DNA from: Haloglycomyces albus DSM 45210
GTDB lineage: Bacteria > Actinomycetota > Actinomycetes > Mycobacteriales > Micromonosporaceae
Assembly: GCF_000527155.1 (NCBI RefSeq)
Contig: NZ_AZUQ01000001.1
Span: forward strand, 1-64,000
Direction of reading: 5' to 3'
DNA: 64,000 nucleotides
Positions 1-64,000 of the stretch are shown here, piece by piece (positions within the stretch are counted from its first letter, which is position 1; every line of letters starts with the position of its first letter). The notes beneath the pieces were generated by a model, which was not told the origin of the DNA, did not search any database, and saw nothing but the letters and a program-made list of their open reading frames with translations. The position numbers and the translations under genes were made by a program.

Positions 1-201
1 GTAGGCGCGAATATGTGTCTGGCTAGCGATATGGTGATCAATCGATACCGCGTCCGCGGTCAGTGATTCGTACGCGTGTTTACGGGCAGGATTCTCGTCT
101 TCCTCCGACAGTTCTATCCACCCGTCTATGTCATAGGTAGCGTGATCAATGATGAGGCGGAGAGTGCGCCATTGGTGGTCAGTCAGGTTGACAGACTTCA
201 T
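1..201 (-). CDS. partial hypothetical phage protein, 3' end outside the window
   Basis: An open frame of 67 codons starts at the ATG at 201 and leaves the window at position 1 without meeting a stop, so only the N-terminal part is visible. A purine-rich AAAGGAAAAG ribosome site stands about 6 bases upstream. The visible protein begins MKSVNLTDHQWRTL and is soluble, with no signal peptide or membrane segment. I do not recognise the family. It is the fourth gene of a leftward set starting at 1840, which points to an early or accessory phage gene rather than a virion gene. Confidence 0.6.
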   Translation of the reverse strand, partial: MKSVNLTDHQWRTLRLIIDHATYDIDGWIELSEEDENPARKHAYESLTADAVSIDHHIASQTHIRAY

Positions 202-313
202 CACATTACTTTTCCTTTCACTTTGTTATTTGATGCGGGCCGTGGTGGCCCCGTGCCTCACTGGGTCATGAACCCGCGCCGCCTATATCGGAGTGAGGCT
301 AAATGGACATGGG

Positions 314-748
314 CTATCCAACGCCGCGCCGTTTGTCCATAGACTTGAGTGATCTCGTCCAATAGCGCCTAAATGCGTCATGACTGTGCCCGGACTGGTC
401 CATGGCGGTTGCCAGAACGTGGATCGAAGCGACCAATATGCGGCGACGTGCGACGTAATCAGAAGTTGACGAACAGTAACCGAAACGTGGTGCGTAATGT
501 CGGTATAGCGTGCGCCACTGCGAAACTGGTATTTGAACCTCTGGGGTGATGTACCGGACATGGCTTTGATTGCGCCGTGCCCGACGTGTATTGCGGCGAA
601 CTATGCGCGCACTGGTTGCGCCGCCCCGCCCAAAACACAAGGTTTCTAGGTCATCAGCGAGTTGGTCCATTTCCTCATGGAGGGCTATAAACTTCAATGG
701 GACTATTACCTTTCCGTCGAGTGCGTCAAGATCCACGTCGAATTCCAT
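314..748 (-). CDS. hypothetical phage protein
   Basis: This 144-residue protein has no recognised family. The ATG at 748 is chosen over the TTG directly before it because an AGGGG ribosome site is better spaced from it. The first 40 residues are acidic (MEFDVDLDALDGK), while residues 45-144 are rich in Arg, His and Tyr, so a nucleic-acid-binding C-terminal half is possible but unproven. No membrane segment is visible. It follows the 762-1310 gene by 13 bases in the same leftward set and was probably co-transcribed with it. Confidence 0.55.
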   Translation of the reverse strand: MEFDVDLDALDGKVIVPLKFIALHEEMDQLADDLETLCFGRGGATSARIVRRNTRRARRNQSHVRYITPEVQIPVSQWRTLYRHYAPRFGYCSSTSDYVARRRILVASIHVLATAMDQSGHSHDAFRRYWTRSLKSMDKRRGVG

Positions 749-761
749 CAATTGACCCCTA

Positions 762-1310
762 TTATTTGTGTTCGTCGTTTGTCAGCCGGATTGTGCGCCG
801 TGTTATGCCCTTCCAGGCCGGTTGCAGCGCCGGATCACCCAACAGATCGTTAGTGATTCCTCGGTAGGGGCGCGAGAGAGTTGCCGCGCCTAGACGTTTG
901 TAGATGTAGGTTTTGTTGAAAATTGACTCCCACGCAGTGGGGTCATTTCCGCGCGGACTGTGCTGGATAGTGTGGTCGGCGTAGAACGCGACACTGCCCT
1001 TTGGGGAACCTATATCGACCACAACGAAAATACGGTGCGCCCCTTTGATTCCTCGCCCGTCCAGGCCCTCAATGGCACACCTCGGTGTCAGGCGCAAATC
1101 TTGGTACTTGTCCAGATCACGGGCAACTTGTTTTGCAATCCCGTTTAGTCGTGTATCGCAATAGGACTTGCTTGTCCGAAAATCGGTACCCTCACCGACA
1201 GTGAAATGTATTTGCGCCTCAATCATTTCCGGATGTTCATTCACGGTGTCTACCTCTGCTTGAATCTGCCCGTAGTCCGTGTATTCGAATTCCTGCTTTA
1301 GCTTCCCCAT
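762..1310 (-). CDS. hypothetical phage protein
   Basis: A 182-residue soluble protein of unknown function. It begins MGKLKQEFEYTDYGQ with an acidic, polar N-terminal half, a hydrophobic strand-like stretch around residues 100-110 (RIFVVVDIGSP), and a basic C-terminus ending NDEHK. A GAGGGG ribosome site lies at the end of the upstream gene, whose TAG stop is only 5 bases away, indicating translational coupling. No enzyme motif, zinc site or helix-turn-helix can be seen. Its position among small leftward phage genes suggests an early or host-takeover role, which is inference only. Confidence 0.55.
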   Translation of the reverse strand: MGKLKQEFEYTDYGQIQAEVDTVNEHPEMIEAQIHFTVGEGTDFRTSKSYCDTRLNGIAKQVARDLDKYQDLRLTPRCAIEGLDGRGIKGAHRIFVVVDIGSPKGSVAFYADHTIQHSPRGNDPTAWESIFNKTYIYKRLGAATLSRPYRGITNDLLGDPALQPAWKGITRRTIRLTNDEHK

Positions 1311-1315
1311 TAGCT

Positions 1316-1840
1316 CTAATTCCCCTCGTCACTAGCTATTCGAAACGTGTAGACGCCGCGCGCGTGCGGGTGCTCAATAGCCACAATCGGCAGACCACTA
1401 AACCGCCCGGTCATCATGTCGACGGCGGCGCTCACACTTGGGAGTGCTGACATGACTGTTTCCTCGCGCCCCTGGACGGTGCGGAAGTAAACGCCGCATA
1501 GGCCATTGCTGTGTTGGACAAGACGAAAAGCGCCCAGGTAGGTGTGGATTGCCTGCGGGACAGCAGAACGTTCAGCCGTCCAGGCGAAATAACGTGTTCC
1601 CGCAACCACATTGGCCTGTTGGTGCATTTCGTGCGGGTACGGCGCGATAACGGCCTCATACCGTGTTGCGCCTGTCAGGGCGTAATTGCTGTGTCGGTCC
1701 CACCGCACAACACGGCCGCCCGTAACGGTTCGTGCAACGGCATAGACGGCGGCGGTGCGCTGTTCGAACGTTCCGAGATACGCGCCGTTGGCGTACGCGG
1801 CCCAATTACCGTTACCTAGGGATTCAATGTAATCGCCCAT
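1316..1840 (-). CDS. hypothetical phage protein, first gene of leftward operon
   Basis: A 174-residue soluble protein preceded by a strong AAGAAAGAAGG ribosome site 9 bases from its ATG. Residues 10-35 (GNWAAYANGAYLGTF) and 110-140 (GLCGVYFRTVQG) look like two divergent copies of a short aromatic/Gly strand-turn-strand unit with the pattern G-x-W/C-x-x-Y-x-x-G, each followed by an Ala/Val-rich helix. I do not recognise a named domain. A copy of the GTTTGCAGTGCAAAC palindrome lies 26 bases upstream of the start, so this gene and the three behind it are probably controlled through that site. Confidence 0.6.
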   Translation of the reverse strand: MGDYIESLGNGNWAAYANGAYLGTFEQRTAAVYAVARTVTGGRVVRWDRHSNYALTGATRYEAVIAPYPHEMHQQANVVAGTRYFAWTAERSAVPQAIHTYLGAFRLVQHSNGLCGVYFRTVQGREETVMSALPSVSAAVDMMTGRFSGLPIVAIEHPHARGVYTFRIASDEGN

Positions 1841-1866
1841 ATGTGCGTGCCTTCTTTCTTTTCAGG

Positions 1867-1881
1867 GTTTGCAGTGCAAAC
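1867..1881. promoter_or_regulatory. operator-like palindrome, copy 1
   Basis: GTTTGCAGTGCAAAC: two 7-base half-sites in inverted order around one central base. It lies 26 bases before the start codon of the leftward operon. The identity with copy 2 (4404-4418) extends to 23 bases including flanks; copy 3 is at 11231-11245. Spacing and symmetry suggest the binding site of a dimeric phage regulator. Confidence 0.6.
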
Positions 1882-2473
1882 TTTTGACCAACACGCTACA
1901 CACATTTGAGGTCTAAGTACACTCTGAAATATGCCGTGACACATCTAACATGGGTGGCATTCACGCCCCCGCTGTCCCCGCGAAACGGGCTACCTCTATT
2001 TCACTAGGGATATAGCTACCCCCCCCCTGCTCATACGGGCATTGCAGCGGGAGGACAAATAGGACATACCGGATTACAGCCCCAGGTCACAGCACTGCAA
2101 TTGGGTAGTTACTAATGGTTATCATTTGTGCCTCAATCCGCTATGCCGCAACCCCAAAACACAATGAATACATCATTTCCGCAGTTCAAATTGCGAATTC
2201 ATTCATCGAAACTTAACACTTCAACAGCAGATTTGGTATTAAAATACGTTTTGACTGGTAGATAGGGTATGGCCCCCATCACTTCCGATGCACCTCACCG
2301 CCGCGTCTGTGCCGCCACGGCTCTGTACGGGTTCCCTCGGTTGTTTTCGCAGGTCATAGCACCATCCAGTAAGGCCGGTATTTTGGAGGCTTCCTGCCGA
2401 AACAACAGCCGGTTAAGATGTCAGACCTCCCCATATATATGATTTCAGTCATATGTGGTTAAACGGCGTGGAG
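1882..2473. other. noncoding region between divergent transcription units
   Basis: About 590 bases without a credible gene. It is more AT-rich than the flanks and carries a C9 homopolymer near 2021-2030, an inverted motif around GAATTC near 2200, and paired CATATATATG and CATATG palindromes at about 2433-2456. It should hold the promoter of the leftward operon on one side and that of the hairpin array on the other. No tRNA or array of repeats is visible. Confidence 0.45.
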
Positions 2474-2500
2474 TTTTTCTGAATATATAGGTAGAGGGGT
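2473..2500 (+). promoter_or_regulatory. AT-rich promoter-like repeat, copy 1
   Basis: GTTTTTCTGAATATATA followed by a G/A-rich stretch. A near-identical block with a two-base TA insertion recurs at 4232-4260, again just before a structured noncoding stretch and an HNH gene. The TATATA core could serve as a -10 element; no clear -35 box is seen. It could also be a recombination boundary. Confidence 0.4.
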
Positions 2501-2753
2501 TCGAGCCGCGACGGAGGAAGCGGCGAGAAGAGCCGCGACAATCATCGGCGACGGTAGGAGCCGATGAAAAGAATCCAAGCGGCCCTTGGTGGGCCGCTGT
2601 CGAGTCGAGATCCCATCGAGACCGACAGCGTCGGCTTGGGCCGACGCAGCCCTAGCGGAGTCGGCCGACTCGACTCGACCTACCGGTCGAGTGAGCCGAG
2701 GAGAGGCGGTGAGCCTCTACGAGGCTCACCTTAGGACTCTTACAATTAAGAGA
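2495..2753 (+). ncRNA. candidate structured RNA: array of perfect hairpins with possible kissing loop
   Basis: Successive perfect stems with short loops: 2542-2549/2560-2567 (8 bp), 2578-2585/2591-2598 (8 bp, loop TTGGT), 2597-2602/2623-2628, 2628-2635/2640-2647 (8 bp, loop TTGG), 2673-2680/2685-2692 (8 bp, loop TACC), 2708-2717/2721-2730 (10 bp, loop TAC) and 2737-2742/2747-2752. Loop bases CGGTAGG (2552-2558) are the exact complement of CCTACCG (2679-2685), a possible kissing contact. An alternative 11-bp pairing, 2599-2609 with 2669-2679, competes with some of these stems. The array ends one base before the ATG of the downstream HNH gene, so it is either an independent RNA or a long structured leader. 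No known RNA family is recognised. Confidence 0.5.
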
Positions 2754-3752
2754 ATGAGATTCAACGATGACGAATGCATATTTTGCGATACTTGGTCTTC
2801 CCCTAGAGGGGAACATCTTCTACCTCAATGGGTGATGAGGTTTCACGCCGGCGACTGTCCGGGGGAACACAGAGCCGAGGTAAATGGTGAACCGCTCACC
2901 TTGGCTAGTGGTGCGCCGGTTAGGGTCGATACTCCCATCAAATCACAATTTCAACTCCCCTGCTGCAACAACCACAACGAGGAACTAAATGCAAATTATG
3001 AGTATCGTGCTACACCGGTTGTCAAAAAGATGCTGGGTGGGATCGCTGATGATCCTGTCTGGCCCGTCCTTAATGATGATGAGGTGTTCGAAGCGTCTCG
3101 GTGGTGGATCAAAACAGTCGCGTTGCTGGCCCATCGTTGTACGACGGTGTCATGGGCAAAATTTAGGTACCAACTCAATAGTGACGACTCGATTAGTTTT
3201 GATGATTCTGTATACGATTCTATTGGCCAGGGGCGCATCCCTGGTGATATGAGTGCGTGGCTCGTTGTCGCTGACTCCGCAACGATTGCTGATCCCTACC
3301 AGGTGCTTAATCGGATACCGCTGGCAACTATTTCGAAATCTGGGGCAACACCAACAACTCCGTATGTCAGGAATTTTGGACTGAGAACCAGATTCGATCG
3401 ACAGGTTTTTGTCCAGGTTGCTCATCACCCAAACGCGGAAATTGTTCACCCCGATGAGGTGTCTGGCAACGCTGTTCGAATCTGGCCGACCTCAACCCGT
3501 CTAGCCCTCAGCGAACTTCCACTTCTAAATTCCCAATGTCTGTACGCGTTTCAAAATAGGTTTCTAGTTGGCGGTAGTATGACGGGGCTGAATGGACACC
3601 AGGGCCTAATCTACTTCCGGGCGTTCAATCCGATCTGGTTCCGCACCGATGATCCGGGCATACTAGCCTACGTACCTGACTCGTATACGAACGATGAACT
3701 TGATCAGGTTCGCACGGTTGTTTCGCAGGTCCGCCAGGCGCGCTCTAGCTAA
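2754..3752 (+). CDS. HNH-type zinc-binding endonuclease-like protein
   Basis: 332 residues from the ATG at 2754. An upstream extension of the frame to 2586 is rejected because it reads through the hairpin array. The N-terminus carries C8-x2-C11, then EHLLPQW (20-26), and CNNHNEELN (71-79), where His74 takes the place usually held by the second Cys of the distal zinc pair. This layout (CxxC, EHxxPxW, CxxC/H-N) is that of the widespread HNH family in actinobacteria and their phages. Residues 100-332 form a long domain of unknown role. An AGGA ribosome site is separated from the ATG by a 16-base hairpin. The gene is noticeably less GC-rich than the tail genes, suggesting separate acquisition. 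Confidence 0.7.
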   Translation: MRFNDDECIFCDTWSSPRGEHLLPQWVMRFHAGDCPGEHRAEVNGEPLTLASGAPVRVDTPIKSQFQLPCCNNHNEELNANYEYRATPVVKKMLGGIADDPVWPVLNDDEVFEASRWWIKTVALLAHRCTTVSWAKFRYQLNSDDSISFDDSVYDSIGQGRIPGDMSAWLVVADSATIADPYQVLNRIPLATISKSGATPTTPYVRNFGLRTRFDRQVFVQVAHHPNAEIVHPDEVSGNAVRIWPTSTRLALSELPLLNSQCLYAFQNRFLVGGSMTGLNGHQGLIYFRAFNPIWFRTDDPGILAYVPDSYTNDELDQVRTVVSQVRQARSS

Positions 3753-3770
3753 CAGGTCATCAAGCCAACC

Positions 3771-4214
3771 CTATTGTTGGTCAGGCGCTTTCATTGGATA
3801 TGTACCCACGCCATTTTGGTGAAACACCAACCATTCCTTAGCAGCACGTCCGGTCATCCAATCGCTGGAGTGGAGGTCGACGTCTAGGGTATCGGGGGTC
3901 TGGCAGAGCCAACCGGTGACAGATCCCGAGCCGGATATGATCGGACGGACCCGGCCGAACCACACGTCTGGATATGGTTCTGGCTCTGAATCGGGATCGA
4001 TGGGCACTGTCCTATGACACGAAATGCTGGCGCTCAGGCCGAGAAATTTTATCGAGGCGGATATGTCGGTATCGTTGGCGCACCGCATCGCGATGCGCCA
4101 CGTGAACTGCACTGCCGCAGTCAGCATCCCGGCGGCTGCGGTAAATAGCATAATTTCCCAATACCAGGGCATGTTTTCAACATATCGGGGTGCGAGGAAT
4201 TTTTTCTGCGCCAC
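3771..4214 (-). CDS. small membrane protein, unknown function
   Basis: A 147-residue protein with a single predicted transmembrane helix at about residues 18-38 (WEIMLFTAAAGMLTAAVQF) after a short positively charged N-terminus, followed by a polar region with several Cys, an acidic Pro-rich patch (DPDSEPEPYPD) and a C-terminus ending APDQQ. I do not recognise the family. It converges on the HNH gene, whose stop is 19 bases away, and lies between the two copies of the AT-rich promoter-like repeat. A role in superinfection exclusion is possible from position and topology, but this is speculation. Confidence 0.5.
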   Translation of the reverse strand: MAQKKFLAPRYVENMPWYWEIMLFTAAAGMLTAAVQFTWRIAMRCANDTDISASIKFLGLSASISCHRTVPIDPDSEPEPYPDVWFGRVRPIISGSGSVTGWLCQTPDTLDVDLHSSDWMTGRAAKEWLVFHQNGVGTYPMKAPDQQ

Positions 4215-4231
4215 GAGGTTAAAAACATGGT

Positions 4232-4260
4232 GTTTTTTCTGAATATATATAGTAGAAGGT
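4232..4260 (+). promoter_or_regulatory. AT-rich promoter-like repeat, copy 2
   Basis: TTTTTTCTGAATATATATAG then TAGAAGG: same block as 2473-2500 with one extra TA. Both copies precede a hairpin-rich noncoding stretch and an HNH gene on the plus strand. Promoter function is inferred from the TATATA core and location. Confidence 0.4.
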
Positions 4261-4263
4261 TTT

Positions 4264-4400
4264 TTAGTCTCCCGGCTTCCTAGTCGGGTGTACCCCTCTC
4301 CCCTCCACGGTGTCGCTACCGTGCCCCTGGTGAGGTTGAAATATCAGGGCTGTCCAGCCTAAATTCCCTAACCAGGGGGTCTATTGTGCGACTTATTGTC
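4264..4400 (+). other. structured noncoding stretch before the packaging genes; possible cos region
   Basis: Contains CACGGT/ACCGTG (4306-4311 with 4318-4323), a long-range 8-bp stem CCCCTGGT/ACCAGGGG (4324-4331 with 4371-4378), and inside it the small hairpin GGCT/AGCC (4348-4359). In cos-type actinophages the cohesive end lies just before the HNH/terminase genes, so this is a good candidate place for it. An RNA leader is the alternative. No overhang sequence can be named from the sequence alone. Confidence 0.35.
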
Positions 4401-4403
4401 AGG

Positions 4404-4418
4404 GTTTGCAGTGCAAAC
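4404..4418. promoter_or_regulatory. operator-like palindrome, copy 2
   Basis: GTTTGCAGTGCAAAC, in the same orientation as copy 1 and identical over 23 bases including flanks. It is 26 bases before the chosen TTG start of the HNH gene, the same distance as copy 1 from its gene. Confidence 0.6.
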
Positions 4419-4444
4419 TTTCACATCGAAAGAGTGGTGTCCTA

Positions 4445-4756
4445 TTGGCATGGTCAACTTCAACTCGCCGCCATGATCTCCCACCTGAGTGGCCAATGTT
4501 GCGCCGAGCGGTGCTTAATCGGTCAGGCGGGTTGTGTGAACACATCCGGTATGACACCGGGGAACGATGTGGCGTCGCTGGCACCGACGTTGACCATGCT
4601 GTTGCGGCCCACGACCACCGGGTGGAAGCCCTACAACTAGTGTGCGACTGGCACCACTCCCGCAAAACGGCTCGTGAGTCGGCTCATGGTCGACGTATCG
4701 CCCGCGCTGAACGGATTAGATGCGCCGAGGCAATCATGAACGGAGAATCCCCCTAG
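4445..4756 (+). CDS. phage HNH endonuclease of the packaging module
   Basis: 103 residues from a TTG start, giving MAWSTSTRRHDLPPEW, the N-terminus typical of actinophage HNH proteins located next to terminase. Motifs are C31, C42, D50-H51 and C67-x2-H70-H71-SRKT, the paired zinc ligands and catalytic histidine of the HNH fold. In HK97-like phages such nucleases work with terminase at cos during DNA packaging. The start at 4445 keeps the palindrome at 4404-4418 outside the gene. Its TAG stop shares a base with the GTG start of the next gene. Confidence 0.8.
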   Translation: MAWSTSTRRHDLPPEWPMLRRAVLNRSGGLCEHIRYDTGERCGVAGTDVDHAVAAHDHRVEALQLVCDWHHSRKTARESAHGRRIARAERIRCAEAIMNGESP

Positions 4757-4992
4757 TGGCTACGAACCTCAAACCTGGTAAACGAACGACGGCTCGGCAA
4801 CGCATTCGCCTCCCGGATTCAGCGTATGCGATCCCGGAGAAGCGAAAATATTTGATCGTGACGCGTCGCCATGCCATATCTGCGCTCGCTCATGTTGCGG
4901 CACACGGTACGACGGATGAGAAAGCGCAAGTCAAAGCCGCGATCCGAGCGAAATACCCAGGTTTGCCGTCGTCGAGAAAATCGGCGTCATGA
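4756..4992 (+). CDS. small basic phage protein, DUF6582-like
   Basis: A 78-residue basic protein starting at GTG 4756, overlapping the preceding stop. The segment LPDSAYAIPEKRKYL followed by a helix ending in AAIRAKYPGL matches a short module common in actinophage genomes, either alone near head genes or at the end of larger proteins, annotated as DUF6582 as far as I recall. It has no known activity. Its stop overlaps the ATG of the terminase small subunit by 4 bases, so it belongs to the packaging operon. Confidence 0.65.
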   Translation: MATNLKPGKRTTARQRIRLPDSAYAIPEKRKYLIVTRRHAISALAHVAAHGTTDEKAQVKAAIRAKYPGLPSSRKSAS

Positions 4993-5684
4993 CCGGGCCT
5001 GTACCAAAACGGTCGGAGGCCCGCCGGCGACGCAATGGCCCCATTATCGAGACGCTACACGTCCCCGGCAATGCGGGAACCGGGGTGACCGATACTCGTA
5101 TATCCGAGGTGCCCACCAATCAACTCCACCCGATCGCCGCCGATTTCGTCGACTCGTTCTCCGACACCCCCGCCAATTACCTGTTCGACGCATCCGACTG
5201 GGCAGAACTACGCATCCTCGGCCTGGCCATGTCGCAGCTACTCACCAGCAATGGCACGAAACCCATCGCTGTTGACCTGCTTGCGGCCGTCATCGACGCG
5301 ACCGACGATTTTCTCACCACCGAGGGCACGCGGCGACGTCTGGCCGTCGAGGTCGAGACCACGGCCGCGACTCAGCCGGCCGCCTACTCGCACTGGCACC
5401 CTGCTGCCCGCGAGTGGTTCGACGCGTTGCCGCTGTCGGGACAGGCAATGTGGTACCAGACCACCGATTGGGCGTTCGCGGTGTTCGTTGCCGAGGTTAT
5501 CCATCGGTTCGTGACCTCCGGTGAACGCATGTCCGGCAAGGTCTACGCCTCCATCCAGAAGGCGACGACGCTGCTGCTGACCACGGAAGGCGCACGCCGC
5601 AAGGCTCAGCTCAATCTAAATAAGACATCCGCCGACGATATTGGATTGACCCGATTGATGGAGGCGTACGCGGACTACCTGTAG
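4989..5684 (+). CDS. terS: terminase small subunit
   Basis: A 231-residue protein that should recognise phage DNA for packaging. It has a basic start (PVPKRSEARRRRN), then two similar halves. Residues about 47-123 begin HPIAADFVDSFS and end LTTEGTRRRL. Residues about 136-212 begin HPAAREWFDALPLSGQ and end LTTEGARRKAQ. The second half resembles the single unit of actinophage small terminases. The internal duplication is unusual. An ATGA overlap joins it to the upstream gene, and the large subunit follows after 12 bases with an AGGAAGGAG ribosome site. Confidence 0.75.
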   Translation: MTGPVPKRSEARRRRNGPIIETLHVPGNAGTGVTDTRISEVPTNQLHPIAADFVDSFSDTPANYLFDASDWAELRILGLAMSQLLTSNGTKPIAVDLLAAVIDATDDFLTTEGTRRRLAVEVETTAATQPAAYSHWHPAAREWFDALPLSGQAMWYQTTDWAFAVFVAEVIHRFVTSGERMSGKVYASIQKATTLLLTTEGARRKAQLNLNKTSADDIGLTRLMEAYADYL

Positions 5685-5696
5685 GAAGGAGAGCGT

Positions 5697-7295
5697 TTGG
5701 AGCCGGTTCGCACGATCCCCGACGTCATCCCTTCGAAGATCAGGACTCTCGCCCCACAGATCATCAGGTGGACGGCTGAGAATTTCTCCGACTCCTGGCA
5801 GTTCACCGAGGAACAGTTGCGCATCCTCTACCGCTGGTACCAGATCGACGATAACGGACGCTGGATACACGACGCCGGCACTATCCGCCGCATGAAGGGC
5901 GCTGGCAAGAGCCCGTTCGCCGCTGCCCTGGCACTGATCGAACTTCTAGCCCCCTGTCGATTTGGGGGTTGGGACGAGCACGGCTATCCGATCGCTGTCC
6001 GGCCCGATGAGGCGTGGGTCCAGGTGTTCTCAACCTCGAGCGACCAGAACAAGAACATAATGCTGTCGGTCCATTCGCTTCTGAACCCGGCTGCGATGGA
6101 ACGCTACCAGGTCGATCCTGGCCAGGAACGCTACCACGCCTATGTGGATGGTCGTTTCTGCATTCTGGAGGCCAAACCCGCCTCGTACCGCGCCGCTGAG
6201 GGTGGTCGCCCTTCGTTCGCAATCTGTGATGAGACCTGGCATTGGGTCGACACCAATCATGGCCCGCTCGTGTGGTCGACCATCGGCGGCAACATCGCCA
6301 AAATCGACGGCTCGCGCACCATGCAGCTCACGAACGCCCCCGTGATCGGACAGGACTCCGTCGCCGAACTGACGTGGGTCGCCTGGCAGAAACAACAGGA
6401 CAACCCCGACGCCGACGAGGGATTGGGGCGCCAATACTACGACTCGATCGAAGCGCCCCCGAACGTCAACCTCGACGACGTCGACGAACTGAAGGAAGCC
6501 ATCCGGGTCGCTGCCGGTGGCGCACACTGGGTCAACCCGACCAACATCGTCAAGCAGGTCCGAGCCAGCGCCACACCCCGTGATGAAGTCCTGCGCAAAT
6601 ACTTGAACATCGTGACGGCCGCCGATGACGCCCTGGTCGACCCCGCCGCGTGGGCCGCCTGCGAAACCAACGACCGGCTCCAGGCCGGCGACCGGATCGT
6701 CCTCGGCCTCGACGGAGGCGAACGCGACGACTCCACCGCTCTCATAGCCATGCGCGTCTCTGACCGGTTGGCCCATGTCGTGGGCCTGTGGGAACGCCCG
6801 GACGGTCCAGCCGCTGACGGCTGGGAGATCGACAAGCAAGAAGTCTCCGATCGGGTCGCCTGGACCTACGCCAACTACGACGTGGCTGCGTTCTTGTCCG
6901 ACGTGGCGCATTGGGAAACGTACGTCAACGAGTGGTCCGAGACCTATGGCCCCCGGCTCGATATCAAACCCTCAGCTAAGTCCCATGTTGGCTACGACAT
7001 GCGCGTCAACCAACGCGAAATCACTGACGCCAACGCGGCCCTCGTCGGCTCCATCAACACCGGAACGCTGCGCCACGAGGGTCATTACGGCCTCGGCCGC
7101 CATGTCCGCAACGCCCGACGCCGCTACAACAACCACGGCATCAGCTTCGGCAAAGAGTCCCGACATTCCCGGCACAAAGTGGACGCCTACGCGGCGCTTC
7201 TTCTCTGCCATATCGGCCGCACCCGGCTTGTCGAGGCCGGTAAGGCAAAACGACCGATCAACCCCCGGATTGGAGGCTCAGCGTGGGTCACCTAA
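5697..7295 (+). CDS. terL: terminase large subunit
   Basis: 532 residues, TTG start behind AGGAAGGAG. This is the ATP-driven DNA-packaging motor and nuclease. The Walker A variant RRMKGAGKSP is at residues 64-73, and a Walker B-like strand FAICDETWHW is near residue 175. The C-terminal RNase H-like nuclease shows GLDGGERDDSTALIAM and a final HKVDAYAALLL carrying acidic residues. Length is usual for the family. It docks on the portal, whose GTG start lies 13 bases inside this gene. Confidence 0.9.
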   Translation: MEPVRTIPDVIPSKIRTLAPQIIRWTAENFSDSWQFTEEQLRILYRWYQIDDNGRWIHDAGTIRRMKGAGKSPFAAALALIELLAPCRFGGWDEHGYPIAVRPDEAWVQVFSTSSDQNKNIMLSVHSLLNPAAMERYQVDPGQERYHAYVDGRFCILEAKPASYRAAEGGRPSFAICDETWHWVDTNHGPLVWSTIGGNIAKIDGSRTMQLTNAPVIGQDSVAELTWVAWQKQQDNPDADEGLGRQYYDSIEAPPNVNLDDVDELKEAIRVAAGGAHWVNPTNIVKQVRASATPRDEVLRKYLNIVTAADDALVDPAAWAACETNDRLQAGDRIVLGLDGGERDDSTALIAMRVSDRLAHVVGLWERPDGPAADGWEIDKQEVSDRVAWTYANYDVAAFLSDVAHWETYVNEWSETYGPRLDIKPSAKSHVGYDMRVNQREITDANAALVGSINTGTLRHEGHYGLGRHVRNARRRYNNHGISFGKESRHSRHKVDAYAALLLCHIGRTRLVEAGKAKRPINPRIGGSAWVT

Positions 7296-8734
7296 CCACT
7301 CCCACCGAACAATCTGACGACTCCATCCCCAACGACCGCATCCGCCACGCGCTCAATGCGCTGTCAACAGATGCGGTGCGGCTCAACCGGATCGACCGGT
7401 ATGTACGCGGCAACCACGATGGACCCTACCTACCACAAAAATATAGCCAAGAGTATAAGCTGCTGGCCCAACGGTCGACGAAAAACATGATCCCGATGAT
7501 CCTGGATGCCGCCTGTAACGCGCTCAGTATCGAGGGGTATGTGCGCGGCGACGGTCGTGACGCCGCCGACGACTGGTATCGCTGGCAAATGAATCGGTTG
7601 GATGAGCGTCAAACCCGTGTGCATCGGGCCGCATTGGCTGACGGCCATGCCTGGATCACCGTCCTCCCTAGCCGCACTGACCCGCGACAGCCACTCGTTA
7701 GGGCGCATAGAGCCATCCGGATGTGGGCGGCCTATGATGATCCGTCCAGCGATATGTACCCGTTGTACGCAGTGGGAGTGCCCAATATTGATGCGGTGGG
7801 GAGCACGCCTCGTGAGGTCACCTATTACGACGATCGGGCCGTGACGGTCTACCGTGACATCAACGGTGAATACCAACCCGTCCGGTCCACCCCCCACCAA
7901 ATGGGGGTCTGCCCGGTCATCCGGATCGCAACCGAGATCGACCTCGACGGCCGCACTTCCGGCTATGTCGAGCCGATCATTGCCCTCCAAGACCGCATCA
8001 ACCAGACGTCAATGAATCAGCTGGTAGCGCAGCACTGGACGGCACATACGGTGCGGTATGTCACTGGATTGACGCCGACGTATCAGGTCGACGCTGAGAC
8101 CGGCGAGCCGTTGATTGACCCCGATACTGACATGCCGATTCCTGCCCCGGTGACGGCTGACCCTGGTCAAATGTGGCACCTGTCCAACCCTGATGCCACG
8201 ATCGGACAACTCGAAGGAACATCCACTAAGGACTTCCTCGATTCAATCGAGGCGGATTTGAAACATCTGTTGGCGATTACGCAAACGCCGCCGCAGTATC
8301 TGACCACTGGGTTGGTTAATTTGTCGGCCGAGGCGTTGGCGGCGGCCGAAACTGCGTTCCAGCGCAAAATCCAAACGGTGCAACACGCGTTCGGAGAATC
8401 ATGGGAGTCGGTGTTTCGACTCATGGCCTCCGTCGCAGCCGATAGGGCGGCTGCCGAGGATGAGCAGAGTCAGGTCACGTGGGCCGACCGGGGCAACCGT
8501 TCGCTGGCGCAGGCGGCCGATGCAGTGGTCAAACTGGTAGGTACCGGTATCCCCGTTACCGCGTTGCTCAACAAAATTCCTGGCCTCACCCAAATCGATA
8601 TTGAAAATATCAAGGACGAGGTGGACGCCAGCGACGGCGTTACGAGTCTTGCTACGAAATTCGAAGATGTTATCGCTCAGGCGGGTGGAGGTGGATCTCG
8701 TGGCGGTGCCGCGCGCACAGATCAACGAGGTTGA
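7283..8734 (+). CDS. portal protein, SPP1 gp6-like
   Basis: 483 residues from GTG 7283, overlapping the terminase gene. The sequence has the portal features of an N-terminal region with RLNRIDRYVRGNHDGPYLP, a middle helical segment around PQYLTTGLVNLSAEALAAAETAFQRKI, and a polar C-terminus ending in a Gly/Arg-rich tail. It should form the dodecameric DNA gate of the capsid and bind terminase. Order terL, portal, MuF, scaffold, capsid is standard for actinophages. No truncation is visible. Confidence 0.88.
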   Translation: MGHLTTPTEQSDDSIPNDRIRHALNALSTDAVRLNRIDRYVRGNHDGPYLPQKYSQEYKLLAQRSTKNMIPMILDAACNALSIEGYVRGDGRDAADDWYRWQMNRLDERQTRVHRAALADGHAWITVLPSRTDPRQPLVRAHRAIRMWAAYDDPSSDMYPLYAVGVPNIDAVGSTPREVTYYDDRAVTVYRDINGEYQPVRSTPHQMGVCPVIRIATEIDLDGRTSGYVEPIIALQDRINQTSMNQLVAQHWTAHTVRYVTGLTPTYQVDAETGEPLIDPDTDMPIPAPVTADPGQMWHLSNPDATIGQLEGTSTKDFLDSIEADLKHLLAITQTPPQYLTTGLVNLSAEALAAAETAFQRKIQTVQHAFGESWESVFRLMASVAADRAAAEDEQSQVTWADRGNRSLAQAADAVVKLVGTGIPVTALLNKIPGLTQIDIENIKDEVDASDGVTSLATKFEDVIAQAGGGGSRGGAARTDQRG

Positions 8735-9662
8735 TCAAACCTATCGAGCAGCCTATATGGACCTCGCGACGCGTGCGATGCGCGACGCTCTCGCTGCATG
8801 GACGGCAGTCACACTGGCCGAGCTGTATCGCACACCGGCCGCCGCGTGGTGGCAACTCGTGTCCACCATGACCTCTCACAGGTTCGCGTTCCGAAACCTC
8901 GCTATCGCCCGCTACCGGCTGTTGCGGGCGCTCGAACTCGGCCGCACCGTCGCCCTCCCCAGTGAGAAAGCCACATCGGTGAAGCTCGCGGACCTCTGGC
9001 GCCAGTTCTACCGTTCCGCCGACCAGCCCGGCCGGCCGATCCCGCGCGGTGGCCGCAAAACCATCCCAATCGATAAAACCGTCTGGGACCGGTGGCGGCC
9101 GGACAAGATGGAACGCACCTTGGCCGCCTCGTACTTCTCCCGCGGCCCGGCCCGACTGAAACGGAAGGTCGAGCGGTGGGAGAAGCAAGGCAAAGCCCGC
9201 ATCGTCGATGGCGAGTTGCAGGTATCGAAAGAGGCAGGGCCGGAGGCGAACCGGGTTAAGAACGCCATCATACGCAGCTCGGCGGCGAACGCGGCCCGTA
9301 TCGCCCAAGACGGGGCACGCGACGCGACCGCCGAAGCGATCGAGCGGGACAAAAAAGTAAAGCGATGGTTCCGCATCACCGATGGAGACCCCTGTTACTG
9401 GTGCGCCATGCTGGCCAGCCAGGGCGCGTACTACAAATCCAAACGCACCGCCCACAGGCGCGAGGACGGACACGCCTACCACGACAATTGCAATTGCGAC
9501 GTACGTCCCTCATGGATCGACGACGGCCACCCTTTGGCCAACATCCCTGCCGCCGAACGTCGCTGGGTCGACCTGTGGCAGCGATTCGACAAGGAGCGCA
9601 AAGACACCCCGTCCTTGACCTGGCGTAAGTGGTTCAACAACCAACTTAGGAAGGCACGATGA
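8700..9662 (+). CDS. MuF-like minor capsid protein
   Basis: 320 residues from GTG 8700, with GGAGG placed 6-8 bases before it; the gene overlaps the portal 3' end. The C-terminal region has the zinc-type pattern CYWC then HRREDGHAYHDNCNC (about residues 224-264), characteristic of actinophage MuF or capsid-maturation proteins. Such proteins sit at the portal vertex, enter the prohead and are sometimes protease- or toxin-linked. No separate capsid protease is visible in the module, so maturation by this protein is possible but unproven. Its stop overlaps the scaffold ATG (ATGA). Confidence 0.8.
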   Translation: MAVPRAQINEVDQTYRAAYMDLATRAMRDALAAWTAVTLAELYRTPAAAWWQLVSTMTSHRFAFRNLAIARYRLLRALELGRTVALPSEKATSVKLADLWRQFYRSADQPGRPIPRGGRKTIPIDKTVWDRWRPDKMERTLAASYFSRGPARLKRKVERWEKQGKARIVDGELQVSKEAGPEANRVKNAIIRSSAANAARIAQDGARDATAEAIERDKKVKRWFRITDGDPCYWCAMLASQGAYYKSKRTAHRREDGHAYHDNCNCDVRPSWIDDGHPLANIPAAERRWVDLWQRFDKERKDTPSLTWRKWFNNQLRKAR

Positions 9663-10201
9663 GCGACAACGAGAACGACAACAACGCGGCCGCAACAGCG
9701 TCCGACGAATCCCACACCGACTCGGCAGACACAGAAACGGATTCGTCTCAACACCCCGACACCACCAGCAGCACCGATGCGGCCACCCCCAGCGAGACGA
9801 TAGACGATCGAACCGCCCCCGATGACGCTGACAACGACACTTCGGACGATGACACCGACCTCCACCAGCTGATGGCCGACCTCCACGCAACGGACGACGA
9901 GGCCACCTCAACACTTCAAACGGAGGTGGAACAGCTGCGCGCCGAACTACGTCAGGTGCGCACAGAACGCACTCGTGATGAGTTGGCCCATCGATTCGGG
10001 CTGCCTAGTGTTGTCGCTGATCGTCTCCAGGGCGACACGGCCGAGGCCATGGAGGCTGATGCGAAACGGATCGCGGAGGCTCTACAGCCGCGTCCCACCG
10101 GACTGGGACGTGGCGGCATGGACCCCACTGACAGCCCGTTGCCAGACGATCCCGACCAGCTCGCCGACCTGTTGCTCGACGCCCCGGACACGCCCTTTTA
10201 G
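9659..10201 (+). CDS. capsid scaffolding protein
   Basis: 180 residues. The first 75 are extremely acidic and rich in Asp, Ser and Thr. A predicted coiled coil follows at about 82-135 (TLQTEVEQLRAELRQVRTERTRDELAHRF), then a Pro/Asp-rich tail. This composition and its place between MuF and major capsid genes identify a scaffold, which assembles the prohead and is then lost. The ATG overlaps the MuF stop. Confidence 0.8.
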   Translation: MSDNENDNNAAATASDESHTDSADTETDSSQHPDTTSSTDAATPSETIDDRTAPDDADNDTSDDDTDLHQLMADLHATDDEATSTLQTEVEQLRAELRQVRTERTRDELAHRFGLPSVVADRLQGDTAEAMEADAKRIAEALQPRPTGLGRGGMDPTDSPLPDDPDQLADLLLDAPDTPF

Positions 10202-10228
10202 TCTTCCCGTTTACTTAGGAGATCCTTC

Positions 10229-11194
10229 TTGGCTATCCAGAACCCCACCACCGCTCCCGCTGGCGAAGGCACCCTAACCGGTTTCCTTACGGATGAGAAC
10301 GCCCCCAACAAAATCGCTAAGACCGCGTTGTCCATCCTGTATAAGGATCTCGTCCTCGGTCGTCTGGTCAACCGCGACTATCAAAACGAGTTCATCCCCG
10401 GCGTCGGTGCCTCTATCACGGTCCCGATCTCAGCTGTCACCTCTGCGAAGATCAAAACGGGTGCCGATGACCATGAGACCGACATCGAATACGAGGGCCT
10501 CACCGAAGATTTCGTCAACATCGTTATCGACAAGGATATTTACCACGGCGCGGGCATCGGCCACGCCACCAACACATTGACGCTTAAGAAATTTACCTCT
10601 CAGGTGTTGCAGCCACAGGCCGCTGCTGTAGCCGAACAAGTCGAACACGTGCTAGCCGAACAGTTCAACGCCCGCCCGGACAATGAGGCCGTCCGCGCCG
10701 ACACGATCCTGCGAGTAGTCACCAAAATGGGCACTCAGCTCACCAAGGCTAACGTGCCATTGGCCGGCCGCGTCCTTCTTGTCGGCGCTGAGGTCGCCGA
10801 GGAGCTTGTCAGTATCAAGGAGCTGACCGAGTTCGATAAATCGGCCTCCACTGGTGCTCTCCGGGATGCCGTCATTGGACGACTCCGAGGATTCACCGTC
10901 GTCCAATCGAACTCGATTGCTGATAAAGAAATGCACGCGTTGACGCGCGATGCGATCGCCTACGTGACGCGCCCCATGGCAGCCCCGATGGGTGCCAAGT
11001 CGTCCGGAACGGCCTCTCACAAGGGATTCGGCTTGCGATGGGTACTCGACTATGCTCCCGGCAAGGTCCGCGACCTGTCATTGGTGCAGCAGTTCGCCGG
11101 CGTCAAGACCCTGGATGAGAAGCGAATCGTCTCAGCCTCTCTCGACACTGTCGGGCCAGCACCCACCACGTCCGTAACGGCAAAGAAGAAGTAA
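10229..11194 (+). CDS. major capsid protein
   Basis: 321 residues from TTG 10229, behind AGGAGATCC. The sequence MAIQNPTTAPAGEG, then DLVLGRLVNRDYQNEFIPGVGASITVP and a long middle region with ADKEMHALTRDAIAYVTRPM, fits HK97-fold coat proteins of the short, uncleaved type found with a separate scaffold. It forms the icosahedral shell. Codon use is strongly GC-ending, as expected of a highly expressed gene. No protease domain is fused. Confidence 0.88.
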   Translation: MAIQNPTTAPAGEGTLTGFLTDENAPNKIAKTALSILYKDLVLGRLVNRDYQNEFIPGVGASITVPISAVTSAKIKTGADDHETDIEYEGLTEDFVNIVIDKDIYHGAGIGHATNTLTLKKFTSQVLQPQAAAVAEQVEHVLAEQFNARPDNEAVRADTILRVVTKMGTQLTKANVPLAGRVLLVGAEVAEELVSIKELTEFDKSASTGALRDAVIGRLRGFTVVQSNSIADKEMHALTRDAIAYVTRPMAAPMGAKSSGTASHKGFGLRWVLDYAPGKVRDLSLVQQFAGVKTLDEKRIVSASLDTVGPAPTTSVTAKKK

Positions 11195-11230
11195 ACCACC
11201 TGTGCCACAGTGGCGGCGGTGCATGTAAGA

Positions 11231-11245
11231 GTTTGCAGTGCAAAC
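11231..11245. promoter_or_regulatory. operator-like palindrome, copy 3
   Basis: GTTTGCAGTGCAAAC with no mismatch to copies 1 and 2, though here the flanks differ. It lies 15 bases before the ATG of the head-tail connector gene, inside the late operon, in the 66-base gap after the capsid gene. A repressor-binding block to transcription within the late genes is one possible role. Confidence 0.6.
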
Positions 11246-11260
11246 TAGGGAGGGAGACGT

Positions 11261-11659
11261 ATGGTTGCGTTGGCGACCCTCGCTCAGCTGGAGGCGCGTT
11301 TGGGGCGGCCAATCCCCGAAGGGCCAGAACAGGACCAAGCCATCGCTGCTCTCGATGATGCCTCGGCATTGGTGCTCTCGTACGGCCGACCCACGTGGTC
11401 GACCGATACCGTACCGGCTGTGGTGCGCGTGGTCGTTCTAGCGGTGGCCGAACGACGTGTCCGCAACCCGGACGGCATGGCTTCCGAACAGGCCGGCGAA
11501 TATAGTTATCGTCTGTCGCGGGACACCCCAGCAGGAGTGGCCCTCACCGACACCGAAGCACATGTCATCCGTCGCGCGGCTGGCCACGTGGGATTGACGT
11601 CGGTGCGGGTCAACCGCGCTGTCGCCCCACACTCACAAACGTGGGGGGTGGCACGGTGA
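11261..11659 (+). CDS. head-tail connector (adaptor) protein
   Basis: 132 residues with a strong AGGGAGGGAG ribosome site. The helical N-terminus (LAQLEARLGRPIPEGPEQDQAIAAL) resembles the gp6/gp15-type adaptors that form a ring under the portal, and it is the first gene after the capsid, the usual place for the adaptor. It ends in a GTGA overlap with the next gene. No enzymatic motif is seen. Confidence 0.72.
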   Translation: MVALATLAQLEARLGRPIPEGPEQDQAIAALDDASALVLSYGRPTWSTDTVPAVVRVVVLAVAERRVRNPDGMASEQAGEYSYRLSRDTPAGVALTDTEAHVIRRAAGHVGLTSVRVNRAVAPHSQTWGVAR

Positions 11660-11976
11660 CGATCTTCCATCGTGCCCCGGTGACTGTCACCGTCTGGCCG
11701 GCTATCGAGGTCGACGACGGTTATGGGGGTGTGCGCCCCGGTGAAGGACCCCCGATGACGCTCCAAGCGTTTGTGCAACCGCTGTCGCGTCGCGAAGCCG
11801 AGGAAGGCTACACCGATAGCGCGAATTTTAAGCTGATCTGTGGCCCGGTCTCTATTGACCGGTGGTCGCGGGTGGAGTTTGATGGTATGCGCTGCAATGT
11901 CATCGAGCATCCCATGCGGCATCGTTCCTCGCCACGGACAGAATTCACCACTGCTATCGTGACACGGATAGGATGA
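11656..11976 (+). CDS. head closure (stopper) protein
   Basis: 106 residues starting at GTG 11656, overlapping the adaptor stop; an in-frame GTG at 11641 is less well placed. Predicted beta-strand content is high (VTVTVWPAIEVDDGYGG...EFDGMRCNVIEH), as in SPP1 gp16-like stoppers that seal the filled head. Function rests on size and gene order more than on motif. Coupled to the next gene by ATGA. Confidence 0.62.
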   Translation: MTIFHRAPVTVTVWPAIEVDDGYGGVRPGEGPPMTLQAFVQPLSRREAEEGYTDSANFKLICGPVSIDRWSRVEFDGMRCNVIEHPMRHRSSPRTEFTTAIVTRIG

Positions 11977-12272
11977 TCGTTATCGCGCATGTGTATAAAC
12001 GAGCGCACGTCAAAATCGCCGGGATGCGTAGTGTGTTGCGTGTGGTGCGTGCCGAGGCTGATAAGCGCGCCCATCGGGCGCGTGTCCAGGCGGCGCAACA
12101 TACCCGGACCGGTACGTTTCTTGATTCAATCCGGGTGCGTCGCTATAAAAAGGGCTACGCCGTTCAATTCGAAGACCGCCAGGCGGCACTGAAGAATTTC
12201 GGCCACATCAACCGCGATACTGGCGAATGGGTAGACGGTGTTGGCGCGGTGGAGGCGGCGCTACGGCAGTGA
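11973..12272 (+). CDS. HK97 gp10-like neck/tail-completion protein
   Basis: A 99-residue basic protein. The pattern HTRTGTFLDSIRVRRYKKGYAVQFEDRQAALKNFGHI, a helix followed by strands and a 'K-F-G-H' turn, is that of minor tail or neck proteins of the HK97 gp10 type (DUF5403 in actinophages). It lies between stopper and terminator genes. It overlaps both neighbours by 4 bases. Confidence 0.65.
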   Translation: MIVIAHVYKRAHVKIAGMRSVLRVVRAEADKRAHRARVQAAQHTRTGTFLDSIRVRRYKKGYAVQFEDRQAALKNFGHINRDTGEWVDGVGAVEAALRQ

Positions 12273-12694
12273 TCGTTCTCCCTGACGCCGAGGCGGTGAT
12301 TCTCGCAGCGCTGCGGCACTATCTCGATAACAGCGTGCGGGTGATGGTGGAGGTGCCCGCCCAATGGTGGCAGCATCTGCCGCTGGTGGCATGTCGTCGG
12401 GTCTCCGGTGTTGCCCCCGATCCGCGCCATTTTGATCAGGCCACCGTACAGGTCAACTGTTTTGCCGAGACGCGCCGAGCCGCCTCTCACCTCGGCCGCA
12501 CCGTGCGCGGCAGTCTATTCCAGGCCGCCCATGACCAATTCCAGGCTGATGGTGGTGTTCTGCAACGCTACCGTGAAATCGTTGGGCCGTTTCTCGTGCG
12601 CGACGAGTTCACCGCAGAAATTCCCGATCTATCGCGATTCTCCCTTTCTGCGCAGCTGAACGTCCGCGCGGTCAGAGCAACTTCCGATTCGTAG
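12269..12694 (+). CDS. tail terminator protein
   Basis: 141 residues starting at GTG 12269 (GTGA overlap). The sequence VIVLPDAEAVILAALRHYLDN, followed by strands VQVNCFAETRRAA, fits the terminator family that caps the tail tube and joins it to the head. It is the last gene of the connector block, before the tail tube gene, where terminators are found. A 181-base gap follows. Confidence 0.65.
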   Translation: MIVLPDAEAVILAALRHYLDNSVRVMVEVPAQWWQHLPLVACRRVSGVAPDPRHFDQATVQVNCFAETRRAASHLGRTVRGSLFQAAHDQFQADGGVLQRYREIVGPFLVRDEFTAEIPDLSRFSLSAQLNVRAVRATSDS

Positions 12695-12875
12695 TAGCAC
12701 CCGTCTAGTGGTGAGCCAAACCACCTCGTAGGAAACCTCTTCCGACTACCTTTCTGTACAAATTCATTTCTCACATACTTCTGAAGCGGTGCAGTTCAAC
12801 TCATCCTCGTCGACAAGCACCGCAGACACGTTATGCCCCAACGCCCTTTCCCTTAACCCCCTCACAGGAGCGTTT

Positions 12876-13817
12876 GTGAACACCGATGACGCTGTTATCC
12901 CCGCTGTGGGGTACATATACGTTGCCCCACCCGACACCCTCATGCCACCCCTCGCGTCCATTATCGATCCCGCCACACCCGACGGATGGGGTAGTGGCCA
13001 GTGGGATTCGATCGGAAACACGTCGCTGGACAACGGCATCAGCCACGCCGTTGATGGTGATGATCCGGAAACCAAAGGTTCGTGGCAAAAACCCAACTTG
13101 CGGTTGACGAACCCTAAGAAAACCTATTCGCTGGACATTAAGCTGGAGGATTTTACCGTGGAGTCGTATCGGCTGTATTACGGCTCCAGTCGTAGCGCCG
13201 ATCCGGACGGCACGTTTGTCATTCCGGAATCGCCTGTTGCGCAGGCCAGGGCACTACTGATCATCGCCGTGGACGCCGACCACATGGTGGCCGAATACTA
13301 CCCGCGTGTGACGATCATCGGTAATGGTGCGATCGAGTACGACCCGGCTAATCTGACCGAGATCCCCGTGCGTGCCACGGTGTTGACAGGAAACACTGCC
13401 GACACCGCCTACCCCGGTAAAATCACCCCCCGTATCCCCATCCCCAAACCAGTCACTCCGCCTGCTCCGTCAGCTCCGCCGGATGTGCGCGTATGGGGTT
13501 CGGGGCCGACTTATTGGTGTGCGTGGGCTCCTCCCACCACTGGCGGCAGCCCGGACGGGTACACGCTGTATGCCTACCCAGCCGCCTCGCGGGGCGATCC
13601 CAACTCCTACACGCGTATCGATGTAGCGTCGCTGATCGATTCCGACGATCATCCTGATCCTCCCTCCGACCTGGCCTCGGGGTGGATTTGCCCCTCGGAG
13701 GCGATCTCATTCCCCGATAGTGGCGATTGGGGGCTGGCAGTGACGGCGCACAACACCGGCGGCACTTCCACCCATGCGCTCACCGATACCTCCGAGCACA
13801 TCACCGTACCCGCCTAA
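12876..13817 (+). CDS. major tail tube protein with C-terminal Ig/FN3-like domain
   Basis: 313 residues from GTG 12876, with ACAGGAG 4-6 bases upstream; an in-frame extension to 12789 lacks a ribosome site. Residues 1-190 form the tube domain (VGYIYVAPPDTLMPP..., MVAEYYPRVTIIGNGAIEYDPANLTEIPVRATVL). After a Pro-rich linker (IPKPVTPPAPSAPP) comes an Ig/FN3-like domain with WCAWAPPTTGG and AVTAHNTGGTST. Such decoration domains protrude from the tail and may bind surface glycans. Confidence 0.82.
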   Translation: MNTDDAVIPAVGYIYVAPPDTLMPPLASIIDPATPDGWGSGQWDSIGNTSLDNGISHAVDGDDPETKGSWQKPNLRLTNPKKTYSLDIKLEDFTVESYRLYYGSSRSADPDGTFVIPESPVAQARALLIIAVDADHMVAEYYPRVTIIGNGAIEYDPANLTEIPVRATVLTGNTADTAYPGKITPRIPIPKPVTPPAPSAPPDVRVWGSGPTYWCAWAPPTTGGSPDGYTLYAYPAASRGDPNSYTRIDVASLIDSDDHPDPPSDLASGWICPSEAISFPDSGDWGLAVTAHNTGGTSTHALTDTSEHITVPA

Positions 13818-13852
13818 ACACACCCTTAGATTGATGACGAAAGGCGCTCCGA

Positions 13853-14212
13853 ATGGCCCAATCCAATAATTCCGACAACATCCTGTCGTTTGACAGTCTC
13901 GTCGACGCTGCTACCGATTCACACGGCCATGGACTGCCGTTCACCGCGAAGAACGGCCATTTGGTGCATCTGCGACCCATCCCGATGCTGGATAAGGCCG
14001 CAATGAAGGTAGTCCAATCAGTCCAATCGGTCATCAGTGATGACAACACCGATGCCGTCGCGCAACTCGACGCCATCGACAATGTCCTCATCGCGGTAGC
14101 CGACGATGCCGACTCTATGCGCGATTCCCTGGAAAATATGCCGATCGACGCCCGCACGGTCCTTTTTGAACAATGGGCTGAGGACGTGGACCTGGGGGAA
14201 ACCTCAGCCTAG
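13853..14212 (+). CDS. tail assembly chaperone G
   Basis: A 119-residue protein that accompanies tape-measure assembly. N-terminal half LPFTAKNGHLVHLRPIPMLDKAAMKV is typical. Near its end the codons ...CTG GGG GAA create the heptamer GGGGGAA (14194-14200), where part of the ribosomes should slip back one base and continue into the GT frame. Ribosome site AAAGGCGCTCC precedes the ATG. Confidence 0.82.
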   Translation: MAQSNNSDNILSFDSLVDAATDSHGHGLPFTAKNGHLVHLRPIPMLDKAAMKVVQSVQSVISDDNTDAVAQLDAIDNVLIAVADDADSMRDSLENMPIDARTVLFEQWAEDVDLGETSA

Positions 14213-14778
14213 CCACGCTGATCGACACGCATGGGGATGAGCTGGCCGCAGACCTGATGCACTACTACGGTGTTGATCTCCGTGATTGGGTCACCGGTCA
14301 GCAGTCCGCACGTGTGATCCTAGCGGTGGTTAGGCAACTACCACGCGAATCCCGCTATGCTCTCGCCGTCTCCGGCGCTGAGCACACCGGCTGGGATCGG
14401 CACGCCCATATGCTCGCAGACCTTATTGATGCGGTGCATTGGGTCGCCGTCATCACTGCCCGGTCGGCGTCGTCGAACCCGCGCGCGATCAAGGACCCCC
14501 GCCCCTACCCGCGCCCAGGCCAACAACCCAAATCACGCAGTAATCCACTCCTAGCCGCTCTCAACGGCACTGATCCTGTGGTCGACTCCGGGGCTGGCCG
14601 GACAGTGCAGCTCCCTGAGCATGTGAGGAGACGATTATGCCGCAATCCCCCGGCGGCTTCGAGTCCGGCCGCACCCATATTCGTGTCCTACCTGATACGT
14701 CTCAATTCAAGCGCCGCACTGAGGCGGCCTTGGCAACGATCGAACATCGCGTCAAGGTTCGGGTTCCGTTGGTGTTGA
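13853..14778 (+). CDS. tail assembly chaperone GT, made by -1 frameshift
   Basis: After the slippery GGGGGAA at 14194-14200 the -1 frame is open from 14200 to 14778 with no stop, giving ...NLSLATLIDTHGDELAADLMHYYGVDLRDWVTGQ, the expected T-domain sequence of actinophages. Without the shift, translation ends at 14212. The last 47 codons overlap the tape measure start at 14637, a long but known arrangement. The first ATG in the T frame (14257) is therefore not the true start. Confidence 0.78.
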
Positions 14779-16790
14779 AAAATGCCGACGGGTTCAAACG
14801 ACGCGTTGCTGCGGTGACCCGTGACCGATCCATGCAGGTTGCCGCTACCGTCACCGGGACGGTGCGTGCCGAAACCCGTCTGCAAACTGTCGCTCGGGAC
14901 CGAACCTCTACCATCCACGTACGCCTCAAGGAAGCCGTGCAGCGGCGCGGCTCAGGACTCGGGTCGTGGCTGGCAGGTGGGTTTTCCGCCGTCGCACGCA
15001 TGGGTGTTGTCCTCGGAGGCGCACTTATACGAGGTATGACTAAAGCCGTTACCAAAGGTGCGGTGAAAATCGCCGGCCTCTTTGGCGACGCCGTGCAATC
15101 GGCGGTACGTATGGTGGTCGACCATATCACCACCACTTTGTCTAAATTGGGCGATGCTCTGGGGCCGATTGGTGAGGCCGCTTCCGCGATCGTCACTGGC
15201 ATCATCCAGGCGATCATCACCATGACCATCCTTGGTGCGATTGCCACAGCCGTACTCGGAGCGGTAGCGGCTCTCGCCGCCATCACTGCCGTCGCTCTTG
15301 GAGCGCTCCCCGGTCTGTTTGCCGTCGTCGGCCTCGCACTCGTGGCCACCGACGAAAACTTGCGTAGTGGTTTTTTGGCCAGCCTGTCGGAAATGGCCGA
15401 CACTCTACGCACGCTAGCCATGCCTGTTATCGAGGAATTTCAAGACCTGTTGCGGGGCATAGCCGACGATCTGCAACCGGGCACCATAATGTACGAACGG
15501 CTCGCGGATGCCTTTGAGGCCGCCGCGAAAAATATTACGCCGTTCTTCCTCGCGTTGCGTGAGCTGGTACTAGCGATTCTGCCGCCCCTGACCGATGCGA
15601 TGAATAAACTGGCGTATTCGACGTTTTGGGACAAAATCGCGGTCGGTATGCGCATCCTCGGTGCCGCGATCGGAGAGTTCTTTTCTTCACTCGCTGACGA
15701 CCAGGACCTGTTCGCACGCGCGTTTGTCGCTGTCGCTGATGGCCTCCGCGATCTACTACCACATGTTGCGGAGTTTTTGGCGGCACTGGCCGCCGTCGCC
15801 CCTGCCGCGATGGCGACATTCGTCGACGTCGTCACCCGCATCCTCAACGTTCTGTCGGACCCGGAAACGTTGACCAACATCATTATCCTCAGCATTGTGT
15901 TTGCGAAATTTTTCGCGTTTATGGTGGAAGTCGCCGCTGGGATGATGAATCTCGTCATGAGCATCGGGCGCGGTATCCACAGTATCGGACAGTCCATCAA
16001 GGAGGTCTTTGTTGACCTGGGTGAGTGGTACGTCGATGCGTGGGGCGACTACCTCGGCTGGCTCCGAGGAATGGCCGGCCAGCTCGTCGAATGGTGGTTC
16101 GCCGCGAAACGCGGCTGGGAGGCATTTTGGGATAGCATCTACCTGGTCATGTTTAATGGCCAACTCAATGTCACGTCGGTGTGGGACGACATGATTGCGC
16201 ATCTGCGGACCGCACTACACGGTTTTTTGTCGTGGTTGGGGCAGTTGCCATCCAAGCTGGCGCGCATTTTCCTCAGCGCCCTACGCGTCCTGGGCCAATT
16301 CGGATCGCGGCTGCGATCGTATTTCCTCGCCCTGCCCGACAAAATCGAGGGGTGGCTGGGGGATCTGTCCTACACGTTGTACGGTGCCGGCCAGGATCTC
16401 ATCGGTGGGCTCATCGACGGCATCCTATCCGAGGCCAGCGGTGTCACGTCGGCTATCTCCAGCGTCACCGACCTATGGCCGTTCTCTACCTCAACGTCGA
16501 CCAATGGCCCCACGCCTCGAACGGCTCTCGCCCCCCGAATGGTGGCGATGGGCCAACACCAGATCGACGCCACGCCAGTGGTCGAGCCGTTCTCATCGTT
16601 GGGGCAGAGCATTGCTGATGCGACCGGCCTGTCACGAATCACGGTGGATACTGCCACGTCCCACTCTCCACCTGACGTGCGGGTCAACGTGTATCTCGGT
16701 GACCAGCCGATTAGAGATCTCGTGCGCACCGAGATCAGTTACGACGATCGTCGCAAAACCCGTGCGGTGCGGTCCGGCTACGCCTGGTAG
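14637..16790 (+). CDS. tape measure protein
   Basis: 717 residues, the largest gene of the module, as expected for the protein that sets tail length. Residues 20-100 are repetitive and strand-forming (KVRVPLVLKNADGFKRR, MQVAATVTGTVRAETRLQTV). A long hydrophobic Ala/Gly/Ile-rich region with likely transmembrane helices spans about 105-240. A second helical, Trp-rich region lies at 420-560. At this length the tail would be roughly 100 nm by the usual 0.15 nm per residue rule. A basic C-terminus follows. Confidence 0.9.
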   Translation: MPQSPGGFESGRTHIRVLPDTSQFKRRTEAALATIEHRVKVRVPLVLKNADGFKRRVAAVTRDRSMQVAATVTGTVRAETRLQTVARDRTSTIHVRLKEAVQRRGSGLGSWLAGGFSAVARMGVVLGGALIRGMTKAVTKGAVKIAGLFGDAVQSAVRMVVDHITTTLSKLGDALGPIGEAASAIVTGIIQAIITMTILGAIATAVLGAVAALAAITAVALGALPGLFAVVGLALVATDENLRSGFLASLSEMADTLRTLAMPVIEEFQDLLRGIADDLQPGTIMYERLADAFEAAAKNITPFFLALRELVLAILPPLTDAMNKLAYSTFWDKIAVGMRILGAAIGEFFSSLADDQDLFARAFVAVADGLRDLLPHVAEFLAALAAVAPAAMATFVDVVTRILNVLSDPETLTNIIILSIVFAKFFAFMVEVAAGMMNLVMSIGRGIHSIGQSIKEVFVDLGEWYVDAWGDYLGWLRGMAGQLVEWWFAAKRGWEAFWDSIYLVMFNGQLNVTSVWDDMIAHLRTALHGFLSWLGQLPSKLARIFLSALRVLGQFGSRLRSYFLALPDKIEGWLGDLSYTLYGAGQDLIGGLIDGILSEASGVTSAISSVTDLWPFSTSTSTNGPTPRTALAPRMVAMGQHQIDATPVVEPFSSLGQSIADATGLSRITVDTATSHSPPDVRVNVYLGDQPIRDLVRTEISYDDRRKTRAVRSGYAW

Positions 16791-16847
16791 GGCACAGTCG
16801 GGCCGCGCGGCCGGTGGCCCCTGTTGGTTCTCATGATTGGAGCCCGT

Positions 16848-18026
16848 GTGATCACGTTTCCCTGGTTGCCCCACCCCATTGAACTATTTCAGCGTTCTCT
16901 CAACGCGCACGCCTCCATCGATATCTACTATGGTGCGGGTCGGTCCATCAGCCCGATATGGACGAATATTCCCGTCGACGGGACCCTGAATGTGGATGCG
17001 GCACAAACAGTTACCCGCCGGTTCACCGGCACGGTGTATTGCGGCGGTATCGTCTCATCCGACGATCTGGCTGAGGTATTGCAACACGGGGCCGAGGTTG
17101 TGCTCTATGCCCATCTCTACCCCGAACTGCCGACACATGAGCGCACGATACAGCTTCAATCGCTCATTGTTGAGTCACTGCGGTACCGGCCGCGTCACAA
17201 CACCATCGATGTTGAACTGGCCGACTATATGTTGCGCCAGGTCTCGGCTCCGCTCGAATCTCCTCCGCCCATCGTGACCAGCCAAGCCGACGACGGCCAC
17301 CACTACGCCGCTATAGCACCTAATGTAGAACCGTTGATACGCACTGGGTCTCTACCACTGTGGAGCGAACGACCCACCCGGTTTGACGGTGTCACGGCCG
17401 ACGACTACGCGACCGCTGAGGCGGTGTCGTGGCCGCAGGTGTCGACCACCGTGCATCAAGCCGTCCAGGCATGGCTGTCACAACACAATTGGAGGCTTTA
17501 TTACGATGCCGATAACCATCCGGTCATCGGCCGAGACGTCCGGGCTATGGCACTGGATCGCATCAACAACCCCGACATGGTCATTCCCGGCGCACTAGTC
17601 GATGTCGACGACATCGAAATAACGCCGTACGATCTCCCCAATGCCATCCAGGCGTGGGGGATACACGACAGTCGGATTCGCACTGCGATCCGGCATAGCG
17701 ATGCGACCGCCACCGGTGACTATCGCGGCCACCTGATCCGGCGTGTGGAATACAACCTCGACAACCTCACCGACGATGAAGCCAGCCAGGCACTCACCCA
17801 GTACGCCGACGACGTCCACGCGGCAACGGGCGTAGGGAGGCACACCCTCACCGTCACCGGGCTTCCACATTGGGGAGTGCAGCTCGGCGATGTGGTCCAC
17901 TTGGCCGGCGCAACGACCGCGCCCTACATGGTGTCGCGGCTCGCTCTCCCTATCGGCCGCGCCGGCAGCGCCTCCTACACCCTCGCGTCGCTGTCCAACG
18001 TCCGCTACATCGAGGAGGTCCCATGA
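16848..18026 (+). CDS. minor tail protein (distal tail / DUF5047-like)
   Basis: 392 residues from GTG 16848, with GGAG at 5-base spacing; in-frame ATG 16833 is less well placed. The beta-rich sequence with GTLNVDAAQTVTRRFTGTVYCGG at the N-terminus and TVTGLPHWGVQLGDVVHL near the C-terminus resembles actinophage proteins found directly after the tape measure (DUF5047 type), which probably form the tail tip hub. Its stop overlaps the next ATG. Confidence 0.68.
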   Translation: MITFPWLPHPIELFQRSLNAHASIDIYYGAGRSISPIWTNIPVDGTLNVDAAQTVTRRFTGTVYCGGIVSSDDLAEVLQHGAEVVLYAHLYPELPTHERTIQLQSLIVESLRYRPRHNTIDVELADYMLRQVSAPLESPPPIVTSQADDGHHYAAIAPNVEPLIRTGSLPLWSERPTRFDGVTADDYATAEAVSWPQVSTTVHQAVQAWLSQHNWRLYYDADNHPVIGRDVRAMALDRINNPDMVIPGALVDVDDIEITPYDLPNAIQAWGIHDSRIRTAIRHSDATATGDYRGHLIRRVEYNLDNLTDDEASQALTQYADDVHAATGVGRHTLTVTGLPHWGVQLGDVVHLAGATTAPYMVSRLALPIGRAGSASYTLASLSNVRYIEEVP

Positions 18027-19183
18027 GTTTCGTCCGCATGTTGGTGACGGGCACTACCGATCCACTCACCTACCGACGCACGACCAACAGCGACACCCTT
18101 ATCAACAAATTGGGGGCCGACGATTACGACAAGTCAAAAATCTCGTTTATCGGCAACGGAACCTGGCTGCGTGTGCCATCGATTGTCGACACCATCGACG
18201 GTGACGTCTGGGCGCGACTGGCCGTGTCCGATGAAACGGCCACCACAATCTACGACGTGTTGACCACCTCGAAAATCGCGTTTGAAACATTCCGGACGCG
18301 GGTCCAGTTGACCGCCACGGGGTTCGAGGTCTACCAAATCCGTACCGTCCCAAATATCTCACCGTTCCCCGATTGGAGGTCGTTATTGATCTCTGATGTG
18401 TATGCGGTGGCGATGCCCCGGTCAGCGGCCGTGCGACTATCCATCACCGCCGAAGCCGACACCGAGGTGGCTGTGCGCTACAGCGGAACCTACCGCCACC
18501 AACCCAACTACATGCGACAGCCCATATCTGTCACCGCCGGGGTCACGGCCGTCATTGACTACGTGCCACCCCTCGACGCGACCGGCCTGTGCTACGAAGT
18601 CGCTGAGACCAATAGCGACACATGGGTAGCGTCCAACACCATTACTGGGCCGACGTCTGATGGGGCGCTGATAATGCGCGGTCACCAATCACCGTTGACC
18701 CCGGCCAGAGCACACCTGACCGGCCCACCCGAGATTTCCTACGACACCGAATCAGAGTATTTTTGGCCCGCGTCTCCTCGTGCCCAAGGGAGGGCATTCG
18801 CCGCCTGGACACCCCGCCGAGCCGCCACACTCGCGACGCACCTGTATACCCATACGTCTCGCGACTCGCTCCTGGTCCGCAGCCTCATCCGCAAAAACCC
18901 CATATGTGTGCAATTCCCTGGGATTCTGTCCGACACAGTCACCAACGGGTGGTACGGACTGGGCTCAGTCAACGAAATCATATTTGATGTGACCACCGGC
19001 GCGCGCGATTGGCGCACCGAATTGACACCGGTCTACGCGCCACTCGGCATTTTCGAATCAACCGAAATCACCTGGGGCGATTTGCACGGTCTCACCGGCA
19101 CCTACCGTGACGCGGCGGCCCTTAGGCTCACACTGGAGGGCTCAGTCGTGTGGGCGCTAGAGACGATCATCAACGACCAATAA
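18023..19183 (+). CDS. minor tail protein
   Basis: 386 residues from ATG 18023 with GAGGAGGTC ribosome site and ATGA overlap. Mostly beta-sheet, with SITAEADTEVAVRYSGTYRHQPNYMRQPI in the centre and EITWGDLHGLTGTYRDAAALRLTLEG at the end. No catalytic motif. Its place after the hub protein indicates a baseplate or tail-tip component. I cannot assign a named family. Confidence 0.65.
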   Translation: MSFVRMLVTGTTDPLTYRRTTNSDTLINKLGADDYDKSKISFIGNGTWLRVPSIVDTIDGDVWARLAVSDETATTIYDVLTTSKIAFETFRTRVQLTATGFEVYQIRTVPNISPFPDWRSLLISDVYAVAMPRSAAVRLSITAEADTEVAVRYSGTYRHQPNYMRQPISVTAGVTAVIDYVPPLDATGLCYEVAETNSDTWVASNTITGPTSDGALIMRGHQSPLTPARAHLTGPPEISYDTESEYFWPASPRAQGRAFAAWTPRRAATLATHLYTHTSRDSLLVRSLIRKNPICVQFPGILSDTVTNGWYGLGSVNEIIFDVTTGARDWRTELTPVYAPLGIFESTEITWGDLHGLTGTYRDAAALRLTLEGSVVWALETIINDQ

Positions 19184-19196
19184 AAGGAACACTACT

Positions 19197-19919
19197 GTGC
19201 CTGAGTCTTATCTGTCTGGTGCAACCGAATCACTCGGAATCCCCTATCCCACACCAGATGACCCGTATAACCCGGCCGGAGATATGCACGATATCGCCTC
19301 CGCCATCGATACCGCCGTCGACAACCGCGTCACTGATGCCGAGCAACGCGCCTCAGACGCTGAGACAGCCGCTGCACTGTCGTCCCAAAAATCCCAAAAT
19401 GCCTCCGACACCGCAGTGGCTACTATGCACGCTCGCGCCGAAGACGTTGAAGACCGTTTCTCCGGCGAATATCGCTCAGTGATCGAGGAGGCGATCAACG
19501 ACCATATCCCGGCTATTTGGGACCCAAGCGAGTTTGAACCCAAACGCGACGACACCGGCTACCAGGCCTTGGTCGTCCCTGATCCGTACCAACGCATGTC
19601 TGGCTACTACGCACACGCTCGCCGGATTGGCAACATAGTGGATGTCCAGTTCCACATTGAGCTTACTGATTTTATTGAGTCAGCCTCCGAAATCGGTACC
19701 GCATCAGTTCAACCGACAATCCCATCGGGGGCACAGATTGCACAGTTGCCCGCATCAATCCCACCTCCACAGGACCACAACATTGCCGCTGCTGGTGTCG
19801 GTCGATACCACAGGGCCGCAGAGGTAGTGCTGTTGACCAGCGGCCAGATCAAGGTGTATCCATCATCTGATTCGTCTAGTATCTGCGGCCAATTGAGCTA
19901 CATGGTGACCCCCAACTAG
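19197..19919 (+). CDS. tail fibre-like minor tail protein
   Basis: 240 residues from GTG 19197 (AAAAGGAACACT upstream). Residues 30-100 are an Ala/Asp-rich helix with heptad character (IASAIDTAVDNRVTDAEQRASDAETAAALSS split over several turns), suggesting a trimeric coiled coil. The C-terminal 120 residues are beta-rich and end VTPN. This architecture, last before lysis genes, suits a receptor-binding tip protein. Confidence 0.62.
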   Translation: MPESYLSGATESLGIPYPTPDDPYNPAGDMHDIASAIDTAVDNRVTDAEQRASDAETAAALSSQKSQNASDTAVATMHARAEDVEDRFSGEYRSVIEEAINDHIPAIWDPSEFEPKRDDTGYQALVVPDPYQRMSGYYAHARRIGNIVDVQFHIELTDFIESASEIGTASVQPTIPSGAQIAQLPASIPPPQDHNIAAAGVGRYHRAAEVVLLTSGQIKVYPSSDSSSICGQLSYMVTPN

Positions 19920-19933
19920 GAAGGAGAGCGATC

Positions 19934-20710
19934 ATGGGATGGCGACTCGCCGCGAGCCTCGACCGCCTCCGAGCTGAGATCGACGCCCTGGCCCCACACC
20001 GTTCTCGCCGTAGTGACGGAACGATCGGTGATTCGGCCCATGCGGGCACGGCCAGCGATCACAACCCCAATTCGGCGGGGGTCGTCTGTGCCGCCGATTT
20101 CACCCACGACCCGAACTCAGGCGTTGACATCGACAGCCTCACTGATCATCTCGTCCATCCAGACAACCGGCATCAATGTTTGAAGTACGTGATTGCGAAT
20201 CAGCTCATTGCCGGTATCCACACAAATTGGAACTGGTGGACCTACTACGGAAGTAACCCCCACACGAAACACATGCACGTCTCGGTTGGCCGAGGCCCCG
20301 ATGGGCAATCCACCGGCCCCTACGACGACACCAGCCCATGGGGCGTAGCCACACCGTCGACACAGAAAGGAACACCCCCGTTGATTGGACTGTCTAAAGG
20401 CAACGAAGGCGAAGCGGTAAAAGGGCTTCAGGCTCTGCTGCGCTACTCCGGGCACAGCCCCGGCGACGTTGACGGGGTCTACGGTCCGAAAACCTCGGAC
20501 GCGGTTCTCGCCGCACGCAAATCCGTTGGATCGGGTGTAAGCAGCGGTGACACTGTTACCGGTTGGGCGTACGCCCAAATCCAATGGGCTCTGATTAAGG
20601 AGAAGGGCGAGGGCACTCCAGGCCCGCGCGGGCCAGCCGGCCAAGACGGTCGCGACGGCAAGACCCCCACGAAGATCGCTATTTCTGGCGATGTTATTGC
20701 AACCGAATGA
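19934..20710 (+). CDS. endolysin: peptidase plus peptidoglycan-binding domain with collagen-like tail
   Basis: 258 residues, AGGAAGGAGAG ribosome site. Residues 1-125 form an M15-like peptidase: SDHNPNS-GVVCAADFTHDP supplies the metal-binding His and Asp, and HTKHMHVSV the final His. Residues about 150-215 are a peptidoglycan-binding type 1 domain (LSKGNEGEAVKGLQALLRY...DGVYGPKTSDAV). A short Gly-x-y collagen-like segment (TPGPRGPAGQDGRDG) lies near the C-terminus and is unusual for an endolysin. It should cleave the host wall at lysis. Confidence 0.85.
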   Translation: MGWRLAASLDRLRAEIDALAPHRSRRSDGTIGDSAHAGTASDHNPNSAGVVCAADFTHDPNSGVDIDSLTDHLVHPDNRHQCLKYVIANQLIAGIHTNWNWWTYYGSNPHTKHMHVSVGRGPDGQSTGPYDDTSPWGVATPSTQKGTPPLIGLSKGNEGEAVKGLQALLRYSGHSPGDVDGVYGPKTSDAVLAARKSVGSGVSSGDTVTGWAYAQIQWALIKEKGEGTPGPRGPAGQDGRDGKTPTKIAISGDVIATE

Positions 20711-20951
20711 CGCTCCTCTTGGCCCGGTCACCATCGGTGCCCGTGAAATCTACGATTCGGTCCAGGCATTGCGAACTGAGGTAACCGCTATCCGCGCCGA
20801 ACTCAAACGTGCAACCGACCGGCACAACCATATCCAGGACGAATCACATGACCACGAACATCGGCTTCGTGTCGTGGAGCGTCGGGTTTGGGCGCTGCCG
20901 TCCGCTGCCACCGTCCTAGCTCTCACAGGACTAATACTCGAAATCCTCTAA
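20691..20951 (+). CDS. coiled-coil membrane lysis-module protein
   Basis: 86 residues with ATG at 20691, overlapping the endolysin by 20 bases. Residues 18-62 form a coiled coil (EIYDSVQALRTEVTAIRAELKR), and residues 66-86 a C-terminal membrane helix (LPSAATVLALTGLILEIL). Proteins of this shape sit beside holins in many actinophages and may act as holin partner or spanin-like factor. The family role is not established. Confidence 0.6.
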   Translation: MLLQPNDAPLGPVTIGAREIYDSVQALRTEVTAIRAELKRATDRHNHIQDESHDHEHRLRVVERRVWALPSAATVLALTGLILEIL

Positions 20952-20979
20952 CACCAGCCCCCTCAGCAAAGGAACCCCT

Positions 20980-21171
20980 ATGTCTCTACTGACCTCTCCA
21001 TCTGTCCGCCGCTACCTCTACGGGATCTCTGGCCCCCTATCCGGTCTACTCGTCAGCTACGGAATCATCTCCGAAAGCAATGCGGGGCTCTGGATGGGTG
21101 TTGTTGGTGCCGTGCTAGCAGTCGGGTCCAACGGCCTCGCGGCCGCCCACACAAAACCTGACGACAGCTAA
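20980..21171 (+). CDS. holin
   Basis: 63 residues with AAAGGAACCCCT before the ATG. Two hydrophobic helices (about 14-32 and 37-55) are joined by SESNAG, with a short polar C-terminus (AHTKPDDS). Size, topology and position after the endolysin identify it as a small holin that opens the membrane for lysis. The sequence itself is not family-specific. Confidence 0.7.
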   Translation: MSLLTSPSVRRYLYGISGPLSGLLVSYGIISESNAGLWMGVVGAVLAVGSNGLAAAHTKPDDS

Positions 21172-21220
21172 CACAAGCCCGATCTATTCTTTGATCTGTA
21201 GGAAACTCTGTGGATAGATC

Positions 21221-21274
21221 TCCCATCCCCACATAACGCAAGACACTACTGTCACAGGTCATGTGGGGATGGGA
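21221..21274. repeat. 14-bp perfect inverted repeat after holin
   Basis: TCCCATCCCCACAT at 21221-21234 pairs exactly with 21261-21274 around a 26-base loop. No T-run follows, so it is not a classical terminator. It may protect the late mRNA 3' end or be a protein-binding site. Confidence 0.55.
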
Positions 21275-21295
21275 TGGGTGCAACTATTCCCGTCA

Positions 21296-21579
21296 CCGTG
21301 AGGTTCCCGAGGATTAGAGAGCACGCCATGCGACGCGTACTACAGCGTCCGCCAGGGCGGAACGTGTCAGAGAGTCTGGCGATATGACGCTCTCAGAGCT
21401 CCCGGACCGGGGATGACGAGCAACCAAACATGCCAGGGACCGCGCCGGCTCTGCACTCGGTGAGACTGGGCCTGCCGTGTTCTACTTACACCCTTTCGGG
21501 TGCAGCAACATCTCCTGCTCTCTGACTCCAGTTGGCCCGATATTTGCACTCAACCCCTCAGCCAGGGGTAGCCTTTTTA
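21296..21579 (+). ncRNA. candidate folded noncoding RNA ending in a terminator
   Basis: About 280 bases without a credible gene but rich in local stems: GACGC/GCGTC and CCGCC/GGCGG near 21331-21360, GAGAG/CTCTC near 21370-21395, CACCC/GGGTG near 21487-21502. It ends with ACCCCT/AGGGGT (21553-21558 with 21564-21569) and a T5 run at 21574-21578, a weak rho-independent terminator. It could be a phage small RNA or just the late-operon 3' region. Confidence 0.3.
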
Positions 21580-21650
21580 ACGTGATTACGCAGTTCACGA
21601 CCCGTATCCCCGATTCGGGCGCTCGGGGAGCTATTCTGGTACGCTTGACC

Positions 21651-21748
21651 TTGCTATGAAGAAGCCCCTTCGGGCTTCGTTGTGCTTAATGTTTAGTCGC
21701 TTAACACCATAGCAAGGCCCCCACTCCTCATGGAGTGGGGGCCTTTTT
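21651..21748 (+). ncRNA. candidate small RNA with three-way junction and strong terminator
   Basis: TTGCTATG (21651-21658) pairs with CATAGCAA (21708-21715) and encloses two hairpins, GAAGCCC/GGGCTTC (21661-21678) and GTG-TTAA/TTAA-CAC (21682-21707). Directly after it comes a 12-bp terminator stem (21716-21727 with 21732-21743) followed by T5. The compact fold ending in a terminator is typical of a bacterial sRNA. The promoter is not obvious. Confidence 0.45.
21716..21748 (+). terminator. rho-independent terminator
   Basis: Perfect 12-bp stem GGCCCCCACTCC/GGAGTGGGGGCC with loop TCAT, then TTTTT. It would end rightward transcription from the phage late region before the oppositely oriented DUF4238 gene. 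Confidence 0.88.
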
Positions 21749-21854
21749 ACCTTACGGCACATGATAGACCGTGACGCTCAGACCGGGTGCCTCACTGTCG
21801 GCACACTACCAATTGACAGATTAATTCAATCCGATCCACCCTCGGGCAATCAGT

Positions 21855-22793
21855 TCAGTACCGTACCCATTGCGGCTGCGAAAACTTCATCTCCCGAGTG
21901 CGTGGTTCTGGAATATCAAAATCATCAAAAGGGTTAGAATCAGGATGGTAGTAGACTGCTCTATGCGAATTGTACAGCGTATGGTAATTCAACCATCTTG
22001 CCAGATGAAAATCTCCTTCTACTTCATCGTCATATTCCTTCGCTCCCAGGTTTCCCAAGATCAGCGCGCACCGCGCACTAAGAGGCACAAAAACGATCTC
22101 AGCATTCCCCATCCCCATTCCTCTGAAAGGACTTGAAGAATCACTAGGTAGAACTACGGGCGTGTCAGATGTCCCCAATTGAGCTTTCTTAAACCTCACT
22201 AGGCGCCATGGACGGCTGTACACAGCTTCCATTACTGGCTCCAGTGAACCGCTTATTGCGCTTAGATGATAGTGAGAATCAACCTTTTCCTTATCGATCC
22301 TCTCCCGTTCCTGAGCGCAATACGAATCCACTTCGGACTCACTAATACCCGAAGGAAGGTTCAGAAATTTCCGCAACTGATCAGGACTTCGTGCACTTAT
22401 ACCAAGCTTCGACAACTCGCGGTACATTTCTTCAGCCTGTTGCCGCTTATTTGTTCCCCGAATGAACTGAAGAGCAATCCACCGAGCAATCGTATCCCTC
22501 GAATCATCGGCAAGAGGCCAAATATTCTCCTTAAATACTTGCTCGAATGATTTCGCTGCTTCAGACTCAATTATTCCCAATTGGGATTCAAAAGCGTCCG
22601 GACTAGTATCTTCCTGTCGAATGGTATAGAAATCGTTCTGGACTGTCGCGTCTTTTATTGACTGGATATATGACTTATTACCGCCACGAGGCAAACGAGT
22701 TACCTGTTGCTTTGGGTTTGCAAACCGACGCAGGTAAAACTTTGAAACTACGTGGTGCCGACGCGCGTGTCTCCGACTCTTGTTCCTTGCCAT
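21855..22793 (-). CDS. DUF4238 family protein
   Basis: 312 residues. The opening MARNKSRRHARRHHVVSKFYLRRFA is the signature of DUF4238, whose members start with H-H-hydrophobic-PxFYLRxF. The rest is polar and helical, with YHPDSNPFDDFDIPEP near the end. The family has no proven biochemical role and occurs often in mobile DNA. Here it sits between lysis genes and integrase, transcribed against the late genes, and is clearly AT-richer than they are, so it is probably a lysogenic-conversion gene. Phage defence or exclusion is a guess. Confidence 0.75.
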   Translation of the reverse strand: MARNKSRRHARRHHVVSKFYLRRFANPKQQVTRLPRGGNKSYIQSIKDATVQNDFYTIRQEDTSPDAFESQLGIIESEAAKSFEQVFKENIWPLADDSRDTIARWIALQFIRGTNKRQQAEEMYRELSKLGISARSPDQLRKFLNLPSGISESEVDSYCAQERERIDKEKVDSHYHLSAISGSLEPVMEAVYSRPWRLVRFKKAQLGTSDTPVVLPSDSSSPFRGMGMGNAEIVFVPLSARCALILGNLGAKEYDDEVEGDFHLARWLNYHTLYNSHRAVYYHPDSNPFDDFDIPEPRTREMKFSQPQWVRY

Positions 22794-23072
22794 AACCCAG
22801 TTTACCCTGTAATTTTCATAAAGTTGTTCGTGAAATACATACGTCTACTCAAAACGACCAAACTCACAGCAAACCACACAGCACGGGGCCTTCATCACCG
22901 CATGAATGAAGAACAAGCACCACACAGCCAAGCTATCGATGGAGAGAAGTTGACCGAATACTATATTCAAAAAGTCGTCCTACGGTTTCACTTCCATTAA
23001 CCGGAACTCATTAAGTTACCAGTAGTAGCGGCTAGTCAATCTTCTTCACGGCTAGGAGCGGCACTCCGTCGC

Positions 23073-23420
23073 TCACATCACTTCGCGGCTCACGGGCCGC
23101 GCACTGGTAGTCGAACAGCGAACGCGGAGATGGGCTACCCCACTCATTTGAAACGCCAACACCACCAGCGCACCTGACAGCATTGGCGTTTCAGAGGTCA
23201 TTAAGGCTATTAAACTTCCCTCACTACGTAGTGAGCCAAATTCGGCCCCTCCGTATTGGAACTCAGCACCTTGAAGCAAATACACTCCAAAATCTCTAAC
23301 GAACTCCATAACGTAATCACGGGCTTCAGGTGGAATCTCAGCTTCACGTATTCGCAGGAAATCAATTACGCGGCGATCCAGGTGTTCTTCTAGCTCACGT
23401 GGGATCTTTCGTTGGTTCAT
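23073..23420 (-). CDS. hypothetical protein overlapping the integrase gene
   Basis: 115 residues from the ATG at 23420, which has AGGAG 9 bases upstream; the ATG at 23429 lies against the same AGGAG and is too close. The start region overlaps the integrase 3' end by 26 bases, so the two are probably co-transcribed. The N-terminal 50 residues are helical and charged (REAEIPPEARDYVMEF); a hydrophobic stretch lies at about 80-95 (MLSGALVVLAFQM). No known family. A recombination directionality factor would be a sensible test because of the coupling. Confidence 0.5.
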   Translation of the reverse strand: MNQRKIPRELEEHLDRRVIDFLRIREAEIPPEARDYVMEFVRDFGVYLLQGAEFQYGGAEFGSLRSEGSLIALMTSETPMLSGALVVLAFQMSGVAHLRVRCSTTSARPVSREVM

Positions 23421-24945
23421 CGGAGCCATCTCCTAGATATATTGCCGCCCACCGATTTACCCCTGTATGCGCATGGGCTGGGAGCGGTACCAGTATCCAA
23501 TTTGGTTGGATAACGGGCTGCTCGTCTTGACTCCAGATCTTAACAGACACACGAATATCGACTAGCCCCTGACGCCGTTCCTCAACGCTCGCTTCATTCC
23601 ACCATTCCCTCCATGTGGTATCAAGCTTGCGCCATTCAACACGTGGTGATGGGTCATGTTCGAACTCAGCTTCCTTGAGCTGGTTTGTTAGCCCCTTTAG
23701 GCGAGATATGTATGCGTCCATATCCCCTTCATATAGCCCATGATTCCATTCTTGACGCACCCCCTCAATCACATATTTGAGCTGCTCGATTTCTTCCTGC
23801 TTATCAGACGCCGGAATCTCGACACGCTCCACTCGGAGCGAATCACCTCGCTTATCCATGAAGTGCGCTTCCAGTAGCTCATCGATCACCCGATATGGGA
23901 TACTGGTCCGCGACTTGCAGTTTGAATAGTTCTTGTAACCCTGTATATGCCGATAGAAGAGTTCTGGCTCTGTCGAATCTTTCTGACCCGCCTTTTTTCT
24001 GGATACGGGGCATACCGTATAGATCCCATTACATTCCCCGCAACGTATGAGTTTACGACCAAGAACATTATATTTGAGACTCTTGGATTTTCGGGGTCCC
24101 TGTCGGTTCGAGTTAAGCCGTCGCCATTCGTCCAACGAGATTATTGGCGGAAAAAAGCGAATCGGAACGCCGTCCGTGTCTGAAACCAACCTCCTGCCTC
24201 GAATCGAGCTACGTCCAGGTCGTTCATAGCGACAGCCCGCAAGGGCAGGGGAACGCATCAGCTCCGACAAGTTGTGTATTGACCAGTGATCATTGCCGCT
24301 AAGTGTCTTAACACCATCATTCTCTAGTTGCTCGATGATCCTAGGAAATGAATCACCGTCCAAGCGTGCGTTGACGATCCGACGAAGGACAGCAGCGCGA
24401 TCTTGATCCATACGGTAGGTCCCATCCTCCTCACGATAAATCCAGCTAGGCAAATTGCCTGTCGGTCTTCCATGCTGGCGAGCGTACTCATGCCACCGGC
24501 GGACTCGTGACTTGATTTGAGCCAGCTCCATCTCCGCCATACCGGCCAACTGAGTGAGCATCATCCTCCCAGGAGGAGTGGTCGTATCGATTTGAGCTTC
24601 CGTTATCGCAAGCCCCTTGTCGCGTTCTTGAAGCCAGTCATCCAGTTCAAGAACACCACGCACTGTACGCCCCAAGCGGTCAACCTTCCAGGCAACAATG
24701 AGGTCATATTTTGATGCAGCCTCATCAGTTAGCCAGGTTCTTAGGTCTGCACGGTCGAACGGATTTTTTTCGCCGGACACCCCATTATCGATAGCCCAAG
24801 CAACCACGGTCCCATAGTGGCTCTTGGCGTACATCTCGATAATGTCCTTTTGTCGATCAACGGAGTCATCGTCGGTTTCGTCGTGTGACAGGGAGAGTCG
24901 AACGACGCCCAGGATACGACGTTTGCCATTGGGGGGACGCATCAC
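23395..24945 (-). CDS. int: large serine recombinase (phage integrase)
   Basis: 516 residues, starting at GTG 24945 or ATG 24942 behind AGGAG. The N-terminal resolvase domain has GVVRLSLSHDETDDDSVDRQ with the nucleophile serine near residue 18-19, and WKVDRLGRTVRGVLELDDWL with the catalytic arginines. A recombinase domain follows (about 160-270), then a zinc ribbon with CGECNG around 315 and later Cys, and a coiled-coil region near 385-430. It should integrate and, with a helper, excise the prophage between attP and attB. It lies at the right edge of the prophage. Confidence 0.93.
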   Translation of the reverse strand: MMRPPNGKRRILGVVRLSLSHDETDDDSVDRQKDIIEMYAKSHYGTVVAWAIDNGVSGEKNPFDRADLRTWLTDEAASKYDLIVAWKVDRLGRTVRGVLELDDWLQERDKGLAITEAQIDTTTPPGRMMLTQLAGMAEMELAQIKSRVRRWHEYARQHGRPTGNLPSWIYREEDGTYRMDQDRAAVLRRIVNARLDGDSFPRIIEQLENDGVKTLSGNDHWSIHNLSELMRSPALAGCRYERPGRSSIRGRRLVSDTDGVPIRFFPPIISLDEWRRLNSNRQGPRKSKSLKYNVLGRKLIRCGECNGIYTVCPVSRKKAGQKDSTEPELFYRHIQGYKNYSNCKSRTSIPYRVIDELLEAHFMDKRGDSLRVERVEIPASDKQEEIEQLKYVIEGVRQEWNHGLYEGDMDAYISRLKGLTNQLKEAEFEHDPSPRVEWRKLDTTWREWWNEASVEERRQGLVDIRVSVKIWSQDEQPVIQPNWILVPLPAHAHTGVNRWAAIYLGDGSDEPTKDPT

Positions 24946-24949
24946 AGAT

Positions 24950-25168
24950 CCATACTCCTAAATTGTGTAAATGAGTCAACGATTGATGCCATTGACGATT
25001 CACAGCGCCAATGGTAACCCCGGAGCACTGGGGCCTCAATGAGTACGCGACTCATCCCATTCTGTGACACGTAATTCGTGGGACGTTTACCCGGCCGTGA
25101 TGTGCCTCGATTCAAAGCGCCGAGACAGTTGCGCCACTGCCGCAAGCTCGGAATATAAGGTGAGACTC
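24950..25168. other. expected right attachment site region and 5' UTR of the folate genes
   Basis: The gap between the integrase and the first chromosomal gene must contain the prophage-host junction (attR). CCCC/GGGG around 25018-25033 and other short inverted motifs are present, but the core cannot be fixed without the left end. Further right, CCGAG-TTGCG/CGCAA-CTCGG (25120-25151) forms a hairpin just upstream of the cyclodeaminase start and may be a leader structure. Confidence 0.4.
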
Positions 25169-25792
25169 GTGCGAAATACAACAATTGACCAATGGTATAC
25201 CGATTTGGCTTCGGCGTCCCCCGCTCCCGGGGGCGGAGCCGCGGCCGGAATGAGTGCCGCCATGGGAGCGGCCCTCGTCAGCATGGTGTGTAATCTTACA
25301 ATTGGAAAACCGAAGTACGCCGAGCACGAAGAGATTGCCCGGGAAGTCCTCGCGGCCGCCGAATCGGCACGTAACGACGCTCAGCGGCTGGCCGAGGACG
25401 ACGAGACGGCCTTCAACGGCGTCATCGCCGCCTATAAAATGCCCAAGGACACCGACGAGGAGAAAGCCGCCCGCACCGACGCCGTTCAAAAGGGGCTGGT
25501 ACAGGCGGCCGAAACGCCGTTGGCGGTATGCGAGGTCGCGGCGCGGATCATTAAGCTCGCCGGCCGCATTATGAACCATTCCAATCCCAATGTCGTCTCG
25601 GACGTCGCCGTCGCGGCTTCGGCGGCCCGGTCCGCTTTGGAATCCGCCGCTCTCAATGTGGACATCAATCTGGCCTCCATCAAGAGCGCCGACGAACGTG
25701 AGCGCATCGCGAGCGAAATGAACGAATCGCTGCAGACCAAGGTACAAGCCGAGGCCATTATCGTGGCAGTGACACGGAGGATTAAATCGTGA
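25169..25792 (+). CDS. formimidoyltetrahydrofolate cyclodeaminase-like protein
   Basis: 207 residues from GTG 25169 (AAGGTGAG upstream). The N-terminus TIDQWYTDLASASPAPGGGAAAGMSAAMGAALVSMVCNLTIGK matches, in segments, the FTCD cyclodeaminase fold, which converts 5-formimino-THF to methenyl-THF and ammonia. The Gly-rich PAPGGGAA loop is the folate-binding site. Many bacteria carry it without the histidine pathway and its substrate there is uncertain. It overlaps folD by 4 bases, so both act on one-carbon folates. Confidence 0.83.
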   Translation: MRNTTIDQWYTDLASASPAPGGGAAAGMSAAMGAALVSMVCNLTIGKPKYAEHEEIAREVLAAAESARNDAQRLAEDDETAFNGVIAAYKMPKDTDEEKAARTDAVQKGLVQAAETPLAVCEVAARIIKLAGRIMNHSNPNVVSDVAVAASAARSALESAALNVDINLASIKSADERERIASEMNESLQTKVQAEAIIVAVTRRIKS

Positions 25793-26628
25793 AGATCATC
25801 GATGGACGGGCCATCGCCAAGACAATCCGCAACGAGACAGGCGAGTCCGCGGAAAAGCTCCGTTCAGAGGGGGTCACCCCGACGTTGGCGGTCGTGGTGC
25901 CCACCGAGGACGAGGCCACCGCCTGGTACGTGCGGCAAATTGCCCGCACCGCCGACAAGGTCGGGATGGATTGCCGCTTGGTGCGCCTACACGATCCCGG
26001 CCGCTCCGAGGTCGTCGAAACGCTGCAGGACTTGTCCGCCGATTCCGCCGTACACGGAATCATCTGTCAGACTCCGCTGCCTGAAGGCGTCACACTCTCC
26101 GACGTCGGCGCCTATATCGCGCAGCATAAGGATATCGACGGTGCGAATCCCGAAAACCTGGGTCGCCTGGCGGCGGGCCTGACCGCATGGGCTCCCTCCA
26201 CGGCGGCCGCCGCATTGGAGATCTTGCGGCGGAGTGATGTGCAATTGGATGGGCGCCGGGTCGCCGTCATCGGCCGTTCCACCGTCGTCGGTAAGCCTCT
26301 CGCCTTGCTATTGCTCAACGAATCCGCCACCGTCACCGTGTGTCATTCCAAGACCCGTGAGCTGTCCCGAGTTTGTCAGGAAGCCGACATTCTCATCGCG
26401 GCCGCCGGACGTGCCCAGATGGTGAAGAACGATTTCCTCAAACCGGGCGCCACGGTCATCGACGTGGGAACCAATCCCACATCCGAGGGTGGCTTGGTCG
26501 GCGACGTCGATCATGATTCGGTCGCTGCCGTTGCCGGAGCGCTCACTCCGGTTCCCGGTGGAGTCGGTCCCGTCACGACCGCACTCCTGCTGCAGCATGC
26601 CGTCATGGCCGCAAAGTCCCAGTCATAA
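25789..26628 (+). CDS. folD: FolD-like methylenetetrahydrofolate dehydrogenase lacking the catalytic lysine
   Basis: 279 residues covering a complete FolD: KDIDGANPENLGRL, the NADP-binding VIGRSTVVGKPLALLLL, and TPVPGGVGPVTT. In canonical FolD the segment S/T-x-x-Y-V-x-x-K provides a lysine needed for cyclohydrolase activity. Here it reads TAWYVRQI, with Ile51 in place of Lys. If the reading is right the enzyme may keep dehydrogenase but lose cyclohydrolase activity. This suits its partner gene, which already makes methenyl-THF. A second, normal folD elsewhere in the genome is likely. Confidence 0.82.
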   Translation: MKIIDGRAIAKTIRNETGESAEKLRSEGVTPTLAVVVPTEDEATAWYVRQIARTADKVGMDCRLVRLHDPGRSEVVETLQDLSADSAVHGIICQTPLPEGVTLSDVGAYIAQHKDIDGANPENLGRLAAGLTAWAPSTAAAALEILRRSDVQLDGRRVAVIGRSTVVGKPLALLLLNESATVTVCHSKTRELSRVCQEADILIAAAGRAQMVKNDFLKPGATVIDVGTNPTSEGGLVGDVDHDSVAAVAGALTPVPGGVGPVTTALLLQHAVMAAKSQS

Positions 26629-26637
26629 TCAATCTCG

Positions 26638-26670
26638 ACCCGGCTCCGCACCACTCGGGAGCCGGGTTTT
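26638..26670 (+). terminator. rho-independent terminator after folD
   Basis: ACCCGGCTCC (26638-26647) pairs with GGAGCCGGGT (26658-26667); loop of 10 bases and T4 at the end. It closes the two-gene folate operon. Confidence 0.8.
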
Positions 26671-26765
26671 GCCTGAATTCGGACACTCCGACTGGCGCAT
26701 AGCCGACAGCGTCACTCCACGCACCCGCATATGGTGAATATTCACGTGTATTAGGAGGTGTGGCA

Positions 26766-27149
26766 ATGACTCGTCGTCTTGCCGTTATCGGATTTTCCAC
26801 TCTCGCGGCATTGGCAGTCGCCAGTCCCGCGATGGCGTTTCAGCACGACCGCGTACACAACGCCGCCCTGCACATCTTTCTCGACGTAGCGAGTCTGCTT
26901 ATTGTCGTCTCGCCCGTTATCGCCGCTTTGACGTGGGGTAGAGGACAGAGCAAATGGCTTCTGGCAGCGCTGATCGGTCTCGTTCAGGTTCCAGTCGCGG
27001 TACTCGCGTTCGTACCGGCCGCCTCACACGCGATGAAGGGAACCGGCCTCACCGTCGGCCTGCTCCTGACCGCACTGGCGATCTTCTACACGCGACGCCT
27101 GGCGCACCTTCGGGAAACCTCACAGGTCCAGCAAGAAGGTACGACATAG
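26766..27149 (+). CDS. small membrane protein with signal peptide
   Basis: 127 residues from ATG 26766 (AGGAGG 7 bases upstream; the GTG at 26760 is too close). A signal peptide ends near ASPAMA-FQ (about residue 25). Three hydrophobic helices follow at about 37-56, 65-84 and 92-110, then a charged tail. I do not recognise the family. The last 30 bases overlap the end of the opposite gene at 27120, a convergent overlap. Confidence 0.65.
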   Translation: MTRRLAVIGFSTLAALAVASPAMAFQHDRVHNAALHIFLDVASLLIVVSPVIAALTWGRGQSKWLLAALIGLVQVPVAVLAFVPAASHAMKGTGLTVGLLLTALAIFYTRRLAHLRETSQVQQEGTT

Positions 27150-27569
27150 CCCCGCCGCGTCGGTGATGGTGAAACCGTACGGCCCGTTGACACCGTGTAG
27201 GACGGTGAAGTCGGGGCAACCGGGAATCGGTCCCTGCGATCTACCGCTGTAGGGATCGGTGACGGCGTGATAGGAGCAGTGTTCCTCCCCGACCCAGCCC
27301 CATGCGCGATGTGTTTCGAAGCCGCGCAGCCGGTACAGGCCGACGCTCAGGATGCCGGCCGGAGTGGTCTTACGATAGAAGTAGGCGTATAGCCCAGGGA
27401 GATTCCAGCCTTCAAAGTCCACGTCCGCTATCGAACGGTGCAGGTGAAATTCATCGAGGTCGGGAATGACGCTCGGACGCATCGATCGATCCGTGGCGAC
27501 CGACCCACCGTCAAGGGCGGGAAAGGGACGATTCGATTGAGGCGGTGTCGCAGAAATGACTGTGGGCAT
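27120..27569 (-). CDS. hypothetical protein
   Basis: 149 residues of unknown function. It is Gly/Tyr-rich in the middle (GLYAYFYRKTTPAGILSVGLYRLRGFE, read as two parts) with a single Cys-His pair (EEHCSYH), and no signal peptide. The ATG at 27569 lies inside an 8-bp inverted repeat CTGTGGGC/GCCCACAG (about 27560-27596); a start at ATG 27482 is an alternative. It is not joined to pfkA, which ends 87 bases away on the same strand. Confidence 0.5.
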   Translation of the reverse strand: MPTVISATPPQSNRPFPALDGGSVATDRSMRPSVIPDLDEFHLHRSIADVDFEGWNLPGLYAYFYRKTTPAGILSVGLYRLRGFETHRAWGWVGEEHCSYHAVTDPYSGRSQGPIPGCPDFTVLHGVNGPYGFTITDAAGLCRTFLLDL

Positions 27570-27655
27570 ACCCGTTTAACGAACGAGTAGGCCCACAGTA
27601 ACGCTATGAATAGGCGAATGAGTCTCGAGCCACAGAAACGAGACCGTCCACTGCT

Positions 27656-28684
27656 TTAGCTGCCGAAGAACACGCCGAGTTCTTCGTACCGCTCGACCGG
27701 AACGGTCTTCAGCTCAGCCGTAGCCGCCTCCAGCGGCACACGGACGATATCGGTACCCTGCAAAGCCATCATCTTGCCGAAGTCGCCTTCCGTGGCCGCC
27801 GCGGCCGCCTGGATTCCCAGACGCGTGGCCAGCACCCGGTCGAACGCCGTGGGGGGACCACCGCGCTGGGTGTGTCCCAATACGACGGCACGCGTTTCCC
27901 GACCGGTTCCCTTGGTGATCTGGTCGGCGACCCAGTCACCGACACCACCGAGCTTGACGTGCCCGAAGGCGTCGGTCTCACCGTCCTTGAGCTGCATGTC
28001 ACCACCCTTGGAGACCGCGCCTTCCGATACCGCCACAATCGAGGCCTTGCCCTGATCGAAACGGCTCTGTACCTGCTCGATGACCTGTTTAACGTCGAAT
28101 TCGACCTCGGGAATCAAGACCGCGTTCGCCCCACCGGCCATACCGGCGTGCAGGGTCATCCACCCGGCATGACGCCCCATGATCTCCACGACGATGCAAC
28201 GCTCATGGCTGTCGGCCGTCGTCCACAGGCGGTCGATGGCCTCAGTGGCAATGTTGACAGCGGTGTCGAAACCAAAGGTGTAGTCGGTTTCGCCCAGGTC
28301 ATTGTCGATCGTCTTGGGAACACCGACGCAATTGATTCCATCGTCGGTCAGCTTCTTGGCGACTCCCAAGGTGTCCTCGCCGCCAATGGCAATGAGCGCG
28401 TCAACACCCAGCTCGGCCATATTCTTGCGGATGGCGTCGACGCCGCCTTCGACCTTGTAGGGGTTGGTGCGCGACGAGCGGAGGATCGTTCCACCTTGAT
28501 CGTAGAGATTCTCCACGATATCCCAGTTCAACGGTTGGGTGATTCCTTCGATGGGGCCCTTCCACCCATACCGGAATCCAATGAACTCGTGCCCGTAGTC
28601 CTTGGTTCCCTTACGAACAGCTCCGCGAATAACCGCGTTCAAGCCGGGGCAGTCTCCGCCACCGGTGAGTACACCAATACGCAT
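27656..28684 (-). CDS. pfkA: 6-phosphofructokinase, pyrophosphate-type residues
   Basis: 342 residues, AAGGAG ribosome site. Phosphorylates fructose 6-phosphate in glycolysis. Motifs: GVLTGGGDCPG at the N-terminus, GGEDT (101-105), PKTIDND (123-129), MGRHAGW. The residues equivalent to E. coli Gly104 and Gly124 are Asp104 and Lys124; in the actinomycete Amycolatopsis this pair marks the PPi-dependent enzyme, and Asp104 sterically excludes ATP. PPi use is therefore likely and the reaction would be reversible. Length is normal for group III. Confidence 0.9.
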   Translation of the reverse strand: MRIGVLTGGGDCPGLNAVIRGAVRKGTKDYGHEFIGFRYGWKGPIEGITQPLNWDIVENLYDQGGTILRSSRTNPYKVEGGVDAIRKNMAELGVDALIAIGGEDTLGVAKKLTDDGINCVGVPKTIDNDLGETDYTFGFDTAVNIATEAIDRLWTTADSHERCIVVEIMGRHAGWMTLHAGMAGGANAVLIPEVEFDVKQVIEQVQSRFDQGKASIVAVSEGAVSKGGDMQLKDGETDAFGHVKLGGVGDWVADQITKGTGRETRAVVLGHTQRGGPPTAFDRVLATRLGIQAAAAATEGDFGKMMALQGTDIVRVPLEAATAELKTVPVERYEELGVFFGS

Positions 28685-28941
28685 GCGGATTTCTCCTTAT
28701 ACCGAAATTGCGTGAAAAACGTGAGGGGAGATCGACCGCACGGTGGGGATCATCCCCGAATCATGAGGGTGGCCCTCATGTGGGGTCGCTCCCCCATGTA
28801 TGGGCACCTTTGCCGCCTTGAGCTTACCGCATCCCACTCAGTGCCACGGTTCGACATGTCAGGAGCTGAGACGCACGTGCGCGGGACGCCGTCATCCAGG
28901 CCGGAGATCCGCCTTAACGCCGCAAAACGCACCGTCGGACC

Positions 28942-29484
28942 TCAGCCGAGCGTCCTATTGTCCTGTCCTTTTCGGACTTTTTCCAAGGCTCGCCAACGCC
29001 GCAGATTGTGCCGGGCGTCGCCCAGAGCGTTGTGCAGTTCGTGGTCCTCTGCGGACGGCAATTCCGGACGCCCCAGATCATCCCACCGCTGCCGCAAGTC
29101 CTTTGTCATCCGCGGCAACGCCTTGGGAAGCCCCGGCATCGTTCCCCACAACTGCGCGTAGGCCACATGGTCGTAGGCACCGAACCAGGCCCACAGTTCC
29201 ACGCGCTCGCCGGGGTGCGTGCCGCCCTTTTTACGGATCGGGCTCACCAGGAACTCGTACAGTTCATTGCGGATGGTATTGCGATCTTTCCACTGCGAAT
29301 CAGAGGGAGCGGGAAGCTTGTCGAGAACGTTTCGCTTGACCCAGTCACTGGCCTTGGTGGGGTTGAACTCTGTGGAAATCGCGTAATACTCACGGCCAAA
29401 CTCGTCTACGACACCTATGGACACCAGGTCGATGGTGCGTCCATCCTCAATAAATTCAGTATCGTAGAAATACCTATAGGGCAC
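28942..29484 (-). CDS. 3'-5' exoribonuclease AS (DEDDh)
   Basis: 180 residues from GTG 29484 with AAAGG 7-8 bases upstream. DEDDh-type RNase of the actinobacterial exoribonuclease AS family, which degrades poly(A)-like 3' ends. YFYDTEFIEDG carries the first Asp and Glu, FGAYDHVAY the next Asp, and HNALGDARHNLRRW the catalytic His and last Asp. No signal peptide. It stands alone between the pfkA leader and a 326-base spacer. Confidence 0.85.
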   Translation of the reverse strand: MPYRYFYDTEFIEDGRTIDLVSIGVVDEFGREYYAISTEFNPTKASDWVKRNVLDKLPAPSDSQWKDRNTIRNELYEFLVSPIRKKGGTHPGERVELWAWFGAYDHVAYAQLWGTMPGLPKALPRMTKDLRQRWDDLGRPELPSAEDHELHNALGDARHNLRRWRALEKVRKGQDNRTLG

Positions 29485-29810
29485 GCATCAACCTTTCGTA
29501 TGATGTGAGCTCGTACTTTCGCATGAGACTCGTGTTTGCGTGTAAATGGTCCATTCCCTGTTGACAGTACGCCATACCATCAAGGTTCTCTCGCTGACCT
29601 CAGGTATACGCTGGGAATAGTTAAAATCGGACATTGGGCCGTAAACAACTCATTGAGAATCGCACACGCTATCGACGGTAGGTCACCGAAAAATGACACA
29701 ATGAAGGAAATCGAGTTCAAATACCTACGACCAACCTCTGTACAAGGACAAAAAAGATAGCGATCATAAGAAGGGACCACTACTCACGGTTCCACCGAAA
29801 GGGGATAAAA
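29485..29810. other. spacer between exoribonuclease AS and the Crp-like gene
   Basis: 326 bases holding the divergent promoters. TTGACA at 29559 is a good -35 match on the plus strand but no well-spaced -10 follows. An open frame (29536-29760) has no ribosome site and no coding bias, and is not called as a gene. Confidence 0.4.
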
Positions 29811-30500
29811 ATGGGCGTACACCCGTCTGACGACCCGCTCGCAGGTGTGGCCATGTTTTCCGGCCTCGACAGCGAATCGAGGAAACAGATCGCCGAGGTG
29901 GCCGTGCCCCGACGATACCTGCGGGGCCGACTGCTGTTTTTCGAGGGCGAGCCTGGAGAATCACTGATCATGATCAGGTCGGGGGCCGTCAGTGTATTTC
30001 GCACCGCCGCGACCGGGGAACGCGCGATGCTTCACGTAGCACGGGCCCCGGAAGTACTTGGCGAGGTCTCTCTGCTCGACGGATCTCGGCGGTCGGCTTC
30101 GGCGGAGGCCCTGGAAGAGGTGGAGGCATTGGCACTCTCCCGAACCTCTTTCCTGGAACTGGTTCACGCCTCGCCGCACATGCTGGATGCCGTCCTGCGT
30201 TCCATGGGAGCCATCGTTCGACGCCTGACCGAGCAGTCCAGCGATCACGTTTTCCTTGACCTTCCAGGGCGAGTGGCCAAAACTCTGGTTCGACTCACCG
30301 ACCAGCGCCGTAATTCGCAGTTTCCCACCATCGAACTGAATCAGACTCAGTTGGCGGAAATGGCCGGAGGCTCGCGTCAAAGCGTCAACCAGGCTATTGG
30401 GATTTTCTCCTCGCGCGGCTGGCTACGCACGGAAGGAAGGAAGATCCTTATATTGGACCTGGCGGCTTTGCGGAAACGAGCCGGGTTCAGCGAACAGTAA
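29811..30500 (+). CDS. Crp/Fnr family transcriptional regulator
   Basis: 229 residues, AAAGGGGATAAAA before the ATG. Residues 12-125 form a cyclic-nucleotide-binding beta barrel (RGRLLFFEGEPGESLIMIRSG..., GEVSLLDGSRRSASAEAL). Residues 140-225 carry the winged HTH (TQLAEMAGGSRQSVNQAIGIFSSRGWL). The barrel keeps the G-E and R-x-A pattern of cAMP-binding proteins. Not Fnr, as no N-terminal cysteine cluster is present. Targets cannot be told from here. Confidence 0.85.
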   Translation: MGVHPSDDPLAGVAMFSGLDSESRKQIAEVAVPRRYLRGRLLFFEGEPGESLIMIRSGAVSVFRTAATGERAMLHVARAPEVLGEVSLLDGSRRSASAEALEEVEALALSRTSFLELVHASPHMLDAVLRSMGAIVRRLTEQSSDHVFLDLPGRVAKTLVRLTDQRRNSQFPTIELNQTQLAEMAGGSRQSVNQAIGIFSSRGWLRTEGRKILILDLAALRKRAGFSEQ

Positions 30501-30530
30501 GCAGTCACGATTCGCAGCGGTGAACAGCTC

Positions 30531-31283
30531 TCAATGCTGAGCTTTCACCTGAGCCGCATATATATCGGTGTATTCCTGACCGGATAGACGACGGATGGAG
30601 TCCATGATCTCGTCGGTTATGGCCCGCTCAAAGGCCCGGTCATGGGAATAGGTGGAATATCGCGAGAAATCCAGCGATTTTCCGATACGTATGTAGACTT
30701 TTCCAATTCGCGGCACGCGTTTACCAATGGGTTGTAGTTGATCGGTGTTCAACATTGCTACCGGGACGACCGGCGTCTTCGTCGCGAGCGCCAGTCGTGC
30801 CACTCCCGTCTTACCTTTATACAAACGTCCGTCGGGTGAACGCGTTCCCTCCGGATAGATACCGAATACCTCTCCGCGCTCCAGCACTTCCTGCCCCGCT
30901 CGGAGGGCCATTTCCGCTTCCGAACCCCCGGATCGATCCACCGGGATCGCGCCGATGTTCAGCAGGAACCATTTCCGCAAACGATCCTTCCACCCGCTTC
31001 CTTCGAAGTATTCTGCCTTGGCAATGAATCTGACGGGCCTGGGAACCATCAACGGCAGAAACACCGAATCGATGAAGGACAGGTGATTGCTGGCCAAAAT
31101 CACCGCCCCGCGCACCGGAACATGCTCCAAACCCTGCACATGTGGACGCCACAACAGCCGAAGCAGCGGGCTTAGGATAAGTTTCGCAATGCGGTAGAAC
31201 ACGCCGTTCAGATTAACGTGATCGAACTTTCGGAACCCACGAACCCCAAGAGTGGACTCGATTAAGTGCCATGGTCGAAGCAA
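30531..31283 (-). CDS. 1-acylglycerol-3-phosphate acyltransferase (PlsC family)
   Basis: 250 residues from TTG 31283 with AGGA close upstream; an in-frame GTG at 31202 giving VFYRIAKLILSPL is an alternative nearer the usual family start. NHLSFID contains the catalytic HX4D and YPEGTRSPDG the phosphate-binding motif of lysophosphatidate acyltransferases, which make phosphatidic acid at the membrane. The N-terminal helix (LAKLILSPLLRLLW-like) anchors it. It converges on the Crp-like gene. Confidence 0.85.
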   Translation of the reverse strand: MLRPWHLIESTLGVRGFRKFDHVNLNGVFYRIAKLILSPLLRLLWRPHVQGLEHVPVRGAVILASNHLSFIDSVFLPLMVPRPVRFIAKAEYFEGSGWKDRLRKWFLLNIGAIPVDRSGGSEAEMALRAGQEVLERGEVFGIYPEGTRSPDGRLYKGKTGVARLALATKTPVVPVAMLNTDQLQPIGKRVPRIGKVYIRIGKSLDFSRYSTYSHDRAFERAITDEIMDSIRRLSGQEYTDIYAAQVKAQH

Positions 31284-31840
31284 TTTTCCTGCGTGTCGCT
31301 CCTAAAATATGAGACGTCGACACCGGAGACGATCAACCACCCGTAGAAATCCGACTGGAGTATTGCGAGCCTACGTTTACCTCTGTGGCGACAGTCCTTC
31401 AGCCGCCATCTCAGGTACGACCAACCGGCGAACCGCAAGCAGTGAATGAGCGGCGCGGCGGTAGAACTGCCTGTGTATTCCAATAGAGCTCTACCACCAC
31501 ACCGTCTCCCCACGGCTACGCCAACGGTCGAGCTTCGAACGAAGCGCAGAATCGGTAGAGCTGCCTGTGCTCCCTAAAGAGGACTGCCGTCACTCCATCC
31601 CCAGGGACGAGCCAACCGGCGAGCCGCTAGCGCTGAAAGTGCGACGCGGCGGTAGAGCTGGAGAAGAGCTCAGGTTGTTCCAGGTGCTGCAGATTTGCGC
31701 GAGGAGGATTCGCAGCGGCCTTGCGGCCGCAAGAGGCCCCCGCAGCGTAAATATGGAGTGCCTGGGGCAAGCTGAGCGGTCACCCCCACCCGCCAAAGAG
31801 CGGTCACCCACCCACCAACAAAACGTGGCACAATCGGGAT
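31284..31840. repeat. noncoding region of degenerate repeat units
   Basis: Holds at least three degenerate units built round CGGTAGAGCTG: 31459-31475 (CGGTAGAACTGCCTGTG), 31553-31570 (CGGTAGAGCTGCCTGTGC) and 31650 onward (CGGTAGAGCTGGAG). Before each, a CCAACCGGCGA(G/A)C-like block is seen for two of the units (near 31420 and 31612). The last unit continues into the 135-base repeat. A second GAGCGGTCACCC is at 31798-31809. No gene is credible here. Confidence 0.55.
31650..31784 (+). repeat. 135-base interspersed structured repeat, copy 1
   Basis: Aligns without gaps to 44987-45121: 120 of 135 bases are identical. Possible fold: GCTCAG (31668-31673) with CTGAGC (31772-31777), TTCCAGG (31678-31684) with CCTGGGG (31761-31767), and hairpin GCGGCC/GGCCGC (31715-31730). 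The hairpin differs from copy 2 by one compensatory change and one G-C to G-U change, which supports structure and plus-strand transcription. Ends 57 bases before the next gene. Confidence 0.7.
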
Positions 31841-32623
31841 GTGGCAATATCAAGTGAGCCTTTTGAATTTGACGCCGGTATGGCGGCCCCGGCGACGGTG
31901 TTGGTCACGCATGGTTTTACTGGAGACCCCGCCAGTATGCGGCCGTGGGGCGAGCATCTCCGTGCTGCTGGGTTTAACGTCGTTGCTCCGCTGCTTCCGG
32001 GCCATGGTGGGACCTGGCAGGATTTGTCCCGTACCGGCTGGGACGATTGGATGTCCGAGGTTGAGCAGGCTTTGAAACGGGCCGAGTCGTTCGGCCGTCC
32101 CGTCTTCGCCGCGGGTTTGTCCATGGGTGGGTCGTTGACCTTGCGTTTGGCCGAATTGCACCAGGAACGTCTGCGTGGTCTGGTTCTGGTCAATCCGGCA
32201 ATCGTCGACAGCACACCGCATGGTTTTCTCACTCCCTTCATCCACCGTGTCGTACCGTCGGTTGGCTCGATCGGTTCCGATATCAAGAAGCCGGACAAGA
32301 GGGAGTCGACGACCGACCGTACTCCTCTGGCTTCCTATGCGTCACTACGCCGTGGTTGGAAGGCGACGCGACGCGATTTGGATCGGATTCACCTTCCGAT
32401 GCGGATTTTTACCAGCGTGGACGATCACGTCGTGTCCCCGCGAAACAGCGCCGTCATTCGGTCCCAGGTGAGCTCCACCGATATTGTGTCCACCTCTCTA
32501 CTGCACAGTTACCACGTAGCCACCCTTGACTGGGATGCGGAACTGATTTTCCGCCAAAGCGCGGAGTTCATCCGTGCGTACAGCTCGGACACCGATAGCG
32601 ACAAGGAGTTGCAGAGTGGCTGA
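31841..32623 (+). CDS. alpha/beta hydrolase, carboxylesterase/lipase
   Basis: 260 residues from GTG 31841. THGFTGDPASMRPW forms the oxyanion-hole region, AGLSMGG (about 91-97) the nucleophile elbow with Ser94, and SVDDHVV plus HSYHVATLD supply Asp and His of the triad. It resembles Est30-type carboxylesterases acting on short-chain or monoacylglycerol esters. No signal peptide, so it is cytosolic. It overlaps the following membrane protein gene by 8 bases. Confidence 0.82.
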   Translation: MAISSEPFEFDAGMAAPATVLVTHGFTGDPASMRPWGEHLRAAGFNVVAPLLPGHGGTWQDLSRTGWDDWMSEVEQALKRAESFGRPVFAAGLSMGGSLTLRLAELHQERLRGLVLVNPAIVDSTPHGFLTPFIHRVVPSVGSIGSDIKKPDKRESTTDRTPLASYASLRRGWKATRRDLDRIHLPMRIFTSVDDHVVSPRNSAVIRSQVSSTDIVSTSLLHSYHVATLDWDAELIFRQSAEFIRAYSSDTDSDKELQSG

Positions 32624-33110
32624 CAGAGGTCATGACGATCACCTTGAGCCGGAAGAGGTCGATAAGCGCTTCCGGGAGATGGTCGACGGTTTGGACGAAC
32701 CTGAGGCTCAAGAGAAGGAACAGGACCAGGACAAACCTCAGGTTTCTTCTCCTCCAGAGGAGAAAAAGGAGGAGCCGACGCTCTTGGAGCTGTGGGACGC
32801 GGAACTTCCCGACGATGAGGATGAGGATACGGAATACCGTGCGCCTGAGCCTCCGCCGGTTCCGTGGCCGTCCCTGCAGGCGATTGGGGGCGTGGTGTGT
32901 CTCGTCCTCGGCCTTGTCGCGATTTTCGCGCCCGGTCTGATTCCGTTCACCCAGACGGCGAGTCGTGCCATCGGGGTGGCGGTCTTCATTCTCGGAGTGG
33001 TCATGCTGATCAATCGGCTTCGTGACGAGCCGTCGGATGACGGCGAACGGGGAGACGGAGCGGTTGTTTTAAACCACGCCGTCACCTGTTCACCACGGCC
33101 ACGGTGTTAG
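32616..33110 (+). CDS. acidic membrane protein
   Basis: 164 residues from GTG 32616. Residues 1-80 are highly charged and acidic (EPEAQEKEQDQDKP, DDEDEDTEYR) and probably cytosolic. Two membrane helices follow at about 92-112 and 118-138, then a charged tail. No named family recognised. Coupled by overlap to the carboxylesterase. It meets the opposite hydrolase gene at its 3' end with a 4-base overlap. Confidence 0.62.
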   Translation: MADRGHDDHLEPEEVDKRFREMVDGLDEPEAQEKEQDQDKPQVSSPPEEKKEEPTLLELWDAELPDDEDEDTEYRAPEPPPVPWPSLQAIGGVVCLVLGLVAIFAPGLIPFTQTASRAIGVAVFILGVVMLINRLRDEPSDDGERGDGAVVLNHAVTCSPRPRC

Positions 33111-33733
33111 GACACCAGCCACGAGAGCACCGCGTCGACGGAGTTTTCGGCGACGGGCCCTTCGAACAGATCGGCTTTGCTTTGCGAGACGGTCAACGGT
33201 GTCGCTCCGTAGTGGCTGCTCAATTCCGTCATGGTCTTGTCGTGGAGTGACTCTTCGGTGGTCACGAAACACAGCGACGGTCCTCCGACCAGGTCGGGCA
33301 GCCGTTTGGGGATTCGAGTGGGGTTGAGCAGCACTACTGCAGCGGTGGGGTATCGGGATGCCGATTCCAAAACCGCGTCAGAAGCGTCGCCGAACGCCAT
33401 GACGACCGCTTGATGCCGGAGCGATATCGCTGTCTGGACGATGTCGTGGCTTCGGGTGTCGATTCCGTTTGAGCGTACGTCCGCTGGTGTCTGTCCTTGC
33501 CCGCGTAGGTTCAGCGCCGCGCAATTGCGTCCTGCCGCCGCCAAACGCGGCAGCCAGAGTTTTTCACAGTCGCGCGCTTCATGTCCCGCATCGGGCACCA
33601 GGAGAATCGGAGTCGGATGAATGGGCTGGTCGTCGTAGTCCAGTGCGTCAGTCGGTTCAAGGCTGAGAACCTCCCTTTTGACAGAGGGTGGGGCTTCTTG
33701 CAGTCGCCGTTCATACCAACTGGCAAAGCTCAT
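33107..33733 (-). CDS. alpha/beta hydrolase-fold protein without a normal nucleophile
   Basis: 208 residues. The fold is indicated by ILLVPDAGHEARDCEKLWLPRLAAAG and LNLRGQGQTP. Where GxSxG should occur the sequence reads VVMAFGDASDAV, so the serine is replaced and the protein may be non-catalytic or use a different residue. It starts within the stop of the upstream FMO gene (ATGA), so it may serve as that enzyme's partner. Confidence 0.65.
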   Translation of the reverse strand: MSFASWYERRLQEAPPSVKREVLSLEPTDALDYDDQPIHPTPILLVPDAGHEARDCEKLWLPRLAAAGRNCAALNLRGQGQTPADVRSNGIDTRSHDIVQTAISLRHQAVVMAFGDASDAVLESASRYPTAAVVLLNPTRIPKRLPDLVGGPSLCFVTTEESLHDKTMTELSSHYGATPLTVSQSKADLFEGPVAENSVDAVLSWLVS

Positions 33734-35085
33734 GCCGTGTTCTCCTCTTCTAGTGCCGCTATGATGCGTCCGAGGGACTGTAGGTATTTCTCTCCGTCCA
33801 CAGCGAGGCTGTGACGTTGAGAGGTTCGTTGCGAAGATTCGGTTTGGTGACCGCTTTCGGCAACCACGGCTTGACGAAAGGCCACCGCGGTGTCGGGTTC
33901 ACCCTGGCGTACTCGCAACCAGTGGGAAATGACGTGGCTCTGCCAGTGTGCGATGGGTAGCAGGGCACTGTCGGTCTCTACCGCACCCAGGAATGCCAAG
34001 GTCTCCGCTTCCGGAGAGAACATGTTGGCCAGCAGGCGCGGCTGGTCGCCTCCGAGCAGTTCGGGTGGGCACGGTTCCAGTCCGGCCTCGAATCCGGTGG
34101 CGCAGACGATGACATCGGCGTCGATGACATCGTCGTCGCTGAAACGCACGCGATTTCCTTCGATGGCGGTGATGTCGGGCCGCCGTTCGATCGCACCCTC
34201 TCCCACACTTTCCAGGTAGTGGGCATTGTAGATCGTCTCGAGAAGTTGAGGATGCTGCGGCGGAACCGCGCCGAGATGGCGTGCGACTTTGAGTTCCGGG
34301 GCGATGAGTCGTTTGTGTTTCCGCCGCGCCAACCAGCCCCAACGGTCCCAACGAGGGGTTCGCACGGCACGCAGACGGGCGATTTGAGCCGGTCGACCGT
34401 TGAGGTATTTGGGCAGGTAACGATAGGGGCGTCGCGTCGAATGGAGGCAACGACGTGTTAGCGGCGCCGCCAGACACGCGATATCGGTGCCTGATACTCC
34501 CCCACCGACGATGACGACGTTCTTGTTTTTCCATTTAGCCGGATCGCCGATGCGTGACGAATGCACGATCTCGCCCGGGAAGCTATCTTGTCCTGGTATT
34601 TCGGGGAGGAAGGGGATGCGGTGGTGGCCGGTCGCCAGAATCACCGCCCCGTAGCGCATACGGCGTTCGGGTTGGCCCGGGATCGTGGACTTCAGGAGAA
34701 CGTCAAAGCGCGAACCTGAGGCCTTCTCAATACCCATGACTTGCGAACCGAACCAGATGTGGCCGGTGAGATCGAAGTGTTCCGCGTAGTCGCGGAGATA
34801 GGTCTCCATCTGCTCGGCACTGGGGAAATCCGGCCAATGATCGGGCATGGGGAAGTCGGGGATCTCCGTGAGATTCCGGGGAGTGGCGAGGTGTGTGTTC
34901 GGGTACAGGGGCGACCGCTGATTCTGCGCGTTCCACAGTCCCCCCACAACCGTGTCGCGTTCATAACAATCTACTTCAAAGCCGTTCTCTCGCAAGTTCT
35001 TGATTGCGATAAGCCCACAGGCGCCGGCACCTATCACACAGACGGCCTCGCGGCGATCGTACACGGATGCAGTGGTTTCGGACAC
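33730..35085 (-). CDS. flavin-containing monooxygenase
   Basis: 451 residues from GTG 35085 (AAGGAATCG upstream). N-terminal FAD site VIGAGACGLIAIKNLRENG, then the FMO-like FPGEIVHSSRI (canonical FxGxxxHxxxY with the last position changed), and NADPH site VIVGGGVSGTDIACLAA near residue 195. It should hydroxylate a nitrogen- or sulfur-containing or ketone substrate, unknown here. Paired with the altered hydrolase downstream. Confidence 0.82.
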   Translation of the reverse strand: MSETTASVYDRREAVCVIGAGACGLIAIKNLRENGFEVDCYERDTVVGGLWNAQNQRSPLYPNTHLATPRNLTEIPDFPMPDHWPDFPSAEQMETYLRDYAEHFDLTGHIWFGSQVMGIEKASGSRFDVLLKSTIPGQPERRMRYGAVILATGHHRIPFLPEIPGQDSFPGEIVHSSRIGDPAKWKNKNVVIVGGGVSGTDIACLAAPLTRRCLHSTRRPYRYLPKYLNGRPAQIARLRAVRTPRWDRWGWLARRKHKRLIAPELKVARHLGAVPPQHPQLLETIYNAHYLESVGEGAIERRPDITAIEGNRVRFSDDDVIDADVIVCATGFEAGLEPCPPELLGGDQPRLLANMFSPEAETLAFLGAVETDSALLPIAHWQSHVISHWLRVRQGEPDTAVAFRQAVVAESGHQTESSQRTSQRHSLAVDGEKYLQSLGRIIAALEEENTA

Positions 35086-35304
35086 GGGACGATTCCTTCA
35101 CACGACACGAGTAGTCTGACTATACAAGCAGATTACCTTGAACGAAATTCGCCTCCGAGGGCAGTTCGCCGTCGTGTCCAGAGTACGGTCACTCCAGGTC
35201 GACCCCGTGATCCAACCTGAAGCACGCTGGATCGACCCGCACCCGATCGAACCGCTGGGTAATGCCTGTTGTGCGGTTCGAACGGGCGGAAGTCAGGTGT
35301 CCTT

Positions 35305-35745
35305 TTAGGTGCTTCCGGCCGTATCGGCCAGCATGCGCAGTCCTACGACGACGGCGTTGGCCAGCTTCCCCTGGCCCAGTTCGGCTTCCATGGAAAAGAC
35401 CGCGAGAGCCGCCGAGCGATCCGGAATGCGTTCCCGAGCGGTCGCGCCGGTGACGATTTCCAGTTGCTTCTGTTCGGGGGATATGGCGATCAACACCGAA
35501 ACGTCCGGGTTGGACAAACGGTCGTGCAGCTTTTCCGCGGTCTCACGAACCTGATCGCTGAGGTCCCCGACGTACACGCTGTAGTCGAGTCCGCCGCCGT
35601 GCTGCTGCGCATTGGTCAACACTTGGTCGATGTGCATCAGATCGGCGGTGTCGAAGGGGCCGTCCAAGGCTTGGTGAACGCCGCTTTCAGCGCTGGCGGT
35701 CGATTCCTTGGCGGCGGGCTCGATCTCGGTATTACCACTGGCCAT
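35305..35745 (-). CDS. DUF5130 family protein
   Basis: 146 residues, GGGAGGCTCTC before the ATG. A TPM-like fold is suggested by HIDQVLTNAQQHGGGLDYSVYVGDLSDQVRE and DRSAALAVFSMEAELGQGKL. DUF5130 proteins are conserved in actinobacteria and function is unknown. The start overlaps the 3' end of the CtaJ-like gene, indicating a two-gene unit linked to respiration. Confidence 0.75.
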   Translation of the reverse strand: MASGNTEIEPAAKESTASAESGVHQALDGPFDTADLMHIDQVLTNAQQHGGGLDYSVYVGDLSDQVRETAEKLHDRLSNPDVSVLIAISPEQKQLEIVTGATARERIPDRSAALAVFSMEAELGQGKLANAVVVGLRMLADTAGST

Positions 35746-35965
35746 GAGAGCCTCCCTTGGGGCCTTGACGCTCAGTCTCGCTGTCGCTGGGCGCGTTCAC
35801 CTCGCTGTTTCCGGCTATGAACCACACTGGTTCAAAGTCGTATGGCTCCCCTGGGCGGTACTGCGCTTGCGAGCGTGGGTGACGCAGATATATCACGGCG
35901 AACACCGTGAGAGCCACCAGGATGGGGACGCCAAGAAATATCAATACCTGCTGGAAAATCGGCAT
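35732..35965 (-). CDS. ctaJ: aa3-type cytochrome oxidase subunit CtaJ-like
   Basis: 77 residues with AGGGGAATAAC before the ATG. One N-terminal membrane helix (VLIFLGVPILVALTVFAVIYL), then YRPGEPYDFEPVWF, the conserved stretch of CtaJ, a small actinobacterial subunit of the bcc-aa3 supercomplex. The C-terminal 30 residues are polar. Overlaps DUF5130 by 14 bases. Confidence 0.78.
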   Translation of the reverse strand: MPIFQQVLIFLGVPILVALTVFAVIYLRHPRSQAQYRPGEPYDFEPVWFIAGNSEVNAPSDSETERQGPKGGSHGQW

Positions 35966-36230
35966 GTTATTCCCCTACGTTTTGTTTGGGCGGAGGAACG
36001 GTTCGGTGTGGACTTATCGGTGCCGGTGTAGTTCTTTGACAGCTTATCGCAATCCGATGGGATCGGTTGTCGCGTCGATGAATGTACCGACTGCCCGGAT
36101 TCTCTCCGAACGATGTTCCTATTTCGCAGCCTAATGGACCCGCCGGGTGACGGTGGCCCGTGTTAGGGGTTTAGCGTATTCCATCACCTGTGCGGATCGG
36201 CGGCCGTCGCACGTCGTGGTGCGGTCATTG

Positions 36231-36986
36231 TCAAGAGTCGCGTCGATCCGGTAGGGCGTTGCGCCATTCGGCCAGTTTCATCCGGCGTTCGTCCTCGCTG
36301 ATTTTGGGACAGACGGGAGCGCAGTTGGTGCCACCGGGGACCTTGTAGCTCATACAGCAGGACTGACCCAGACCGACCGTCGCGCCTTCGTAGTGAACCC
36401 AACGTGGCCCTGGCGTCGGAAAGCTCGCTTCGGCCAGTGTCGCGTCCGCATCGGTGGAGGCGGCCACGGCGTCGTCTCCGAGTGCGGGCCTGGGTAGGAA
36501 GGCATCGGCGAAGGTGTCGGTCACATGCGCCCAGAGCGCCCGGTTTCCCAGCCGGGTGTGACGGCCGATCGACTCGACGAGATCGGCCCCGAGGGAGTGG
36601 ACGTATTCGGCAAGCGCTTTACGGGCGGCGCTGCCGTCCAGTCGGCGGGCCGGGCCCCGGGAGAAGGACACGGCGTCGTACCAGCCGCTGGAGTGGAGGC
36701 GAACCGATATCGCTGCGGGGTCGTATTCGGGAAGCAGTCCGTGTTCGCGTACCGCCCACAGTGCGGGGCGGACATAGAGTCCGGTCATCCAGCCGATGAA
36801 GTAGGCGGCCGTGGTGTCTTCGGGGGCCTCTTCCGCCTCTCCGTATCGACTCATGTGTGTAGCCAACAGCGTGGAGCCGTTCGCAAAGAGTTCGGCGAGG
36901 GTGCGCCAGTGGTCGCCGTCGGCAGTGAGGACTCGTGGTCCGACATAGCCTGGCGATTGGAACAGGGTGTTGTCTATCCAAACCAT
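36231..36986 (-). CDS. FhuF-like (2Fe-2S) ferric siderophore reductase
   Basis: 251 residues. The C-terminal CC-MSYKVPGGTN-CAPVC matches the FhuF cluster motif CC-x10-C-x2-C except that three residues separate the last two Cys. FhuF reduces Fe(III) released from imported siderophores in the cytosol. The N-terminal region (ALWAVREHGLLPEYDP) is FhuF/IucA-like. It starts 5 bases after the GNAT gene. A partial IdeR/DtxR-like box overlaps the junction. Confidence 0.75.
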   Translation of the reverse strand: MVWIDNTLFQSPGYVGPRVLTADGDHWRTLAELFANGSTLLATHMSRYGEAEEAPEDTTAAYFIGWMTGLYVRPALWAVREHGLLPEYDPAAISVRLHSSGWYDAVSFSRGPARRLDGSAARKALAEYVHSLGADLVESIGRHTRLGNRALWAHVTDTFADAFLPRPALGDDAVAASTDADATLAEASFPTPGPRWVHYEGATVGLGQSCCMSYKVPGGTNCAPVCPKISEDERRMKLAEWRNALPDRRDS

Positions 36987-36991
36987 CGAAA

Positions 36992-37010
36992 TCAGGTTAC
37001 ATTACCCCTA
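36992..37010 (-). promoter_or_regulatory. possible IdeR/DtxR iron box
   Basis: TCAGGTTACATTACCCCTA (plus strand) shares 12 of 19 positions with TTAGGTTAGGCTAACCTAA, the left half being perfect over AGGTTA. It lies 6-24 bases before the FhuF-like start but also overlaps the GNAT stop, so it may be chance. Confidence 0.3.
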
Positions 37011-37579
37011 GGGGGTATATCGGTTCGGGCGTCACGAGTCGTCTCAAGATCCTTTACGTACTGACGGCAGCGATACACCCGACGGTAGCGGGCTCTCAAT
37101 TCCTGCTCCGCTTCGACGGATGCGTGCGCGAAGGTCGTGACCGGGGCGAGCGGAGGAGCGGGAGGTAGGCCGCTCTCGTCGTGCTCAATGTATACATGTA
37201 GGTACTCAAACTCAACGGTGAATCCGGCCGCCTCGTACCATGCGTTGGAGGCATCACCCCGGCGAGTCCACGCCTGGAGAAGCTCTGTGGACTCCAGCCG
37301 AGCCAGGGCGTCATCCAGGAGGGCCTCAGCGATCCCTCGCCGGCGATGGTCGGGATGGACGGCCAGGTCCTCGATCGTGGCTTCGCGCCCGGCCACGGAA
37401 ACGTCGATCAGGCCCACGACACCGTCATCCCCAACGGCCACCAATTCGATGTCGACACCCGTCGGCTTGGTTGTCCGCACATCGTCGTAATACGAGGAGG
37501 TAAAGAAGGAGAGCAGACGGCAACGCAACCAATCTGCTTCATCAGCCCTACGATAGAGACGAACGTCATAATCGATCAT
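36992..37579 (-). CDS. GNAT family N-acetyltransferase
   Basis: 195 residues from ATG 37579; a longer frame to 37615 has no ribosome site. VDVSVAGREATIEDLAVHPDHRRRGIAEALLDDAL is the acetyl-CoA-binding region (motif A with Q/R-x-x-G-x-G/A as RRRGIA). DASNAWYEAAGF supplies the Tyr of motif B. Substrate unknown. Adjacent to the FhuF-like gene, it may act on iron-chelate precursors, but that rests on position only. Confidence 0.8.
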   Translation of the reverse strand: MIDYDVRLYRRADEADWLRCRLLSFFTSSYYDDVRTTKPTGVDIELVAVGDDGVVGLIDVSVAGREATIEDLAVHPDHRRRGIAEALLDDALARLESTELLQAWTRRGDASNAWYEAAGFTVEFEYLHVYIEHDESGLPPAPPLAPVTTFAHASVEAEQELRARYRRVYRCRQYVKDLETTRDARTDIPPRGNVT

Positions 37580-37655
37580 TTCGGAGATGCTAGACCGTCG
37601 CAGTCCGGGCATCAATCCGTTTTCAGCCGTCCGGCCCTTCGGGCGCCAACGGCGA

Positions 37656-38189
37656 TCATCGCACCAGGCTGAGCCAGGGCTCCCAGTTGGGATCGGTCGT
37701 CCGCCCGAGGCGAAGCCCCTGGATCTGCCACCGGCTCGGGGCTTTCGGGGTACGGGTCAGTCTCCATCCGATCTCGGACAGCAGACGGTCGCCCTTGCGC
37801 TGGTTACAGTGGGCACACGCGGCGACGACGTTGTCCCAGGAATGTGTGCCGCCACGGGAGCGGGGAATCACATGATCCAGCGTTTCGGCACCGTATCCGC
37901 AGTAAACGCAGGTCCATCCGTCGCGGATGAACACTCCACGCCGGGACGGGGAGGCCGACATCTGGTGCGGTACGTGCACGTACCGCTTGAGCCGAACTAC
38001 GCTGGGAACCGGCAGGTCAAATGATTCACTGTGCAGGTAACCGTCTCCGGGGGTGACGGTGACGGCTTTGTTCGTGAGCAGAAGAACGGCCGCTCGCCGA
38101 ACCGATACGATACACAGTGGTTCATAGCTCTGATTGAGCACCAATGAACTGGAGAGGTGGGTTGTCGTCCTATGTCGAGGTCGCATCAT
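37656..38189 (-). CDS. HNH endonuclease
   Basis: 177 residues from ATG 38189 with GAGAGGA upstream. The sequence contains LVLNQSYEPLCIVSVRRAAVLLL and the HNH core CVYCGYGAETLDHVIPRSRGGTHSWDNVVAACAHCNQRKG, with both zinc CxxC pairs and the DH motif. This is the standalone actinobacterial chromosomal family, found near glbO in mycobacteria as I recall. Its role is not established. Confidence 0.83.
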   Translation of the reverse strand: MMRPRHRTTTHLSSSLVLNQSYEPLCIVSVRRAAVLLLTNKAVTVTPGDGYLHSESFDLPVPSVVRLKRYVHVPHQMSASPSRRGVFIRDGWTCVYCGYGAETLDHVIPRSRGGTHSWDNVVAACAHCNQRKGDRLLSEIGWRLTRTPKAPSRWQIQGLRLGRTTDPNWEPWLSLVR

Positions 38190-38368
38190 ATTCGGTGTCC
38201 TCTCTCGGTCGAGACGACTCAATTTTGACCTATATCTCAATTGAATGCATCCCGGTTTAGGGTCGATGGGGATTAAGTTTTGATTTTTTCGTCGACTCCT
38301 GGGCCGCCGGTCGCTCCTGCCACCGTTTTTACGCATATTATCAAGTACTTATCATAAAAGAGGTATCG

Positions 38369-39361
38369 ATGTCTTCAATTGCCGCTGAGGCCGATGGCTC
38401 GCCGTGTGAGCCAGGTGTGACGGCGTGCCATTTCGTTTGGGACCTCACCGAAAGCGAGAAATGGAGCTCCATTCTCGGTGGAATCTTGGATAAGACGCTG
38501 CAAGTCGTCGTCGTCCTACTGATTGCCGTCATCGCCCGTTCTCTACTGAATCGCGCGATGGCGAAGCTGATCGACAAGATGACCGCCGCCAATGAAGCGA
38601 AGCGCGCGGCGGAGTGGAATAAGCTCCTCGACCGGAACGGTCCGTCCCGACGGTCGCAACTGGTCGGCGACCGTTCCCAGCAACGCGCCGCCACCCTGAA
38701 ATCGGTCATGCAGTACATCGTTTCCGTCGTGGTGTACGTCACCGCCCTCCTGATCATTCTGGCCCAGTTGGGACTGCAGATCGGCCCCTTGCTCGCCAGC
38801 GCGGGTGTGGTCGGTTTGGCCATTGGTTTCGGTGCGCAAAACCTCGTCAAGGACTACGTCAGCGGGATTTTCATGCTGCTGGAGGATCAGTACGGCCTGG
38901 GAGACTGGGTCAACGTCGGTGACGCGGAAGGAACCGTCGAGGACATGGGTCTGCGCACGACGACGTTGCGCGACCTCGGCGGCACCCTGTGGTACGTCCG
39001 CAACGGCGAAATCCTTCGCGTGGGCAACTCCTCCCAGAGCTGGGCGTACGTGGTCGTCGACATCCCTCTCTCGCCTTCGGTGAACATCGAAGAGTCGTCG
39101 CAGGTGATCATGAACGCCACCCGCAATGTGGTCACCGACCCGCACTGGCAGGAATACGTACTGACCGACCCCGAATATCTCGGTGTACAGAACCTGACGG
39201 TCGACGAAGTCACCATCCGTATTGGACTGCGTTCGGTAAGCGACCAACAGTGGGCGCTGGGTCGTGAACTTCGTCGCCGGATCGGCGATGAACTCCACGA
39301 GGCGGGCATCAGTCAGGAAATGACGACCAACCGGGTCTTCGTTCCGCGCCGACAGCAGTAA
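38369..39361 (+). CDS. mscS: mechanosensitive channel MscS family
   Basis: 330 residues, AGAGGTATCG before the ATG. Membrane helices at about 42-65, 108-130 and 138-160; pore helix and beta domain LLASAGVVGLAIGFGAQNLVKDYVSGIFML is the MscS signature, followed by GLGDWVNVGDAEGTVEDMGLRTTTLRD. It releases solutes on hypo-osmotic shock. C-terminal vestibule is complete. A perfect 32-base palindrome follows the stop. Confidence 0.88.
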   Translation: MSSIAAEADGSPCEPGVTACHFVWDLTESEKWSSILGGILDKTLQVVVVLLIAVIARSLLNRAMAKLIDKMTAANEAKRAAEWNKLLDRNGPSRRSQLVGDRSQQRAATLKSVMQYIVSVVVYVTALLIILAQLGLQIGPLLASAGVVGLAIGFGAQNLVKDYVSGIFMLLEDQYGLGDWVNVGDAEGTVEDMGLRTTTLRDLGGTLWYVRNGEILRVGNSSQSWAYVVVDIPLSPSVNIEESSQVIMNATRNVVTDPHWQEYVLTDPEYLGVQNLTVDEVTIRIGLRSVSDQQWALGRELRRRIGDELHEAGISQEMTTNRVFVPRRQQ

Positions 39362-39368
39362 AGTCGAT

Positions 39369-39400
39369 CGTGGCGGGTGGAATCGATTCCACCCGCCACG
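39369..39400 (+). terminator. perfect 32-base palindrome, likely mRNA 3' hairpin
   Basis: CGTGGCGGGTGGAATC followed by its exact complement. It begins 8 bases after the mscS stop. No T-run follows, so it is a weak or factor-assisted terminator, or an mRNA end stabiliser. Confidence 0.65.
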
Positions 39401-39492
39401 GCCTCTACCGGTCGATTCGCTTGTGTGACGCTCGTTTCGTCAAGGTGTGACTCCGGTCAGATCGCTTTTGTTTTCCTTGAGTTATTGGCACG

Positions 39493-40002
39493 ATGGGTTA
39501 CATGGCTACCTCCGACAAGGCACATTCCACCGGCGCACAGTCGGCGACCAGCTCCATGCCCACCAACAGCCCCGCCCAGGGCACCATTCCTCTCCGGCGC
39601 GCCACCCCGTCGAACACCCCCGGACCGGAACAAAGCTTCTACACCCTCGTGGGCGGATCAGAGACCTTCGAAAAGCTCTCCCACGCCTTTTACGACCGGG
39701 TCAAGGACGAACCGCTCCTGATCCAGTACTACGACCCCAACGATCTGGACGGTGCGGCCCGTCGCCTCCAGTTGTTCCTGGAACAGTATTGGGGCGGCCC
39801 CCACACCTATCAGGAGGAACGTGGCCATCCCCGTCTGCGGATGCGGCACGCCTCCTTCCGTATCGGAATCGCCGAACGCGACGCCTGGCTCAACTGCATG
39901 CGGGGCGCCATGGACGCCGTTCAACTTGACCCCGAACACGACCGGATCATGTGGGACTACATGGTCCGTGCCGCTGATTTCCTCCGCAACGTACAGGAAT
40001 AA
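39493..40002 (+). CDS. glbO: truncated haemoglobin, GlbO type
   Basis: 169 residues, or 166 if translation starts at ATG 39502. The globin begins near residue 58 (FYTLVGGSETFEKLSHAFYDRV) with the trHb group II features YYDPNDLDGAARRLQLFLEQYWGGPHTY, and His of the F helix in RMRHASFRIG. It binds O2 in the cytosol, probably near the respiratory chain. The 55-residue polar Ser/Thr/Pro N-terminal extension is unusual. Confidence 0.85.
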   Translation: MGYMATSDKAHSTGAQSATSSMPTNSPAQGTIPLRRATPSNTPGPEQSFYTLVGGSETFEKLSHAFYDRVKDEPLLIQYYDPNDLDGAARRLQLFLEQYWGGPHTYQEERGHPRLRMRHASFRIGIAERDAWLNCMRGAMDAVQLDPEHDRIMWDYMVRAADFLRNVQE

Positions 40003-40074
40003 CGCACCGGCGATCAGCCCGAGCAAAATCCGTTCGCGTCCCGGCGGACTCAAGACGTATCCTAGGGACTTGTC

Positions 40075-43992
<3,918 letters not shown>

Positions 43993-44106
43993 ACCGGAAG
44001 CCCTGGACATCCGGGAACCGGATAGCGAGATATCGCCCACAGTCGACATTGGTTTGGGACGATGAGGACGTTCCCCTCGGGCGGATGACAGAAAGGTTGT
44101 CAGCCA

Positions 44107-44829
44107 ATGCGAATACGATCCGCCATCGTTGGGGCGCTCGCGGCCGTGATGTCAGGGCTCTTGGCCATGTCCGCGACCACCGCACAGGCCCAGAATCCCG
44201 CGATCCCCACCGACGGTTGGGATCATTCATCCGCCTGGGCATGGACGACCGACACTCACACGTCCTCGCTGACAGAAGAGGTCGAATCGCTTCTCTCCCA
44301 GGAACTACCGGATCTCAGTTTCTCAGCGAACTTCAACGCGCATCGTGCCCAATTTCCGACCAACATGGCCGACGATCGCGTCTCTTACATGCGCCTCTTC
44401 TATGGCGACTGGGACGTCGTGGAGCGGTCCGAAGGCATATCCGTTTTCACCGTCCTTCCCGGAGGGTGGCGGACCGGCATCAATCGGGGAGAATGGGACT
44501 CCAGCTATCTTATCGACTGTCCCGCGTTCGACTATATTCGTGAATGCAAAGAGGGTTGGGAAGGCGACCGCCAGTACGCTCTGGTCGTCAGCGACTGGCA
44601 TATCCAGAAAGTCCACTTTCTACCGGACGGGTCGGCGGTTTCGATCGTTTGGTATACGACCGGACTGACCGACTTGCAAGCCACCACCGACGACGTTTCC
44701 GCACTTCTCGAAAAGATCGGCACCGGATCGGTGTGGACCGCATGGATGGACGACGAATGCGACTGCGCCGCCACTCAAACCGAGCCGCAACCCGAATCGG
44801 TCGGCTTCCAGTACCTGGATCGGAACTAA
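44107..44829 (+). CDS. secreted protein of unknown function
   Basis: 240 residues, GAAAGGTTGTCAGCC before the ATG. Signal peptide 1-29 (AIVGALAAVMSGLLAM, cleavage after AQA). The mature part is acidic with Trp-rich strands (DGWDHSSAWAWTTDTH) and four Cys (C139, C147, C219 and C221, by my count), probably two disulfides. No known domain recognised. It ends 157 bases before the structured repeat. Confidence 0.65.
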   Translation: MRIRSAIVGALAAVMSGLLAMSATTAQAQNPAIPTDGWDHSSAWAWTTDTHTSSLTEEVESLLSQELPDLSFSANFNAHRAQFPTNMADDRVSYMRLFYGDWDVVERSEGISVFTVLPGGWRTGINRGEWDSSYLIDCPAFDYIRECKEGWEGDRQYALVVSDWHIQKVHFLPDGSAVSIVWYTTGLTDLQATTDDVSALLEKIGTGSVWTAWMDDECDCAATQTEPQPESVGFQYLDRN

Positions 44830-44986
44830 AATCCAAGACCCAGTCCAGGTGGGCCAGGTGGAAACGATCCACTTGGACGGCAACCGCCGCATCTGTTAGC
44901 GGCGGCAGAGCTGCCTATACCGTCAGAAAACTCGATTACCATGAATGCCCCGACGAAACTGGCGAGCTTCGAACGACGTGTAGAAG

Positions 44987-45121
44987 CGGTAGAGCTGGAG
45001 GGGAGCTCAGGTTGTTCCAGGTGCTGCAGATTTGCGCGAGGAGGATTCGTTGCGACCTTCAGGTCGTGAGAATCCCCCACAGCGTAAAGATGTAGTGCCT
45101 GGGGCAAGCTGAGCGGTCACC
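44987..45121 (+). repeat. 135-base interspersed structured repeat, copy 2
   Basis: Gap-free match to 31650-31784. Hairpin GCGACC/GGTCGT (45052-45067) keeps pairing through a G-C to A-T exchange and a G-C to G-U exchange. A degenerate half unit CGGCAGAGCTGCCT lies at 44903-44916, as at copy 1. Its final bases contribute the stop codon of the opposite ceoC-like gene (45117-45119). Confidence 0.7.
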
Positions 45122-45773
45122 TCCCCAACACCGTGCGGATGGTATCTTCCGCTTCTTCGTTGCAGACGAAAACCAGTTCGTCTTTGGCTTCCAAGGTGTC
45201 GGCCGGGGTCGGCGCGATGACTCGTGCTCCCCGGAGGATGGCGACCAGTGCCGCGTCTCCCGGGAGCTGCAGGTCATCCACCGTTGATCCGACCAAGGGA
45301 TTGTTGGCAGCGAGGGTGAACTCCACCAGGTTCGCTTGGGATTGGCGGAAGGTCATCAAGCGGACCAAGTCGCCGACGCTGACGGCCTCCTCGACCAACG
45401 CCGCCAAGAGGCGTGGTTTGGAGACGGACACGTCGACGCCCCATTCTTGATTGAACAGCCATTCGTTCTCGGCTCGATTGACCCGGGCCACGACACGTGG
45501 CACGGCGAACTCGGTTTTGGCGAGTAGGCTGACCACCAGGTTGACTTTGTCGTCTCCGGTTGCCGCTACGGTGACGTCACAGGTTTCCAGGGCCGCCTGT
45601 TGCAGGCTTTCCAATTCGCAGGCGTCGGCCAACATCCATTCGGCTTCGGGAACGCGTTCGGGTTTCAGCATGGACCGGCGTTGTTCCACGAGCAGGACTT
45701 GGTGGCCGTTCTCGACCAGTTCGGCGGCGATCGACCGTCCGACGTTTCCCGCTCCGGCAATGGCGACTCTCAC
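45117..45773 (-). CDS. ceoC: TrkA family potassium uptake regulator (CeoC-like)
   Basis: 218 residues from GTG 45773, in a GTGA overlap with the preceding gene and an AAAGGTGGGG site. RCK_N nucleotide-binding fold VAIAGAGNVGRSIAAELVENG, then a C-terminal TrkA_C domain (VEFTLAANNPLVGSTVDDL). It gates K+ transport in response to NAD(H) or c-di-AMP, depending on family. Paired with the next gene as ceoB/ceoC in mycobacteria. Confidence 0.85.
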   Translation of the reverse strand: MRVAIAGAGNVGRSIAAELVENGHQVLLVEQRRSMLKPERVPEAEWMLADACELESLQQAALETCDVTVAATGDDKVNLVVSLLAKTEFAVPRVVARVNRAENEWLFNQEWGVDVSVSKPRLLAALVEEAVSVGDLVRLMTFRQSQANLVEFTLAANNPLVGSTVDDLQLPGDAALVAILRGARVIAPTPADTLEAKDELVFVCNEEAEDTIRTVLGR

Positions 45774-46444
45774 GATTCCCCACCTTTCGTACGCGGTGAC
45801 TGTTGGGCGATCGCTTCCACATGTGCCGCGTCGTAGTCTCCCACGAAAAGGAACACCTTGTCTCCGTCCTGCAGCATCATCGACTGTGTAGGCAGCGTGG
45901 CTTTGCCGAAGCGTTGTATATACGACACGCGATGACCGGTGGCGGCTTCCAAATCGGCGATCGGCAGTCCGATCCAGTCTTCGTGAAAGGAGAGTTCGAC
46001 GAGTGACAGGGTGGCGGACGGGTCGCGCCATACCGGCCCCTGTTCTTCGGGGAGCAATTGCCGTAGGAGACGGTCGGCCGTCCAACGGACGGTCGCGATG
46101 GTGGGGATTCCCAGTCGTTCGAAAACCAGGGCCCGTTTTGAGTCGTAAATGCGAGCAACGACGTTTTCGACGCCGAAATGTTCCCGTGCGACGCGGGTAG
46201 CGATGATATTCGAGTTATCGCCGGATGAGACGGCCACAAACGCGTCTGCCCGCCCGACGCCCGCCTTCGCCAGGACTTCACGATCGAAGCCGTTGCCACG
46301 TACTGTGATTTGGTCGAAGTCAGGGCCCAGCCTTTGAAAAGCGCTCGGGTCTTTGTCAATGATGGCGACACTATGGTCGCGGTCGGCCAGACTACGGGCC
46401 AGACCGGCCCCCACCCGGCCACAACCCAAAATCACCACATGCAA
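45770..46444 (-). CDS. ceoB: TrkA family potassium uptake regulator (CeoB-like)
   Basis: 224 residues. VVILGCGRVGAGLARSLADRDHSVAIIDKD is the NAD-binding RCK_N site, followed by RADAFVAVSSGDNSNIIATRVAREHFG. The TrkA_C half is VELSFHEDWIGLPIADLEAATG. It is the first gene of the pair and lies divergent from the APC permease, matching the mycobacterial order Rv2690c-Rv2691-Rv2692. Confidence 0.85.
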   Translation of the reverse strand: MHVVILGCGRVGAGLARSLADRDHSVAIIDKDPSAFQRLGPDFDQITVRGNGFDREVLAKAGVGRADAFVAVSSGDNSNIIATRVAREHFGVENVVARIYDSKRALVFERLGIPTIATVRWTADRLLRQLLPEEQGPVWRDPSATLSLVELSFHEDWIGLPIADLEAATGHRVSYIQRFGKATLPTQSMMLQDGDKVFLFVGDYDAAHVEAIAQQSPRTKGGES

Positions 46445-46487
46445 GTCAAGTCCTCCATTAACCGTGCTAAAAAGTGCCCATCCGGTG

Positions 46488-46522
46488 TTGTCACGTCAAG
46501 ATTAACGGTTAACCTACATGTC
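46488..46522 (+). promoter_or_regulatory. promoter of the APC permease, leaderless transcript likely
   Basis: TTGTCA (46488-46493), 16-base spacer, TAACCT (46510-46515), then 7 bases to GTG 46523. TTAACCGT (about 46459-46466) and ACGGTTAA (46505-46512) form an inverted repeat across the divergent promoter region and could be an operator. Confidence 0.5.
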
Positions 46523-48493
46523 GTGGCCCGCTCCCTATCAATGTTCAAACGACTTATTGTCGGAATGCCGTTCACCAGCGACAGGGACAGTTCCCTGACG
46601 CTGTCCAAGCGCTACGCCATTCCGCTGTTGGCGGTCAATCCGATATCGTCGCTCGCGTACGCGCCGGAGCAGATCTTCTTGGTGTTGGCGATCGCCGGGT
46701 CGGCGGCCTACGCCTTCACCGTATGGATCGGCCTGGCGGTGGCGTTGGTGATGCTGAGTGTCATCGCCTCATATCGCTATACCGTGCGCGCCTATCCCGG
46801 CGGTGGCGGCGATTATCGCGTGGTAAGCGCCAATTTCGGCCCCGGAGCGGGCTATTTGGCGTCGGCCGCTCAGGTACTGGACTATGTGCTGACCGTGGCG
46901 GTGTCAACGGCCGCGGCCGTGACGAACTTCGCCGTCATCTGGCCCGCCTTGCGCGATTACCGGGAAGTGGCCTGCGTGGTCATCATCGTGGCACTAATGG
47001 CCTTCAACCTGCGCGGGTGGCGGGTGTCCGGAAAACTGGCCGCACCGATCACAATACTGTTCCTGATCGCCATCGTCGCCATCATCGTCGTCGGACTGAC
47101 GCGGATCGCCATGGGAGATCAGTTGCAACCGGCGTCGGCGGGTTACACCGCACGTGGGGAGGCCACCGAATGGTCGTCGGCGGCGCTGTTGTTGCTCTCG
47201 GCACGAGCCTTCGCCTCCGGTTCGGTGGCGGTGTCCGGCATCGAAACCTTCACTACACGAGTGTCGTTCTTTCGGCCGCCACGCGGTCGAAACGCCGCGA
47301 TCGCATTGGCCACTGTGGGGATTGCTACCGTGGCACTGTTCATCGGCCTGGTCGTGCTGGCTTTTCTGGTGGGTGCGCAACAGTCGTCCGATCCGCATTC
47401 GCAGTTGGCCGGACTCCCTGAGAGCTATGTACAACCCAGCCTCATTGGACAGTTGTCCGAATCGGTGTTCAGTCATCGTGAATGGCTGGTCAACCTCTCC
47501 ATGTTCGCCGTTGGCGGGGTGCTGATCTTGGCGGCCAATACGGCCTTCGTAGGGTTTCCCCGGCTCGCGTCGGTTCTCGCCTCCGATTCACTGCTGCCAC
47601 GTCAACTGCACAAACGCGGTGATCGCATGGTGTTTTCGAACGGCATCATTCTCCTCGCCGTTACCGCCGCCGCACTCACCACGATCTTCGGTGGGTCGGC
47701 CTACCGTTTGATCGCCTTGTACGTGGTGGGAGTCTTCCTGTCCATCGTGCTCACCAATGCCGCCATGGTCCGCCACTGGAATCGCCTCCTCACCGTGGAG
47801 CGCGATCCGCACCGTCGCCGTCGATCGAAGCGAGCGCGTGCGGTCGCCATGCTGGCGTGCACCGTCTGCGCGCTCGTCCTATCGATCGTGACGCTGGCGG
47901 AGTTCCAGCGTGGTTCGTGGATCGCGTTGGTGATCATCGCCGCCAATGTGGCTCTCATGTGGTTTATCTCGCGCCATTACGGTGAGGTCGCCGAGGAGCT
48001 CGCACTTCCCACCGGGAAAGGCCGTAAACCCGCTCGTAACCACGCTGTAGTGCTGATTTCCAATCTCAATCGTCCCGCGCTACGCATGCTCACCTATGCC
48101 CAAACCACGCGCCCCGATACCTTGACGGCGTTGACTGTTAATGTGGACGCGGTGGCGACCCGCCATTTGGTGGCCGAATGGGAACGTCGCCGTATCAAGG
48201 TGCCCATGACAGTGATCGATTCGCCGTATCGGGAAATCACCGGACCGATTGTCGATTACGTCAAGAAGATCCGACGTGAAGCGCCACGCGACGTGGTGAC
48301 CGTTTACCTACCTGAATACGTCGTGGGTCATTGGTATGAGCGCATCCTGCACAATCAATCCGCTAAGCGCATTCGTTCCCGGCTGCGCTATGAGCCGGGC
48401 GTTATGGTCACCACGGTTCCGTGGCAGCTGGCTTCCAGTGAAAACCGTGACCTGGACCGACTTGATTCACAAATCCGAGGGAGAAGACGTTGA
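46523..48493 (+). CDS. APC family permease
   Basis: 656 residues from GTG 46523 (leaderless; ATG 46541 is an alternative). About 12 membrane helices from residue 40, starting YAIPLLAVNPISSLAYAPEQIFL. After them, a cytosolic domain of about 190 residues (HAVVLISNLNRPALRMLTYAQTTRPDTLTALTVNVD) with a universal-stress-like fold. Such permeases next to ceoBC are thought to move K+ or amino acids. Overlaps the methyltransferase gene by 4 bases. Confidence 0.83.
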   Translation: MARSLSMFKRLIVGMPFTSDRDSSLTLSKRYAIPLLAVNPISSLAYAPEQIFLVLAIAGSAAYAFTVWIGLAVALVMLSVIASYRYTVRAYPGGGGDYRVVSANFGPGAGYLASAAQVLDYVLTVAVSTAAAVTNFAVIWPALRDYREVACVVIIVALMAFNLRGWRVSGKLAAPITILFLIAIVAIIVVGLTRIAMGDQLQPASAGYTARGEATEWSSAALLLLSARAFASGSVAVSGIETFTTRVSFFRPPRGRNAAIALATVGIATVALFIGLVVLAFLVGAQQSSDPHSQLAGLPESYVQPSLIGQLSESVFSHREWLVNLSMFAVGGVLILAANTAFVGFPRLASVLASDSLLPRQLHKRGDRMVFSNGIILLAVTAAALTTIFGGSAYRLIALYVVGVFLSIVLTNAAMVRHWNRLLTVERDPHRRRRSKRARAVAMLACTVCALVLSIVTLAEFQRGSWIALVIIAANVALMWFISRHYGEVAEELALPTGKGRKPARNHAVVLISNLNRPALRMLTYAQTTRPDTLTALTVNVDAVATRHLVAEWERRRIKVPMTVIDSPYREITGPIVDYVKKIRREAPRDVVTVYLPEYVVGHWYERILHNQSAKRIRSRLRYEPGVMVTTVPWQLASSENRDLDRLDSQIRGRRR

Positions 48494-49728
48494 TCATTAC
48501 CGTAGAGGACATTGCCGCCGGAGGGCACTGTATAGCCCGAGTCGATGGCGATGTGTACTTCATACGCCACGCTCTTCCTGGAGAAAAGGTGCGCATCAAG
48601 GAATTGGAGCGTAAGAAGAACATCGTCTTCGCCGATGCGGTGGAAATCATCGAAGCCTCGGCCGACCGCGTGACTCCGCCGTGTCGTTGGGCCGGCCCGG
48701 GACGCTGCGGTGGTTGCGATTTCCAGCATGTCGATCCGGCGGCTCAGCGCACCCTCAAGTCGCGCGTCCTGGTTGAGCAGCTGACGCGCCTGGGTAAGTT
48801 CGACATGGAGTTGCTTGACCGGCTCGCCACCGCGGAGGACCGTTCCCAGGTGACGGTCGAGGAGCTTCCGGGTGGGGCCCTGCATTGGCGGACGCGCATG
48901 CAGTATGCCGTGGGCAAGGACGGGCGTCCGGGTTTGCGTTCGCACCGGTCGAAAAACATCGTCCACATCGATGAGTGCCTGTTGGCTTCGGACGCCATCG
49001 CCGAGTCCGATATTCTGGATAAGAAATGGTTCCGCGCGAACGCACGGCGTGCGCACGGGCGCCGCGACAACCTTATCGGCGCTGTGGGCGTCGTCGAATC
49101 CGATGCGGAGGAGCTCAGCGTCTTCACGCAACGGAGTCGCACCTCAGCGCCTCGATTGGTGGAGGGACCCAAGCGGGTCCACCAGCGGGTCGGCGACGAG
49201 GAGTTCGAACTCGACTATGACGGTTTCTGGCAGGTTCACCCGCACGCCGCCGACACCTTCCGCACTTGCGTCCTCGACTTCCTGCAACCGCAAGCGGGAG
49301 AAGCCGCCTGGGATCTCTATGCCGGTGCCGGGCTCTACGCGACCGGACTGGCGGACGCGGTAGGCGATACCGGCCGGGTCGTCGCGGTCGAGAACAGCGC
49401 TCAGGCTCATACCGTCGCCAATCTCCAAGATTTCCCCAATGCCGGGGCGATCGTCGGCGACGTTGGCGACACCGTGGAGGCCCTGGGCAGCGTCGATCTT
49501 GTGGTTCTCGACCCCACACGCGCGGGCGCGGGTCGCGAGGTCATGGAAGGTATTGCTCAAGCGGGACCGCGGGCGATCTGCTACGTCGCCTGTGACGCGG
49601 CGGCACTGGCACGCGATGCCCGGACGCTGGTTGACCTGGGTTGGGAGTTCAGCCGGATGCGCGCCTTCGACGCTTTTCCGATGACTCAGCACTTCGAGAC
49701 GATCGCTCTATTCGAAAAGACCGAATAA
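48490..49728 (+). CDS. class I SAM-dependent RNA (uracil-C5) methyltransferase
   Basis: 412 residues from TTG 48490. N-terminal TRAM domain (ITVEDIAAGGHCIARVDGDVYFIRHALPGE). CRWAGPGRCGGCDFQH provides three of the [4Fe-4S] ligands. The methyltransferase core has DLYAGAGLYATGLAD (SAM), LDPTRAGAGREVME and catalytic YVACDAAALARDA. Relative of TrmA/RlmD, likely modifying rRNA or tRNA uracil. Same neighbourhood as Rv2689c. Confidence 0.87.
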   Translation: MIITVEDIAAGGHCIARVDGDVYFIRHALPGEKVRIKELERKKNIVFADAVEIIEASADRVTPPCRWAGPGRCGGCDFQHVDPAAQRTLKSRVLVEQLTRLGKFDMELLDRLATAEDRSQVTVEELPGGALHWRTRMQYAVGKDGRPGLRSHRSKNIVHIDECLLASDAIAESDILDKKWFRANARRAHGRRDNLIGAVGVVESDAEELSVFTQRSRTSAPRLVEGPKRVHQRVGDEEFELDYDGFWQVHPHAADTFRTCVLDFLQPQAGEAAWDLYAGAGLYATGLADAVGDTGRVVAVENSAQAHTVANLQDFPNAGAIVGDVGDTVEALGSVDLVVLDPTRAGAGREVMEGIAQAGPRAICYVACDAAALARDARTLVDLGWEFSRMRAFDAFPMTQHFETIALFEKTE

Positions 49729-49734
49729 TGACCG

Positions 49735-49782
49735 TTCGATAGTACATGGTTTTGTGAATTCACAACATCATGTACTATCGAA
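49735..49782. promoter_or_regulatory. operator of the metal-sensor gene
   Basis: TTCGATAGTACATG (49735-49748) and CATGTACTATCGAA (49769-49782) are perfect inverted arms, around the inner palindrome TTGTGAATTCACAA (49752-49765). It ends 2 bases before the ATG at 49785 and is a textbook ArsR/CmtR-type site overlapping the promoter. Confidence 0.82.
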
Positions 49783-49784
49783 TC

Positions 49785-50123
49785 ATGGATACGATCGACA
49801 ACGAATCCAAGGGCAACGCCCTGGCCAAACTTGGCTACGTCCTCTCCGATTCCACGCGCACCCGGATACTGCTGGCCCTCCTCGAGGAACCGTCCTACCC
49901 CTCTGAACTGGCCGAACATCTCGACATTTCCCGACAGCGTCTTTCCAACCACCTGGCGTGCCTCAAAGGCTGTGGACTGGTCACCAGCACCCCGGAGGGG
50001 CGTCGCACCCGATACGAACTTGCCGATCCGCGTTTGACGCGTGGGCTCAACAATCTCGTCAACCTCAGCTTGAGCATCGACCCCGAAGCCTGCGCGACAA
50101 CCAACGAGCTGGATTGCTGCTAA
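49785..50123 (+). CDS. cmtR: ArsR/SmtB family metal sensor, CmtR-like
   Basis: 112 residues. Winged HTH DISRQRLSNHLACLKGCGLV carries Cys59 and Cys63 with CxxxC spacing, and the C-terminal tail holds Cys103, Cys111 and Cys112. In CmtR of M. tuberculosis, Cys57, Cys61 and Cys102 bind Cd(II) or Pb(II), so the sensor site is conserved. It should repress its own operon until metal binds. Overlaps the transporter gene by one base (TAATG). Confidence 0.88.
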   Translation: MDTIDNESKGNALAKLGYVLSDSTRTRILLALLEEPSYPSELAEHLDISRQRLSNHLACLKGCGLVTSTPEGRRTRYELADPRLTRGLNNLVNLSLSIDPEACATTNELDCC

Positions 50124-50818
50124 TGACACATCTCGATACAATGGAATCTCCGCGCCGTCGGAAACTGACGAGAATCGTGCGCCTCTGTGTCGGGATGACC
50201 ATCTCGTACAACCTCATCGAGGCGATCGTGGCCATTAGCGCCGGTGCCATCGCCTCATCCACCGCTCTCATCGGTTTCGGAATCGACTCGCTCGTCGAAG
50301 TCAGCTCCGCCGCGGCGGTCGCCTGGCAGTTCTCCGCCTCCACCCCCGAACGGAGGGAAGCTCGGGAACGCACCGCTCTGCGCCTGATCACCTTCGCATT
50401 CGTGGCTTTGGCGGCCTACCTGGTCATCGATTCGACACGGGTTCTATGGTCGGGGAACGAACCCGACCACTCCACCGTCGGTATCGTATTGGCGGCCTTG
50501 TCGCTGGTGATCATGCCGGTCTTGGCGTTGACGCAACGGCGGGCCGGTCAACGGTTGGGTTCGGCCAGCGCGGTAGCGGATTCCCGCCAAACTCTCCTGT
50601 GCTCCTACCTGTCGGCGATCGTTTTGGTGGGTCTACTCGCCAACTCGGTACTGGGCTGGTGGTGGGCCGATCCTCTGGCGGCTCTGGCGATCGCGGGACT
50701 GGCTCTCAAAGAGGCCCGAGAGACGTGGAAGGGCGACGGCTGCTGTGCGACGCCGTCGCCCCTGTCACAGGTCGAAGATCACGACGAGCAGCAGGAAGAA
50801 CCCTGCTCTTGCTGCTGA
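50123..50818 (+). CDS. cation efflux transporter (CDF/TMEM163-like)
   Basis: 231 residues from ATG 50123, sharing a base with the sensor stop. Six membrane helices, with [16 protein letters not shown] carrying the metal-binding Asp/Ser, and [22 protein letters not shown] near the end. The C-terminus is Cys- and acid-rich ([16 protein letters not shown]), a likely cytosolic metal site. It exports the metal sensed by CmtR. The last 40 bases overlap the MiaB gene end. Confidence 0.83.
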
Positions 50819-52299
50819 GTGGGTTTACGGCCGATGGTCGGCATACCGAGGCTGACCCCCGACAGCTTCGGTTTCCGGCCGGCCTCCCACGAATCACCCG
50901 CTGAAGTGCGGCGCACATCGTTGACCCCGCTGTCGGCCACCAGATGGTGCGGAGCGCCGTACGTAACGGTCGTCCAAACGACGTCCCCGGGACGTATGCC
51001 CTCCGCATTATCGGTGATCGCCTCTCCCGTCTGCGTGACCTTGAAGTGCACCAGGCGTCCGTCGCGAGCGCGCCCGGACATGCGTCCGTTCTTCGCGTCC
51101 TTTCGTCCGTCGCCCACGGTCACCAGAACTTCGACTTCGGTGCCTTCCAGCTTCTGGTTCTCCTCCCACGAGATCCGTTCCTGCAAAGCAACGAGACGTT
51201 CGTAGCGTTCCTGCACGACGTGCTTGGGGATCTGGTCGTCCATCTCCCCGGCCGGAGTGCCGGGACGAATCGAGTATTGGAAGGTAAAGGCGCTGGAAAA
51301 ACGAGCTTTCTCAACTACGTTCAGGGTTTCCTGAAAGTCCTCTTCGGTCTCTCCGGGGAATCCGACGATGATATCGGTGGTGATAGCGGCGTCAGGCATC
51401 GCTTCACGCACTTTATCCAGAATGTTGAGGAACTTCGAGCTTCGGTAGGAGCGACGCATGTCCTTCAAGACCTTGTCGGAACCGGACTGGAGCGGCATGT
51501 GCAGGGAATGGCATACGTTCGGCGTTTCGGCCATCGCCGCGATCACGTCGTCGGTGAAGTTACGCGGGTGTGGACTGGTGAATCGTACGCGGTCCAACCC
51601 TTCGATCTCGCCGCAGGACCGGAGGAGTTTCCCGAAGGCGTACTTGTCGCCGAATTCGACGCCGTAGGTGTTGACGTTCTGGCCTAGGAGCGTGACCTCG
51701 GAAACGCCTTCATCGGCCAGTGCCTGAACTTCGGCCAGAATCTCGCCCGGGCGACGGTCCTTCTCCTTCCCGCGCAAGCTGGGAACGATACAGAAGGTGC
51801 AGGTGTTGTTGCAGCCGACCGAAATCGACACCCATCCGGAGTACGTCGATTCACGCTTGGTGGGCAGCGTCGACGGGAACGTCTCCAGCGCCTCAAGGAT
51901 CTCCACCTCGGCGGCCTGGTTGTGGCGGGCGCGTTCCAAGAGGGTGGGGAGGGACCCGATGTTGTGCGTGCCGAACACCGCGTCGACCCAGGGGGCCCGT
52001 TTCACGATTTCGCCCCGGTCCTTCTGGGCCAGGCAACCGCCGACGGCGATTTGCATGTCGGGATTGGCCTGCTTCTTCGGGCGCAGCTGCCCCAGGTTGC
52101 CGTACAGACGGTTATCGGCGTTTTCCCGCACCGCGCAGGTATTGAACACCACTACGTCCGGGGAATCGGCTCCTTCCGCGGCCGGGACGTAACCGGCTTC
52201 TTCAAGAAGGCCGCCGATCCGTTCGGAATCGTGGACGTTCATCTGGCACCCAAGGGTGCGCACTTCGTAGGTCTTTGTAGCTATCTCCTGCGTGGTCAC
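50779..52299 (-). CDS. miaB: tRNA-2-methylthio-N6-dimethylallyladenosine synthase MiaB
   Basis: 506 residues from GTG 52299; a longer frame upstream is not coding. Radical-SAM motif CNNTCTFC with FIVPSLRG-like continuation (CxxxCxxC), three Cys for the second cluster in [16 protein letters not shown] and AVGGCLAQK, and a C-terminal TRAM domain. It methylthiolates A37 of tRNAs. The tail [12 protein letters not shown] is Cys-rich and unusual. Confidence 0.92.
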
Positions 52300-52417
52300 C
52301 CGTCCAGGATAAACGCGCGCCATATTACATGCAAAAGCCGTCGGCGTTGTGGATCTGCGTTCACATCCACCGGTTGGGCATCGAACAGGCGGGCACATCA
52401 CGCCAGACGGAGTCCGT

Positions 52418-53281
52418 CTACATTTCCGTTATGCACATCACTTGTTCGATGTCGTCTCCATGCACGGGGAGAGAAAAGTGGGCGTCTTCGCATGAATCGG
52501 TGTAGTCATCGAGCAACTCGTCAAAACGATCTATCACCTCAGGAAGCTGTATGAATCGATCAACCTGTGCATATGCGGCCTCCGATTCACATGATACCGA
52601 ATAGCCCCACATATCCATGTCGCGCTCGATGCAATCGCCCGCATCCGGATAAATTGGAGTAAATCCGTCCGCATCCGGTTTATCGAGAGCGCGAAGACAC
52701 AGAACCGTCTCGATCTCACCGGTCTCGGCCCCACTGATCAAAAAACTGTCACGCCAGGCTTCACCGGGTACATAGCGATCGTATTCGGCACCGCACGCCT
52801 CTTCAGCTGCAGCGACGATTTCCTGCTCGGACGTGTCGTGATAGCCGGACCCTTTGAGGTCTACCTTGTCCTCCAAGCGGTAGAAGGCATCATCGCCATC
52901 GCACGGGATGGACGGTTCAAATTTCGCTCCATTCCAAACCGGCCCAAACGGGATACAGTCACCGATCTCATACCTGTGAATATTCAGATCCTCCTCGGCT
53001 CCCAGAGCGGAGACGTCCGTATTGGCCTCGTATGGATCATTGGGATTTTTCACGGCAACGGACAAGCCGATGGAAATAAGTGCCAGCACCGCGACTATTG
53101 CCGCCGTACCGCCCAGAATCCCGGCGACCGTCCACAGCACCCTGCGTATCCGATTCCTAGGCGCCTGGAGTGACGTCTGGCCGCAGGAGGGAGCCACGCG
53201 CACCGATGCCGATCGCCTAGCCGCTGGAGCATCCTCATTAGACAAATATGACGGCGGCCGGTCGGGGGTCTTACGATTCAT
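52418..53281 (-). CDS. membrane-anchored cysteine-rich protein, paralogue 1 of 3
   Basis: 287 residues with a membrane helix at about 51-75 ([23 protein letters not shown] in parts) after a basic N-terminus, then an extracellular Cys-rich domain. It holds two divergent modules: GDCIPFGP...[15 protein letters not shown], and [26 protein letters not shown], followed by a shared end [11 protein letters not shown]. The modules resemble LppU/SCO3897 or septum-formation type domains, but I am not sure. Related to the two genes upstream. Confidence 0.65.
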
Positions 53282-53496
53282 GATTTAGCAATTTCTATAT
53301 TGTATGTATCATACTAAACGGAACTATTCGCCATGGAACACCAACGCGAACAATGGCTGTCACGTTCGATCCTGCTGGAATCCGCTCCGGTGAACACACG
53401 TCTATAATTACATATCGCCGAATTCCAGTATCGAGTAATTCTCACTTTAATGACATTGACGACCTGCCAGGCCACGAACGCCCGTACATTGCTACT

Positions 53497-53538
53497 AAAA
53501 ACGCCCGCCTCTCGGATTTCGATCCGACAGGCGGGCGT
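53497..53538 (-). terminator. rho-independent terminator after paralogue 2
   Basis: ACGCCCGCCT/AGGCGGGCGT (53501-53510 with 53529-53538) extended by TCGGAT/ATCCGA, one mismatch, TTCG loop, and on the minus strand a T-run (53497-53500). Confidence 0.85.
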
Positions 53539-53559
53539 AGCGAAGCGTCTAGAGTCGCG

Positions 53560-54354
53560 TTAGAGCTCGGTAATACACATGACTTGAATGATCTCGGATC
53601 CGCGTGCGAGTGCGTGATACAGACCCGTGCATTCAGCGTATTCGGCCGCTTCCTCTTCACTGGTCATCGGGTCGGGTAGATCGCTGAACGTGTCGACCCG
53701 CATATCCGCCAGATCCGATTCGCAGTCGACGGTAAAACGCCATTTATTGCTGTCAAAACAATCACCTTCACCGGGAACCGCGGGAACGTAGCCGTCCGCA
53801 TCGGCCTTGTCAATCGCTTGTAGACAGAGGACGATTTCAACTTCGTTCGTCTCCTGGTCGTAGGCGTACGTTCCATCGAGCCACGTCCGACCCGCATTGA
53901 ATTTGCCGTACTCTTCGCCGCATACGTCAGCGACGACTTCTACACCGGTTTCATCGACGGAAGCGTCATATCCTTGACCTTCCACATCAACGTTCGACGT
54001 GACCTCATAAAAGGCGTTGTCGTCATCGCAAGGGATCGCTTCCTCAAATTCCCGATCCCCTTCCACAGGAGCGGCGGGAATGCAATCACCGGCACTGTAA
54101 CCGTCGATGACACTGTCCTCTCCGGAATTGAACAGTGAAGCGATCCAGCCCTTGGCTAGAATGACGACGATTGCCAGTGCGACGGCTCCACCGATCCCGG
54201 CGAGCTTAGCGCCCATCTTCTTTTTGGCGGGGGCGGTATCGTTCGCTTCAAGGGGCTGCTGATGACCCGGATTCGACTCTCCGGACACCTGTTCGTCAGA
54301 CGAATCCTCAGTGGGCTGCTGGGGTTCATGGGGTTTCTGGGGCTGGTCGGCCAC
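53560..54354 (-). CDS. membrane-anchored cysteine-rich protein, paralogue 2 of 3
   Basis: 264 residues from GTG 54354 with AAGG 7 bases upstream. Polar Pro/Gln-rich N-terminus (1-50), membrane helix about 52-72 (LAGIGGAVALAIVVILAKGW), then an extracellular domain with GDCIPAAPVEG...IPCDDDNAFYEVTS, and VCGEEYGKF and GDCFDSNKWRFTVDCESDLADMRVDTFSDLP, ending IIQVMCITEL. Eight or more Cys suggest disulfides. Ends with its own terminator. Confidence 0.7.
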   Translation of the reverse strand: MADQPQKPHEPQQPTEDSSDEQVSGESNPGHQQPLEANDTAPAKKKMGAKLAGIGGAVALAIVVILAKGWIASLFNSGEDSVIDGYSAGDCIPAAPVEGDREFEEAIPCDDDNAFYEVTSNVDVEGQGYDASVDETGVEVVADVCGEEYGKFNAGRTWLDGTYAYDQETNEVEIVLCLQAIDKADADGYVPAVPGEGDCFDSNKWRFTVDCESDLADMRVDTFSDLPDPMTSEEEAAEYAECTGLYHALARGSEIIQVMCITEL

Positions 54355-54436
54355 AATCGCACCTTTTCTCAATAGGGCATATGTTGAATACGAGGGCATG
54401 CTCCTCAAGAAGGTCCGCATCGCCACGTTGACGACA

Positions 54437-54541
54437 TCGAACACTCCTGTGTGAACACCTGTACTATAATGACCGATCCAATACGTGCTACCGGAAAGAC
54501 CCCATACCCGGATATGAAATATGCCCCGGAACGAAAGACAA
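54437..54541 (-). promoter_or_regulatory. 105-base upstream repeat of paralogue 2
   Basis: Matches 55526-55630 at 98 of 105 positions. Contains TATAAT on the plus strand (54465-54470), ATTATA in the direction of the gene, and GTGTGAACAC. Located 83-187 bases before the start of paralogue 2. It probably holds the promoter. Confidence 0.6.
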
Positions 54542-54610
54542 TCACCACTCTTCACGTCGGGGGCATGCCGCCGGGGCCGACCAATAAATCAGCTCCCGGT
54601 GAAAAACAAG

Positions 54611-55444
54611 CTACAGTTCTGATACGCACATGACCTGAGTAATCTCGTCATTCTGCGGAGCAAGCGGGTAATAGATGCCTTCACACCCGGCAGATTCAGC
54701 GGCCGCCTCCTCCGTGGCCGCCGGCGATGGCAGGTCAACGAAGGCATCGACACGCATGTCGGCCAGGTCGGAATCGCATCCGAGAGTGTAACGCCACTTA
54801 GTACTGTCGAAACAGTCGCCTTCACCGGGGAATGTGGGAACGTAACCGTCGGCGTCCGGCTTGTCTATAGCACGCAAACAAAGGATTCGTTCGATGTCGT
54901 TGGACAGTTGGTCGTATACGTAATAGCCTTCGTACCAGCCTTCACCTGGGTTGAAAACGCCATATTGGGAACCGCAGACGTCGACGATGGCTTCCATCCC
55001 GCTCGCCTCAGTGGAGGCGTCATAACCCTCACCCTTGACTCCGACATTATCCGTAATCTCATAGAAGGCCGTATCGTCGTCGCAGGGAAGGGCCTCATCG
55101 AACTCGGCCGTTCCGTTGACGGGTGCGGACGGAATACAGTCACCCGCACCATAGTCACCAATGAAGTCCTCCTCGCCCGCGGCCAAGGTATCCGAGTTTT
55201 CCGTGTCAAAATCGGTCTTATCGACGTCGACCAACGATGCGGCCCAGCCTTTGATCACAAAACCGACGGCCACTAGAGCGACGACAGCACCGACGGCACC
55301 AAGCGTAATCCACAGCGACTTCTTTGACGACGACGGTGGCTGTGGCGGGACATTGTACTGTTGGGGAGGTGCCGGGTACTGCCCCGGCATCTGATGCTGG
55401 TTCGGCATCCCCTGTTGAGGCCCTTGGGGTTGCTGATAACTCAC
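54611..55444 (-). CDS. membrane-anchored cysteine-rich protein, paralogue 3 of 3
   Basis: 277 residues from GTG 55444 (AAAGG 7 bases upstream; GTG 55450 lies against it). Pro/Gln/Tyr-rich N-terminus, membrane helix about 45-66, then the same extracellular layout: GDCIPSAPVNG...PCDDDTAFYEITDNV, VCGSQYGVF, AIDKPDADGYVPTFPGEGDCFD, CDSDLADMRVDAFVDLP and EITQVMCVSEL. Closest to paralogue 2. The three genes arose by tandem duplication. Confidence 0.72.
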   Translation of the reverse strand: MSYQQPQGPQQGMPNQHQMPGQYPAPPQQYNVPPQPPSSSKKSLWITLGAVGAVVALVAVGFVIKGWAASLVDVDKTDFDTENSDTLAAGEEDFIGDYGAGDCIPSAPVNGTAEFDEALPCDDDTAFYEITDNVGVKGEGYDASTEASGMEAIVDVCGSQYGVFNPGEGWYEGYYVYDQLSNDIERILCLRAIDKPDADGYVPTFPGEGDCFDSTKWRYTLGCDSDLADMRVDAFVDLPSPAATEEAAAESAGCEGIYYPLAPQNDEITQVMCVSEL

Positions 55445-55525
55445 GGTCACACCTTTTTCATCTGTGCAATTGACATAATCAAAGCTGTATTCACTACGAA
55501 GTGCCGGACCCTCACACTGACAATG

Positions 55526-55630
55526 TCGAACACTCCTGTGTGAACACCTGTACTATAATGACCGATCCAATATGCGCCACCGGAAAGACCCCATACCCGG
55601 ATACGAAATATGCCCCGGAAGCAAAGACGA
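55526..55630 (-). promoter_or_regulatory. 105-base upstream repeat of paralogue 3
   Basis: Near copy of 54437-54541 at the same distance (82 bases) from its gene. A degenerate copy of the core (GTGAACAC-ACGTC-TATAAT, 53387-53411) lies about 106 bases before paralogue 1. Confidence 0.6.
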
Positions 55631-55689
55631 ATACACCTCTTCGCTTCCGAGGCACTCACACACTACAGTGAACTCCGCGGCGATAGGAC

Positions 55690-56964
55690 CTATCGAACCC
55701 GATCCAAGATCATCGTGCGTTCCTGCGGAGCCACATCAGACACGTCCCACTGTCCCGCAATACTGTCGATCGCAGGATCCATCCGCTCAGGAGTGTCGGT
55801 GTGCAAACGATATACGACGTCTCCCGCCGAAACCCGGTCGCCGACGGTTTTCAGGATCTCCACACCGGCACCGGCCTGTACGTCCTCCCCCGGACGGCTA
55901 CGTCCGGCTCCTAGGCGCCATCCGGCCATACCAACCGCATAGGCGTCCATGCGGCTGACGAAACCGTCGCGTTCGGCCTTGATCTCGTGGCTGTGTCGGG
56001 CGGCCGGAAGCACGGCGTCATTGTCACCGCCCTGTGCCGCGACCATCGCGCGCCACGTATCCATGGCTCGGCCGTCACGCAGAGCCTCAGCGGGATCGGC
56101 ATCGGGAATCCCGGCAGCGGCCAGCATCTCGCGGGCCAACTCCACCGTCAACTCCACCACGTCGGACGGTCCGCCACCGGACAGAACCTCGATCGACTCA
56201 CGAACTTCGAGGGCATTGCCGACCGCACGCCCCAGAGGCGTGCCCATATCCGTCAAAAGCGCAGTGGTGGCCACGTCGTGATCGCTTCCCAAGCGCACCA
56301 TGGTTTCGGCCAAAGTCTTCGCCTGGTCGAAATCCTTCATGAACGCGCCCGAACCCACCTTGACGTCGAGTACCAGGGAATCGGTACCTTCGGCGATCTT
56401 TTTGCTCATGATGGACGAGGCGATCAGCGGAATCGACTCGACCGTCCCGGTGATGTCGCGCAAGGCGTACAGCTTACGATCGGCGGGAGCGAGGTCCTTG
56501 GAGGCGGCGCAGATGACGGCCCCGAGGTCACGCAGTTGAGCGGCCACTTCCTTCTCGGTGTACCCGACCTGGAATCCAGGGATCGATTCCAGCTTGTCCA
56601 GTGTGCCGCCGGTGTGGCCGAGCCCCCGACCCGACAGCTGAGGGACGGCTACTCCGTAGCTGGCCACCAAGGGGGCCAAGGGAAGAGTGATCTTATCACC
56701 GACCCCGCCCGTGGAGTGCTTATCCGTGGTCGCGCGCCCTACCCCGGAGAGATCCATGCGGATGCCCGAGGCGATCATGGCCGCGGTCCAGTCGGCGATC
56801 TCCCGTGGATTGGCTCCATTCAGGAAGATCGCCATGGCCAGAGCGGACATTTGCTCGTCGGCCACAATCCCGGAGGTATAGTTTTCGATGATCCAGTTGA
56901 TTTGTGCGGTCGACAGTTCGCCGCCGTCCCGCTTGGTTTGAATGACGTCGATAGCGGTAATCAC
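55690..56964 (-). CDS. deoA: thymidine phosphorylase
   Basis: 424 residues from GTG 56964 (AAGGGGCGG upstream). N-terminal helical domain TKRDGGELSTAQINWIIENY, phosphate site STGGVGDKITL, and SGRGLGHTGGTLDKLESIPGF, the family signature. It splits thymidine or other pyrimidine nucleosides with phosphate to base and (deoxy)ribose 1-phosphate. Last gene of the nucleoside uptake operon. Confidence 0.92.
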   Translation of the reverse strand: MITAIDVIQTKRDGGELSTAQINWIIENYTSGIVADEQMSALAMAIFLNGANPREIADWTAAMIASGIRMDLSGVGRATTDKHSTGGVGDKITLPLAPLVASYGVAVPQLSGRGLGHTGGTLDKLESIPGFQVGYTEKEVAAQLRDLGAVICAASKDLAPADRKLYALRDITGTVESIPLIASSIMSKKIAEGTDSLVLDVKVGSGAFMKDFDQAKTLAETMVRLGSDHDVATTALLTDMGTPLGRAVGNALEVRESIEVLSGGGPSDVVELTVELAREMLAAAGIPDADPAEALRDGRAMDTWRAMVAAQGGDNDAVLPAARHSHEIKAERDGFVSRMDAYAVGMAGWRLGAGRSRPGEDVQAGAGVEILKTVGDRVSAGDVVYRLHTDTPERMDPAIDSIAGQWDVSDVAPQERTMILDRVR

Positions 56965-57039
56965 GATGTCCGCCCCTTATCTAATGCCTAAAAAGAATCG
57001 TCTCGGCGTGTGGGACCGCTACACGGCCCCACATCGAGC

Positions 57040-57438
57040 TCAATCCGAGGACAGGTGCTGTGGCCCGAACGCTCCGGGGAGAAGCTCCGACACCGTCTGT
57101 GGTTCATCCGGATGCGTGTTGTCCACCAGGCAATCGCCTCCGCCGTGCTCGAAAAGCAGCTGGCGGCACCGTCCACACGGAGTCAGGGGGTCACCGTTCT
57201 GATCGACGCACGACAGTGCGACGAGGCGACCGCCCCCACTGGCGACCAATTGTGACACCACACCGCACTCGGCGCACAGCGTGAGTCCGTACGAGGCATT
57301 CTCCACATTGCACCCGACAACGATTCGGCCGTCGTCGACCAGCCCGGCCGCCCCGACCGGATAGTTGGAATAGGGGACGTAGGCCCGACGCATGGCACTT
57401 CGGGCCTCGTCCCGTAGTTCGTTCCAGTTCACCCGCAT
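57040..57438 (-). CDS. cdd: cytidine deaminase
   Basis: 132 residues, GGAGACAAATAA before the ATG, which directly follows the permease stop. Zinc site CNVENASYGLTLCAECG (Cys-Ala-Glu) and PCGRCRQLL (second zinc Cys pair). Converts cytidine and deoxycytidine to uridine forms. It is a small homotetrameric-type enzyme. Between transport and phosphorylase genes, it feeds DeoA. Confidence 0.93.
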   Translation of the reverse strand: MRVNWNELRDEARSAMRRAYVPYSNYPVGAAGLVDDGRIVVGCNVENASYGLTLCAECGVVSQLVASGGGRLVALSCVDQNGDPLTPCGRCRQLLFEHGGGDCLVDNTHPDEPQTVSELLPGAFGPQHLSSD

Positions 57439-58740
57439 TTATTTGTCTCCCGGTGTATAGGGAACCCCGTTGGACGCCGGTGGCACTGCCTTACCGATCA
57501 CCCCGGCCACCACGACCAAAGTCACCGCGTACGGCAGCATCGCCAGGAATTCGGTGGGAATCGGGTTGTCCTGCATCGAGTTAAGGTATTCCTCGACCGC
57601 CTTGGAGAAACCGAAGACGAGAGCACCGGCCAACACGCCCATCGGGTTCCACCGTCCCACGATCATGACCGCCAGGGCGACAAAACCGAGACCGGCCGTC
57701 ATGTTCTTGTTGAACGCGACGTTGTTGGCGATGGTGAAGAAGGCCCCACCAAAGCCCGAGAGCGCCCCGGCGACGGTGACGTTCCAGAACCGCATGCTGT
57801 TGACCTTGATTCCGACACTGTCGGCGGCCGCCGGGTGTTCACCGACCGAGCGGGTCCGCAGACCCCACCTGGTACGGAACAGCAGGAACCACAGTGCCAC
57901 CACGGCGAACAGTGCGAGGTAGACGAAGATGCTCTGATTGAACAGCATCGGCCCGACGACCGGTATGTCGGTGAGGAAGCCGAGACCCATGTTCTCCAGG
58001 GACTCACCGATCCGCGGAACGGTGGTCGCTCGGTTCAACGAGGCGTCGCCGCGCATCAGGCGCTCGTACAGGAAGCCGGTCAATCCCAAGGCCAGAAGGT
58101 TCAGAATAACCCCGGTGACCACCTGGTTGACCTGGAATCGCGTAGCGAGCCAGGCAAGCAGAAGCGTGGAGAGCATACCGCTGACCACGGCGGCGATCAT
58201 TCCCGCATAGGGATTGCCGGTAATGGACGCGACCAGAGCGGCCGAGAAGGCCCCCATGAGGAACTGCCCCTCAATGCCGATGTTGATGACACCAGAACGC
58301 TCGCTAACGACACCCGATAGGGCGCCGAAAATGAACGGCAACGCCAAGAACAGGGTGTTGAGCAGGACGAATTCGATGGGGAATTCTACGGCCGGAGTCA
58401 CCACCCACGACAGTGCTCCTACGACAAGGGCGAGAAGACCTCCGACCACCGCGAGTTTGTACAGCTTCGACGGCAGACCGATGAGGAACAGTATCCCGAA
58501 GAGGAATGCCACTCCCGCAGCGGTCAGCACGATGTGCATCGTGTTGACCGTACCGGTCGACAATGTCGTTTGATCCAGCTCAAAGGTCGTCGTCCGGTTC
58601 GGATCGATGACGAAGAATCCGGAGAGACCGAACAGCAGGGCCACGACGGTGAACGCGATTCCGGCCTTCGGGTGGCGCCCTTTGCCGTTGTGAACGGCTT
58701 CGGGCGTTTCGGTCGGAGTTGGATTGTCTATTACAGTCAT
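57439..58740 (-). CDS. nucleoside ABC transporter permease 2 (YufQ/NupQ type)
   Basis: 433 residues from ATG 58740 (GGTAGGA upstream). N-terminal polar arm and about ten membrane helices. INIGIEGQFLMGAFSAALVAS is the conserved EAA-like coupling segment of the BPD_transp_2 family. It has two extra N-terminal helices compared with the shortest members. Partner of permease 1 and the ATPase. Confidence 0.88.
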   Translation of the reverse strand: MTVIDNPTPTETPEAVHNGKGRHPKAGIAFTVVALLFGLSGFFVIDPNRTTTFELDQTTLSTGTVNTMHIVLTAAGVAFLFGILFLIGLPSKLYKLAVVGGLLALVVGALSWVVTPAVEFPIEFVLLNTLFLALPFIFGALSGVVSERSGVINIGIEGQFLMGAFSAALVASITGNPYAGMIAAVVSGMLSTLLLAWLATRFQVNQVVTGVILNLLALGLTGFLYERLMRGDASLNRATTVPRIGESLENMGLGFLTDIPVVGPMLFNQSIFVYLALFAVVALWFLLFRTRWGLRTRSVGEHPAAADSVGIKVNSMRFWNVTVAGALSGFGGAFFTIANNVAFNKNMTAGLGFVALAVMIVGRWNPMGVLAGALVFGFSKAVEEYLNSMQDNPIPTEFLAMLPYAVTLVVVAGVIGKAVPPASNGVPYTPGDK

Positions 58741-58745
58741 GATTC

Positions 58746-60041
58746 CTACCAACCTCTCGCTTCGAGAGTGGTGAGTCCGCCTGCGGGTGTCCGCAGATGC
58801 AGCAGGGTCTTGACGAGGGCGGGTGCCGCGATGAACAGCACGATGATGGCTTGCAGCAGCGTGGACATTTCAGTCGGCACGGCCGGCTGCATGTAGAGGG
58901 TGCCGGATTTGAGCGCGCCGAACAGCAGGGCCGCCGCCACGATTCCGCCGGGGTGTGCCCGCCCGAGTAGGGCGACGGTAATGCCGTCGAAGCCGTATTC
59001 CACGGCGGTTCCCGGGTCAATACGGTAGGGGTCCAGTCCGAGAACCAGGACGGCACCGCCCAACCCCGCGAGGAGACCGCCAACGCCCATAGTGGTCGTG
59101 AACGTGCGTCCCACGTTCATACCGGCCGTTTCCGACGCGTGCGAGTTGGAGCCGACCGCGCGAATGCGGTATCCGAAGGTGGATTTCTCCAGCAGCCACC
59201 ACATCACCGCCGCGACGACCAGACCGAGCAGGATACCGGCGCTGACACGCAGTTGCGGCCCGAGCCAGCTCAACAGCTGCGGCAGTCGTGCCGACTCGTC
59301 GGCGGACTTGGAGACCAGCTGGGACGACGTCAGCGAGTGGATCAGCGGAGTTCCGATCGCCCACACCAGGAAGAAACCCACGATGTTGTTGAGCATGATC
59401 GACGAGATCACCTCGTGGGCCCCGGTTTTGGCCTTAAGGTAACCGGGAACCGCGCCAAGGAGACCACCCGCCAACGCTCCGGCGAGAAGTGCCAGAGGGA
59501 GGTGCAGAATCAACGGCAGGTTCAGGGCGAATCCGACCACGAGAGCGGACAGCATACCGATGACGAACTGCCCCTGCGCACCGATGTTGAACAGGCCCGC
59601 CTTGAATGCCAACCCGACGGCCAGGCCGGTGAAGATCAACGGCGTGGCATAGGTCAGGGTTTCCGACATGGGATACACGACCTGAGAAAGGTCCTGTTCA
59701 CCTCGCAGGAAGGCTCCCAGGTCGGCGAAGTCGATGACCGAACCTTTGAACAGGTCGGTATAGGCGGAGGCCACCGCGCTCCAGGAGGCGGTCAACGCGT
59801 CGCTGGGCTGGGTGAAGAAGTAGCTCCAGGTACCGCGAACGGTCGGATCGGAGACGATGATCAGAATGGCTCCGATAAAGAAGGCCAGCAGCAGCGAGTA
59901 AACCGTCACCATGACGCCGTTGGCTTCGGTGAGGTACCGGAAGAAGGTCTGACCGAACGTTGGCCGCTTCGGGGAACCGTCCGTTTCGGATCCGCCGTTC
60001 TCTGCGGGCTGGGTGTCAGGGGACTCGACGTTATTGCTCAC
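58746..60041 (-). CDS. nucleoside ABC transporter permease 1 (YufP/NupP type)
   Basis: 431 residues from GTG 60041 with AAGGAGGTGACC directly before; a longer frame is ruled out by this. FNIGAQGQFVIGMLSALVVGFAL is the coupling segment. BPD_transp_2 family with about ten helices and the large periplasmic loop AFLRGEQDLSQVVYPMSETLTYATP. Overlaps the ATPase gene by 11 bases. Confidence 0.88.
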   Translation of the reverse strand: MSNNVESPDTQPAENGGSETDGSPKRPTFGQTFFRYLTEANGVMVTVYSLLLAFFIGAILIIVSDPTVRGTWSYFFTQPSDALTASWSAVASAYTDLFKGSVIDFADLGAFLRGEQDLSQVVYPMSETLTYATPLIFTGLAVGLAFKAGLFNIGAQGQFVIGMLSALVVGFALNLPLILHLPLALLAGALAGGLLGAVPGYLKAKTGAHEVISSIMLNNIVGFFLVWAIGTPLIHSLTSSQLVSKSADESARLPQLLSWLGPQLRVSAGILLGLVVAAVMWWLLEKSTFGYRIRAVGSNSHASETAGMNVGRTFTTTMGVGGLLAGLGGAVLVLGLDPYRIDPGTAVEYGFDGITVALLGRAHPGGIVAAALLFGALKSGTLYMQPAVPTEMSTLLQAIIVLFIAAPALVKTLLHLRTPAGGLTTLEARGW

Positions 60042-61593
60042 GGTCACCTCCTTGTGTGTCGTCGTCGGATGCAGTGGATTCGTCGGTGACCGTGCTGTCG
60101 GGCCGGGCACCGATCATGAGTTGGCCGATTTCCTGCCGTGGCGTATCGGGGCTGACCTCGCCCACGATCTTGCCGTCGTAGATGACGGCCACCCGGTCGG
60201 CGAGCGAAAGAATCTCGTCCAGCTCGGCGGAAATCAGCAGAATGGCGGTGTCGTTGTCGCGCTCTTGCACCAGACGCTGGTGAATGAATTCGATCGCGCC
60301 GACGTCCACACCTCGCGTGGGTTGCGCTGCGACCAAAACGCGCCGTGGTCGCGACAGTTCGCGAGCGATGATGACCTTTTGCTGATTACCGCCCGACAGC
60401 GACGACACGCGTTCGTCGGAACCTTGCGTACGGATGTCGAACTCTTCGATCGAATTCTCGGCGAGTTCGTGCATCGCTTTGAAGTTGACCACTCCCAAAT
60501 GCGAGAGTGGGGAATTGCGGTACTGGTTCAGCGCGATGTTCTCCGCAACGGTGAAGTCGGAGACCAGACCGTCCCGTGCGCGGTCTTCGGGAATGTAGCC
60601 CAGGCCCGAATCGATTCTCTGCACCGGGCTCCAGCGAGTAACATCGTCGCCGTTCAGATGGATGGAACCGGAATCGGACTTGACCGTTCCCAGAACAGAC
60701 CGGGCCAATTCGGTCTGACCGTTTCCTTCCACCCCGGCCAGTCCGACGATTTCACCGGCACGCACGTTCAGGTTCAAACCGTCCAGTGCGGCGATGCCAC
60801 GGTCGTCGATCACGGTCAGATCTTCGAGTTCCAGTGCCACTTCTCCCGGTTCTGCGGGAGTCTTGTCGACTTTGAGCGAGACGGAACGGCCGACCATGGC
60901 CGAGGCCAGCTCCGTTTCGGTGTCCTCGGGCGACGCTTCGGCGACCACCTTGCCGCGTCGGATCACGGTGATGGTGTCGGCTACGGCCTTGACCTCTTTG
61001 AGTTTGTGGCTGATGAAGATGATCGACATGCCCGACTCGGCGAGGCCTCGCATGATGTCGAGCAGTTCGGTCACCTCCGCCGGAGTGAGGACCGCCGTCG
61101 GTTCGTCCAAGATCAACAGTTCGGTATGGCCGGACAGAGCTTTGACGATCTCGACGCGCTGCTGCACTCCGACCGGAAGGTCGGCGACCACCGCGTCGGG
61201 GTCGAGCTTGAGTCCATAACGCTCGGAGACCTCCAGGACCGCCTGACGGGCCTGTTTGCGGTCGAGGACCCCCGCGTGGGAGTGCTCGCGCCCCAACTGC
61301 ACGTTGTCGGCAACGCTGAACGGACCAACCAATTTGAAGTGCTGGTGCACCATTCCGATCCCGGAGTCGATCGCGTCCCCCGGGGTGGAGAACGAAACCG
61401 GAGAATCGTCGATCAGGATCTCACCGCTGGTCGGTTCCAGAATCCCGTACAGCATATTCATGAGCGTGGACTTACCCGCGCCGTTCTCCCCCAGAACGGC
61501 GTGAATCTGTCCCGGCTCGACGACGAGGTCGATATCGTCGTCTGCGGTAAACGAGCCGAACTTCTTTGTCAGCCCTTTCAATTCAAGTCGCAA
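60031..61593 (-). CDS. nucleoside ABC transporter ATP-binding protein (YufO/NupO type)
   Basis: 520 residues from TTG 61593 (AAGGAAAAACA upstream). Two fused ABC domains: GENGAGKSTLMNMLYG Walker A in the first; LILDEPTAVLTPAEV Walker B. The second lacks a normal Walker A (GVEGNGQTELARSVLG) but keeps LSGGNQQKV and an altered B (LVAAQPTRGVDVGA). This asymmetry is standard for sugar and nucleoside transporters. Confidence 0.92.
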   Translation of the reverse strand: MRLELKGLTKKFGSFTADDDIDLVVEPGQIHAVLGENGAGKSTLMNMLYGILEPTSGEILIDDSPVSFSTPGDAIDSGIGMVHQHFKLVGPFSVADNVQLGREHSHAGVLDRKQARQAVLEVSERYGLKLDPDAVVADLPVGVQQRVEIVKALSGHTELLILDEPTAVLTPAEVTELLDIMRGLAESGMSIIFISHKLKEVKAVADTITVIRRGKVVAEASPEDTETELASAMVGRSVSLKVDKTPAEPGEVALELEDLTVIDDRGIAALDGLNLNVRAGEIVGLAGVEGNGQTELARSVLGTVKSDSGSIHLNGDDVTRWSPVQRIDSGLGYIPEDRARDGLVSDFTVAENIALNQYRNSPLSHLGVVNFKAMHELAENSIEEFDIRTQGSDERVSSLSGGNQQKVIIARELSRPRRVLVAAQPTRGVDVGAIEFIHQRLVQERDNDTAILLISAELDEILSLADRVAVIYDGKIVGEVSPDTPRQEIGQLMIGARPDSTVTDESTASDDDTQGGDREQ

Positions 61594-61720
61594 TGTTTTT
61601 CCTTGAAACCGTTGGTCTTGCTTCCCGCTGCTCGGCCCGCATTACTGATCCCGGCACCGCTGTTCGGTGTTGGGAACAATCCACACGTATCAGTGCTTCT
61701 CTCGAAGCTCCATTACCTTC

Positions 61721-61747
61721 CGTTGACCGGATAGTCCGGTCAACGGC
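61721..61747. repeat. 12-bp perfect hairpin between bmp and ATPase genes
   Basis: CCGTTGACCGGA (61721-61732), loop TAG, TCCGGTCAACGG (61736-61747). It follows the second hairpin at 61774-61804 in the direction of transcription. Confidence 0.7.
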
Positions 61748-61773
61748 CAGTCGACCGCCCGCCTCACGGGGCA

Positions 61774-61804
61774 ATGTGGAGGGCGGCAGTACCGCCCTCC
61801 ACAT
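61774..61804 (-). terminator. 13-bp hairpin directly after the bmp stop; partial terminator or processing site
   Basis: ATGTGGAGGGCGG/CCGCCCTCCACAT with 5-base loop. Placed between the high-demand substrate-binding protein gene and the ATPase, it probably lowers downstream expression or protects the bmp mRNA. No T-run. Confidence 0.7.
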
Positions 61805-61825
61805 CAATCATTTATGCAGATTCAA

Positions 61826-62947
61826 TTAGCCCTCGGCCGGAGCGGCCGGGGATTCCACGGTGATGTCACCGTCGATGATCTGTTGCTTCAGCGCCTCGAT
61901 CTCTTCCTTCAACTCATCCGACACGTCGTCGTCAAAGTCGTGGAACGGAGCCAGCGACACGCCTTCGTTCTCCAGGGTGCCGACGTAACGTCCGCCCATG
62001 TCCCCTTCGTCGTAGGCGTTCTGAATGGCCACTTCAACGGCCGGGGCGATGTTCTTCATCGAGGAGGTAAGCAGGTATTCCTGGTTTTCCTCGGGCAGGC
62101 TTTCATATCCGTCGGAGTCGACCCAGACCATGGTGACGCCGTCGGACTCCTGAATGGCGGCGGCGCCGCCCAGTCCAACCGGTCCGGCCACGGGGTGAAT
62201 CACGTCGGCGCCCTGAGCGATGAAGTTCTCGGTCAGCGACTTACCGGCTCCGGTGTCTTCGAAGTCACCGGTGAAGGAGCCTTCCTGATCCTCAGGGTCC
62301 CAGCCCAGGACGTCGACGTCGGCGTCGTTGTCGGCATTGTACTGCTCGACGCCTTCCACGAAGCCGTCCATGAAGATGGTTACCGGCGGAATCTTGACGC
62401 CGCCCCAGGTGGCAACGGTTTCCGTCTCGCTGGTACCGGCCGCCGCATAGCCGGCCAGGAACGACGACTGAGCCGCGTTGAATTCCATGGAGAAGACGTT
62501 GTCGGCGTCCACATGTGCGTCCACGATGCCGTAACGCTGGTCGGGGTTGGCTTCGGCGACCTCGGTGACCTGGTCGGTCATGAGACCTCCGACACCGATC
62601 ACGATGTCGCACTCGTCATTGGTGGCACCGCGCAGGTTCGGCTCGAAGTCGGCGGAGGAATCGGACTGGCGGTAGGTGGCGACGATGTCGTCGTTGTTGT
62701 CGACGGCTTCTTTAAAGCCGTTCCAACCTGATTCGTTGAACGAACGATCGTCGATACCGCCGGAGTCGGTGACCATACAAGCCTTAAAGCTCGCCTCCGA
62801 GTCTCCATAGGTATTGCCTGAGCTCTTGGAGCCGTTTTCATCCGGCGCTTCACCGCAGGCAGATAGTAGGGCGATACTCGCGGCTGCGCTGCCTGCGAGT
62901 ATGGTTTTCAAGCTGGTTTTCGTAGCTCCCATGCCTTTAATAATCAT
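61826..62947 (-). CDS. BMP family nucleoside-binding lipoprotein
   Basis: 373 residues, or 368 if starting at ATG 62932. Signal peptide with lipobox LLSAC-GEAPD. BMP/PnrA fold: ACMVTDSGGIDDRSFNESGWNGFKEAV is the family signature, then CDIVIGVGGLMTDQVTEVAEANP. Captures nucleosides at the outer face for the ABC permeases. The clear operon with cdd and deoA supports pyrimidine nucleosides. Confidence 0.92.
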   Translation of the reverse strand: MIIKGMGATKTSLKTILAGSAAASIALLSACGEAPDENGSKSSGNTYGDSEASFKACMVTDSGGIDDRSFNESGWNGFKEAVDNNDDIVATYRQSDSSADFEPNLRGATNDECDIVIGVGGLMTDQVTEVAEANPDQRYGIVDAHVDADNVFSMEFNAAQSSFLAGYAAAGTSETETVATWGGVKIPPVTIFMDGFVEGVEQYNADNDADVDVLGWDPEDQEGSFTGDFEDTGAGKSLTENFIAQGADVIHPVAGPVGLGGAAAIQESDGVTMVWVDSDGYESLPEENQEYLLTSSMKNIAPAVEVAIQNAYDEGDMGGRYVGTLENEGVSLAPFHDFDDDVSDELKEEIEALKQQIIDGDITVESPAAPAEG

Positions 62948-63120
62948 CCTATGATCGGCTTAATGACACCTGTTGTAGCCAAATCGTTATTGAATCAACC
63001 TGTGAGCTTGACCAAAACACGGTGGTATAGGCGCCAGGTGCATAAGGCGGCACCGAGTGTCAGTGTAACGGGTGCCTTATTCCACAATATTGCAATGATC
63101 AATGCGATTTGCCTTGGGTC

Positions 63121-64000
63121 TCAGTCTGCGACGGCGACACGTGCCGACCCGAACCAAGCCGCTGCCGCCGCGGTTACGGCCAGGGCCGATCCTGCCCAGA
63201 GCACTGCGGTGACGGCGATTTCGTCGACCAGTAGGCCGCCCACGAACGAGGCGACGGCGATCGAGAGGTTGAAGAAGAAGGTGTTGATCGCGGTCGACAG
63301 CTCGGCCGCGTCGGGAGCGGCTCGCAGATACCAGCTTTGCACGCTGGGGGCGAGAAGTCCAAAGGCCAGACCCCACATCAGCATGAGAAGCGCGGCACTC
63401 ACCAGACTCAGCGGGACCACCGCCATTCCGGCCGTCGCCGCCCCCATGAGAGCGGCGATGCCGATCAGCGTACCGGTCAGATGCTTTTCCAGCAGTACTG
63501 CGGCCAAGGCGTTACCCGTCAGACCGGCGATGCCGAATACCACCAATAGGAGGCTGATCTCGGCAGCGCTGATTCCGCCGCTCTGTAGAACGGGTCGGAC
63601 GTAGGTGTAGGCGGTGAAATGGCCGGCCACGAACAGGACCGTCAGCATCGCGCCCACCTGCACGCCACGATTCGAGCGGAGGAGGTCGGTCAGCTGGCCG
63701 ACCCGCACGCTTCCCTGGGACGGAAGCGCCGGCACGAAGATCAACAGGAATACGAACGTCAGGGCCGCCAATCCGGCCACGACCAGAAACGAGGCCCGCC
63801 AGCTGACGGCGTCGCCCACGATGGTCACCAGGGGAACTCCGGCCACCGTCGCGGCTCCTCCACCGCCGTAAACCAGGGCCACGGCTTTGCTTACCTTGCC
63901 GTGCGGCGCGATACGCAGGGCGATTCCCCCCGCGATCGACCAGAATCCGCCGGTCGCGATACCGACGAGGACACGAGCGGCCAGAACGGTGGTGAACGAT
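63121..64000 (-). CDS. MFS transporter, 5' end outside the window
   Basis: Open frame from the right edge to TGA at 63121, at least 292 residues. The visible part holds about nine membrane helices (VLAARVLVGIATGGFWSIAGGIALRIA at the start, and TLIGIAALMGAATAGMAVVPL, LLMLMWGLAFGLLAPS). ARVLVGIATGGFWS fits motif C-like parts of DHA1 drug or arabinose efflux pumps. Substrate cannot be told. Confidence 0.82.
   Translation of the reverse strand, partial: SFTTVLAARVLVGIATGGFWSIAGGIALRIAPHGKVSKAVALVYGGGGAATVAGVPLVTIVGDAVSWRASFLVVAGLAALTFVFLLIFVPALPSQGSVRVGQLTDLLRSNRGVQVGAMLTVLFVAGHFTAYTYVRPVLQSGGISAAEISLLLVVFGIAGLTGNALAAVLLEKHLTGTLIGIAALMGAATAGMAVVPLSLVSAALLMLMWGLAFGLLAPSVQSWYLRAAPDAAELSTAINTFFFNLSIAVASFVGGLLVDEIAVTAVLWAGSALAVTAAAAAWFGSARVAVAD

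What the first reader, a model, noticed from the sequence alone, without database searches (positions are those of the whole stretch)
2495..2753. Array of perfect hairpins with a possible kissing loop before an HNH gene: new structured RNA candidate
Seven or more perfect stems of 6-10 bp stand almost end to end in 210 bases. A hairpin loop (CGGTAGG, 2552-2558) is the exact 7-base complement of the tip of another stem (2679-2685). An 11-bp long-range pairing (2599-2609 with 2669-2679) competes with local stems, so two conformations are possible. The array stops one base before the HNH start codon. I know no RNA family of this shape; IscB omega-RNA was considered and rejected as no RuvC domain is present. 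The HNH partner makes an RNA-guided or RNA-regulated nuclease system, or a leader that controls nuclease synthesis, worth testing.
Basis: partly seen in the sequence, partly recalled or inferred. Interest (0 to 1): 0.78.

Follow-up and report, generated by a model that had tools for sequence, protein, structure and literature searches.

The report
Folded RNA leader before prophage nuclease
A virus dormant in a bacterial chromosome carries a strongly folding stretch, probably RNA, right after a promoter-like sequence and before a nuclease-like gene; the folding is real, but no relative of it was found, so its job is only a hypothesis.

Summary
The hairpin array at about 2495-2753 is real. The region folds at -143 kcal/mol, 8.5 sd below dinucleotide shuffles. 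It holds 9 perfect stems of 6 bp or more against 0.8 expected, and an 11-bp long-range pairing reached by 0 of 200 shuffles. The 7-base kissing match is exact, but 386 of 2000 shuffles give one too. The array starts just after a promoter-like element found exactly twice in the genome (2474, 4234); a similar element precedes the packaging genes of the locus with the closest terminase in the family. The setting is an inferred integrated actinobacterial prophage. 10 of 10 homologues of the HNH-like gene that were folded have no such array just upstream. No relative of the RNA was found in the collections searched, so covariation could not be tested. Two folds are nearly equal in energy; one buries and the other exposes an in-frame GTG start (2709). 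Best reading: a structured 5' leader that gates nuclease synthesis, as hairpins do for T4 homing endonucleases. An RNA-guided nuclease is not supported.

The parts
2457..2501 (+). promoter-like element P1 (GGTTAAA ... TTTTTCTGAATATATA-GGTAGA-GGGGTT)
   Evidence: TTTTTCTGAATATATA occurs exactly twice in the 3.5-Mb genome, here and at 4234; the two places align over about 45 bp. The start of transcription was not determined; about 2493-2497 is inferred from spacing.
2498..2534 (+). hairpin H1: 2498-2502/2530-2534 enclosing 2505-2509/2520-2524, loop GACGGAGGAA
   Evidence: pair probability 0.91 and 0.93
2542..2567 (+). hairpin H2, 8 bp, loop GACGGTAGGA holding the kissing 7-mer 2552-2558
   Evidence: pair probability 0.98
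2578..2598 (+). hairpin H3, 8 bp, loop TTGGT
   Evidence: pair probability 0.99
2599..2679 (+). fold A: 11-bp helix 2599-2609/2669-2679 closing two inner hairpins (2617-2638, 2639-2666)
   Evidence: 0 of 200 shuffles reach 11 bp
2628..2647 (+). fold B: local 8-bp hairpin, loop TTGG
2673..2692 (+). fold B: local 8-bp hairpin, tip TACC; 2679-2685 complements the H2 loop
2691..2729 (+). 3' domain in fold A (2691-2697/2723-2729 and 2702-2707/2713-2718); GTG 2709 lies in the tip loop
2698..2711 (+). candidate ribosome-binding site GAGGAG (2698-2703) and in-frame GTG start (2709-2711) for the HNH-like gene
   Evidence: sequence
2708..2730 (+). fold B: perfect 10-bp hairpin that buries GTG 2709
2737..2752 (+). 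6-bp hairpin directly before ATG 2754; contains TACAAT (2741-2746), a possible -10 box for a leaderless message
   Evidence: the -10 reading is by eye
2754..3752 (+). HNH-like gene (332 aa from ATG 2754; 347 aa if from GTG 2709)
   Evidence: C8, C11, E20, H21, C70, C71, H74 and N75 invariant in the alignment of it with 4 homologues; G+C 0.51 against 0.56-0.63 in 14 late-side ORFs
4217..4262 (+). second copy of the promoter-like element (P2), ahead of the packaging-type HNH ORF (4406) and the terminase genes
   Evidence: a similar element 166 bp before an HNH-like ORF in L066

Best explanation
The array is the structured 5' leader of a transcript that starts at the phage promoter-like element ending near 2490 and runs through the HNH-like gene. 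The leader has two folds of nearly equal energy. In one (A), an 11-bp long-range helix, possibly helped by pairing of the H2 loop with CCUACCG, leaves the GUG start at 2709 in an open loop. In the other (B), a row of local hairpins, the start is locked in a 10-bp stem. The leader thus keeps nuclease synthesis low or conditional during the phage cycle. Promoter, leader and nuclease form an extra cassette placed ahead of the usual late promoter and packaging genes. Shown here: the pairing in the sequence, the two folds by computation, the duplicated promoter-like element, and the absence of arrays directly upstream of the homologous genes that were folded. Inferred: transcription, the start codon used, the switch, the cassette, and the nuclease activity.
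For: Folding far beyond chance, somewhat stronger on the strand that carries the promoter-like element and the gene. The stems differ in sequence from one another and each is perfect, which argues for selection on pairing and not for a repeated protein site. TTTTTCTGAATATATA occurs twice in the genome, directly before the array and before the packaging operon; a related element sits in the corresponding place in the locus with the closest terminase of the family. Folds A and B lie within about 2.3 kcal/mol, and GTG 2709 goes from 0.95 unpaired (A) to 0 (B). Structured leaders that control phage homing endonucleases are described for T4 I-TevI, I-TevII, I-TevIII and segB and Aeh1 mobE (PMC2988022, passages read).
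Against: No transcript data. No relatives, so no covariation. Energy models of G+C-rich RNA often give near-equal alternatives (recalled), and no control was run on how often shuffles are bistable. The switch is not clean: in fold A the Shine-Dalgarno sequence is partly paired (unpaired 0.20, 0.37 and 0.03 at 2700, 2702 and 2703) while in B it is open (0.92-0.99), and with no constraint GTG 2709 is 0.59 unpaired. Only 2 of 84 pairs of the + strand fold are G-U, so the other strand folds nearly as well. ATG 2754 fits the homologues (M1 invariant; in one of the four I chose that start), and TACAAT 7 nt before it would suit a leaderless message that bypasses the array. The homologous genes that were folded do without such a leader.
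Confidence: 0.4

Rival explanations
1. A stand-alone or processed noncoding RNA of the phage, stabilised by its folds and possibly self-associating through the loop pair; the HNH-like gene is only a neighbour.
For: Compact fold, loop complement, own promoter-like element. Phages carry structured RNAs of unknown role such as ROOL and GOLLD, often near tRNA islands, that assemble partly through kissing loops (PMC12286853, passages read); in three mycobacteria a tRNA cluster encodes both GOLLD RNA and an HNH endonuclease (PMC6582537, passages read). In phage Sycamore seven tRNA genes lie upstream of the HNH gene and terminase.
Against: The scan found no + strand terminator-like site in or just after the array, so transcription should run into the gene. 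About 19% of shuffles have a kissing match. No Rfam match.
Confidence: 0.22
2. A DNA-level element: origin, packaging or recombination site, or a relic of cassette insertion, whose palindromes act as DNA.
For: Lies near packaging genes and beside A+T-richer DNA (41-43% G+C in 100-bp steps from 2101, 2201 and 2401). The stems are nearly pure Watson-Crick (2 G-U of 84 pairs on the + strand, 5 of 83 on the - strand), so both strands fold well, as dyads in DNA would.
Against: The dyads differ in sequence, long-range pairing is present, and the + strand folds about 13 kcal/mol better than the - strand. No stretch with as many stems was found in 20 loci with related terminases, taken from 20 of the 30 other genomes that had one.
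Confidence: 0.15
3. A processive antitermination RNA of the put type that modifies RNA polymerase for the late operon downstream.
For: Sits right after a promoter-like element upstream of about 17 kb of mostly rightward phage ORFs; HK022 put RNA acts alone on RNA polymerase to suppress pausing and termination (PMC9378689, abstract read).
Against: The packaging operon has its own promoter-like copy at 4234 with only ordinary folding after it (4255-4480: z -1.1), and a minus-strand ORF lies between. No sequence link to put was tested.
Confidence: 0.1
4. Guide or scaffold RNA for the HNH-like protein (RNA-guided nuclease).
For: Adjacency only.
Against: Arrays absent directly upstream of 10 of 10 folded homologues; no Rfam match and no HEARO match in the genome (where no control rang either); no guide-like repeats; no curated family for the protein.
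Confidence: 0.03

Closest known systems
Structured leaders of T4-type homing endonuclease genes (I-TevI, segB, Aeh1 mobE; seg43(25))
   Same: Phage gene for a nuclease with RNA structure at or next to the translation start (PMC2988022 passages).
   Different: Here about 250 nt and nine alternative stems, in an actinobacterial prophage, with a protein not shown to be a homing endonuclease; several free-standing T4 endonuclease genes are promoter-less by that review, whereas this one has its own promoter-like element.
T4 genes 38 and 25 split ribosome-binding sites
   Same: Hairpin between Shine-Dalgarno and AUG (PMC3014915 passage); here AGGA 2733-2736, hairpin 2737-2752, AUG 2754.
   Different: The spacing left here would be about 1 nt, shorter than the 5 and 11 nt reported for T4.
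GOLLD and ROOL RNAs
   Same: Phage-borne structured RNA with possible loop-loop contact, at a place where phage Sycamore carries tRNAs.
   Different: Much smaller here (many GOLLD exceed 800 nt); no Rfam match; no homologues found.
HK022 put RNA
   Same: RNA element early in a phage transcript (abstract).
   Different: No test of function; the next promoter copy has no such array.
HEARO / IscB omega-RNA
   Same: RNA next to an HNH-type gene (recalled).
   Different: No match; RuvC was not searched for; the homologous genes folded lack the RNA.

Membership tests
Phage nuclease leader that controls translation | RNA structure overlapping the translation start | tested here: met
   GTG 2709 buried in fold B, ATG 2754 directly after a 6-bp hairpin; by prediction only, start codon not known
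Phage nuclease leader that controls translation | Downstream protein is a homing endonuclease | tested here: inconclusive
   HNH-like residues invariant in an alignment of 5 but no family match and poor models (mean pLDDT 31.7 and 37.5)
Phage nuclease leader that controls translation | Structure changes expression | not testable with these tools
   needs reporter fusions
Any Rfam family (HEARO, GOLLD, ROOL, introns, tRNA) | Covariance-model match | tested here: not met
   0 matches at gathering score in 64 kb; 0 at E up to 10 in 2200-2900; ARAGORN 0 tRNAs in the window
Retron | Reverse transcriptase in the genome | tested here: not met
   PF00078: 0 matches in the own genome, control rings in 3 of 14 genomes
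Type III toxin-antitoxin RNA | Near-identical tandem RNA repeats before the toxin gene (recalled) | tested here: not met
   longest direct repeat family is 16 nt, three scattered copies, 75% identity
RNA-based prophage origin (Alma, LadyBird type; PMC7157519 passages) | Prophage without integration cassette, RNA beside parABS | tested here: not met
   serine integrase at 23395-24942; parABS not searched
Intrinsic terminator array | Stems followed by T runs | tested here: not met
   no + strand site between 2495 and 2753; two overlapping - strand sites at 2575-2598, with 2.4 per shuffle of the whole 2.9-kb region. The phage has a stem followed by TTTTT at 21714-21745
put-type antitermination RNA | Suppresses downstream termination | not testable with these tools
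   needs a transcription assay

The most novel reading that the evidence does not exclude
A new class of bistable phage RNA: an 11-bp long-range helix with a loop contact competes with a row of local hairpins, and the choice between them, perhaps set by a ligand, protein or phage signal, opens or closes the start codon of a nuclease carried as cargo.
Probability: 0.12. Interest if true: 0.7.

Novelty: new variant of a known kind. Interest (0 to 1): 0.4.

Why it matters
If transcribed, it would be an unusually elaborate structured leader for a phage nuclease gene, in a lineage (actinobacterial prophages) for which the searches made here turned up no described family of this shape. It would extend the T4 principle, RNA structure holding back phage nucleases, to another group of phages, and it makes a clear prediction about a switch at GTG 2709. 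As it stands it is a single sequence without known relatives, so its generality is unknown.

Tried and rejected
Relatives of the RNA: Rfam at both thresholds; blastn of 2200-4300 against phages, no match; blastn in 354 family genomes: 29 genomes with matches at E <= 0.01, one of them the own genome, the rest short pieces at E 5e-4 to 0.01, which I judged to be chance without looking at each; exact patterns from the array or its promoter-like element in viral contigs, 0 each; a covariance model of the single sequence in 354 genomes with the stricter filters: 7 with E <= 0.01, one the own genome, the best other 1.8e-4, which lies across predicted reading frames (the other five were not checked for coding); the same model over 33 sources, 19 matches up to E 10, best non-self E 0.039. 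Genome contigs and metagenomes were not searched for the RNA itself.

Relatives of the HNH-like protein: phages none, viral contigs none, plasmids 6 records, family 7 of 354 genomes including own, class sample 2 of 394 including own, genome contigs none with the single protein and 4 Glycomyces with the alignment (contig lengths equal to the 4 already found). 10 were folded; the weak or split hits L006, L007, L008 and L086 were left out.

Structure: two AlphaFold runs gave unusable models, so no fold search was made. Papers: four searches aimed at described phage leaders or RNAs listed nothing that I recognised as matching in the rows shown; this is no proof of absence from print. Three more served for comparison.

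Other strongly folded stretches in loci with related terminases were looked at for nine of them; those seen were mostly one long hairpin, and L077 7600-8100 was the most array-like. L066 8280-8530, just after the promoter-like element of that locus, is also among the stronger ones (-3.2 sd) but runs into the HNH-like ORF.

Full report
What is there. The window is the first 64 kb of a single 3,535,419-base contig. I infer an integrated prophage that spans the contig junction: terminase, portal and packaging-type HNH ORFs run rightward from about 4.4 kb, a serine integrase lies at 23395-24942, leftward ORFs go on into the contig end (read by eye, not family-searched), and a palindrome is shared by both parts. 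Attachment sites were not determined. The closest terminases in the phage collection are 47% identical or less, in Streptomyces phages.

The observation. The region folds far below chance on the + strand (z -8.5) and somewhat less on the - strand (z -7.2). Nine perfect stems of 6 bp or more, six of them non-overlapping, compare with 0.8 in 300 shuffles. The 11-bp long-range pairing was reached by 0 of 200 shuffles, whereas a kissing 7-mer appears in 386 of 2000. In 618,338 bases of window and fetched loci (overlapping loci counted) no other 250-nt stretch has five perfect stems of 7 bp or more. By energy for its G+C the array is strong but not unique: a host intergenic hairpin near 44950-45110 and eight 200-nt windows in related loci score lower.

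Two folds. Taking the RNA from 2495, the row of local hairpins (-135.9 to -136.0) and the long-range fold (-133.7) are close to the minimum of -136.3 kcal/mol; the loop pairing, not modelled, would favour the long-range fold. If the RNA began at 2490, GGUAG would pair with CUACC and the long-range fold would be the minimum (-139.0), but spacing from TATATA puts the start further down (inference).

The start codon. ATG 2754 agrees with the homologues but has no Shine-Dalgarno sequence at normal distance. There are three possibilities: an in-frame GTG at 2709 with GAGGAG five bases before it; a split site with AGGA 2733-2736 across the hairpin 2737-2752, as in T4 genes 38 and 25 (passage in PMC3014915) but with a shorter spacing; or a leaderless message from TACAAT 2741-2746. 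With GTG 2709 the two folds act as opposite states for the start codon: unpaired probability 0.95 in fold A and 0 in fold B. Against a clean switch, the Shine-Dalgarno sequence is partly paired in A (0.03-0.37 at three of its bases) and open in B, and without constraint the GTG is 0.59 unpaired. No control was run for how often such bistability arises by chance.

The cassette. TTTTTCTGAATATATA occurs exactly twice in the genome, before the array and before the packaging-type HNH ORF, and the two sites align over about 45 bp. In 22 sequences (window, phage Sycamore and 20 loci with related terminases) the pattern TATAT-N0-3-GTAGA occurs at only three places: these two, and in L066, 166 bp before an HNH-like ORF (named by eye) in the locus whose terminase is closest within the family. 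My rough estimate, not from a call, is one to three chance matches in that amount of sequence, so position, not number, is the argument. In L066 the element leads to packaging-type ORFs with no second gene like this one and no row of perfect stems, though the stretch after it folds rather strongly (-3.2 sd). I infer that array plus HNH-like gene is an added unit. The gene's G+C (0.51) is below that of 14 late-side ORFs (0.56-0.63), but the integrase (0.52) and the ORF at 21855 (0.47) are also low.

The protein. The label HNH rests on invariant C8, C11, E20, H21, C70, C71, H74, N75 in an alignment of five and on my recall of such motifs; Pfam, NCBIfam and PADLOC gave no match, PHROGs only E 0.087, the PDB sequences none. 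Homologues lie in Glycomyces genomes and on Streptomyces, Rhodococcus and Embleya plasmids.

Conservation. Upstream regions of 10 homologues, 60 shuffles each, gave z -2.33 to +1.51, against -8.12 here; one plasmid homologue (L092) has four perfect hairpins further up, about 470 nt away. No relative of the RNA itself was found by the searches listed in Tried and rejected. Covariation, the standard test of a functional RNA, is therefore not possible with the data at hand.

How it most likely works. I commit, at 0.4, to a structured 5' leader that restrains or conditions synthesis of a cargo nuclease. Precedent: very stable RNA structures sequester the ribosome-binding site of T4 I-TevI, with similar arrangements for I-TevII, I-TevIII and segB and Aeh1 mobE, and phage 25 seg43(25) has a predicted very stable hairpin just upstream of its site (PMC2988022, passages read). 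Rivals are a stand-alone RNA (0.22), a DNA element (0.15), an antitermination RNA (0.10) and a guide RNA (0.03); about 0.1 is left for something else, such as a structure without function.

Verdict. A real and striking structure, private to this prophage as far as could be searched. The link to the nuclease is by position; the RNA-guided reading is disfavoured.

Noticed in passing
window 1867-1881, 4404-4418, 11231-11245; L033 13122-13136 and 18078-18092: The near-palindrome GTTTGCAGTGCAAAC occurs exactly five times in the stretch taken as the prophage; it looks like a repressor operator.
   Followed up: partly
window 44950-45110: Long imperfect hairpin between ORFs outside the prophage; the 301-nt stretch 44950-45250 folds at z -8.0 and holds the lowest G+C-corrected energy in the window.
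   Followed up: partly
L077 7527-7970: In another locus with a related terminase a structured stretch lies between a tRNA-Arg gene and an HNH-like ORF, with CGCCCCTAACGGGGCG twice; the model of the array gave no strong match there.
   Followed up: partly
L092 842-1033: Four perfect hairpins, one of 16 bp, about 470 nt upstream of a plasmid homologue of the HNH-like gene.
   Followed up: no
L065 41878-43661: Phage Sycamore carries seven tRNA genes in the stretch upstream of its HNH gene, near the end of the record that precedes the terminase.
   Followed up: no
window 3771-4214 (-): ORF on the minus strand between the HNH-like gene and the second promoter copy; no PHROGs or PADLOC match, only sub-threshold Pfam hits.
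   Followed up: no
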